From: Oscillospiraceae bacterium | GTDB lineage: Bacteria > Bacillota > Clostridia > Oscillospirales > CAG-272 | DNA: 38,686 nt | Direction of reading: 5' to 3' | Assembly: GCA_015063455.1 (NCBI GenBank) | Contig: SVUC01000006.1 | Span: 1 to 38,686 of the forward strand | Shown here: positions 1-38,686 of the stretch, piece by piece | Position numbering within the stretch: the stretch's first letter is position 1 | Layout of the letters: every line of letters starts with the position of its first letter | Notes under the pieces: generated by a model | The model's input: the letters and a program-made list of their open reading frames with translations, nothing else | The model's database searches: none | Told to the model about the DNA's origin: nothing | Made by a program: the position numbers and the translations under genes

Positions 1-5
1 CGAAA

Positions 6-124
<119 letters not shown>

Positions 125-127
125 CTT

Positions 128-160
128 GAGGATAACATTTCGTTATCCTCTTTTTCTTTT
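128..160 (+). terminator. rho-independent terminator of the 5S rRNA
   Basis: A perfect 9-bp stem, GAGGATAAC (128-136) with GTTATCCTC (142-150), closes a 5-nt loop and is followed by TTTTTCTTTT. The same stem ends each of the three partial 5S copies downstream. Confidence 0.9.
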
Positions 161-480
161 CTCTGACGCTATGAAGATACTTGGCTGACGACTTTCGCGA
201 TACGATCGCTGAAAAATAGGTATTCGCCAACACCTGAGGATAACATCTCGTTATCCTCTTTTCTTTTCTCTGACGCTATGAAGATACTTGGCTGACGACT
301 TTCGCGATACGATCGCTGAAAAATAGGTATTCGTCAACACCTGAGGATAACATTATGTTATCCTCTTTTTCTTTTCTCTGACGCTATGAAGATACTTGGC
401 TGACGACTTTCGCGATACGATCGCTGGAAAATAGGTATTCGCCAACACCTGAGGATAACATCTCGTTATCCTCTTTTCTT
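161..480 (+). repeat. Three tandem partial 5S rRNA copies, each with a terminator
   Basis: Three units start with CTCTGACGCTATGAAGATAC at 161, 268 and 376 and are about 107 bases long. Each aligns with the real 5S gene from its base 64 (CTCTG) to its 3' end and then includes the same GAGGATAAC/GTTATCCTC terminator (236-258, 343-365, 451-473). They lack the 5' half of 5S, so they cannot be functional 5S genes. In place of the original helix IV all three carry a longer segment containing the small hairpin GCGAT-ACG-ATCGC, while helix V (GATAC...GTATT) is kept. The terminator stems are invariant but their loops differ (ATCTC, ATTAT, ATCTC). With the 5S itself this makes four tandem units, probably produced by unequal recombination. 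Confidence 0.9.
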
Positions 481-517
481 TACTTTATTACATTTTCATA
501 TAAAAGACATTTGCTTA

Positions 518-546
518 TTGATATATTAACAGAAATATGTTATCAT
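518..546 (+). promoter_or_regulatory. Sigma-A-type promoter of the heparinase-like gene
   Basis: TTGATA (518-523), a 17-base spacer and TATCAT (541-546) lie 52 bases upstream of the start codon at 599. No operator-like inverted repeat was recognised here. Confidence 0.6.
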
Positions 547-598
547 ATACGAAAATACTTAAAAAATGATGTGATTTGTCTCTGTGGAGGAATGAGTT

Positions 599-2590
599 AT
601 GGGTAGACAGGAACAACTTTTTAGAATTGCTCATGCTGTAACAGATGATGATGCTGTTTCAGTTAAATATACAGAGTACCTTGAGATGCTTTTTGATGCT
701 GTTGATCCTAAGCGAGTTAGTGGTGATTTTCTAAATGCTATTGCTGCCGATGATTACAGTACGGCGGTACTTTTGCTTGCAGCTTACTATAGAGGAAAGC
801 CTGATATCAAGATTCCGTCTATTTCATCGCTCGGTACGTATAATGTTGAGACGGCAGATTTAACTGCACGAGGCATTATGAAAGTTGTAAATGTTGAGTG
901 GTCTTTTCCAGACGGGGAAGTTGACTTTCTATTCGATCCTACGGAAATTAAAGGACCGAGAAATAATGAATGGGTTTGGCAATTTAACCGTAACTCGTAC
1001 TGGGTCAATATGGCTCGCACATACACTGCGACTGCGGACGAAAAATACGCAGTCGCATTTCAGAAACAACTTCTTAAATGGATAGCTCAAACATATATTC
1101 CTGAAAATTGGAATTCACGAGGTAGCACATGGCGAACAATTGAATGTGGTCTTCGCCTTTCAAATTATTGGAGTGTAGCATTTGACGCATTCAAAAAATC
1201 GAATTCTGTGCACGATGTCACTCTTCTATTGATGGTTGCATCAATGTACCATCAGTCAAAACATCTTATCTCTCATCCGACAAAAGGTAATTGGCTGATG
1301 ATGGAAATGAACGGCGTTTTTACATTCTCTGTTATTTTCAACGAAATGATTTATGCGGAATCTAATCGCAGACTTGCCGCAGAGTATCTCCTGAAGGCGC
1401 TAAAACAGCAAACTCTCCCTGACGGAATGCACAATGAACTTACTCCCGACTATCAGAGAGTCGTTTTTGACTGCGCGTGTAACTTTTATGAAATTGCTGT
1501 TAATTACGGATTTGAAAGTGATATTTCTGGTCAATTCGTTGAGCTAATGCGAAAGACAGTCGATACTGCTATCATGCTTTCCACTCCTGCTTTCACCCAG
1601 CCGAGAACAAATGAAACATCTACAACAAAAACAACTTTGTTTACGGGACGAGCAGAAAAATTGCTTGGAAAACGACCTGAATATTCTTTTGTGAATACTA
1701 AGCGTCTTGAAGGAAATCCGCCTATGTGTGAGACTGCATCTGTTTTTCTTGAGTACGCCGGATTTGCTGTTATGCGTTCTGATTGGGGACCTGACGCTGC
1801 ATATATATGCTTTGACGTAGGACCGCTTGGAATGGCTCATATCCATCAAGATAAGCTCAATATTAATCTCTACAAGGGTGGCGAGGAGCTTATATATGAT
1901 GATGGAGGCGGAGAATACGAAATATCTCCTGCGCGGGTATACTCAAAGTCGGGATACAGTCACAATATACTTCTCGTTGACGGAATTGCACAGCGTAGAG
2001 AAGTTCCACTTCAATCCGACGAGCCTATTGATGCAGACTGGATCACAAATTCGGAGTTTGACTACGCCTCCGCAGTATATGATGAGACATACGGTGAAGA
2101 GTTTAGCAGACCTGCGGTATGGAAAAGGGAGATCAGATTCTGCAAACCCGATTTTTTCTGCGTTGCAGACACAATAAGCTCGTCTGACGGTAAAGCTCAT
2201 GATTACGAGATACTTTTCCACCTTGATACAACGAAAGTGAATTTGCTGTCCGACTTCCAAAACGGCGTTATTTCAGATTACGGAAGAAAGTACGATGTGG
2301 CTATTATACCGCTTGATGACGACAGTGCAGATGTGGAGCTGAAAACAGTATCTGCAGTTACCGAGCCACAGTTCCAAGGATGGTTTAACGGACGTAATGA
2401 TACAAGGCTTCATGAGGCGATAACAGTCTCCAGGGAAGTAAAGAACGCGAAGAATTACCGTTTTGTCACCATTCTTTTCCCGATCACATCAAACGGTGAA
2501 CTGCCTGTGATTAAAAAAGAGGACAATAATGTCACGGTTTTCTTTAACTGCAAGGAACACACCATCGACCTCGATAAACTTAATAAGTAA
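599..2590 (+). CDS. Heparinase II/III family polysaccharide lyase, no signal peptide
   Basis: This 663-residue protein has the two-part architecture of heparinase II/III lyases (PL12/PL15/PL17/PL21-like): an alpha-helical toroid over roughly residues 20-360 and a beta-sandwich over roughly 380-660. Such enzymes cleave uronic-acid polysaccharides by beta-elimination. Candidate catalytic residues fit the PL12 pattern: Asn231 (GNWLMMEMNG), Tyr285 (DYQR), His414/His416 (AHIHQD) and His455 (GYSHN). It differs from secreted Bacteroides heparinases in having no signal peptide or lipobox, so it probably acts in the cytoplasm on imported oligosaccharides. The start is set by GGAGGA about 8 bases upstream of ATG. 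The gene is monocistronic, between its own promoter and a terminator. The substrate (heparan sulfate, alginate or other) cannot be read from the sequence. Confidence 0.82.
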   Translation: MGRQEQLFRIAHAVTDDDAVSVKYTEYLEMLFDAVDPKRVSGDFLNAIAADDYSTAVLLLAAYYRGKPDIKIPSISSLGTYNVETADLTARGIMKVVNVEWSFPDGEVDFLFDPTEIKGPRNNEWVWQFNRNSYWVNMARTYTATADEKYAVAFQKQLLKWIAQTYIPENWNSRGSTWRTIECGLRLSNYWSVAFDAFKKSNSVHDVTLLLMVASMYHQSKHLISHPTKGNWLMMEMNGVFTFSVIFNEMIYAESNRRLAAEYLLKALKQQTLPDGMHNELTPDYQRVVFDCACNFYEIAVNYGFESDISGQFVELMRKTVDTAIMLSTPAFTQPRTNETSTTKTTLFTGRAEKLLGKRPEYSFVNTKRLEGNPPMCETASVFLEYAGFAVMRSDWGPDAAYICFDVGPLGMAHIHQDKLNINLYKGGEELIYDDGGGEYEISPARVYSKSGYSHNILLVDGIAQRREVPLQSDEPIDADWITNSEFDYASAVYDETYGEEFSRPAVWKREIRFCKPDFFCVADTISSSDGKAHDYEILFHLDTTKVNLLSDFQNGVISDYGRKYDVAIIPLDDDSADVELKTVSAVTEPQFQGWFNGRNDTRLHEAITVSREVKNAKNYRFVTILFPITSNGELPVIKKEDNNVTVFFNCKEHTIDLDKLNK

Positions 2591-2609
2591 AAATCACATT
2601 ATAAAATAA

Positions 2610-2635
2610 AAAGGCAGAAAACATTTTCTGCCTTT
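2610..2635. terminator. Bidirectional terminator between convergent genes
   Basis: AAAGGCAGAAAA and TTTTCTGCCTTT form a stem with A/T tracts on both sides. It lies between the stop of the heparinase-like gene (2590) and the stop of the minus-strand gene ending at 2661, so it can serve both. Confidence 0.85.
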
Positions 2636-2660
2636 TATTGTTGTAATAAATTACAATTAT

Positions 2661-2945
2661 TTATTGTTTGTTCTCAGCCAATACTTGATACCACTTTTCA
2701 AAACGCTTCTGATTGAAAATAATAAACTTATACGCCTCACCGTTTGTCATATGGAATGTTGCTACCGGAAACAGAATCCATTTCCACGAGATTTCTTTGA
2801 TTTCACTCAAAGGCAGTATTAGTTTTTTGTACTTTTTGTCAACCGTGAGTTTTTGACAAACATACATAACTGCCTCTGAATCAAGATAAAGCCCTCCACC
2901 GATTATTCCTTTATGAATCAAGCTGCACATAAACGCTTTTCGCAT
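2661..2945 (-). CDS. Small PH/GRAM-like domain protein
   Basis: This is a 94-residue protein of unknown function. It follows a PH/GRAM-like pattern: an initial strand (GLYLDSEAVMYV), a LPLSEIKEISW segment, a strand with a turn (TFHMTNGEAYKF) and a final helix (FEKWYQVLAEN). Such folds often bind membranes or proteins. It has no clear membrane segment or signal peptide. It starts 21 bases after the amidohydrolase stop on the same strand, so the two are probably co-transcribed. The ribosome binding site (GACGGGA) is weak. The fold assignment is an inference from the pattern alone. Confidence 0.65.
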   Translation of the reverse strand: MRKAFMCSLIHKGIIGGGLYLDSEAVMYVCQKLTVDKKYKKLILPLSEIKEISWKWILFPVATFHMTNGEAYKFIIFNQKRFEKWYQVLAENKQ

Positions 2946-2966
2946 CGTATATATCCCGTCAAATTA

Positions 2967-3875
2967 TCAAATATCGAGTTTAAGTGTTCTGATAGCATTT
3001 TCTCTCGCTATCTTTGCGTAATTTTCTTCCGAAATCATTCCACTGTCGGTCATTTCATTTAAAAAATCCCGAACCTCAAACATAAATCTTGACGTACGAT
3101 TGCATATGTCGCATCCGTACATTATTCTGTCTGAAAATTCCTCGAAGAATCTCGCTGTATACTCAGGATCACGACGGATCGCACTTCTTCCGCTTCCCGC
3201 AGAAATATCGCAGTACAGATTGCCATATTCTCTCATAAGCTTCGCTACGCGTCCCTCGCGGACTTTTCCTTTGAGATACTCTCCTCTGTTCTCATCTGTG
3301 ACGTCGTCGCCTATCTCTGCCCAGAACGGCTGAGAATGTCCGATAAAAATGAGATCCTTGTGTTTTTTCAGCATTTTCTCGAGACGTGGAAGGTTTAGAT
3401 CATCCACAACGCCGTACCCGTCACAAATCACGGACGTAAAGTGAAGAAGCACAGGCATACCGACCTCTTCGCAATGTGAGAAATATTTGTCGAGGAGCGG
3501 ATCGTCAAAATACATATTCGGCGTGAACTCGCCAACTCCTTTTGCACCCATTGATTTGTGGTGTGAGAGAATGTCTGATAGATCTTTGCCTTGATACTCT
3601 TTTTCATATGTTCGCGGATCGACATAACAGAACCAAGCGAACTTATCGGGCGATTTGATCGACACGTCGCAGCAGTTTTCGTTGTTGAGCGGAGATTCAT
3701 CGAATTCGTGTGAGCACAGGGGAAGGTTTACTCCAAATTCTATGTCGAGCTCGTCGTACATTTTCAGAAGCTCATCTGTCGTGAGTACATTTAATCTTTG
3801 GAGGAATACAGGGGAGCAAATATCGTGGCTCAGCACAGTGTGGGCATGTATGTCGATCTTATTAACACGTTTCAT
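2967..3875 (-). CDS. Amidohydrolase-related metal-dependent hydrolase
   Basis: This 302-residue protein fits the Amidohydro_2 group of TIM-barrel hydrolases and decarboxylases. The N-terminal IDIHAH gives the HxH metal ligands (His10, His12). Later come the strand-end motifs VGEFTP, LLHFTS, IGHSQ and YGCDI, the last holding the usual C-terminal catalytic Asp. No signal peptide is present. The start follows a CCGGAG ribosome binding site, and a promoter lies at 3920-3948. It is the first gene of a two-gene unit with the PH-like protein. Related proteins act on many cyclic amides, lactones or carboxylic acids, and the substrate here is unknown. Confidence 0.8.
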   Translation of the reverse strand: MKRVNKIDIHAHTVLSHDICSPVFLQRLNVLTTDELLKMYDELDIEFGVNLPLCSHEFDESPLNNENCCDVSIKSPDKFAWFCYVDPRTYEKEYQGKDLSDILSHHKSMGAKGVGEFTPNMYFDDPLLDKYFSHCEEVGMPVLLHFTSVICDGYGVVDDLNLPRLEKMLKKHKDLIFIGHSQPFWAEIGDDVTDENRGEYLKGKVREGRVAKLMREYGNLYCDISAGSGRSAIRRDPEYTARFFEEFSDRIMYGCDICNRTSRFMFEVRDFLNEMTDSGMISEENYAKIARENAIRTLKLDI

Positions 3876-3919
3876 TTTCGTCTCCGGGGTGATTTTTGTT
3901 GATTTTATAATATGTGTTA

Positions 3920-3948
3920 ATTATATCATCAAATACATTTGGAAACAA
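3920..3948 (-). promoter_or_regulatory. Promoter of the amidohydrolase gene
   Basis: Read on the minus strand: TTGTTT (3948-3943), a 17-base spacer and TATAAT (3925-3920) preceded by TGA, an extended -10 box. It is 45 bases from the ATG. Confidence 0.65.
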
Positions 3949-3992
3949 TGATTTTTTTCTGAAAAATAATGAAATAATTTTGATAAAAAAGG

Positions 3993-4021
3993 TTGACAAA
4001 AAAACAAGTATGTGTTATAAT
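3993..4021 (+). promoter_or_regulatory. Consensus promoter of the tRNA operon
   Basis: TTGACA (3993-3998), a 17-base spacer and TATAAT (4016-4021) with the extended TG at 4013-4014. Both hexamers are perfect, as expected for stable RNA. The first tRNA begins 42 bases downstream. Confidence 0.9.
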
Positions 4022-4062
4022 ATTAAACGTCGACGGGATACCCCCCGAAGATAATTTCCAAT

Positions 4063-4135
4063 GGAAGCATAGCTCAGCTGGGAGAGCATCTGCCTTACAA
4101 GCAGAGGGTCATAGGTTCGAGCCCTATTGTTTCCA
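4063..4135 (+). tRNA. tRNA-Val(TAC)
   Basis: The acceptor stem GGAAGCA/TGTTTCC has discriminator A. The anticodon arm is TCTGC-CTTACAA-GCAGA with anticodon TAC. GGTTCGAGCC is the T arm. The 3' CCA is not encoded. It is the first tRNA of the four-gene cluster. Confidence 0.95.
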
Positions 4136-4162
4136 TAGAGTCAAGCTTAGACTTGGCTCAAT

Positions 4163-4236
4163 GGCCCGGTAGTTCAGTTGGTTAGAACGCTAGCCTGTCA
4201 CGCTAGAGGTCAGGGGTTCGAGTCCCCTTCGGGTCG
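4163..4236 (+). tRNA. tRNA-Asp(GTC)
   Basis: The acceptor stem GGCCCGG/TCGGGTC has discriminator G. The anticodon arm is CTAGC-CTGTCAC-GCTAG with anticodon GTC. The CCA is not encoded. It is 27 bases after tRNA-Val. Confidence 0.95.
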
Positions 4237-4266
4237 TTTTTTGATTTTGAAAAAGATCAGAAAAAT

Positions 4267-4339
4267 GCCTCTGTAGCTCAGTTGGTAGAGCAGGGGATTG
4301 AAAATTCCCGTGTCGTTGGTTCGATTCCGACCGGAGGCA
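4267..4339 (+). tRNA. tRNA-Phe(GAA)
   Basis: The acceptor stem is GCCTCTG/CGGAGGC with discriminator A. The anticodon arm is GGGGA-TTGAAAA-TTCCC with anticodon GAA. The CCA is not encoded. The duplicated hairpin element starts 4 bases after its end. Confidence 0.95.
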
Positions 4340-4343
4340 TGAT

Positions 4344-4464
4344 GGGTATGATAGTCTGATTTTTGAATAATCGTCATCATGCCACGAGATTACTTCGTAA
4401 TCTCCAAGGTTAAACTTGGACCTGGTATGATAGTCTGGGTTTTGAGTAATCGTCATCATGCCAC
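4344..4464 (+). repeat. Duplicated 42-base hairpin element in the tRNA operon
   Basis: Two near-identical 42-base copies lie at 4344-4385 and 4423-4464, each running from GGTATGATAGTCTG to CGTCATCATGCCAC with a few differences. Each can fold with an 8-bp stem (GGTATGAT/ATCATGCC). The 37 bases between them hold two more perfect hairpins, GAGATTAC-TTC-GTAATCTC and CCAAG-GTTAAA-CTTGG. There is no open frame worth calling. The region is transcribed between tRNA-Phe and tRNA-Gly. Its function is unknown; it may be a small repeat element or processing structures. Confidence 0.8.
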
Positions 4465-4492
4465 AAAAACAAAAGAACGGTGAAAGCCGTAT

Positions 4493-4565
4493 GCGGATTT
4501 AGCTCATTTGGTAGAGCGCAACCTTGCCAAGGTTGAGGTGGCGGGTTCGAGCCCCGTAATCCGCT
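4493..4565 (+). tRNA. tRNA-Gly(GCC)
   Basis: The acceptor stem is GCGGATT/AATCCGC with discriminator T, typical of tRNA-Gly. The anticodon arm is CAACC-TTGCCAA-GGTTG with anticodon GCC. The CCA is not encoded. It is the last tRNA before the operon terminator. Confidence 0.95.
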
Positions 4566-4589
4566 TTTTTTGTTTTTAAAATTTTGCAG

Positions 4590-4610
4590 AACGCCGATGT
4601 GGCGTTTTTT
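4590..4610 (+). terminator. Terminator of the tRNA operon
   Basis: AACGCC (4590-4595) and GGCGTT (4601-4606) form a stem over a 5-nt loop, followed by a T run to 4610. Confidence 0.88.
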
Positions 4611-4634
4611 GATTTTTCTGAACAAAAATCAAAA

Positions 4635-4671
4635 GCCGTATGCTTCCTGATATTTCGGGATGTCATACGGC
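4635..4671 (-). terminator. Terminator of the pheA operon
   Basis: GCCGTATG (4635-4642) and CATACGGC (4664-4671) enclose a second small stem (TCCTGA/TCGGGA). On the minus strand the hairpin is followed by TTTTGATTTTTG. It lies 25 bases past the pheA stop and would end the long minus-strand run. Confidence 0.8.
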
Positions 4672-4695
4672 ATTTTTGTTTATTTCATTTTATAC

Positions 4696-5859
4696 TCATA
4701 TCATTTCACGATAGCTTCCGAGATATTTGAATTCTTCACAGCTGTCAGAGAGTGACTGCATAAGTGATGCAAATGATTCGGAATAGACCGAGGTATCAAA
4801 ATCCATAAAGAAGCGGAATTCGAAATCACTTCCTTCGATCGGGCGTGATATAAGCTCGGTTAGGTTTATTCCGAGTGCAAAGAAGCGGGAGAGTACCTTG
4901 TAGAGCGCTCCGGGAGAGTTGCTCGTAACAAGCATAAGAGATGTTTTATCAGCTCCGGGATAGATCTCAATGTTCTTGGAAACGCAAAGGAAACGGGTGT
5001 AATTGTTGTCTGAGTTCTGGATATTGCGCGCGAGACTCTCGAGATTGTAGAGACCTGCACAGGAACGTGAAGAAATTGCGGCAATGTCGTGTCTTCCCGA
5101 TTCGTGTACGAGGCGTGCTGCAACAGCTGTGTTCGCGGCGTATGTAACCTTTACTCCGGGTAGTTTTTCAATGAATTTGCTGCACTGATTGATCGCCTGC
5201 TCATGCGAGATGATCTCTTTGATATCCTCGAGCTTTGTGCCCGGGTTAGCAAGGAGTGAATGCTCGATCTTACAGCGTACTGAGCGCACAACATATACAT
5301 TGTACTTCTCGAGGAGCTTATATACGGCTGTCACACTGCCCGCAGTGCTGTTTTCGATCGGGAGAACGCCGTACTTCACATAACCGTTCTCAACGGCTCT
5401 GATGACGTCCTCGAACGTCTTGACGTATTCGATATCGGGGGACTTGAAAAGCTTTTCGGCTGCAGTCATAGAGTTGGCGCCCTCGGTACCCTGGCAGGCA
5501 ACGTGCGCTTTTTCGGGGAACAGACTCGGAGTGGATTCAATTGCAGAGGTGATCCTGTCATAAAGATCTGACTTCTGTCCGAGCAGCTTGTTCTGATAAT
5601 CTCTTGAGAGTTCAAAGAGGAGAGAATACATCTGACGGGTGTATCCTGACATTTCTTCTGCGGCAAGGGAGGACACCTTGTTCAGCTTGTCTCTTTCGCG
5701 TGCTGCGTCGAAAACAGGCATTCCGCTGTCTTTTTTGTATCCTGCGATCTTCGCAGCAATTTCCATACGCTTTCCAAGAAGCTCAACGAGCTGGTTGTCG
5801 ACTTCGTCGATCTCGTTGCGGTATGAAATAAGTCTTTCTTTGTCAATATATTCTGCCAT
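4696..5859 (-). CDS. pheA: Bifunctional chorismate mutase / prephenate dehydratase
   Basis: This 387-residue enzyme converts chorismate to prephenate and then to phenylpyruvate in phenylalanine synthesis. Residues 1-95 are an AroQ-type chorismate mutase (IDEVDNQLVELLGKR). Residues 118-295 are prephenate dehydratase, with the CQGTEGANS nucleotide-loop-like motif and the conserved TRF (288-290). Residues 305-387 are a regulatory ACT domain with GAL at 317-319. At the usual phenylalanine-binding ESRP position it reads ISRP (337-340), which may alter feedback control. The reading frame is open further upstream, but the start chosen at 5859 has AAGGA 8 bases before it and does not overlap lplA. 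It is the last gene of the minus-strand run. Confidence 0.95.
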   Translation of the reverse strand: MAEYIDKERLISYRNEIDEVDNQLVELLGKRMEIAAKIAGYKKDSGMPVFDAARERDKLNKVSSLAAEEMSGYTRQMYSLLFELSRDYQNKLLGQKSDLYDRITSAIESTPSLFPEKAHVACQGTEGANSMTAAEKLFKSPDIEYVKTFEDVIRAVENGYVKYGVLPIENSTAGSVTAVYKLLEKYNVYVVRSVRCKIEHSLLANPGTKLEDIKEIISHEQAINQCSKFIEKLPGVKVTYAANTAVAARLVHESGRHDIAAISSRSCAGLYNLESLARNIQNSDNNYTRFLCVSKNIEIYPGADKTSLMLVTSNSPGALYKVLSRFFALGINLTELISRPIEGSDFEFRFFMDFDTSVYSESFASLMQSLSDSCEEFKYLGSYREMI

Positions 5860-5893
5860 TTTTGTGTTCCTTTGATTATGAATGTAGAGAATT

Positions 5894-6871
5894 TTATTCA
5901 AATAAACCGATTGCAAGATCGTGCGGTGTAGTTCTGAAAAGGTTTGAGGATATAGAGTCAAACGCCGCTTCAACGGCTGAGGGGGTGTATTCGCATCCCA
6001 CCAGAACATTTACTATATCATCAGGCGAGAGATTTGCGAAAAAATCTCCCGAAACCGAAGCCGATTCGATTTTACCGCCGCGGACCGTAAAAGTGAAATC
6101 AAATTCACCGCCTGAGGTGTGAATGGTTTTTTCGATCTCAAATTTTGGGGATGCGGCGAAGACTATCTTTTCGTCATCGAATTTTTCATTTGATATCTGC
6201 CTTATTCTGATGTCGTCGTCACGGCTTATCTCGTAACTGTCCGAGCAGATCGTTTTTGCAATGTGCTCTTTCAGCTCATCCGGCGTCATCGGGAATTGCA
6301 GATGCTCGCTGAGATTTGTGACACGCTCTCTTACCGATTTGATCGCCTTGGATGTTATCTTATAATCTTTTGGGGTCGTTGATCGCACGATTTCTTCGAG
6401 ATCGGAATCAAGCAGAAGAGTACCGTGGTGCACCACAGCTCCGCCTGCACGGTATTGCGCGTTTCCGCTGATCTTTCTGCCGTCGATCATAATATCATTT
6501 CTTCCGCTGAGCTCAGCTTTTACCCCGAGAAGAGAGAGAGAGTCAATTATCGGACGGACAAATTTTTCAAAATTTATCTCCTGTTTTGTCTCTGGAGAGA
6601 TAAAAGTAAACATCAAATTTTTTTCATCCGAGTAGATAGTACCGCCGCCTGACAACCTGCGCGCAAGGGTAATTCCTTTTTCTCTGACGTGCGGAAGATT
6701 GACTTCTTCAAAAAGGTTCTGAAAACGACCGATTATTATTGTCGGAGTGGTTTTCCAGAGCATAAAAATGTCACTGTTTTCTGCACCGTCAATTTTTTTC
6801 TCGGCTGCAAAGTAGTATTCTGCTGCAAGATTATAGTAAATATCGGATGATTTTGTATCAATATAGATCAT
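5894..6871 (-). CDS. lplA: Lipoate-protein ligase
   Basis: This 325-residue cytoplasmic enzyme activates lipoate with ATP and attaches it to lipoyl domains. It matches the LplA family: RRLSGGGTIYSD at 71-82 is the signature RRxSGGGxVxxD loop, Lys133 in GRKISGNAQ matches the conserved catalytic lysine, and VVHHGTLLL at 146-154 follows. The C-terminal accessory domain runs from about 245 to the end. The start codon overlaps the stop of the upstream membrane-protein gene as ATGA, which indicates translational coupling. No lipoylated enzyme is encoded in the window, so the substrate protein is elsewhere (a GcvH or 2-oxoacid dehydrogenase E2 would be expected). Confidence 0.93.
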   Translation of the reverse strand: MIYIDTKSSDIYYNLAAEYYFAAEKKIDGAENSDIFMLWKTTPTIIIGRFQNLFEEVNLPHVREKGITLARRLSGGGTIYSDEKNLMFTFISPETKQEINFEKFVRPIIDSLSLLGVKAELSGRNDIMIDGRKISGNAQYRAGGAVVHHGTLLLDSDLEEIVRSTTPKDYKITSKAIKSVRERVTNLSEHLQFPMTPDELKEHIAKTICSDSYEISRDDDIRIRQISNEKFDDEKIVFAASPKFEIEKTIHTSGGEFDFTFTVRGGKIESASVSGDFFANLSPDDIVNVLVGCEYTPSAVEAAFDSISSNLFRTTPHDLAIGLFE

Positions 6872-7227
6872 GATTTTTTATTCAGTTCTCTGTGATAGAC
6901 GAAATACGATATTGCATAGACGATATATGCGGTGATGAATCCGACGGGAAGATTCAACAGGCTGTTTGTGTGGTCGATAAGCATTTGGATAAGAATAATT
7001 ATCCAAGGGATAACGCCAACGATAAGACCGCATGGCAGAGCTTTTTTGATACACAACAGAATACCGCTGGTGATAGATATAAGCACCCACAGCCACGCAT
7101 ACCACGGGGTATTCACTATCACGTGGACTATGTATGGTGAGCTGATTTGTGTATCTAGTGCGGCAAGAGCAAAAATGAGAAAAATAACAAATGCTGCCGG
7201 AATGAAGCCGATGGTTTTTCTTATCAT
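6868..7227 (-). CDS. Small four-helix membrane protein of unknown function
   Basis: This 119-residue hydrophobic protein has about four membrane segments: FIPAAFVIFLIFALAAL, WYAWLWVLISITSGILL, CGLIVGVIPWIIILIQML and PVGFITAYIVYAISYFV. A start 18 bases upstream is possible, but the ATG at 7227 is preferred because GGGAGG lies 7 bases before it. It sits between tgt and lplA and overlaps lplA by 4 bases. I recognise no family. The genetic coupling to lplA may be incidental. Confidence 0.8.
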   Translation of the reverse strand: MIRKTIGFIPAAFVIFLIFALAALDTQISSPYIVHVIVNTPWYAWLWVLISITSGILLCIKKALPCGLIVGVIPWIIILIQMLIDHTNSLLNLPVGFITAYIVYAISYFVYHRELNKKS

Positions 7228-7262
7228 TTGTGAACCTCCCATCAATACTGTAGATTGATTGA

Positions 7263-8405
7263 TCAGTCGGGACGTCTCTCGCCGAGAACTATGCGGTATT
7301 TCTGATAGAAGCTTTCGTAATAGCCGCCGTCGAGTGCATCGCGGATCTTCTGCATAAGATCATTGTAGAAATAGAGGTTGTGCAGAACTGCGAGACGCAT
7401 TCCGAGCGCTTCTTTTGCCTTGATGAGATGGCGGATATATGCGCGCGAATGATTACGGCACGCAGGACAGCCGCAGTTCTCGTCGATCGGACGCGGGTCG
7501 TTCATATATTTTTCGTTGAGGAGATTCATCTTACCGTGCCATGTGAAGAGGTTGCCGTGACGTGCGTTACGGGAAGGCATTACGCAGTCGAAGAAGTCAA
7601 CGCCTCTGTGAACTGCCTCTACGATGTTCTGAGGAGTTCCGACACCCATAAGGTATCTCGGCTTCTCAGTTGGCATATACGGCTCAACAGCCTCGATAAT
7701 GCGGTACATTTCTTCGGTTTCTTCACCGACAGCAAGACCGCCGATCGCATAACCGTCGGTGTCAAGCTCGCGGATCTGCTCCATATGACGAATTCTGAGA
7801 TCAGCATAAGTGCTTCCCTGGTTGATACCGAAGAGAAGCTGACCGGGATTTATCGTTTCTTCAAGCTGAGAGAGACGGTAGAGCTCTTCCTTGCATCTTC
7901 TGAGCCAACGGGTAGTACGGTCACAGGAATTTCTTGTGTAATTGTATTCGGCGGGATTCTCAATGCATTCATCAAACGCCATAGCGATCGTAGAGCCGAG
8001 ATTTGACTGAATACGCATACTTTCCTCAGGTCCCATGAAGATACGTTTGCCGTCAATGTGAGAAGCAAAATAAACGCCTTCTTCCTTGATCTTTCTTAAG
8101 CTTGCAAGGGAGAATACCTGGAATCCGCCGCTGTCTGTGAGAGTGGGACGATCCCAGCCTGTGAACTTCTGAAGTCCACCCTGATCGTGTACAAGTCTGT
8201 CGCCGGGGCGGATGTGAAGGTGATATGTGTTAGAAAGCATTACCTGACAGTTTACGTCCTTGAGGTCGTAAGCGGATACACCGCCCTTGATAGCGGCACA
8301 GGTAGCTACGTTCATAAATACGGGAGTTTCTATTACACCGTGAGGTGTGACGAGACGACCGCGTCTTGCGCGGCTGTGTTCATCTTTTGCGAGTATTGTA
8401 AACAT
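7263..8405 (-). CDS. tgt: Queuine/preQ1 tRNA-guanine transglycosylase
   Basis: This 380-residue enzyme swaps guanine-34 of GUN-anticodon tRNAs for preQ1 in queuosine synthesis. Two of its substrates, tRNA-Asp(GTC) and potentially the other GUN tRNAs, depend on it. It has the full bacterial Tgt pattern: Asp91 in DSGGFQVFS as general base, nucleophile Asp273 in FFDCVMPSRNARHG, and a zinc site of Cys311, Cys313, Cys316 and His342. The start follows AAGGAG at an 8-base spacing. The gene is downstream of mutL, and 74 bases separate them. Confidence 0.97.
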   Translation of the reverse strand: MFTILAKDEHSRARRGRLVTPHGVIETPVFMNVATCAAIKGGVSAYDLKDVNCQVMLSNTYHLHIRPGDRLVHDQGGLQKFTGWDRPTLTDSGGFQVFSLASLRKIKEEGVYFASHIDGKRIFMGPEESMRIQSNLGSTIAMAFDECIENPAEYNYTRNSCDRTTRWLRRCKEELYRLSQLEETINPGQLLFGINQGSTYADLRIRHMEQIRELDTDGYAIGGLAVGEETEEMYRIIEAVEPYMPTEKPRYLMGVGTPQNIVEAVHRGVDFFDCVMPSRNARHGNLFTWHGKMNLLNEKYMNDPRPIDENCGCPACRNHSRAYIRHLIKAKEALGMRLAVLHNLYFYNDLMQKIRDALDGGYYESFYQKYRIVLGERRPD

Positions 8406-8444
8406 TTATTGTTCTCCTTGAATTAGGGTGGAATTGCTTGTTTT

Positions 8445-8462
8445 TGCAAATTGACGATCAAT
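8445..8462 (-). repeat. Echo of the mutL 3' end in the mutL-tgt gap
   Basis: Eighteen bases here match the last coding part of mutL (8492-8509) with two differences. Read on the minus strand, both encode IDRQFA and both differences are silent third-position changes. After this copy the frame stays open for another dozen codons and ends at tgt. It looks like a leftover of a duplicated or displaced mutL tail. Confidence 0.5.
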
Positions 8463-8479
8463 TCATGCATACTTAATTT

Positions 8480-10693
8480 TTAAGTTAATCTTGCGAATTG
8501 ACGGTCAATCGCAGATTTTTTGATTTCAAATGCCACAGGTCTGCCGTGCGGACAGGTACGGATCACCTGATTGTCCTCACCGGGCTTTTTCAGCAGCCTG
8601 TCACAGATCCATTTGATGTGCGCGCGATCGTATATTCTGCCGCCTTTGATTGCAGCCTTGCAGGACGCCTGCCAAAGCCTTGTTTCAAAGAATCCTTCAG
8701 CAGCAGACTCAACACTTGCGCCGACCTCTGACAGCTTTGAGATCAAAGTTGTAAACAGATCGATAGATGCATCACGTTCAAGCTGCTCGGGTATCTGGAC
8801 GATACTTGCTGTGTACGTTGAGATCGTTTTCTTTTCGATCGTGTAATCGAAGCCGAGAGCCTTGATCTTGTCCTCGTAATCGGATATCGCTTCTGCTTCT
8901 GTTGCAAGCACGTCGATCTCGATCGGTGAGAAGAGAAGCTGACCGCCTATTTTATCTCCTCTGTTTTTGAGATTTGCGCGCATCTTGCGAGAAAGTTCGT
9001 CAAAAATGATACGCTCGTGTGCCGCGTGCTTGTCGATCATAAGAAGTCTCTCGTCGATCTGAACGAGAACATAGCAGTTGAATGCTTCACCGATGATCAA
9101 ATATTCCGGAATTTCCGACGGGTCGATCTCACCGCTGTATATTTCTTCTTCCTTGTCTTCTGTTTCGTTAATACTGATCTGCGGCTCAGGCGTGTTTTCG
9201 TGAGTTTGTTCCGCTGATTCCGAGGGTAGAGATGCCACAGGAGCATAAGAGTCTCTCACATTCGGAATTTCATTTTCTGCCATTGAGATAGCTGCACGTT
9301 CTGCCTCAAGCCGAGCTTCTTCAGCTGCAATAAGAGCATCGCGCTCTGCTGATCTTGCTTTTTCAGCCTCTTCTGCCTCAAGATCGGAAACTGTAACATA
9401 AGACGGAACATATTCGGATGCACGTCTGATGTTTTCAGCTGCACGTCGGTTAGCCTCTGCAAGCTCAGCTTCGGTTTTTCCTTCAGTCGACGCAGCCTCA
9501 AATTTCAGCTTCGGGGAAGATCTGGTCGAATCGTTTATTGTTTTGATCTCGGGAACAATGTCAGACAGACGTATCTGATCTGCTTTTTTTGTTCTCTCGT
9601 CAAGCGGCTTGAATGCGCCGTACAGCTGAGATGCAGTCATTCCGGATGGTTTGGAAGACGGGGACTTCTTTGCTGCCTGAGGGAACTGCAGCTCGGGACG
9701 CTTTGCTTCAGCTTCAAGAGCAGAGAGTGTGGCGTAATAAACTGCATCGTAGATCAATTTTTCGTTGGCGAATTTCACCTCAAGCTTCGCGGGATGTACG
9801 TTTACATCAACGGCTTGCGGCGGAAGTTCAATGTTGAGAACACAGAACGGGAACTTTTCAGCAGGAATTTTTGAAGAATATGCCTGTTCAAGAGCCGCCG
9901 AGGCGGTTTTTGACTTGATATATCTTCCGTTGATGAAGAAATTCTCCATATTTCTGTTGGAGCGGTAGAGATCGGGCTCTGAGACAAATCCTGTGATGCG
10001 GATCCCGTTTTCTTCTCGGTCAACCTTGAGCGAACGCTTTGCGGTTTCTTTGCCGAAGAGTGCCCATATCGTCTCCGAGAGATCACAGTTTCCCGATGTC
10101 ATAAACTTGATCTCACCGTCACTTATGTATTTGAAAGAAATATCAGAACGCGAGAGCGCGATCTTTTCAACAACAGCACCTATCGCCGTCGATTCTGTCG
10201 AATCTTTTTTGAGGAATTTACGGCGTGCGGGAACATTGTAGAAAAGATCCTCGACGATTACAGTTGTGCCGTCCTGGCATCCTACGTCGATGACAGATTC
10301 TACTTTACCGCCGTTTGCCGTGAGTACAGCCCCGAGAGGCTGACCTTTTACTTTGGAGAAGATCCTCAGCTTTGATACCGATGCGATAGCCGCAAGAGCT
10401 TCACCGCGGAAGCCGAGGGTGAAAATAGAGTCAAGATCCTCAACATTTTTTATTTTACTCGTTGAGTGACGTTTTATAGCCGCCTCAAGATCGTCCTTTT
10501 CGATACCGCATCCGTTGTCGGCTACTCTGATAAACGATACCCCGCCGCGCTGGACTTCAATAGTTATCTTGTCAGCACCGGAGTCGATTGCATTTTCGAG
10601 GAGCTCTTTCACAGCAGAGGCAGGACGGTCAACGACTTCGCCTGCCGCTATGAGATTGGCAACCTCAAAGCTTAACAGATTAATTTTTCCCAT
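8480..10693 (-). CDS. mutL: DNA mismatch repair protein MutL
   Basis: This 737-residue protein couples MutS mismatch recognition to strand incision. The N-terminal GHKL ATPase has ELLENAIDSGAD, DNGCGI and LGFRGEAL motifs. The C-terminal endonuclease domain carries DKHAAHERIIFDE, matching the DQHAxxExxxxE metal site, and CPHGRP, so it should be an incision-competent MutL rather than the E. coli type. The linker, about residues 350-540, is unusually long and rich in Ala, Glu and Arg with probable coiled coil, making it about 100 residues longer than common MutL. It lies 12 bases after mutS, has no obvious ribosome binding site, and is probably translated by coupling. Confidence 0.97.
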   Translation of the reverse strand: MGKINLLSFEVANLIAAGEVVDRPASAVKELLENAIDSGADKITIEVQRGGVSFIRVADNGCGIEKDDLEAAIKRHSTSKIKNVEDLDSIFTLGFRGEALAAIASVSKLRIFSKVKGQPLGAVLTANGGKVESVIDVGCQDGTTVIVEDLFYNVPARRKFLKKDSTESTAIGAVVEKIALSRSDISFKYISDGEIKFMTSGNCDLSETIWALFGKETAKRSLKVDREENGIRITGFVSEPDLYRSNRNMENFFINGRYIKSKTASAALEQAYSSKIPAEKFPFCVLNIELPPQAVDVNVHPAKLEVKFANEKLIYDAVYYATLSALEAEAKRPELQFPQAAKKSPSSKPSGMTASQLYGAFKPLDERTKKADQIRLSDIVPEIKTINDSTRSSPKLKFEAASTEGKTEAELAEANRRAAENIRRASEYVPSYVTVSDLEAEEAEKARSAERDALIAAEEARLEAERAAISMAENEIPNVRDSYAPVASLPSESAEQTHENTPEPQISINETEDKEEEIYSGEIDPSEIPEYLIIGEAFNCYVLVQIDERLLMIDKHAAHERIIFDELSRKMRANLKNRGDKIGGQLLFSPIEIDVLATEAEAISDYEDKIKALGFDYTIEKKTISTYTASIVQIPEQLERDASIDLFTTLISKLSEVGASVESAAEGFFETRLWQASCKAAIKGGRIYDRAHIKWICDRLLKKPGEDNQVIRTCPHGRPVAFEIKKSAIDRQFARLT

Positions 10694-10705
10694 ATCAGTT
10701 TATTT

Positions 10706-13291
10706 TTATAATAATTTTTTCCATTCGTAGATTAAATTCAGGGCTTCAATGGGGGTTAGTGTATTGATGTCAGTCTTTTTCAGAGCTTCTTTTATTTCGT
10801 CTGCCGCAAAGTCAGCAAAGCTGAGAGTCATCGGCATATCGTCAGGCTCCGAATTATGCGCGATTTTTGCTTTTTTCTTCGGCTGCTTTCCTTCGAGCGT
10901 CGCAAGAATATCTTTTGCGCGGCGTGTGATCTCGCCCGGAACTCCTGCAAGACGTGCGACCTCGATACCATAGCTGTCGTCAGCAGGCCCACGCACGATC
11001 TTTCTGAGGAAGGTTACATCCTCGCCTCTCTTTTTGGCGGCGATGTTGTAGTTTACAATTCCGTCGATCTCACCTTCAAGTGAAGTCAGCTCGTGATAAT
11101 GCGTAGCAAACATTGTTTTTGCACCGATCTTTTTGCCGACAGTGTATTCAGCGACAGCACGTGCTATGCTCATTCCGTCATATGTAGACGTTCCGCGGCC
11201 GATCTCGTCGTAAACGATAAAACTTCGGCTTGTGGCATTTGAGAGGATGTACGCTACCTCTTTCATCTCAAGCATAAATGTTGATTGACCTGATGCCAAG
11301 TCATCAGATGCGCCGACACGGGTAAAGAGCTTGTCCACAATACCGATTCTCGCGGATGTTGCGGGGACAAACGATCCGATCTGCGCCATGAGAATGATGA
11401 GCGCGGTCTGGCGCATATATGTCGATTTACCTGCCATATTCGGACCTGTGATCAGCATAAGGCAGTTGTCCTTGGTGTCAAGATAAGCGTCATTCGGAAC
11501 GAAATATGAGTCCGGTGCAAACTTTTCTACAACGGGGTGACGTCCGTTTTTGATATCAATGATGTCACTGCAGTCAACCTCGGGACAGACGTAAGAGTTC
11601 TGCGATGCCGATTCCGCGAGGGAGATGAATACGTCGAGGATCGCAAGTGCCTGTGCTGAGCGTCTGATTCGCACAGATTCACATTCGACAGCGTCTCTGA
11701 TTGCAACAAACATATCGTACTCGAGAGCCTTCAGCTTGTCGTCAGCTCCGAGAATCGTAGCTTCCATATCCTTCAGCTCATCGGTAATGTATCTTTCTTT
11801 GTCGGAGAGAGTCTGCTTTCTGACATAAGTATCGGGAACAAGCTCGGCCTGAGAACGAGGAGCTTCGATATAGTAACCGAACACTCTGTTGTAACCGATC
11901 TTGAGATTTTTTATCCCTGTTTTTTCTCTCTCGTTAGCTTCGGCGGTCTTGATCCATTCTTTACCGTTCGACATTATGTAGCGAAGATTGTCAACATCCT
12001 CGTTATAGCCGGATTTGATAATACCTCCCTCGCGGATCATAAACGGCGGATTTTCTTCGATCGAGTCGTCGATCAGCTCGTACACATCTCTGAGCTCGTC
12101 GAGCTGAGAGAAAATATCAGCGAGTGCACCGCTTTTTATGTCGGAGAGAAGACGTTTTACGTCGGGAATGATCTTGATGGTCTGAGCGATTGCTCTGAGA
12201 TCTCGCCCACCTGCCGTTCCGTAGGAGACCTTTGTGACAAGTCGTTCGAGGTCAAGAACGGATGAGAGAATTTCTCTGAGCTCCTCTCGAAGAATAAAGT
12301 TGTCGCACAATTCCCCTACCGCGTGCTGACGGTTCAAAATCTCAGACGCGTTTGTCAGGGGATGCTCGATCCACTGCTTGAGAAGACGTGCTCCCATTGA
12401 CGAGCTTGTTTTGTCAAGCACCCAAAGGAGAGAGCCTTTTTTCTCTTTGGTGAGCATTGTTTCGCAAAGCTCGAGGTTACGTCTTGTTGACACGTCCATT
12501 TCGAGAAATGCGGATGAATCGTAAAACGATATTTTTTTGATGTATGAAATATCAGACTTCTGCGTATCGGCAATGTATTTGAGCGCGGCACCTGCTGCTA
12601 TTACTGCAGAACGAGGCTTTCCGGCGATCTCGTCTATGCCGAAATGATTCTCTGTTCTCTCGATAGCACGGTCCGCATCGAAAAAATCAGCGGCAGCTTC
12701 TGTGAGAAGAGAATGAGAGCGAAGCTTGATGTAATTTGCAACCTTGGGCAGAGAACGGGAGGATGTGCTCATGATGATCTCACTCGGAGAATACGTCGAG
12801 AGCTCGTTGATAATATCGTCCTCTGAGAGTCGATCCTTGAACGATGTAGCCGCAAAATATGCTGTGGAAATATCCGCAAAGCACATTCCGATAGATGTTC
12901 CGTCATAATAGATCGCGGCAAGATAGTTGTTTGACTTTTCGTTCAACAGATCCGTTTCGATAAGGGTACCTGGGGTAATGATCCTTACAACTTCACGCTT
13001 GACGAGATTTTTGGTTGTTTTGGGATCTTCAACCTGTTCGCAGATTGCAACCTTGTATCCTTTTTCGATAAGCTTTCCTATGTATGTTTCTGCGGAATGA
13101 TACGGTACTCCGCACATCGGAGCACGTTCTTCCTCGCCGCAGTCGCGGCCTGTGAGAGTGAGATCAAGTTCTGAGGACGCAAGCTGAGCGTCATCGAAGA
13201 ACATCTCGTAAAAGTCCCCGAGTCTGTAAAACAGTATAAAGTCAGGGTATTTATCTTTGATTTCAAAATATTGCTGCATCATCGGGGTCAT
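10706..13291 (-). CDS. mutS: DNA mismatch repair protein MutS
   Basis: This 861-residue protein recognises mismatches and small loops. The N-terminal mismatch-binding motif is present in GDFYEMF (Phe27-x-Glu29), and the ATPase has Walker A GPNMAGKSTYM and Walker B DEIGRGTSTYDG. The C-terminus has a charged linker (KQPKKKAK) and a tail that probably mediates oligomerisation. The start at 13291 follows GAGGTGAT directly; a GTG nine bases upstream is less likely because it overlaps that site. It forms the conserved miaB-ylbF-mutS-mutL order. Confidence 0.98.
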   Translation of the reverse strand: MTPMMQQYFEIKDKYPDFILFYRLGDFYEMFFDDAQLASSELDLTLTGRDCGEEERAPMCGVPYHSAETYIGKLIEKGYKVAICEQVEDPKTTKNLVKREVVRIITPGTLIETDLLNEKSNNYLAAIYYDGTSIGMCFADISTAYFAATSFKDRLSEDDIINELSTYSPSEIIMSTSSRSLPKVANYIKLRSHSLLTEAAADFFDADRAIERTENHFGIDEIAGKPRSAVIAAGAALKYIADTQKSDISYIKKISFYDSSAFLEMDVSTRRNLELCETMLTKEKKGSLLWVLDKTSSSMGARLLKQWIEHPLTNASEILNRQHAVGELCDNFILREELREILSSVLDLERLVTKVSYGTAGGRDLRAIAQTIKIIPDVKRLLSDIKSGALADIFSQLDELRDVYELIDDSIEENPPFMIREGGIIKSGYNEDVDNLRYIMSNGKEWIKTAEANEREKTGIKNLKIGYNRVFGYYIEAPRSQAELVPDTYVRKQTLSDKERYITDELKDMEATILGADDKLKALEYDMFVAIRDAVECESVRIRRSAQALAILDVFISLAESASQNSYVCPEVDCSDIIDIKNGRHPVVEKFAPDSYFVPNDAYLDTKDNCLMLITGPNMAGKSTYMRQTALIILMAQIGSFVPATSARIGIVDKLFTRVGASDDLASGQSTFMLEMKEVAYILSNATSRSFIVYDEIGRGTSTYDGMSIARAVAEYTVGKKIGAKTMFATHYHELTSLEGEIDGIVNYNIAAKKRGEDVTFLRKIVRGPADDSYGIEVARLAGVPGEITRRAKDILATLEGKQPKKKAKIAHNSEPDDMPMTLSFADFAADEIKEALKKTDINTLTPIEALNLIYEWKKLL

Positions 13292-13380
13292 TTTTATCAC
13301 CTCACGTCAGTGAAAAATATTAGAATAAATATGATTTTTAGGGGATTTCCGAAAATAAATATTATCTTTAAGATTCACCG

Positions 13381-13419
13381 AAAGCCCACTTTACGCGTCA
13401 GGGCATATCCGTGGGCTTT
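13381..13419. repeat. Stem-loop between the ylbF-like gene and mutS
   Basis: AAAGCCCAC (13381-13389) pairs perfectly with GTGGGCTTT (13411-13419) over a 21-base loop. There is no U run after it on the minus strand, so it is not a clear terminator for the ylbF-like gene. It may be a partial terminator, a processing site or an mRNA stabiliser that tunes mutS expression. Confidence 0.6.
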
Positions 13420-13433
13420 GGCAAATGGTATTT

Positions 13434-13853
13434 TTAGTGTTCGTGACCGCAGTCGCTGTGGCAGGATGCGCAGTTGTGAGAGCAGGGACGCTGTCCTGTG
13501 ATTACAAACTGAAGCTCGCCGTAGATCTCGTTTGTGAGCGCGTCAAAAGCTTCCTTAGCACTTACGTAGTTTACATAAACGGGATGAGCGGTGATCTGGT
13601 CGTAAAGCTCTTCAATTCGAGCCTGTACTGTTTCTCGTATATCATCAGCGATAGCACCGTCGCCTGTCTTGCCGTAAGCATCAGCGAGAAGGTTTTGCTG
13701 AGCATTGTATTCAGCGATAAGAGAATTGAGCTCTTCGCTTCTTTCGTATTCAGCGATAGATTCTTCGATAGCGCGGCATCTTTTATCCGCTTTAACAAGT
13801 GCGCCGAGCTGAGCAACGACGTCTTTCATTTCCTGGGTGAGAATTTCTTCCAC
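13434..13853 (-). CDS. YlbF/YmcA family protein with Cys/His-rich tail
   Basis: This 139-residue helical protein fits the Com_YlbF family, whose Bacillus members YlbF and YmcA join YaaT to direct RNase Y-dependent mRNA processing. Residues 1-120 are mostly alpha-helical. The last 16 residues form the cluster CSHNCASCHSDCGHEH with four Cys and four His, which looks like a metal or Fe-S site; Bacillus YmcA/YlbF/YaaT are reported to bind 4Fe-4S clusters. The start codon is GTG at 13853, with AAAGGAA 9 bases upstream. It lies between miaB and mutS, as ymcA does in Bacillus. Confidence 0.85.
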   Translation of the reverse strand: MEEILTQEMKDVVAQLGALVKADKRCRAIEESIAEYERSEELNSLIAEYNAQQNLLADAYGKTGDGAIADDIRETVQARIEELYDQITAHPVYVNYVSAKEAFDALTNEIYGELQFVITGQRPCSHNCASCHSDCGHEH

Positions 13854-13922
13854 TTTTGTGTTTCCTTTCGGTTTTATATAAATTTTTTTTGACGAATATA
13901 TTATGGTCTGACGTGAGCCAGC

Positions 13923-15347
13923 TTATCCAAGGATTTCTCCCTCGAGACAGAAGGTTTCAACTTTCCTTACCTTGACATCTACAAAGCTTCCGATCAGAGA
14001 AGGATCAGCTTTAACGTGGATAGGACGTACACAGTCTCCTCTGCACGTCAGCATTGAGGGATCGTTCTTGCTCACGCCTTCTGCGAGAACGCGGAGAGTG
14101 CGTCCTTCGAATCTGCGGTTTCTCTCGTCGGAGATTTTGTTCTGCAGCGCAAGCATTCTCTCAAATCTTTCAGTAGATACCTCGTGAGGAACCTGGTTTT
14201 CCATTCTTGCGGCGGGAGTTCCATTTCGCGGCGAATAGATGAACGAGAAGATCATGTCGTAACGTACTTTTTCGAGAATGTCGAGAGTGCCGAGAAAATC
14301 TTCCTCTGTCTCGCCGGGGAATCCGACGATTATATCAGATGTGATTGACACGTCAGGTACAGCTTCCTTGAGCTTCGCAATCTTTTCGAGATAACGGGCA
14401 GTATCGTACTTGCGGTTCATTTCCTTGAGTATTCTGTCAGATCCCGACTGGATGGGCAGATGGAAATGCTTTACAACTTTTTCTTCGGTCGCCATCGCTT
14501 CGATCAGGCGGTCTGAGGCATCCTTAGGATGACTCGTCATAAATCTGAGCCTGAAGTCACCGTCAATGGCACAGATCTTGTGCATCAGCTCTGCGATGTC
14601 ACATCCGTCGCCGCCGCTGTACGAGTTTACGTTCTGACCGAGAAGGGTGATATCCTTTGCTCCGCCGGCGATCAGCTGCTTTGCTTCTTCGATGATATCT
14701 TCAGCACGTCGGCTCCTCTCGCGTCCGCGTACATACGGGACGATGCAGTACGAACAGAAATTATTGCATCCGTACATTATCGAGAGCCACGCCATATGAT
14801 TTGATTCTCGTGTGAGAGGAAGGCCTTCGTTTATCTTCCATTCGTCGCTGAGTATGAATTTTCTCGCGCCTCCTGTGAGAGCATTGTGCACGAGAGAGGG
14901 GAGTGTGTGGATAGCGCCCGTATCAAAGGTGAATGATACGTAGGGATAACTCATTTTGAGCTTGTTCGCCCTTGCTTCCTGTGTAACCATACATCCGCCG
15001 ACACCGATTATGAGTGACGGATTTCTGTCCTTGATGTGCTTGTACTGACCGATTATCGAGAGAGCTTTCTTTTCGGCGTGTTCACGTACCGCGCAGGTGT
15101 TGACAAGAATGAGGTCCGCTTCATCCGGAGTGGTGACCTTTTCGTAGCCCATTGCGGTACACAGTCCGGCAAGACGCTCACTGTCAGCTTCGTTCTGCTG
15201 ACAACCGAAGGTCTGGACAAAGTATTTTGGCTTTTTTGTGTCAGCACGCCCATTTTTTTTGTGGATTTTCGCAACAGAATCAGCAATGTCGAGGTACGGA
15301 GCGACATCTGCATCAACTGTTTTTGCTTCTATATATTTTTCAGACAT
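13923..15347 (-). CDS. miaB: tRNA-2-methylthio-N6-dimethylallyladenosine synthase
   Basis: This 474-residue radical-SAM methylthiotransferase adds the ms2 group to i6A-37 in tRNAs reading UNN codons. The N-terminal UPF0004 domain has cluster ligands Cys49 (TFGCQQNEAD), Cys85 (VNTCAVREHAE) and Cys119 (VGGCM). The radical-SAM site is Cys194, Cys198 and Cys201 (CNNFCSYC). A C-terminal TRAM domain covers about 410-474. QQNEAD and the family-level features favour MiaB over MtaB or RimO. It begins the miaB-ylbF-mutS-mutL run and follows apbE by 32 bases, with AAGGA upstream. Confidence 0.96.
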   Translation of the reverse strand: MSEKYIEAKTVDADVAPYLDIADSVAKIHKKNGRADTKKPKYFVQTFGCQQNEADSERLAGLCTAMGYEKVTTPDEADLILVNTCAVREHAEKKALSIIGQYKHIKDRNPSLIIGVGGCMVTQEARANKLKMSYPYVSFTFDTGAIHTLPSLVHNALTGGARKFILSDEWKINEGLPLTRESNHMAWLSIMYGCNNFCSYCIVPYVRGRERSRRAEDIIEEAKQLIAGGAKDITLLGQNVNSYSGGDGCDIAELMHKICAIDGDFRLRFMTSHPKDASDRLIEAMATEEKVVKHFHLPIQSGSDRILKEMNRKYDTARYLEKIAKLKEAVPDVSITSDIIVGFPGETEEDFLGTLDILEKVRYDMIFSFIYSPRNGTPAARMENQVPHEVSTERFERMLALQNKISDERNRRFEGRTLRVLAEGVSKNDPSMLTCRGDCVRPIHVKADPSLIGSFVDVKVRKVETFCLEGEILG

Positions 15348-15379
15348 ATGTGTTTGTTTTCCTTGATTTTGAATTAATA

Positions 15380-16438
15380 TCAGTCATTCTTGCCGACAGG
15401 CTCAAACATTTCTTCGGTGATTCCGGGAGTTGTAATTATCTCCCCTTCATCGGTGACAAATACCGCTTCGAATTTGAGGTTACCTTCCTCGTAAAGCTCG
15501 AGTGATTTTTCAACACCGAGCACGAACAGTGCTGTTGAGAGTGCGTCTGCGGAAGCTCCGTTCAGTGCGTGCACTGCTACAGATCTCACTCCGCTGTCGG
15601 CGGGATAACCTGTCACAGGATCGATTATGTGATGATATCTCACACCGTCAACCTCGAAATATCTCTCATAGTCTCCCGAAACAGAGATAAATCCTGAGTT
15701 CAGATACATATACCCGATCACACCACCTGCGTTGTCGGGATCGCGGATACCAATTTTGTAATTTCCGTATTCGGGCTTCTCACCGAATACTCCGATATTA
15801 CCGCCGAGGGATACGAGACCGTATTCAACGTCGGTAGTGCTGAGATATTCGAGAAGAGACTGCGCGGCAATACCTTTTCCGATCCCGCCGAAATCAATTT
15901 TTGTTTTGGAATCAAGCTTGCGGATCGTGCGGTTGATTATCATCAGCTTGTCGCTTCCTGTATGCTCAAGAGCAGCGAGAACGTCAGCCTTTGAGGGAAC
16001 AACAGCGGTCTTTGGATCCCAAAGCTCTGTTACCGCACCGAGTGTGTAGTCATACGCTCCGCCGGTGAGCTCTCTAATTTTGTCAGCAGTCTCAAGAAGA
16101 GAGACGAGCGTGTCGTCAGCTGTGATCATTACGTCGACTCCTGAGTTGAGTGCATATACATCACTTTTTTCGCTGTGAGCCGAAAGCGTTCCTTCGATGT
16201 CGGAGAGAATATCAGCACATTCGTTTGCAACTGAGGAAAGGTAATCATCTGACAGAACAGATCCGTCAGAACCCTTAACTGCGAGACGTAATGTGATATA
16301 TGTGTCCATTGCAAAGAAGTTGAAATCGCGGTATTCTTCATTTTTCTTTCCACATCCACTGAGGGAGATCACGGAAGACATGAGAAGAATTACTGCAAGT
16401 GCTGCGGAGAAAAACCGTCTTGGAATATAATTTTTCAT
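15380..16438 (-). CDS. apbE: FAD:protein FMN transferase, lipoprotein form
   Basis: This 352-residue ApbE-family protein covalently attaches FMN to Thr or Ser of flavoproteins outside the membrane. The N-terminus is a lipoprotein signal with lipobox LSGC (Cys29), so it is anchored on the outer face. Family motifs include MDTYITLR, DFGGIGKG, SLGGNIGVFG, DPVTGYPA and the Mg site around ASADALSTALFVLG. It overlaps the Gx-transporter gene as ATGA. With that gene and the NusG-II gene it forms a unit typical of flavin-dependent envelope electron transfer. Its target flavoprotein is not in the window. Confidence 0.93.
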   Translation of the reverse strand: MKNYIPRRFFSAALAVILLMSSVISLSGCGKKNEEYRDFNFFAMDTYITLRLAVKGSDGSVLSDDYLSSVANECADILSDIEGTLSAHSEKSDVYALNSGVDVMITADDTLVSLLETADKIRELTGGAYDYTLGAVTELWDPKTAVVPSKADVLAALEHTGSDKLMIINRTIRKLDSKTKIDFGGIGKGIAAQSLLEYLSTTDVEYGLVSLGGNIGVFGEKPEYGNYKIGIRDPDNAGGVIGYMYLNSGFISVSGDYERYFEVDGVRYHHIIDPVTGYPADSGVRSVAVHALNGASADALSTALFVLGVEKSLELYEEGNLKFEAVFVTDEGEIITTPGITEEMFEPVGKND

Positions 16439-16977
16439 ATTGCACCTTCTGTTCGTTTATTGTTGATGTATATTTTTTCGGGGAGAATATTTAGGATAAT
16501 ACCGCTGAGCGTTCCGTATATCATAGATGCTATGACAAGTGGAAGGGCATATCCGAGAGAGGCTTTGCCGATCAGGACCAGTGCTGCTGTGAGCTGTCCG
16601 ACATTATGTGATAGCGCACAGATCACGGAAATTCCGATAAAACTGAAACGGGACGCAAAAAAATGTTTTTTGGTGATCTGAAGTGATACGAGAGATAGTG
16701 ATGCGCCGAAGAGTGAGAATAGCAGCGAGGTAGGATTTCCAAACAGAAAAAAAGTCAGAATGATCCTGCAGAAAGAAACTGCGGCTGCACTTTTTATTGA
16801 TAAACGGTATGCGGCGGCTGTTATTGCAATATTTGCAAGTCCTATCTTGAACCCCGGTATCGGCATTACTGCGATGGGAATGATAGCTTCAACAAACGAG
16901 AGCATCATTGCACATCCGACGAAAACCGCACATTCGGCGATAAGGCGAACTTTTTTATCCGATGACAAAGTCTTCAT
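16435..16977 (-). CDS. Gx transporter family protein (Hpre_diP_synt_I-type)
   Basis: This 180-residue integral membrane protein has about five segments and belongs to the family annotated as Gx transporter or heptaprenyl diphosphate synthase component I (PF07456 type). Characteristic features are PIPGFKIGLANI near residues 39-50 and the following segment with RIILTFFLFGNPTSLLFSL. The fold resembles ECF transporter S components, so a small-molecule (perhaps flavin or quinone precursor) transport role is plausible, but the substrate is not established. It overlaps the NusG-II gene by 23 bases and apbE by 4, a tightly coupled operon. Confidence 0.88.
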   Translation of the reverse strand: MKTLSSDKKVRLIAECAVFVGCAMMLSFVEAIIPIAVMPIPGFKIGLANIAITAAAYRLSIKSAAAVSFCRIILTFFLFGNPTSLLFSLFGASLSLVSLQITKKHFFASRFSFIGISVICALSHNVGQLTAALVLIGKASLGYALPLVIASMIYGTLSGIILNILPEKIYINNKRTEGAI

Positions 16978-17344
16978 CCTGCACCTGCCCCGAGTTCTCC
17001 GATATGATTTTTATAACCACTCCCGCAGGAACACACACTATAACCTCAGAGTCCCGTGATATTTCTCCCGAGTGCTCGCAGGTGTGATCGGGACAGCTTG
17101 ATTCTGTAACAGCTACCCGTCCGTCAAACACCGTGACTAAAAGAATGATACCGCGCGACTCGATCTCATAGGTTTTGTTGATTCCGAGAGGGTATGAGAT
17201 CTCTCCCTGTGGAGTCGATACTGTAAAGCTGTCCCCCGCATTTCCGCTGAGGCTGAAAATAAACAGGATCACAGCTGATGCGGCCATAACAATGAGGAGA
17301 ATAATGTCTGATACGGTTATCTTTTTTTTCGGAAAAACCTGCAT
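16955..17344 (-). CDS. NusG domain II-containing membrane-anchored protein
   Basis: This 129-residue protein has one N-terminal membrane segment (about 10-32) and an extracytoplasmic NusG_II domain with the conserved SSCPDHTCEHSG motif. It is not the transcription factor NusG. Similar proteins sit with Gx transporters and ApbE in many Clostridia and, to my recollection, in the flavin-based extracellular electron transfer loci of Listeria-type bacteria. The start at 17344 is chosen because GGGAG lies 6 bases before it; an upstream ATG is possible but has poor context. It is the first gene of the minus-strand run. Confidence 0.88.
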   Translation of the reverse strand: MQVFPKKKITVSDIILLIVMAASAVILFIFSLSGNAGDSFTVSTPQGEISYPLGINKTYEIESRGIILLVTVFDGRVAVTESSCPDHTCEHSGEISRDSEVIVCVPAGVVIKIISENSGQVQDEDFVIG

Positions 17345-17441
17345 GATCTCCCTCGTTAGATTACATAAATATACTATTTTATTATACACGAAAAGATGTG
17401 ATAAGTCAAGAAATTCTGTATTCTATCGCATAAATTTGCGT

Positions 17442-17478
17442 AAAAAAAGCACACACAACTGTGTCGGGTTATGTGTGC
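17442..17478 (-). terminator. Terminator of the cupin gene
   Basis: An 11-bp stem, GCACACATAAC (17478-17468) with GTTGTGTGTGC (17459-17449) on the minus strand, contains one G-T pair and is followed by seven T. It separates the cupin gene from the NusG-II operon. Confidence 0.9.
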
Positions 17479-17482
17479 GGTA

Positions 17483-17502
17483 TTTTGTTTGCTTATTCAC
17501 CA
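17483..17502 (-). repeat. 20-base exact repeat, cupin 3' end copy
   Basis: TTTTGTTTGCTTATTCACCA occurs here and again at 17980-17999. In both places it spans the last Gly-Glu codons and stop of a minus-strand gene plus the following bases: the cupin here and the decayed remnant there. A shared gene end with no wider homology suggests recombination or gene conversion. Confidence 0.8.
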
Positions 17503-17954
17503 TCGTAGTAATTTACATGGTTCCCTGTGCGGAATAACTTGTTGATTCCTTTACCCCAGACGGCTATCTTGTCGGAATCGGGATACATAGTTACATCAAT
17601 ATCGTGTGCTGTATCAAAATCAAGATAAACGAGCATTTCATCGTCAGACGAGTTTGTCAGCTTGTGAGCTCCGCTCGCGTCTGCGGGGAAGAAGAGAAGA
17701 TCACCGCTGACTACCTCTCTTTCTCCTTCGGGAGTTCTGAGGATCCCTTTTCCGCTGATTACATAAAACACTTCTTCATTTTTATGGTGATAGTGGTATG
17801 GATATGCGGATTTTTTCGGAGGAATTTCATAAATGCTTACGACGCAACCTTTAGCAAGACCGCGCGGAAGGAAATCTCGCTTGAAATATTCGTAATCTTC
17901 GTGCTCCGATTTGTGATTTTTCTCAAGATCATCGATTTTTGAATGCTTAATCAT
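17493..17954 (-). CDS. Single-domain cupin protein
   Basis: This 153-residue cytoplasmic protein has one cupin beta-barrel. Motif 1 is YHYHHKNEEVFYVISGKG, with two of its His and the Glu as probable metal ligands; motif 2 is GDLLFFPADASGAHKL with the second-half His. Many such proteins are isomerases, sugar-binding or small regulatory enzymes, and the substrate is not evident. The ATG at 17954 follows AAGGAG at 9 bases; a TTG two codons upstream is less likely. It has its own terminator at 17442-17478. Confidence 0.85.
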   Translation of the reverse strand: MIKHSKIDDLEKNHKSEHEDYEYFKRDFLPRGLAKGCVVSIYEIPPKKSAYPYHYHHKNEEVFYVISGKGILRTPEGEREVVSGDLLFFPADASGAHKLTNSSDDEMLVYLDFDTAHDIDVTMYPDSDKIAVWGKGINKLFRTGNHVNYYDGE

Positions 17955-17979
17955 TTGCAAGTCTCCTTATAGGAATGGT

Positions 17980-17999
17980 TTTTGTTTGCTTATTCACCA
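17980..17999 (-). repeat. 20-base exact repeat, remnant 3' end copy
   Basis: This is the second copy of TTTTGTTTGCTTATTCACCA (first copy 17483-17502). It covers the Gly-Glu-stop end of the decayed gene and the bases just after it. Confidence 0.8.
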
Positions 18000-18179
18000 A
18001 GAAAATCAAAATTGTTGACCATATCGCTGATGTACTTCGGGAAAACGGTCAAACGGATAGCCGATCTCGTGAAGGTGTCCGGGCATTCCGTCCCCTTCGC
18101 AGATTAGAGATTCCTTTATCCAACCCTCAGGTCGAACATCCTTCAGCCGTACTTCTTTGAATTTGTTGTGTTTTTTCTT
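17990..18179 (-). pseudogene. Decayed carbohydrate-enzyme remnant (GH127-like N-terminus)
   Basis: One minus-strand frame from 18179 reads KDVRPEGWIKESL then GMPGHLHEIGYPFD, which resembles the N-terminal RPxGWLxxQL...GHLxE pattern of DUF1680/GH127 beta-L-arabinofuranosidase-type proteins. It then ends at a stop at 18006. The +1 frame continues with a plausible protein end, FPKYISDMVNNFDFLGE, and a stop at 17990. So an N-terminal fragment is joined out of frame to a C-terminal tail, with most of the gene missing. No start codon is in frame, because a stop lies at 18180. The family call rests on a short pattern and is moderate at best. Confidence 0.6.
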
Positions 18180-18219
18180 TCAGACGCCTCAAAACCGGTT
18201 TGAAAGTGGTTCATTTATC

Positions 18220-18861
18220 CTAAAAATCAATTGAAAGAAGCTCGGAGAAATCATAAATGTAATAGTCCGTCTCTTCTTTTATATGTTCGGTATAGTGACG
18301 TGATGATTCGTCAAAAACGCCGCAAACCTTCATTCCCGCGAGCTTTGCTGTTTTGTCAGCCTCAATGTTGTCGTCGAGGAAAAGTATGTTTTCGATTCTG
18401 TCACCGATCTTTTCTGCTGCTTTTTTGTAGATCTCGGGATCTGCTTTTGTCGTTCCGAAGTCCTCACACGACCAGACGTTGTCGAATATGTCGTATATCC
18501 CGATTCGCTTGAGACAAGCGTCCAGCGTGATGTGCGGACTTGCGGTAAGCACATGAAGACCGGCTCCTTGTTCCTTCAAGGATCTCAGCACAGATATCAC
18601 ATTTGCTTTTGCAGGAATAGTATAGAAATAATCATCATACAAGTATTTTTTCATCGTTGATACTATTTCATTTTTCTGCATGTCGAGTCCGAGCCCAATG
18701 TAGTATTCGGCAGTTTTTGAAAGACCGAGAGGTGTGATTATCTTGACGGTTTCCGGCCCGTAAGTAATCCTATTTTCGTCAAGCACACGAAGAAGGGCTG
18801 ATATGTATGTGGGCATAGAATCGACAAGTGTTCCGTCGAAATCGAACAGATAATTCTTCAT
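18220..18861 (-). CDS. HAD family phosphatase (phosphoglycolate phosphatase-like)
   Basis: This 213-residue cytoplasmic hydrolase has the HAD motifs in order: DFDGTLVDS (nucleophile Asp8, general acid Asp10), the motif II serine/threonine strand VLTAS, Lys in TTKADPEIY, and motif IV FLDDNIEAD. An alpha-helical cap of subclass C1 lies between motifs I and II. Family substrates include phosphoglycolate and sugar phosphates, and this one is not specified by sequence. It is preceded by a strong promoter at 18892-18920 and has AAGGATG before its ATG. A gene remnant follows immediately. Confidence 0.9.
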   Translation of the reverse strand: MKNYLFDFDGTLVDSMPTYISALLRVLDENRITYGPETVKIITPLGLSKTAEYYIGLGLDMQKNEIVSTMKKYLYDDYFYTIPAKANVISVLRSLKEQGAGLHVLTASPHITLDACLKRIGIYDIFDNVWSCEDFGTTKADPEIYKKAAEKIGDRIENILFLDDNIEADKTAKLAGMKVCGVFDESSRHYTEHIKEETDYYIYDFSELLSIDF

Positions 18862-18891
18862 AGTGACACATCCTTACATTTTATTGATTTT

Positions 18892-18920
18892 AGTATATCA
18901 TATATAGATGCCTTTGTCAA
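18892..18920 (-). promoter_or_regulatory. Promoter of the HAD phosphatase gene
   Basis: On the minus strand: TTGACA (18920-18915), a 17-base spacer and TATACT (18897-18892) with an extended TG. It lies just past the terminator of the beta-helix gene, so the HAD gene is an independent unit. Confidence 0.8.
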
Positions 18921-18929
18921 ACGTGGAAG

Positions 18930-18961
18930 AAAAACAGCCCGGACGTTTTTGTGTCCGAGCT
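18930..18961 (-). terminator. Terminator of the beta-helix gene
   Basis: Minus-strand AGCTCGGAC and GTCCGGGCT pair (one G-T) over an 8-base loop and are followed by GTTTTTC. It lies 41 bases past the stop at 19003. Confidence 0.85.
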
Positions 18962-19002
18962 GAGAAATATGTGTTTGCGATAATGTTTTACGAAAACTGA
19001 AA

Positions 19003-21129
19003 TTAAAGTATCATACGGCATTGATTACGCAATACGAGGAGCGTACCGCTTGACCAATCTGTATCATGTGAGATGTCATCTACATCGGATATGACAGAGT
19101 TGTTGTACTCTACGATTACGTCTCCCGCTTCAAGACCGCGTTTTTGAGCAGCACCTTCAACTCCCAGAACCAAAGCGCCGTTGTGACCGCTTGTTCCGTA
19201 AACAGTCATTTCTCCGTCGTTTGCAATATTTCGCACCGTGACGCCGTTTATACTGCGGATGCGTATTTCTTCGTCGGCTGTCGTGAACTTTCTCGATTTT
19301 GGTAAAACGGGAGTATCAGCTATCGCACGCAGCGGCTCATAACGTACGCCAAACTCATTGGGGAAGTTTTCAAATCCTTTAAGCGCGGGATTCTGCGGTC
19401 TGTAGTCTGACTTGTCTGGGGCAACAAAGTCGCAGTCGAGGCAGATCGAGTTCTCGTCAAGTCCTGTGATCTCTTTGAGTATCTTTGCTTTGCCGGGAGT
19501 TGTCTGAGACGGAGTGTGAAGGATATTTTTGTCAAGTCCTGTCCAATTTTCAGGCATAAGAATCGGTGCTGGATATGCGCGGAAGATGATATTGTTCTCA
19601 ACGATGTCATAGCTGTCTGGATACCAAACGTGGCAGTGTACTGCATTGTCAACCATAATATTGTTGCGTACTGTTCTATGGAAGCCTTCACGGAGCTTAA
19701 TTCCGCCGTTGAGGCAAAGATTTTCGGTGAGAATGTAGTAAGATGAGCCGTCATCTAAGTCGATATCCCATCCTCTGTCGCAGCGGAATCTGCTTCGTGT
19801 GATCTCATTCGGTGCGAGCATATCAAGAGACGCATACTGTCCGCACTCGGTGTCGGGAGTGTCGGTCAGATGCCAGAATCTGTCTCTGCCCCAGGAATTT
19901 AAGCTGCCGTGGTCGCCCGTTTCACGAACTGTATCGAATACGTCGCATCCTTCGATTCGATGGCCGCCGAATGTGCCCTCGGAAATATTGATTCCGGAGC
20001 GTGATGTGTGGCAGATCGTACAGTTTTTGACGGTTATTTTGTACGACATAGAGATCTCAACCCCTGTCGCCTGTTTTTCTGTCGTTCCTACTCTCTCGAT
20101 CAGACAGTCCTCAACGATACAGTTCTTGGGATAATCGTCAGATTTAGGTCCGGGAGTTTTGTCCATATCAGCCGCCGCCTGTCTTTCCTTGAACTCGAAA
20201 AGCGGGCTTCGAACTGATGAGGATCTACCGACAAAACAAACGCCTGATGCGCCCAGATCTGCGATGTGTGAACGAGAAATTGCAATTCTCGAGGAATTTC
20301 CGTCAACAAAAATACCGTTTGATCCTATATCGTGGAAATTACACTTATCTATCGTGCAGTCTGAGCTGTCTCTTACGGTTACAGCACCCTTGCGGCAGAT
20401 CGTCCAGTCACTTCTGAGAAGAGGCTCTTTTGTCTCCATAAAAGTGCGTGAGCTGCGGCAGAACGATATATTCTCGATGGATACATTTTTGCAGTTATCC
20501 AGAATGAAGAATTCTGACAGAACAACGATTTCTGCAGTATCAAGATCGGCGCCGTCGAATGGACGGACATAGACCTTTCCCTCGGTTGAGCTGTATACCC
20601 ACTCGCCCGGCTCAGTCATCTCTTCGCGGATGTTTTCGGCAAAGCGGTATGATTGGTGCATTCCATCCTGACGGTTATTCTGCCATCCGCCGTTGAGGAT
20701 CAGCGTATTATCATCGTTTTTTCCTTCGATTCGATAGGAAAAACCGCCCCACATACAGCTGTGCATTGCGTGGATATATCCGCCTGTGGGGTCAGCCCAC
20801 TCTTTTACTTTTTCGGGATATATGCAGTCTTCTGCGTATCCGCCGAAAATATCGTTCGGATTTGTCATTTTAGGGTAACGAGCCATTGTGTACTTTCGGT
20901 CGTCAATGTACAATCCGTCAACTTCACACGGAACGGTGGCAGAGTAGACTCCCGCTTCAACTTCTGTAAAATCATCTCTCTTCAAACGAAGTGTACCGCG
21001 CAGCTCAGTATTGTCGCCGCCGATAATTCGAATGTTCTCACCGTGGACCATAATCGGCTCTGAGATGTAATGCACGCCTGACGGGATATGGATAGTTGTG
21101 TTGCTCTGAATACTTGAAAGATCTATCAT
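19003..21129 (-). CDS. Right-handed beta-helix protein with C-terminal PDZ domain
   Basis: This 708-residue protein has repeated short strands ending in Asn/Cys/Ile turns typical of a right-handed parallel beta-helix: CKNVSIENISFC, SDCTIDKCNF, KNCIVEDCLIERV, KITVKNCTICHT and HRTVRNNIMVDN, spanning about residues 215-560. Folds of this kind occur in polysaccharide lyases, epimerases and glycosidases (GH110/GH141-like). The last 85 or so residues form a PDZ-like domain (EGAAQKRGLEAGDVIVEYNN). There is no signal peptide or anchor. The start follows GGAG. It is a single-gene unit with its own terminator. A carbohydrate-active role is likely, but the family and catalytic residues are not identified. 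Confidence 0.82.
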   Translation of the reverse strand: MIDLSSIQSNTTIHIPSGVHYISEPIMVHGENIRIIGGDNTELRGTLRLKRDDFTEVEAGVYSATVPCEVDGLYIDDRKYTMARYPKMTNPNDIFGGYAEDCIYPEKVKEWADPTGGYIHAMHSCMWGGFSYRIEGKNDDNTLILNGGWQNNRQDGMHQSYRFAENIREEMTEPGEWVYSSTEGKVYVRPFDGADLDTAEIVVLSEFFILDNCKNVSIENISFCRSSRTFMETKEPLLRSDWTICRKGAVTVRDSSDCTIDKCNFHDIGSNGIFVDGNSSRIAISRSHIADLGASGVCFVGRSSSVRSPLFEFKERQAAADMDKTPGPKSDDYPKNCIVEDCLIERVGTTEKQATGVEISMSYKITVKNCTICHTSRSGINISEGTFGGHRIEGCDVFDTVRETGDHGSLNSWGRDRFWHLTDTPDTECGQYASLDMLAPNEITRSRFRCDRGWDIDLDDGSSYYILTENLCLNGGIKLREGFHRTVRNNIMVDNAVHCHVWYPDSYDIVENNIIFRAYPAPILMPENWTGLDKNILHTPSQTTPGKAKILKEITGLDENSICLDCDFVAPDKSDYRPQNPALKGFENFPNEFGVRYEPLRAIADTPVLPKSRKFTTADEEIRIRSINGVTVRNIANDGEMTVYGTSGHNGALVLGVEGAAQKRGLEAGDVIVEYNNSVISDVDDISHDTDWSSGTLLVLRNQCRMIL

Positions 21130-21203
21130 TTTCTTGCAGACTCCTATTCAGTGAAATAATTTGGATTTTTTCTGTACCAAAGAGGGTAGTTGCTCCGGAT
21201 GAA

Positions 21204-21235
21204 ATAAAAAAAGAACAACCCACACGGGCTGCTCT
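21204..21235 (-). terminator. Terminator of tRNA-Leu copy 1
   Basis: On the minus strand AGAGCAGCCC and GGGTTGTTCT pair with two G-T pairs over GTGT and are followed by a T run. Confidence 0.85.
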
Positions 21236-21242
21236 TTAGTTA

Positions 21243-21324
21243 TGCGGAAAACGGGACTTGAACCCGTACGGTGTGAACCACACGCCCCTCAAACGTGCGC
21301 GTCTGCCAGTTCCGCCACTTCCGC
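21243..21324 (-). tRNA. tRNA-Leu(GAG), copy 1
   Basis: This 82-nt tRNA has a long variable arm, as in class II tRNAs. The acceptor stem is GCGGAAG/TTTTCCGC with discriminator A. The anticodon arm CACGT-TTGAGGG-GCGTG gives anticodon GAG. Its promoter and terminator are adjacent. It matches copy 2 at 21491-21572 base for base as far as I can compare. Confidence 0.93.
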
Positions 21325-21353
21325 ATGTGACAACTTGTGCTGTCAACGTTCAT

Positions 21354-21382
21354 ATTATACCACTTTGAGTTGGGTTTGTCAA
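21354..21382 (-). promoter_or_regulatory. Promoter of tRNA-Leu copy 1
   Basis: Minus strand TTGACA (21382-21377), a 17-base spacer and TATAAT (21359-21354) with an extended TG. Both hexamers are perfect. The spacer end AAAGTGG is shared with copy 2. Confidence 0.9.
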
Positions 21383-21455
21383 TAGCTTTTTTGTTTTTTC
21401 AGAGAAAATATATTTGTTTTTTGTCAGAGGCGGGAAAAGGACGGGTAGAAAGAAT

Positions 21456-21485
21456 AAAAAAAGAACGAAGCTTGTGCTTCGCTCT
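21456..21485 (-). terminator. Terminator of tRNA-Leu copy 2
   Basis: Minus strand AGAGCGAAGC and GCTTCGTTCT pair over ACAA and are followed by a T run, six bases past the tRNA end. Confidence 0.88.
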
Positions 21486-21490
21486 TTTTA

Positions 21491-21572
21491 TGCGGAAAAC
21501 GGGACTTGAACCCGTACGGTGTGAACCACACGCCCCTCAAACGTGCGCGTCTGCCAGTTCCGCCACTTCCGC
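21491..21572 (-). tRNA. tRNA-Leu(GAG), copy 2
   Basis: This has the same 82-nt sequence as the copy 248 bases away, with anticodon GAG. It is an independent unit with its own consensus promoter and terminator. Its 5' leader can form a stem (TCAACCG.../CGGTTGA) between the promoter and the tRNA. Confidence 0.93.
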
Positions 21573-21621
21573 ATAGCCATATAAGCATTCAACCGCTGAC
21601 AGTTTTCTGTCAACGGTTGAT

Positions 21622-21650
21622 ATTATACCACTTTGATTTCGTTTTGTCAA
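21622..21650 (-). promoter_or_regulatory. Promoter of tRNA-Leu copy 2
   Basis: Minus strand TTGACA (21650-21645), a 17-base spacer and TATAAT (21627-21622) with an extended TG. Both hexamers are perfect and related to copy 1 by duplication. Confidence 0.9.
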
Positions 21651-21686
21651 TAGGTATTTCGAAGTTTTTTTGAAAAAATGAAAAAC

Positions 21687-21923
21687 TTATTTAGCGGAGT
21701 GGTAGCACCAGATATTACCCTTAACTGCGATGCAGAGGATATCAACGAGCCACATGAAAGGAACGAAGAGAAGAATGATTCCGATGATAATCGCAACAGT
21801 ATCCTTTTCATCTACAGCGCGAACGATACGGTAGATTGCCCAAACGATATCGAGTGCGGGGATAGCGAGGATGATCTTTACGATAAGCGGAAGATTATCA
21901 AATGCATTGATGAGTTCTTTCAT
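21687..21923 (-). CDS. Small two-helix membrane protein
   Basis: This 78-residue protein has hydrophobic segments over about 12-32 (IVKIILAIPALDIVWAIYRI) and 43-68 (VAIIIGIILLFVPFMWLVDIL) separated by a charged turn (RAVDEKD). I recognise no function; short membrane proteins of this general pattern are common in Clostridia. AAAGGAG lies 8 bases before ATG and a good promoter lies just upstream, so it is a real, separately expressed gene. Confidence 0.8.
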   Translation of the reverse strand: MKELINAFDNLPLIVKIILAIPALDIVWAIYRIVRAVDEKDTVAIIIGIILLFVPFMWLVDILCIAVKGNIWCYHSAK

Positions 21924-21955
21924 TGAGTTATCTCCTTTCGGTTATTGTTAATATC

Positions 21956-21984
21956 ATTATACATTAATTTTATCAAAAAATCAA
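21956..21984 (-). promoter_or_regulatory. Promoter of the small membrane protein gene
   Basis: Minus strand TTGATT (21984-21979), a 17-base spacer and TATAAT (21961-21956), 33 bases before the ATG. Confidence 0.75.
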
Positions 21985-22048
21985 CAATTTTGTTGAAATT
22001 TAAGAAAAAATAATTGCTTGAATTACGTAAAATGAACCGGAAAACAGA

Positions 22049-22090
22049 ACAGCCGACGCGTCTTGACTTGGTTTCATTTGCGTCGGCTGT
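22049..22090. terminator. Terminator-like stem-loop after clpX
   Basis: ACAGCCGACGC (22049-22059) pairs perfectly with GCGTCGGCTGT (22080-22090) over a 20-base loop. It lies 13 bases past the clpX stop. The T tract is better on the plus side (TTTTTAT) than on the minus side, so termination of clpX is likely but not perfect. Confidence 0.7.
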
Positions 22091-22102
22091 TTTTATCCTG
22101 TT

Positions 22103-23407
22103 TTATTTCAGTGTGAGCAGGGGAGCTGCGTTTTCGTTGACACATTCCGCCGTGATCGTTACTTTTTCTACGTCATCGCGAGAGGGAAGCGTGAACATAA
22201 TATCCGTCATTGTTTCCTCAATGATAGATCTGAGTCCGCGTGCACCTGTGTTTCTGCTGATCGCCTTTTCTGCAACCGCACGAAGTGCATCAGGCGTGAA
22301 TTCGAGCTCGATATCATCCATTGAGAAGAGCTTAGCATACTGCTTTGTGAGCGAATTCTTGGGCTCGGAGAGGATTCTTACAAGTGCATCGCAGTCGAGG
22401 TTTTCGAGTCCTACGATAACGGGGAGACGTCCTACAAGCTCGGGAATGATACCGTATTTTACGATGTCATGTGCAGATACGTCCTTGAATACACCTGCTT
22501 TGAGCTTTTCGTCCTTTTTCTTGATGTCACCGCCGAATCCGATGAGCGACTGTCCTTTTCTCTGTTCAATGATCTGATCGAGATTGTCAAACGCACCGCC
22601 GCAGATGAAAAGAATGTTTTCGGTGTTTATCTGAATAAATTCCTGATTCGGATGTTTTCTTCCGCCCTGAGGTGGAACATTCGCTGTTGTTCCTTCGAGG
22701 ATCTTGAGGAGAGCCTGCTGTACGCCCTCACCCGATACATCTCTGGTTATAGATCTGTTTTCGCTTCTGCGGGAAATCTTGTCGATCTCGTCGATGTAGA
22801 TGATTCCTCTCTCAGCAAGCTCGATATCGTAATCTGCTGCCTGAATTAGACGGAGAAGGATGTTTTCAACGTCCTCACCGACGTAACCAGCCTCTGTGAG
22901 TGTGGTTGCATCCGCGATTGCGAAGGGTACCTTGAGCGTTTTTGCAAGAGTCTGAGCGAGAAAGGTCTTACCGACACCTGTTGGGCCGATCAGAAGAACG
23001 TTACTCTTCTGGATCTCAACATCTTCTTCTGATTCGTTCTCGTCTCCTTTTTTTCTGCGGTTTTTCAGCTTAAGCTGGGCATCGCGGTGAATGAGTCTTT
23101 TATAGTGATTGTAAACCGCAACGGAAAGCGCGATCTTTGCTTTATCCTGACCGATGATATACTCGTCAAGAGTTTCCTTGATCTCCATAGGAGTCGGCAG
23201 CTTTTCATCATCGAGAGAAGCACCTGATGAGACGGAATCACTTGTGTAGTCGAAAATTATATCGTTGCACGCATCAATGCACTTGTCGCAGATATACAGA
23301 CCCGTGGGGGAGGGAATCAGAAATTCTACCTGATTTTCACCGCGTCCGCAGAATGAACAAGAGCGCTCAACTCTGATATTTCCGTTATTTCTTGAATTGT
23401 TAGCCAT
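22103..23407 (-). CDS. clpX: ATP-dependent Clp protease ATP-binding subunit ClpX
   Basis: This 434-residue AAA+ unfoldase delivers substrates to ClpP. The N-terminal zinc-binding domain is CSFCG...CDKCIDAC. Walker A is [12 protein letters not shown] and Walker B is YIDEIDK. The ClpP-docking IGF loop is present (LIGFGGDIK). The ATG at 23407 has GGAG at 6 bases; a TTG four codons upstream overlaps that site and is rejected. It follows clpP by 65 bases in the tig-clpP-clpX cluster. Confidence 0.98.
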
Positions 23408-23472
23408 ATTTTTCTCCAATACGAATGTGAAACAGCTTAATATACTATTTCGGTCGGTGTATTTTACACTGA

Positions 23473-24057
23473 TTACGGTCTGTGCTCGATAACCTTATCG
23501 ATAAGTCCGTATTCGCAAGCCTGAGCAGCTGTCATAAAGTTGTCGCGCTCTGTGTCTGCTGCAATGATCTCGATCGGCTTACCTGTATTCTGAGCAAGGA
23601 TAGAGTTGAGTCTTTCACGAGTGCGGAGAATGTGCTCTGCGTGGATCTTGATGTCTGTAGCCTGACCCTGTGTTCCGCCGAGAGGCTGGTGGATCATAAT
23701 CTCACTGTTGGGAAGAGCGAGTCTCTTACCCTTTGCACCTGACGAGAGAAGGAATGCACCCATAGAAGCTGCCATACCGATGCAGATTGTGGATACGTCG
23801 CACTTGATGAAATTCATTGTGTCGTAGATCGCCATACCTGCGGAAACGGAGCCGCCGGGGCTGTTGATGTAGAGACAGATATCGCGGTCGGGATCTTCTG
23901 CTTCAAGATAGAGAAGCTGAGCTACAACGAGAGAAGCTGTTGTATCATTAACTTCGTCAGCGAGGAAGATGATTCTGTCGTTCAAAAGACGGGAGAAAAT
24001 GTCATAAGAACGTTCGCCTCGGTTAGTCTGCTGTACTACATAAGGAACGAGTGCCAT
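23473..24057 (-). CDS. clpP: ATP-dependent Clp protease proteolytic subunit ClpP
   Basis: This 194-residue serine protease assembles into the tetradecamer with ClpX. The catalytic triad is Ser98 (GMAASMGAF), His123 (MIHQPLGG) and Asp172 (ADTERDNFM). Length and N-terminal processing region are normal for the family. It begins with GGAGG 8 bases before ATG. A 201-base gap to tig upstream holds the tig terminator and presumably a promoter that I cannot place with confidence. Confidence 0.98.
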
Positions 24058-24209
24058 ATATATACCTCCGTATATTGTAATAAGTTATAGTCGGGAATAT
24101 TCCGCCACTTGACGTATGATGTTATTTTTGACATAAAGAGCTGTGCACAATCTATGGAGAGGCAAAACATCTATATTTCCCGGAAAAGTTTACCTCAATT
24201 ATCGAAATA

Positions 24210-24239
24210 ACCGCCGCCCGTTAAAGTAGAGGCAGCGGT
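24210..24239 (-). terminator. Terminator-like hairpin after tig
   Basis: Minus strand ACCGCTGCC (24239-24231) pairs with GGCGGCGGT (24218-24210). The following TTATTT is a weak T tract, so it may act as a partial terminator between tig and clpP. Confidence 0.6.
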
Positions 24240-24258
24240 ATTGTCGTAGTGTCGTAAA

Positions 24259-25563
24259 TTATTCAGCGTCAGCCTTAGCTTCAACTTCTGTGATAACAGC
24301 CTTTTCGCGAACGAGGTCGATAGCCTTCTTAACCTTGAGATCTTCGCCAACAGCGTCAGCTGCAACAGCTTCCTTAACCTTGTCAGCTTCCATACCATAG
24401 TACTCAGCGAGTCTCTGGTATTCAGCTTCGATTTCTTCTTCGGAAGCAACGATAGATTCAAGAGCAGCGATCTTTTCAAGAGCAAGGCGAGTCTTAACCT
24501 GCTTTTCAGCATCAGGTCTCATCTGTTCTCTGAGTGCGTCGAGAGTAAGGCCTGTGTACTGGAAGTATGTCTGAAGATCGAGACCGTTCATACGGAGTCT
24601 GTTGTCATAGTCACGAACGAAGTTTTCTGTTTCGTTTTCGTACATACATTCGGGAATTTCACCTTCGAGCTTTTCGCAGAGGATCTTGATGAGAGCGTCA
24701 TCTACCTGAGCGTCTGCCTGCTTAGCGTGAGATTCTTCGATCTTAGCCTTGATGTCAGCCTTGTATTCATCGAGAGTATCAAATTCGGAAACGTCCTTTG
24801 CGAAATCGTCGTCAAGAACGGGGAGTTCGTTGAACTTGATAGCGTGGAGCTTGCACTTAAATGTAGCTTCCTTACCAGCGAGGTTTTCTGCGTGGTAGTC
24901 AGCGGGGAATGTAACAACAACGTCGAATTCGTCGCCGATGTTCTTTCCTACGATCTGATCTTCGAATCCGGGGATGAACTGACCGGAACCGAGCTTGAGC
25001 TGATGACCTTCAGCCTTGCCGCCGTCGAATGCTACACCGTCAACGTAACCGTCGAAGTCGATTGTTACGAGGTCGTCGTTCTGAGCAGCACGGTCTGTAA
25101 TCTCGATCATTCTGGAGTTGCGGTTCTGAACTCTCTTGAGTTCTTCTTCAACTTCAGCGTCAGTAGCGTGAGAAACTGTCTTTTCAACAGCAACACCGAT
25201 GTAATCCTTGATTTCAACTTCAGGCTTGGTGAAGAATGTTGCTACGAGAACAACACCGTTTTCGTCGATAGATTCGATATCGAATTCGGGACGGCTTACG
25301 ATCGTTTCTTCAACTTCCTTTACAGCGTCAGCGTATGCATCGGGAATGATTTCGTTGATAGCATCTTCGTAGAATACTTCCTTGCCATACATTTTTTCAA
25401 CGATAGCGCGGGGAGCTTTACCCTTGCGGAAGCCGGGGATAGAGATATTCTTGGAAGTCTTCTTGAATACCTTGTTGATAGCAGCTTCGAAAGTAGCATG
25501 ATCTACTTCGATTGTGATTTTTTTCTGGTTTGCACCGATTGTCTCCTGTGATTTCAGGCTCAT
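24259..25563 (-). CDS. tig: Trigger factor
   Basis: This 434-residue ribosome-associated chaperone and prolyl isomerase has its three domains in order: an N-terminal ribosome-binding domain with the signature GFRKGKAPR near residue 45, an FKBP-type isomerase domain (VTIDFDGYVDG...GSGQFIPGFEDQ) over about 150-240, and a C-terminal helical chaperone domain. The AAGGAG site lies 9 bases upstream of ATG, with a promoter at 25626-25654. Confidence 0.98.
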   Translation of the reverse strand: MSLKSQETIGANQKKITIEVDHATFEAAINKVFKKTSKNISIPGFRKGKAPRAIVEKMYGKEVFYEDAINEIIPDAYADAVKEVEETIVSRPEFDIESIDENGVVLVATFFTKPEVEIKDYIGVAVEKTVSHATDAEVEEELKRVQNRNSRMIEITDRAAQNDDLVTIDFDGYVDGVAFDGGKAEGHQLKLGSGQFIPGFEDQIVGKNIGDEFDVVVTFPADYHAENLAGKEATFKCKLHAIKFNELPVLDDDFAKDVSEFDTLDEYKADIKAKIEESHAKQADAQVDDALIKILCEKLEGEIPECMYENETENFVRDYDNRLRMNGLDLQTYFQYTGLTLDALREQMRPDAEKQVKTRLALEKIAALESIVASEEEIEAEYQRLAEYYGMEADKVKEAVAADAVGEDLKVKKAIDLVREKAVITEVEAKADAE

Positions 25564-25625
25564 TTTTGTTTATCTCCTTAGATATTTATATACTTAATAT
25601 TATAATTATTTGCATAGCTTTCTAT

Positions 25626-25654
25626 ATTTTACAATTATTGACGGGAATTGTCAA
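25626..25654 (-). promoter_or_regulatory. Promoter of tig
   Basis: Minus strand TTGACA (25654-25649), a 17-base spacer and TAAAAT (25631-25626). The -35 box is part of an inverted repeat TTGAC-N7-GTCAA that runs into the spacer and could bind a regulator. Confidence 0.75.
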
Positions 25655-25726
25655 TGCAAATTGCAAAAAAAGTTAGTTAAAAATTTGTGAAAGCTGCTTG
25701 TTTTACTGATATAAGCCGATCAGGCA

Positions 25727-26470
25727 CTAACGAAAAACCTTTTGCGGATAAAAATCTATGAAATCTGCGGATATCATAGTGAACTTTATTCCGTCATAGA
25801 CAGTCGTTTGCGGATGAGAATATTTTCCGTGAATGTGTCCGAAGAAGCATTCGCTCACCCCGAAGGATCTCATTGTATCTATAAGTTCGGGAACAATAAA
25901 ATCTCCGAAAACGGGAGGGAAGTGAAGGAACACCTTGATCGGTGCCGACTCTTCACCGTCGGGCTCACGTCTGAGCTTTACGCCCTCACTGAGAGAATTT
26001 GTCAGACGTATCACCTCGCGCGAGACGAGCTTTTCGTAGTCGGTCGGATTTGGAGTTGCCTGCAATTTTTCATCAATGAACCATCCGCGAGTTCCGCAGA
26101 TGATCATTTGCTTCTCGCCATCGCCGACACGAAAGGCGTTGTTCTGCAGAAAATCAATGGAAGAGATACCGATATCCGAAAGAAATTTCTTCATTTTGGT
26201 GACGGTCGTCCACCAGTAATCGTGGTTTCCTTTACCGAGGATTTTTCTGCCCGGAAGAGAGTCGATGAATCTGAAATCTTCCGCTGCCTCATCAAGCGTC
26301 ATTGCCCACGAGATGTCTCCGGGAACAACAACGGTGTCACCGTCCTCAACGAGTGCACGCCACCGTTTTTCGATCTTTTCGGTATATCCCGTCCAGCGAT
26401 GACCGAATTTATCCATCGGCTTGTTGACAAGCAATGAAAGGTGCAAGTCTCCTATAGTGTATACAGCCAT
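25727..26470 (-). CDS. Calcineurin-like metallophosphoesterase
   Basis: This 247-residue protein has the two-metal phosphoesterase motifs: GDLHLS (positions 7-12), GDISWAM, GNHDYWW and the C-terminal FGHIHGKY. The substrate is unknown; related proteins are predicted phosphohydrolases. Its start overlaps the thrC stop (TAATG), so it is translated with thrC. It is the last gene of the minus-strand run from apgM. A weak terminator-like structure follows (GTTAGT...ACTAAC then a T run, about 25668-25735). Confidence 0.9.
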   Translation of the reverse strand: MAVYTIGDLHLSLLVNKPMDKFGHRWTGYTEKIEKRWRALVEDGDTVVVPGDISWAMTLDEAAEDFRFIDSLPGRKILGKGNHDYWWTTVTKMKKFLSDIGISSIDFLQNNAFRVGDGEKQMIICGTRGWFIDEKLQATPNPTDYEKLVSREVIRLTNSLSEGVKLRREPDGEESAPIKVFLHFPPVFGDFIVPELIDTMRSFGVSECFFGHIHGKYSHPQTTVYDGIKFTMISADFIDFYPQKVFR

Positions 26471-27954
26471 TATACACGGAATACGAGATCGGGCATCTCT
26501 TCCTTGTCAAGAACTTCCGTGAAGCGTACTTCAAGACCGAGAGTTTTTGCAAGAGGCTCGGGAACAACTGTGCCTGTTTCATCAGCAAGCTTTGTGAGAA
26601 GTGCAAAAATGTTGTCCTCATCATATGAAACGCCGAGAGCGTCAGCAACTGCGGGAGCAAATTTGTACGGGCTTGCAGTAGATGCGAGAACTGTCTTTGT
26701 TTCGTCGCCTGTAGCTTCTCTATATTTTTTGATACATCCGTAACCTACTGCGGTATGAGGATCTATGAGGTAGTGCTCATTTTTGTAAACCTCAGCAATT
26801 GCGGCAGATGTTTCCTCTTCATTCATTGAGTAGCCGGAGAATACTTCGCGGATCTTTGCCATAAGCTCGTCGGGAGCTTTGTATACTCCGTTTTCCTTGA
26901 GCTGAGCCATGAGGTCTGCTGTGAGGGATGCGCCGCCGAGGACGGAGATGAGGCGTTCGAGATTAGAGGAGATCAGAATATCCATTGAGGGACTGATCGT
27001 TTTGTAGAATTCTCGTGTTCTGTCATATACGCCTGTATTGATAAAGTCTGTGAGAACGTTATTGCTGTTAGACGCACATATGAAACGGTTTACGGGAAGT
27101 CCCATTTTGCTTGCGATGTATGCTGCAAAAATGTTTCCGAAGTTTCCTGTGGGAACGCAGATGTTGATCTTGTCTCCGCAGGAAATATCGCCCGAGTTTA
27201 CGAGATCGCAGTAAGCGGAAACGTAGTAAACGATCTGCGGAACAAGTCTGCCCCAGTTGATGGAGTTCGCGCTTCCGAAGAAGAATCCGTTTTCGTTTGC
27301 ATTTTCAGCGAGAGATCTGTCGGAAAAAATTGCTTTAACACCGTTCTGAGTGTCGTCAAAGTTACCTCTGACAGCTGCAACGTAAGTATTTTTACCGCCT
27401 GTTGTCTGCATCTGATGCTTCTGCATACGGCTGACGCCGTCAACAGGGTAGAATACTGTGATCTTTACGCCGTCAACATCCTTGTAGCCTTCAAGTGCTG
27501 CCTTACCTGTGTCACCGCTTGTCGCAACGAGAATATGAGAAATTCTCTCTTCGCCCGTCATCTTGAGTGCGCGGGAGAGGAGTCTCGGCATAAGCTGGAG
27601 TGCCATATCCTTGAACGCGGACGTGGGGCCGTGCCAGAGCTCAAGAGAGTAGATGCCATCATTCATTGTGTGAAGAGGGGCTGCACCGCCGGGGAATCTT
27701 TCCTCGGAATAAGCTTCACGGCAGTCGGATGCGAGAAGTGTCTGATCGTAATCGTCGAGGAATTTTGCAAGAATAAAGTGTGCTCTCTCTGCGTAATTCA
27801 TTTTTCCGAGCTTTACAAACTCGTCGGCAGAGATCGCGGGGAATGATTCGGGAATGTAGAGACCGCCATCGGGTGCAAGACCTTCCTTAATAGCTTCAGC
27901 TGCGGATACATAACCCTGATTTTCGCGAACATCGCGTGTGCTTTTGTAGTTCAT
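26470..27954 (-). CDS. thrC: Threonine synthase
   Basis: This 494-residue PLP enzyme converts O-phosphohomoserine to threonine. The N-terminal domain opens with the family-typical YVSAAEAIKEGLAPDGGLYIP. The PLP lysine is Lys115 in WHGPTSAFKDMALQL. The glycine-rich phosphate loop appears as CVPTGNFGN. Its length is typical of the longer class 1 form. AAAGGATC precedes ATG. No classical thrB or hom is in the window; an ApgM-like gene lies about 3.7 kb upstream in the same run. Confidence 0.96.
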   Translation of the reverse strand: MNYKSTRDVRENQGYVSAAEAIKEGLAPDGGLYIPESFPAISADEFVKLGKMNYAERAHFILAKFLDDYDQTLLASDCREAYSEERFPGGAAPLHTMNDGIYSLELWHGPTSAFKDMALQLMPRLLSRALKMTGEERISHILVATSGDTGKAALEGYKDVDGVKITVFYPVDGVSRMQKHQMQTTGGKNTYVAAVRGNFDDTQNGVKAIFSDRSLAENANENGFFFGSANSINWGRLVPQIVYYVSAYCDLVNSGDISCGDKINICVPTGNFGNIFAAYIASKMGLPVNRFICASNSNNVLTDFINTGVYDRTREFYKTISPSMDILISSNLERLISVLGGASLTADLMAQLKENGVYKAPDELMAKIREVFSGYSMNEEETSAAIAEVYKNEHYLIDPHTAVGYGCIKKYREATGDETKTVLASTASPYKFAPAVADALGVSYDEDNIFALLTKLADETGTVVPEPLAKTLGLEVRFTEVLDKEEMPDLVFRV

Positions 27955-28007
27955 GACTGATCCTTTGTTTTATATAATGTAAATTTTTTTCGTTAAATTA
28001 ATATGTA

Positions 28008-28940
28008 TTACGGCAGATTTTTTGCGAAAAATTGATATGCGGTATCAAAAAAGATTTTTTTTGAATCGGAGGGAGATATCCCTGCATCTGCAAATTTTTC
28101 AGCAAAAGAGGGGATATATTCGATGCCGTCGATACCGTGCGGAAGATCCGTTCCGTCAAAATCGCATCCGAAGGAGACGTGAGCGGGGCAGAGCATTTCA
28201 TATTTCAGTATGTGCGGGATCACATCATCGGGAATTGCTCCGTTTTCTTCAGCTGAGAGATGAGGCGGGCAGAGGCTGATACCTGCGATTCCGCCGAGTT
28301 TTGTAAGTCGGATGAATTCTTCGTCGGTGAGGTTTCGCGTGTGATCTCTGACCGTGCAGGAATTTGAGTGAGTCGCAATCGGCGATACTCCGTATTCTTC
28401 GCAGATATCCATGATCTCTCCTGCGGTAATTCTCGATGCGTGAGAGATGTCCGGGATGATACCGCACTCAGCCATAGCACGCACAGCGTCGCGTCCGAGC
28501 TTTGTCAGGCCTGTATCATGTCCGTGAGCTCCGCCGATCGAGGATACACCGCCCCAGACGGGAGTGATAACTCTTATTCCTCGATCAAAAAGTTCTTTTA
28601 TTCTCTCGAGATGTCCGTCGATTATCCGCACATCTTCAATAGAAATAATAAATGCGGTTTTTTGAGGGCTTCTGTAAAACTGCATGAGATCTTCACGAGA
28701 TCTTATTATCTGTACATTGTTCTCGCGTGCATCAGAGATAAGTTTATCGTATACCCAAAGAAACTGTTTCCATCCTTCGCTGTCTGACAGAGAGGGGGAG
28801 GTGAATATCGCGGTAAGCTGTATGTATTTTTCAAAGCCGGCTGTTTTTTTCAGCGAAATGTGACAGCTGTTTTCAAAAATTGTCTCGTTATTTTTCCATA
28901 CGGACAGTGCCGTATCGCAGTGGAGGTCAAAATATTTCAT
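28008..28940 (-). CDS. Membrane dipeptidase family (peptidase M19)
   Basis: This is a 310-residue zinc dipeptidase of the renal dipeptidase family. Zinc ligands are visible: FDLHCDT at the N-terminus, the bridging Glu in SIEDVR, the His pair in DISHAS and ATHSNS, and GCDFDGTD near the end. It has no signal peptide, so it is cytosolic despite the family name. I chose the ATG at 28940 because the chain opens with the conserved YFDLHCDT. A TTG seven codons upstream overlaps yraN and is possible. Substrates are probably dipeptides. Confidence 0.88.
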   Translation of the reverse strand: MKYFDLHCDTALSVWKNNETIFENSCHISLKKTAGFEKYIQLTAIFTSPSLSDSEGWKQFLWVYDKLISDARENNVQIIRSREDLMQFYRSPQKTAFIISIEDVRIIDGHLERIKELFDRGIRVITPVWGGVSSIGGAHGHDTGLTKLGRDAVRAMAECGIIPDISHASRITAGEIMDICEEYGVSPIATHSNSCTVRDHTRNLTDEEFIRLTKLGGIAGISLCPPHLSAEENGAIPDDVIPHILKYEMLCPAHVSFGCDFDGTDLPHGIDGIEYIPSFAEKFADAGISPSDSKKIFFDTAYQFFAKNLP

Positions 28941-28953
28941 TGCGTACCCGTTG

Positions 28954-29376
28954 TTACTCAAAATTATTGTGCCCTTGTCGGTTGAATTTGCTTTTTCTTT
29001 TTACGGCATTTTTGATGTGATTTATCTTTAGGGGAGAGAATTCCTCGCTTGCTGGATCTGAGTAGACCTCGATCACATCTATACGTACGAATTTTTCTGT
29101 CGGATGAAGCGAAAGATACTCGTCAGCGGCGCGTATCAGGCAATCCTGCTTGCGCGTATCTACCGCTGATGCGGGAATTCCGAAATCCGAGATCTTCTCG
29201 GGATCCTGACGTCTTGTCTTAATTTCAGCAAATATCAGCGAGATACCGTCATCGGCAATGATATCGATCTCGCAGTGCCGCAGGAACACATTCATATCAA
29301 TTATATGACAACCGATACTCTGAAGATACTCTGCGGCGTATTTTTCTCCGAGTTTTCCGAAATCGCGTGTGTTCAT
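28954..29376 (-). CDS. YraN family (UPF0102) endonuclease-like protein
   Basis: This 140-residue protein has the UPF0102 pattern of a restriction-endonuclease-like fold: GEKYAAEYLQSIG at the N-terminus, CEIDIIADD with the conserved Glu/Asp, and the catalytic-type FAEIKTR. The biochemical role is not settled for the family, and it often neighbours rnhB. It overlaps rnhB by 4 bases (ATGA). It ends in a basic tail (NAVKRKSKFNRQ). Confidence 0.92.
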   Translation of the reverse strand: MNTRDFGKLGEKYAAEYLQSIGCHIIDMNVFLRHCEIDIIADDGISLIFAEIKTRRQDPEKISDFGIPASAVDTRKQDCLIRAADEYLSLHPTEKFVRIDVIEVYSDPASEEFSPLKINHIKNAVKRKSKFNRQGHNNFE

Positions 29377-30047
29377 TCGTCTGCCTTTGAGCTTTTTTCT
29401 GTATTCATTTTCTTTTTCATAAGCTGTTCTTCGAGCTTATCTCGATCTCTCTCAAGAAAACCGAGGAACGACTTTCTGTAGATCTCAGTCGGACCGAGCT
29501 CGTATACGATCAGCTTGTGCGCGGGGGTTGGATATCCCTTGTGAACGTCAAGCTTGTATTCTGGATATTTTTTTGAGATCTCTTCCATCTGACGGTCACG
29601 AGTGACCTTTGCAAGAACGGATGCTGCCGCTATTGATTGAGAGATCGCGTCCCCGTGAACTACGGTAAATGATGGAACGCCGAAATCTGTCTGACGGTTT
29701 CCGTCGATCAGAACAACATCCGGCTGAATCTTTTCTCGCACGATATCGACTGCACGTCTCATTGCAAGAAGAGATGCCGCGAGAATGTTGATCTCGTCTA
29801 TCTCTGCCGGAGTTGATTCCGCAACACCGTAAGCGATCGCCTTTTCGGTGATCTCCTCGTACAGCTTTACGCGTTTCTTGTCGGTCAGCTTTTTTGAGTC
29901 GTCAAGTCCTTCGATCACGCATCCCACAGGGAGAACAACGGCTGCGGCTACAACGGGACCGCAGAGCGGACCTCGTCCCGCTTCGTCTGTTCCGCATACG
30001 ATGCCGTATTCGCGGGCGTAATCGGAGTCGAAATTATAGTCAAGCAT
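29373..30047 (-). CDS. rnhB: Ribonuclease HII
   Basis: This 224-residue enzyme removes RNA from RNA-DNA hybrids, including single ribonucleotides. The signature GTDEAGRGPL (Asp21, Glu22) and the later DGN and ASVLAKVTRDR motifs place it in the RNase HII family. It is flanked by ylqF and yraN, with an 8-base overlap to ylqF, a common Bacillota arrangement. Confidence 0.97.
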   Translation of the reverse strand: MLDYNFDSDYAREYGIVCGTDEAGRGPLCGPVVAAAVVLPVGCVIEGLDDSKKLTDKKRVKLYEEITEKAIAYGVAESTPAEIDEINILAASLLAMRRAVDIVREKIQPDVVLIDGNRQTDFGVPSFTVVHGDAISQSIAAASVLAKVTRDRQMEEISKKYPEYKLDVHKGYPTPAHKLIVYELGPTEIYRKSFLGFLERDRDKLEEQLMKKKMNTEKSSKADE

Positions 30048-30996
30048 TGTCGCTCACCGCTGTTTCTTCGGATTTGGTTTCGATTTTGTCTGATTTGTCT
30101 GATTTTTTATCTTCTGTGCGTTTTTTCGGCTGAGGCGGCTCTTCAAGAGTGATACGTCCGATTTTTGCCTCGCGGAATTCGTCAAGGACGATCGTTGCCG
30201 CACGCTCAGTGTTCAGCTCTCCGCCCGAGATGAGAAATCCTCTCTTTTTTGCGACAGCACAGAGGAGATCGTACGGAGAAGCACCTTCAAGCTGAGATGC
30301 GTCAAGCTTGTATCTTGTGCAGAAATCGTTTCTCGCTACGCTGAAAAGACGGACACAAAGCTTAGATGCAAGCTCTTCAATATCGAGGATGGCATCTCTG
30401 ATGGCACCTGTAAATGCGAGGTTTTCCCCGATGATATTATCGTCAAACTTAGGCCAAAGAACACCGGGCATATCGAGAAGCTCAATTCCAATATTAGTCG
30501 TTACCCACTGCTTTGTGAGTGTAACACCGGGTCTGTCCTCGACCTTTGCCTTTTTTTCTCCGCCGAGCTTGTTGACGAGAGATGATTTTCCGACATTCGG
30601 GATGCCGACGATCATCGCTCTGATGTGCCGTCCGCTCATACCCTTTTCGGCATATCTCTGAAGCTTGTCAGAGAGGATCTCACGTATCGCGGGAGAAATA
30701 GACTTGATGCCCTCGCCTGTTATGGTGTCGATCGCAAGAGCTTTTTTGCCATTCCCGTATGAGTAATACTCAACCCAGCGTTTTGTCTTTGCGGGATCGG
30801 CAAGAGAAGCTTTGGTGAGGAGGGTGAGACGCGGCTTTGTGCCTGTGAGGCGGTCGATCTCAGGATTTTTTGAGCTTTTGGGGATACGCGCATCAAGAAG
30901 CTCGATGACTATATCTATCTGTGATAAGTTTTCCGTGATCAGACGGCGGGTTTTCGCCATATGCCCGGGAAACCACTGAATTGTCTGTGAAGGCAA
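30040..30996 (-). CDS. ylqF: Ribosome biogenesis GTPase YlqF/RbgA
   Basis: This 318-residue circularly permuted GTPase is needed for late assembly of the 50S subunit. The motifs run in permuted order: G4-like LLTKASLAD, then G1 GIPNVGKSSLVNKL, then G3 DMPG. The N-terminal QWFPGHMAK is family-typical, and the C-terminal ANTAR-like region covers about 210-280. The tail (about 285-318) is Lys/Glu/Ser-rich. The start codon is TTG at 30996 with AGAGGT 7 bases before it. Confidence 0.96.
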   Translation of the reverse strand: MPSQTIQWFPGHMAKTRRLITENLSQIDIVIELLDARIPKSSKNPEIDRLTGTKPRLTLLTKASLADPAKTKRWVEYYSYGNGKKALAIDTITGEGIKSISPAIREILSDKLQRYAEKGMSGRHIRAMIVGIPNVGKSSLVNKLGGEKKAKVEDRPGVTLTKQWVTTNIGIELLDMPGVLWPKFDDNIIGENLAFTGAIRDAILDIEELASKLCVRLFSVARNDFCTRYKLDASQLEGASPYDLLCAVAKKRGFLISGGELNTERAATIVLDEFREAKIGRITLEEPPQPKKRTEDKKSDKSDKIETKSEETAVSDNA

Positions 30997-31037
30997 ATCT
31001 TATACCTCTTTCTGTGTGATTAAGGGAAACTCTCAAA

Positions 31038-31619
31038 TTACTTGAAAAAAGTAACTTCTTGCAGAGGGAAGATACGTGCGATAGCTTTTCCTACGATACA
31101 TCTTTCGTCGATCGTTCCAAGCTCGATCTGACGGCTGTCACCCGAGTGGTCACGATTGTCACCGAGAACGAAAACTTCATTTTCGGGAACGATGATCGGC
31201 ATATCGTATTCGGGATAGATCGGCGGATGGGTGGGATCAAAATATGCGTAATCCTCTGTGATCGGCTTGTCGTTCACATATACTGTGCCGGTCGCCGAAT
31301 CTATATCAACCTTGTCTCCCGCTACTGCGATAACTCTTTTAACAATGGGCTCGGAGTAAGGCATCGCGTCTATCTTATGAATGATAACGATGTCTCCCTG
31401 TGAGGGCTCATAAAACAGATCCGAGATGACGAGATAATCGTCTTGGAAGAGTGTTTGTTCCATTGATTCGCCTGTCACGATACTTATACGTGTGACGAAC
31501 GCGAAGAGGATCATAACAACGATCGAGACAATACCGATCATTTCGCAGATCTCATATATTGCACCGATTATTCCGTCGGGATCGTTAGTATCTTTTCTTG
31601 TTTGTGGGTTGTTGTTCAT
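31038..31619 (-). CDS. lepB: Signal peptidase I
   Basis: This 193-residue membrane protease cleaves Sec signal peptides. A single N-terminal membrane segment covers about 22-47, followed by the Ser52/Lys94 dyad (TGESMEQT and IVKRVIAVAGD) and the conserved LGDNRDHSGDSR near the C-terminus. The ATG at 31619 is preferred because it lies about 9 bases after AAAGGA; an ATG two codons earlier lies too close. It lies between the apgM-like gene and ylqF. Confidence 0.95.
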   Translation of the reverse strand: MNNNPQTRKDTNDPDGIIGAIYEICEMIGIVSIVVMILFAFVTRISIVTGESMEQTLFQDDYLVISDLFYEPSQGDIVIIHKIDAMPYSEPIVKRVIAVAGDKVDIDSATGTVYVNDKPITEDYAYFDPTHPPIYPEYDMPIIVPENEVFVLGDNRDHSGDSRQIELGTIDERCIVGKAIARIFPLQEVTFFK

Positions 31620-31649
31620 TTCCATTCATCCTTTCGATGAACTTTTGAG

Positions 31650-32864
31650 TTATTTCTCGATCACGAGATCCATAAGTGTGCTTCCGTCAGAGATGTAGGT
31701 GTCGCAACCCGAACAGGTCTTTTCCGTGAACACATCAACGCCTGATCGGTCTTCTCTTGAATCATAGATGAAGAACGGAACAGGTTCCATTGCGTGTGTG
31801 CGAGTTTCGATCGGGGTGGGGTGATCAGGGAGAACCATGATCTTATAGTCTTCGCCGCATCCCTTGAGATATTCCCATACGGGTGTGAGAATTTCTGCGT
31901 CGATCTTCTCTATAGAGGCAACCTTTACATCCGGCTCTCCTCTGTGACCGCATTCGTCGGGTGCTTCAACGTGAATGTAAACAAGATCGTTTTTCTCGAA
32001 CGCGTCGATTGCCGCCTGAGCCTTTCCGCTGTAGTTGGTGTTGAAGTTGCCTGTTGCGCCTTCTACGTCAATAACATCGCATCCCGCGCATACTCCGATA
32101 CCTTTGATAAGGTCAACTGCAGAAACGATAGCTGCGCTGATACCCCATTTTTCAGAGAATGAGGGAAGTGCGGGCTTCTTTCCGGGGCTCCAGAGCCACG
32201 GAGAGTTTGCAGGCTTGAGACCTCTCGCACGTCTTGCTTCATTAACGGGATGATGGTCAAGGATCTTTGCGCCCTCTTCCATAAATCTGAGGAATTCTTC
32301 TCCGCCGTTATCAGCAGACGGGAGATGTTCTCCGATCACCTGACCGAGAATATCGTGCGGTCTCATAAAGGGATATTTGTCATTCGCATTTTTCCAGATC
32401 AGGCAGTGGCGGTAGCTTACACCTGTGTGAAGAACGCGGCCTTCCATCGGAAGAGCTTCGTTGAGAGCTTTTACAAGCTCGTCAGCCTCTTCTGTTGAGA
32501 TCTCATCTGCACTGTGGTCTATCATTGTTCTCTCACTGTACTTGTCGCTCGAATCTCCTGAGAGAGTTACGATGTTGCAGCGGATAGCAGTGTCGTCGGG
32601 ATCCATTGAGAGTCCGAGACTCATGGCTTCAAGAGGGGAACGTCCCTTTGAGAATTCTCGGGGATCGTATGAAAGAATAGCGAGGTTTGCGGTGTCACTC
32701 TCGGGTACCATTCCGTCGGGTACGTTAGATACTGTACCACAGAGGGATCTTGCTGCAAGAGCATCCATCGCTGGCTTGTTTGCTTTTTCCATCGGAGTCA
32801 TACCGCCGAACATATCAAGAGGGCGGTCAGCCATTCCGTCAGGGATAAGAATAAGATATTTCAT
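31650..32864 (-). CDS. ApgM-like phosphoglycerate mutase / proposed homoserine kinase
   Basis: This 404-residue alkaline-phosphatase-superfamily protein has the ApgM pattern: LIPDGMAD at the N-terminus (metal), SDTANLAILSYDP (probable nucleophile Ser), NHSADEIST-like IDHSADEIS, WSPGKKPALP, HVEAPDECGHRG, and LPDHPTP plus RTHAMEPVP metal ligands near the end. The family includes cofactor-independent phosphoglycerate mutases, and a bacterial subgroup has been proposed as a non-orthologous homoserine kinase. A thrC gene lies downstream in the same run, which fits the second role. I cannot separate the two by sequence alone. AAAGGT precedes ATG. Confidence 0.88.
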   Translation of the reverse strand: MKYLILIPDGMADRPLDMFGGMTPMEKANKPAMDALAARSLCGTVSNVPDGMVPESDTANLAILSYDPREFSKGRSPLEAMSLGLSMDPDDTAIRCNIVTLSGDSSDKYSERTMIDHSADEISTEEADELVKALNEALPMEGRVLHTGVSYRHCLIWKNANDKYPFMRPHDILGQVIGEHLPSADNGGEEFLRFMEEGAKILDHHPVNEARRARGLKPANSPWLWSPGKKPALPSFSEKWGISAAIVSAVDLIKGIGVCAGCDVIDVEGATGNFNTNYSGKAQAAIDAFEKNDLVYIHVEAPDECGHRGEPDVKVASIEKIDAEILTPVWEYLKGCGEDYKIMVLPDHPTPIETRTHAMEPVPFFIYDSREDRSGVDVFTEKTCSGCDTYISDGSTLMDLVIEK

Positions 32865-33102
32865 AATGTATTTTGACCTTTCGGGAGAATATGTAATTGT
32901 GATGTAAAAATATACTGTAACCTGTTATAGCAAAAAACTATTGCGGCGGACAGATAAATACAAATATACATAATTATTATACCACAAAACTTACCGCGAT
33001 ACAATGAGAAACTGAAAATAGAGGCTGAAAATATTACATAAAAATTATGAAAAACACATGAGAAATTTATGATAATTTTCGTAATATTTTTTTTGAAAAG
33101 AC

Positions 33103-33131
33103 TTGAAATCAGGAAGAAAACGTGATAAAAT
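33103..33131 (+). promoter_or_regulatory. Promoter of rpsT
   Basis: TTGAAA (33103-33108), a 17-base spacer and TAAAAT (33126-33131) with an extended TG at 33123-33124. The leader to the ATG is about 100 bases. Confidence 0.75.
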
Positions 33132-33190
33132 ATTATACTGTATGGTATTGTCTCGATCCGGACCCTCTCAGACGGAGAAAGACGCTGTTT

Positions 33191-33207
33191 CGGCTGTAAT
33201 AAAGCCG
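33191..33207 (+). promoter_or_regulatory. Leader hairpin upstream of rpsT
   Basis: CGGCT (33191-33195) pairs with AGCCG (33203-33207) about 30 bases before the rpsT start. Ribosomal protein leaders often bind their own product, so this could be an autoregulatory structure; this is only inference. Confidence 0.35.
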
Positions 33208-33237
33208 TATAAATAATTTATTTAGGGAGAAAAAAAT

Positions 33238-33501
33238 ATGCCTAACATTAAAAGCGCAAAAAAGCGTGTAAAAGTTATTTCTGTTAAGACTCTTCAGAAC
33301 AAGATGTTCAAGAGCCAGCTCAAGACAACAGTTAAGAAGTTCTATGCTGCAGTAGAAGGCGGCAACAAGGCTGAAGCTCAGGCTGCTTACACAGAAGCTG
33401 TAAAGATCGTAGACAAGGCTGTTGCAAAGAACATTCTTCACAAGAACAACGCTGCTCACAAGAAGAGCCAGTTCACACACGCCCTCAACAAGATGGCGTA
33501 A
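33238..33501 (+). CDS. rpsT: 30S ribosomal protein S20
   Basis: This 87-residue basic helical protein binds 16S rRNA early in 30S assembly. It opens with MPNIKSAKKRVK, as in the family, and ends with the conserved HKKSQFTHALNKMA. TAGGGAG lies 8 bases before ATG. It is a single-gene unit with promoter and terminator. Confidence 0.97.
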   Translation: MPNIKSAKKRVKVISVKTLQNKMFKSQLKTTVKKFYAAVEGGNKAEAQAAYTEAVKIVDKAVAKNILHKNNAAHKKSQFTHALNKMA

Positions 33502-33571
33502 GCCCAAACGTATCCGATAATTTTATCAGATAAACCGCTGATGGCGATTGACCCGTCGCTTGATGCAAAAA

Positions 33572-33613
33572 ACAAAAGTTAAACAAAACAACAAAAGTCA
33601 ACACAAAAGTCAA
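33572..33613 (+). repeat. Short A-rich direct repeats after rpsT
   Basis: ACAAAAGT followed by T/C-AA occurs three times (33572, 33591, 33603) between the rpsT stop and its terminator. They are simple and untranslated, perhaps replication slippage. Confidence 0.5.
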
Positions 33614-33627
33614 CAAATAACAAAGAT

Positions 33628-33666
33628 TCCCGAACAGGTCAAGCTCCGGCCGGTCGGGATTTTTTG
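33628..33666 (+). terminator. Terminator of rpsT
   Basis: TCCCGA (33628-33633) pairs with TCGGGA (33654-33659) around an inner GC-rich stem and is followed by a T run. A weaker stem lies nearer to the stop at 33510-33531. Confidence 0.75.
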
Positions 33667-33693
33667 ATTTTTTTGAAATTTTTTAATTTTTTC

Positions 33694-33723
33694 TGTAAGA
33701 TTCTGCTGTCATGCCGGTCTTAT
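33694..33723 (+). promoter_or_regulatory. Candidate ECF-type autoregulated promoter
   Basis: TGTAAG (33694-33699) and GTCTTAT (33717-33723) are 17 bases apart and end 19 bases before the start of the sigma gene. This does not resemble sigma-A boxes but fits the general ECF form of a TGTAA-type -35 and a GTC-type -10. Self-regulation is inferred. Confidence 0.45.
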
Positions 33724-33742
33724 AGGTAAAGGGGGGATTTGC

Positions 33743-34237
33743 GTGAAAGAATTTGAAAAGCTTTATGAAGCGTATTTCAGCGATGTTTTCAAATATCTGC
33801 GCTCTCTTGCGAGAGATGAGGATTTGGCGGAAGAGATCACGGCGGAAACGTTCTTTCGCGCAATGAGATCTCTTTCGTCATTCAGAGGAGAGTGTGATGT
33901 AAAGGTGTGGCTTCTCAGAATTGCGAAGAATACATATTTTACTCATCTTTCAAAAAACAAACGTCTCGCAGAGCTTGATCTGTCTTATGAAAATACAGAT
34001 GACGGGAGTATATCTGCAGATGAAGAGCTGATCGAGCGTGAGACTGCAGGAGAGATACTGCGCTCTCTGCACGAGCTTGGAGAGCCGTACAAAGAAGTGT
34101 TTATGCTTCGGGTCTATGCGGAGCTGAGCTTTTCTCAGATCGGAGATGTGTTCTCCAAGAATGAGAACTGGGCGTGCGTAACGTATCACAGAGCAAGAAA
34201 AAAGATTATCGAGAAAATTTCAGAAAAGGAGAGTTGA
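33743..34237 (+). CDS. ECF-type RNA polymerase sigma factor
   Basis: This 164-residue sigma-70 family protein contains region 2 (LYEAYFSDVFKYLRSL, EDLAEEITAETFFRAM, VWLLRIAKNTY) and region 4 (EPYKEVFMLRVYAELSFSQIGDVF, WACVTYHRARKKI). It has no region 3 or 1.1, as in ECF factors. The start is GTG at 33743, preceded by AAGGGGGG. The downstream anti-sigma gene starts one base after its stop, so the two are a coupled pair. Confidence 0.92.
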   Translation: MKEFEKLYEAYFSDVFKYLRSLARDEDLAEEITAETFFRAMRSLSSFRGECDVKVWLLRIAKNTYFTHLSKNKRLAELDLSYENTDDGSISADEELIERETAGEILRSLHELGEPYKEVFMLRVYAELSFSQIGDVFSKNENWACVTYHRARKKIIEKISEKES

Positions 34238-34238
34238 T

Positions 34239-35162
34239 ATGAGAAATATTGAGAACGAATGTGGGATCGTCGAGGACCTTCTCCCTCTTTACACAGAAGA
34301 ATTGGCGGGGGAAGAGTCGGTCAGATTTGTTGAAGCACATCTTAAGGAGTGCGTGTCCTGCAGAGCGGAGTTCGAGAGAATGAAAAAACAAATCGCACAG
34401 GATGAAAAATGCAGAACAATTGACACAGTTCCTCTTGATAAAATGGGGAAGATGATAAAGAAAAATCGGAATCGCAGTGTTCTGCTTTCGGTGCTGATCG
34501 TTACGGCGGTGTTTTTGTCACTCTTCTCGAATATAACCTCTCCGAGATATTTTGACTATTCGGACGGCGTTGTATCGGCATCCGTGACTGATGAGGGCAA
34601 CGTATATCTTTGGTTCAGCGATGAGGTTACATATTGGTCAGTTGATAAGGTAAAAAATGACGAAGGACGTGACTTCTATACTGTGACCGCATCGTATTCC
34701 CTGTACGACAGACTGCTCGGAAGATCAAAAAATTCTAATCTGCACCCGAGCCTGTATCCAACAGATGCCGTGATAAGATCTGATGACGGAGAAGTACCTG
34801 TCGTATATTATGTGCAGAATAATGGTGAGGATGATGTTTGTCTCTGCGGAGATCATTCCGATATCGGAATGGGGAGAACACTCCCGCGGCTTGTTCTCGG
34901 ATATTACTTGCTTGCGGCGACAGGAGTGCTTATCTTCCTTCTTGGGTTGTGTGCTCTGCTGCACAAGAATAAGTCTGCGCTGTCGAGCCTCGTGAATCTG
35001 GCATTAATTCCTGCGTCATATATTGCGGCACATCTTGCTGTAAAGGGATTTGTCAGTGTGACATATTCTGCACTTCACGATTTCATCTATATTGTCATAA
35101 CGGCAGCTGTGATATATGCTGCAGCTGTTGTTATGCTTGGAATAATTCGGGAAAAACGATAA
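34239..35162 (+). CDS. Membrane anti-sigma factor with zinc-finger (ZAS) domain
   Basis: This 307-residue protein begins with a zf-HC2/ZAS module: CGIVEDLLPLYTEELAG and then HLKECVSCRAEF, giving the HxxxCxxC zinc site. One membrane segment near 80-97 is followed by an outer domain of about 110 residues and then about three further segments (about 215-240, 247-265, 280-302). It should hold the ECF sigma factor at the membrane until a signal arrives. The multi-segment C-terminal part is longer than in the simplest anti-sigma factors. The signal is unknown. Confidence 0.88.
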   Translation: MRNIENECGIVEDLLPLYTEELAGEESVRFVEAHLKECVSCRAEFERMKKQIAQDEKCRTIDTVPLDKMGKMIKKNRNRSVLLSVLIVTAVFLSLFSNITSPRYFDYSDGVVSASVTDEGNVYLWFSDEVTYWSVDKVKNDEGRDFYTVTASYSLYDRLLGRSKNSNLHPSLYPTDAVIRSDDGEVPVVYYVQNNGEDDVCLCGDHSDIGMGRTLPRLVLGYYLLAATGVLIFLLGLCALLHKNKSALSSLVNLALIPASYIAAHLAVKGFVSVTYSALHDFIYIVITAAVIYAAAVVMLGIIREKR

Positions 35163-35193
35163 TAAAAAAATAGCTGCAAGGGATCTATTAAAT

Positions 35194-35436
35194 CTAAGTT
35201 AAAAAGCACCCAAGATCAAGAGTATTGGGCTCATTCTCCACAGAAACATCCTGTGTGGGAACATCTGATTCTTCCGTGTCACGATCGGTGTCAACTGCCG
35301 GATGCTCTTCTTCTGATTCGGATGTAGCAGTATCGATCGGCGGTTTTTCTGTGTCATAATAGGGCGGAACTGGATCATTAGGAAAGATTATAAAGGAATC
35401 GTCAATCTTCGGAGAGACCATATTCTCAATATCCAA
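35194..35436 (-). pseudogene. 3' stump of an unidentified minus-strand gene
   Basis: About 80 codons remain, rich in Asp, Glu, Pro, Ser and Thr (for example TATSESEEEHPAVDTD), ending in a stop at 35194. Codon usage looks coding, but there is no ribosome binding site, no credible start, and an in-frame stop lies just upstream. It looks like the disordered C-terminal tail of a larger protein whose 5' part has been lost. The lost end abuts the plus-strand stump at 35456. Confidence 0.55.
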
Positions 35437-35455
35437 GCGCCTAACGGTACACAGG

Positions 35456-35515
35456 CCGAAATGGGAAGATGTCTATAAATCGGAATCATGGGAATACGTC
35501 ATTGATCTTGAGTGA
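35456..35515 (+). pseudogene. 3' stump of a second sialidase-like gene
   Basis: Nineteen codons from PKWEDVYKSESWEYV to the stop match the end of the intact gene at 35627-36904 (IDLE here, IDPE there). By eye 53 of 60 bases agree, and several changes are silent. The homology begins abruptly at 35456. It is the leftover of a former tandem paralog. Confidence 0.85.
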
Positions 35516-35529
35516 ATGCAAATTCGTAC

Positions 35530-35558
35530 TTGTTTTCGCATATGTTACATGATATAAT
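35530..35558 (+). promoter_or_regulatory. Promoter of the sialidase-like gene
   Basis: TTGTTT (35530-35535), a 17-base spacer and TATAAT (35553-35558) with an extended TG lie 69 bases before the start codon. It begins right after the stump of the former paralog. Confidence 0.75.
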
Positions 35559-35626
35559 GTTGGCAGTATCGCGAAAGAAATTTGATCTTCCGATCGTTTT
35601 GAAGTGGAAAATATGAGGGGACAAAA

Positions 35627-36904
35627 ATGAAAATTGAAAAAATTAAAGTAAAAGACGCGGACGAGCGTGGTATCGCACACTTGTACCACAAAAAATATGC
35701 AGAGCCGGAAGGACTTACATTGATCGAGACTCATAAAGTACAGGGAACATCTGATTTTTACGATGCATCCGAAAGACGTATCAGCTATGATAACGGAAGA
35801 ACTTGGGGCGAATGGGAAGAAACTTATAAAGAAGATTTTCAGGCATACGGAGATCATGAGCGTTTGACTGAAAGAATGTGTGAGGCGTGGAATCCCGTCC
35901 ACAGACATCATGTTCGTATAGAGATGGATCGCGTATTTTGCGACGGACACCTGAAAGCATACGAAAAGTTTTGGGGTGGCGCAAAAGAACCTCCTTTTAC
36001 GGATCACACATATGTTGTGGTGGTGCGTGAGGATAAAACAGAAAACAGAACTATGGTCAAATACGAAGAAGGAGAAGATTTTGACCCGAATGATCCGTTG
36101 AAAGAATCATATTTCAAGAGAAATTTTGCGGGCATTACCACAAGCATAATTGTTGATGAGAACGGAGACATTTTCTTCCCCGTCTGTGTCTCGATGAATA
36201 GCTGCTGCAAGATTCTCGGTCTTGATGTTAATACATATTTTCCGGTTATGCCGTATTTTAGCTCGGGAGTTATTGTTTTCCGCGGAGTCTGGAACGGAGA
36301 GAGATACGATATCACTTACTCAAAGCCTATAGTGATATCTGACAGGTTCTCCTCTCGCGGACTGATGGAACCTTCTATAGCTAAGCTGAAGTCCGGAAGA
36401 ATACTTGTTGTATTCCGCGGATCAAACGCGGCAAATCCTGTGTGGAATACTCGAATCGATCCAGGTATGCCCGGCTTTAAGTGGTATGCATTCTCCGAGG
36501 ATAACGGTGAAACCTTCTCAGATCCGTTCCCGTGGCATTACGACACCGGTGAGGTGATCTATTCGTCTTCAACAGTGTCGAGGCTGTTCCGTGATGAGTT
36601 CACAGGTAAGCTCTATTGGATAGGAAACATCACAGGCCCGAACTCTATCGCCAACTTTCCGAGATATCCCCTCAATATATTTGAGGTGGATGAGACATAC
36701 GGATATGCTATCCGCAGCAGTATGATGGAAATTGACACAAAGCACGACGATGAGGCTGACGGTGTTCAGCTTTCAAACTTCGGAATATATCAAGACAGAG
36801 AAACACACAAGATCCATATTACCCTTACCAAACTCGGACAGCTTCCCAAATGGGAAGATGTTTATAAATCGGAATCATGGGAATACATTATTGATCCCGA
36901 ATGA
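35627..36904 (+). CDS. Sialidase-like beta-propeller protein (BNR/Asp-box), no signal peptide
   Basis: This 425-residue protein has sialidase-fold traits: Asp-box motifs SYDNGRTWGEW (about 53-63) and FSEDNGETFSDP (about 292-303), and the EPSIAKLKSGRILVVFRG strand pair typical of BNR six-bladed propellers. A catalytic Arg triad and nucleophile Tyr cannot be assigned with confidence, so it may be a related hydrolase or binding protein. It has no signal peptide, unlike most bacterial sialidases. GAGGGG precedes ATG. A stump of a paralog lies just upstream and a terminator follows. Confidence 0.75.
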   Translation: MKIEKIKVKDADERGIAHLYHKKYAEPEGLTLIETHKVQGTSDFYDASERRISYDNGRTWGEWEETYKEDFQAYGDHERLTERMCEAWNPVHRHHVRIEMDRVFCDGHLKAYEKFWGGAKEPPFTDHTYVVVVREDKTENRTMVKYEEGEDFDPNDPLKESYFKRNFAGITTSIIVDENGDIFFPVCVSMNSCCKILGLDVNTYFPVMPYFSSGVIVFRGVWNGERYDITYSKPIVISDRFSSRGLMEPSIAKLKSGRILVVFRGSNAANPVWNTRIDPGMPGFKWYAFSEDNGETFSDPFPWHYDTGEVIYSSSTVSRLFRDEFTGKLYWIGNITGPNSIANFPRYPLNIFEVDETYGYAIRSSMMEIDTKHDDEADGVQLSNFGIYQDRETHKIHITLTKLGQLPKWEDVYKSESWEYIIDPE

Positions 36905-36957
36905 AAAACTGAGCCGCATATTCACAATCAATCGAATATATTCTCTGGGTAAATCAA

Positions 36958-36983
36958 AAATCCCTCGTTTTTTCGAGGGATTT
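36958..36983 (+). terminator. Terminator of the sialidase-like gene
   Basis: AAATCCCTCG and CGAGGGATTT form a perfect 10-bp stem over six T; it is near-symmetrical and may act in both directions. Confidence 0.88.
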
Positions 36984-37006
36984 AATTTGTGTCAGCCAAT
37001 AAAAAA

Positions 37007-37040
37007 GAGATGTTTGCCTGAAGCAACACCTCTTATTTTT
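37007..37040 (-). terminator. Terminator of mreB
   Basis: On the minus strand AGAGGTG/CATCTCT and TTGC/GCAA pair with one bulged A, followed by TTTTTTATTGG. It lies just past the mreB stop. Confidence 0.8.
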
Positions 37041-37050
37041 TATTTAAAAA

Positions 37051-38067
37051 TTACAGTAATCTCTGACGTGAGATGTTTATCGCACCTTCTGGGATAGCTG
37101 AGAGGTTTTCAAGGCACTTGCCTGTACCGATCGCAACACACGATACCGCTTTGTCTGCAATACGTGTCTTGATACCCGTTGTGTAAGCGATGAGACGGTC
37201 AAGACCGTGCAGCAGGCTTCCGCCTCCTGTCATGACGATACCGTTTGCGAGAATATCACCGATCAGCTCGGGCGGTGTACGTTCAACTACAGAGCATACC
37301 GCCTCAATTACCGATGTGATCGGCTCTTCAAGTGCGTCGGGAATCTCGTCTGATGTGATACGTACTACTCTCGGCAGTCCCTGAATCAGACATCTTCCTT
37401 TAACCTCGATCGAACGAGGCTCTTCTCGCGGCCACGCAGATCCGATCTTTATCTTGATCTCCTCCGCGGTTCTCTCGCCGATGAGGACGTTGTGCTTACG
37501 TCTGACATAACGTATTATTGCTTCATCAAATTTGTCACCCGCAACCTTGATAGATTCGGAGACAACAACTCCGCCGAGGGAGAGAACTGCGATGTCTGTG
37601 GTGCCTCCTCCTATATCGACGATCATTCGTCCCACCGGGGCTGATATATCAATTCCTGCACCGATCGCGGCTGCAACAGGTTCTTCGATAAGATATGTAC
37701 GTCTTGCTCCTGCCTGAGTAGCGGCATCAACAACTGCTCTCTCTTCCACTTCAGTGATTCCCGAGGGAACGCAGATGATAACACGGGGCTTGAATATAAC
37801 CGTTCCGCAAGCTTTTTTTATAAAGTGTGCGATCATTCGGAGCGTGATCTCGTATTGGCTGATAACTCCGTCTCTGAGTGGGCGGATCGCCGTGATGTTT
37901 CCGGGAGTTCTTCCAAGCATAAGCTGAGCTTCACGGCCGAACTTCAGGATCTTATCTGTATTTTTATCGATCGCAACAACGGAAGGCTCTTTGATCACGA
38001 TGCCTTTTCCCTTGACATACACGAGAACCGTAGCGGTTCCGAGGTCAATTCCGATGTCTTTGCTCAT
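37051..38067 (-). CDS. mreB: Rod shape-determining protein MreB/Mbl
   Basis: This 338-residue actin-like ATPase organises lateral cell-wall synthesis. It has phosphate-1 GIDLGTATVLVY, connect-1 region EEPVAAAIGAG, phosphate-2 IVDIGGGTTDIAV and the adenosine motif MTGGGSLLHGL. It is a stand-alone gene without mreC or mreD next to it, which is more like the mbl/mreBH situation, so the exact paralog is uncertain. Its promoter lies at 38146-38174 and its ribosome binding site includes AGGTCAGGA. Confidence 0.95.
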   Translation of the reverse strand: MSKDIGIDLGTATVLVYVKGKGIVIKEPSVVAIDKNTDKILKFGREAQLMLGRTPGNITAIRPLRDGVISQYEITLRMIAHFIKKACGTVIFKPRVIICVPSGITEVEERAVVDAATQAGARRTYLIEEPVAAAIGAGIDISAPVGRMIVDIGGGTTDIAVLSLGGVVVSESIKVAGDKFDEAIIRYVRRKHNVLIGERTAEEIKIKIGSAWPREEPRSIEVKGRCLIQGLPRVVRITSDEIPDALEEPITSVIEAVCSVVERTPPELIGDILANGIVMTGGGSLLHGLDRLIAYTTGIKTRIADKAVSCVAIGTGKCLENLSAIPEGAINISRQRLL

Positions 38068-38145
38068 TATTTATTTCCTGACCTTTCATTTGAAAGATTA
38101 TCTGTATTTTATATTATGTAAAATAAAAATAGGTACACATATTAT

Positions 38146-38174
38146 ATTATACAACATAAAACGAGGTTTTGCAA
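38146..38174 (-). promoter_or_regulatory. Promoter of mreB
   Basis: Minus strand TTGCAA (38174-38169), a 17-base spacer and TATAAT (38151-38146), 79 bases before the start codon. Confidence 0.8.
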
Positions 38175-38319
38175 TGTTTTTGTGATAATCTCTTACTTTG
38201 TTCGAGCTTTTTCTGCAATAATAGTGTAATATCAGCGTACAGTTCTTTTGTGTGACAACATAATAACACAATACGGGTTCAAATTTTTTTGTAATCTTCA
38301 CACAATTTTCACTAATCGG

Positions 38320-38328
38320 TGATATAAT
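38320..38328 (+). promoter_or_regulatory. Extended -10 promoter of the ABC ATPase gene
   Basis: TGATATAAT at 38320-38328 is an extended -10 box. No good -35 hexamer is at 17 bases, which is acceptable for extended -10 promoters. The start codon is 51 bases downstream. Confidence 0.6.
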
Positions 38329-38378
38329 ATTTTTTAGGTAAAAAATTGATATTAAACATATCTCGGAGGACAAATAAA

Positions 38379-38686
38379 TTGATCGAAGTAAAGAATTTAG
38401 TCAAGCGATACGGCGATGTTACTGCCGTGCGCGGAGTAAGCTTCAATATCGAGAAGGGAATGATCTACGGTTTCCTCGGTCCGAACGGTGCCGGTAAGTC
38501 AACAACGATGAACATTATCACAGGATGTCTTGCCGCAACCGAGGGTGAGGTTACAATAAACGGATGCGATATTTATGAGGATCCGATCGGAGCAAAATCC
38601 GCTGTCGGATATCTTCCCGAGCAGCCGCCGCTTTATATGGATATGACACCGAACGAATATCTCGAGTTTGTCGGAGAAGCAAAAGG
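38379..38686 (+). CDS. ABC transporter ATP-binding protein (partial, right edge)
   Basis: The first 102 codons are present and the gene runs off the window. The start codon is TTG with GGAGGA 8 bases before it. Visible features are the N-terminal IEVKNLVKRYGDVTAVRGV strand and Walker A FLGPNGAGKSTTMN. The Q-loop region reads YLPEQPPLY followed by MTPNEYLEF. This resembles exporter-type ATPases of the GldA/NatA/CcmA group, so an efflux or gliding-type complex with a membrane partner downstream is expected. Confidence 0.92.
   Translation, partial: MIEVKNLVKRYGDVTAVRGVSFNIEKGMIYGFLGPNGAGKSTTMNIITGCLAATEGEVTINGCDIYEDPIGAKSAVGYLPEQPPLYMDMTPNEYLEFVGEAK

Follow-up and report, generated by a model that had tools for sequence, protein, structure and literature searches.

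Fused remnants of an LtaS-type gene and a second sialidase-like gene in the rpsT-mreB interval of an Oscillospiraceae bacterium: a probable scar of gene loss

What are the two short coding pieces that lie back to back at positions 35,194 to 35,515 of contig SVUC01000006.1? The window, i.e., the whole stretch of DNA analysed here (38,686 nucleotides), is this single whole contig, taken from a metagenome-type Oscillospiraceae assembly (2.2 Mb in 154 contigs, 81% complete). A sequence-only reading had proposed two divergent gene 3' ends, both lacking their 5' parts and joined by one deletion. The minus-strand frame at 35436-35194 and a plus-strand copy of the neighbouring gene's end are present as described, and neither is a chance match (E 1.1e-15 for the plus-strand piece). 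Both are remnants and they were probably divergent, but the minus-strand piece comes from inside its gene (residues 203-288 of 708) and is not a 3' end. We put the probability at roughly 70% that the locus is a scar of gene loss within 3.6 kb of accessory DNA, derived from a divergent LtaS-type gene and an upstream sialidase-like copy. The features discussed below are as follows.

33238-33501, plus strand: rpsT
33502-37050, no strand: extra DNA holding the entire scar, about 3.55 kb between the coding ends of rpsT and mreB
33743-34237, plus strand: ECF-type sigma factor gene (Pfam Sigma70_r2 and Sigma70_r4_2; above the cut-off of NCBIfam sigma70-ECF, below that of the SigM subfamily)
34239-35162, plus strand: probable anti-sigma factor gene (Pfam PF13490 zf-HC2, E 6.8e-07)
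35163-35211, no strand: left breakpoint zone without LtaS homology; the minus frame ends here at a fortuitous stop (35194-35196)
35212-35463, minus strand: internal LtaS-type sulfatase fragment, 84 codons (252 bp), both ends lost (tblastn with the G004 protein)
35456-35463, no strand: junction overlap CCGAAATG, 8 bp, read as both LtaS and sialidase (sequence comparison)
35456-35515, plus strand: 3' remnant of a second sialidase-like gene, 19 codons and TGA (61-nt repeat, differences mostly at third positions)
35530-35558, plus strand: probable promoter of the intact gene, read from sequence (TTGTTT, 17 nt, TATAAT, with TG before the second hexamer)
35627-36904, plus strand: intact sialidase-like (BNR/Asp-box) gene, 425 aa (homologs 38-47% identical; Pfam BNR at sub-threshold scores)
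37051-38067, minus strand: mreB

The minus-strand open frame (35436-35194) is 80 aa long from its TTG and 92 codons from stop to stop. With the 80-residue frame as query, one strong relative was found in the genomes of the genus, a 708-aa protein of genome G004 (G004:C76:7985-10111, E 1.6e-14). A tblastn search with this protein aligned its residues 203-288 to 35463-35212 with 50% identity (E 3.9e-18). More distant LtaS homologs match the same FGL..RLDI start at weak E-values. The intact G004 relative has five hydrophobic stretches within residues 9-190 and a PF00884 sulfatase domain at residues 327-620 (E 6.1e-22), which is the layout of membrane helices followed by an extracellular sulfatase domain. 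It scores 78.3 bits against NCBIfam NF053595 (lipoteichoic acid synthase), whose cut-off is 970, and is best described as an LtaS-like sulfatase of putative LtaS identity. Because residues 203-288 fall between the helices and PF00884, the fragment represents the linker between them. It thus descends from a gene with the helices-linker-sulfatase architecture of LtaS-type membrane sulfatases (PF00884; NF053595), but differs from these enzymes in retaining the linker only. The differences between the fragment and the G004 gene number 23, 20, and 41 at codon positions 1, 2, and 3; the excess at third positions indicates descent from a functional gene under selection. The dN/dS values are 0.35/0.89 overall and 0.15/1.28 in the first 34 codons. 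A gene 3' end was ruled out by the homology to a mid-protein linker after which the sulfatase domain is missing: the acidic tail on which that assignment had rested is the acidic LtaS linker, and the frame's stop (35194-35196) falls in non-homologous DNA. The absence of the 5' parts was correctly noted, as LtaS residues before 203 and most sialidase codons are lost. Elsewhere in the window no LtaS piece reached a meaningful score, and none was found in the bacterium's own genome (81% complete) at E 1e-10. A second LtaS query, a relative from G239, gave no match in the own genome at E 0.01 in a search run without a positive control. In G004 the LtaS-type gene (7985-10111) is flanked by paralogous genes for large secreted proteins of 755 and 777 aa (5023-7290 and 10239-12572), the starts of which are very similar.

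On the plus strand, 35456-35516 repeats 36845-36905, the end of the intact sialidase-like gene and one further base (61 nt, 89% identity, E 1.1e-15 in the own-genome search). Translated in frame, the stump reads PKWEDVYKSESWEYVIDLE-stop and the intact gene PKWEDVYKSESWEYIIDPE-stop, with the stop codon retained; the likeness ends one base past the stop and the two share nothing further downstream. Seven nucleotides differ in 60. Five codons differ, three of the five silently and all five at the third position, and dN is 0.04 and dS 0.85 (19 codons, few sites). Since the differences are mainly silent, the stump probably derives from an old paralog that once functioned, and not from new copying of the final 60 bases; recent partial copying from the tail of the intact gene is disfavoured on the same few sites. 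The existence of a second sialidase-like copy, proposed from the window alone, gains further from relatives with tandem copies. G002, of the same genus, carries head-to-tail sialidase-like arrays, one of seven copies on contig C99 and one of three or more on C72; G314 has such genes in pairs (two copies, head-to-tail), so tandem duplication is usual in this family. The array genes of G002 (L021:1-9024 and the L020:378-4555 region) are diverged and their spacers are short.

The intact neighbour encodes a 425-aa protein with the Asp-box motif S-x-DNG-x-T-W (SYDNGRTW and SEDNGETF). Like BNR/Asp-box sialidase-like proteins (PF02012, PF13088), it has the Asp-box and weak profile matches, but it lies under every curated cut-off (BNR, BNR_2); its score with BNR_2 (PF13088) is 13.6 bits against a gathering score of 31.4. 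A profile search of the PDB touched sialidases at E 0.1. The strongest label warranted by these matches is sialidase-like, as a predicted family only. An AGGGG ribosome-binding motif precedes the start codon. In a consensus promoter scan the TTGTTT/TATAAT pair fell below threshold, the first hexamer matching at three of six positions. The gene probably kept its own predicted promoter and ribosome-binding signals. A 20-nt direct repeat (90%) connects 35257-35276 in the LtaS fragment with 35743-35762 at the start of this gene and is probably due to chance.

The two remnants meet directly. About 20 bases had been thought to separate them, but the same minus frame continues upstream of the TTG as HFGLCTVRR (HFGLSTAIR in G004) up to 35463, and this LtaS-homologous stretch, HFGLCTVRRLDIENM in the window and HFGLSTAIRLDIENM in G004, extends 8 bp into the sialidase tail. 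Within the overlap CCGAAATG, the intact sialidase-like gene and the LtaS gene of G004 share AAATG. The full 8-bp sequence may have been shared by the ancestral genes; AAATG is exact in the present-day relatives. In random joins of these two genes, five or more shared bases arose in 0.6% of trials. The presence of a short shared sequence at the join is consistent with a microhomology-mediated deletion between short repeats.

At the other end, LtaS homology stops at 35211/35212, 49 bp past the stop of the anti-sigma gene, and more than 400 codons of the LtaS 3' part are absent. A single deletion had been offered as the explanation of the whole arrangement; with the LtaS 3' part also lost, a second event is needed, with a breakpoint at about 35163-35211, or else the capture of an already short piece. 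The left breakpoint zone gave no convincing match among the loci compared. The history that we favor would begin with an LtaS-type gene on the minus strand and an upstream sialidase-like copy on the plus strand, arranged divergently. A deletion would have taken the 5' part of the LtaS gene (about 200 codons with the membrane helices), the intergenic space, and some 400 codons of the second sialidase-like gene, with rejoining at 5-8 bp of shared sequence (AAATG or CCGAAATG). A second event would then have removed the LtaS 3' part, comprising the end of the linker and the sulfatase domain, and its break would now lie beside the sigma/anti-sigma pair. The leftover 84 LtaS codons and 19 sialidase codons are presumably non-functional. 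Against the deletion model, the tail comparison covers 19 codons only, and an LtaS fragment without both ends is not the product of one deletion.

If such a pair existed, it might survive intact in relatives, as had been suggested. With both proteins as queries, 25 genomes of the genus, 395 genomes of the family, and 79 named loci yielded no intact divergent LtaS/sialidase pair, and no pre-deletion locus for a microhomology-mediated deletion is known from these genomes and loci. In none of the 395 genomes does a sialidase relative at E 1e-30 occur together with an LtaS match at E 1e-40. The single sialidase-like protein as query found nothing in named genomes; an alignment query there found the 79 loci, and neither LtaS nor the sigma pair nor rpsT lies near any of them. 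The lack of an intact pair counts against the deletion model and favors the main competing explanation, in which the 252-bp LtaS piece, and perhaps the sialidase tail too, was copied into a break in one repair or template-switching event and a divergent pair never stood here. Capture would account for an LtaS piece that is bounded on both sides, and it agrees with the separate occurrence of LtaS and sialidase relatives at the thresholds used. Set against this, the own genome (81% complete) contains no donor LtaS gene at E 1e-10, and the mainly silent differences of the tail fit an old functional tandem paralog. We therefore regard capture as unlikely, though deserving of more weight than any other rival, and deletion of a resident pair as the more probable course.

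A chimeric assembly, in which the junction unites sequences that lie apart in the cell's DNA, is an idea that a fragmented metagenome-type assembly, of which the window is one contig, naturally raises. Assemblers would be expected to need overlaps of at least 20 bases, against the 5-8 bp common to the two pieces; neither the LtaS piece nor, apart from the intact gene, the tail occurs a second time in the genome; and the contig reaches mreB, which in congeners usually neighbours rpsT. We consider an artefact of this kind very improbable. The least credible proposal is that the minus-strand frame constitutes a small, independent functional gene. Although open for 92 codons, the frame corresponds, up to both ends, to the middle of a larger protein, has a TTG at which no ribosome-binding motif is seen as its only start, has no Pfam match, covers just the linker of a membrane enzyme, and closes with non-homologous residues. 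It would be a mistake to annotate the 80-codon frame as a protein, and the case is a caution that a short frame resembling a small acidic protein or a gene end can be the middle of a membrane-enzyme gene.

Under the gene-loss reading preferred here, the stretch is an ordinary scar that matters little in itself. Pseudogenes and gene remnants in intergenic DNA have been described in prokaryotes (e.g., PMC522871, PMC9336565). The pieces in the window are likewise truncated parts of once-functional, here accessory, genes (84 of 708 LtaS codons and 19 of about 425 sialidase-like codons) and are predicted not to be translated. They do not differ in kind from such remnants; here two pieces are fused directly at a short overlap.

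What the scar points to is the rpsT-mreB interval, as a place where accessory genes are gained and lost in this genus. The sigma pair, the scar, and the sialidase-like gene all belong to variable DNA between rpsT and mreB. The gap between the two genes is 3555 bp in the window versus 86-126 bp in four congeners (G004, G012, G024, and G019), in which the genes are convergent. It is conceivable, if doubtful at present, that the interval is a recurrent site of integration and turnover for accessory genes in the genus and that the scar records one cycle of insertion and loss. In eight further genomes the interval measures 1.6-7.1 kb and carries differing cargo, including MATE transporters, XRE-type regulators, and another ECF sigma gene.
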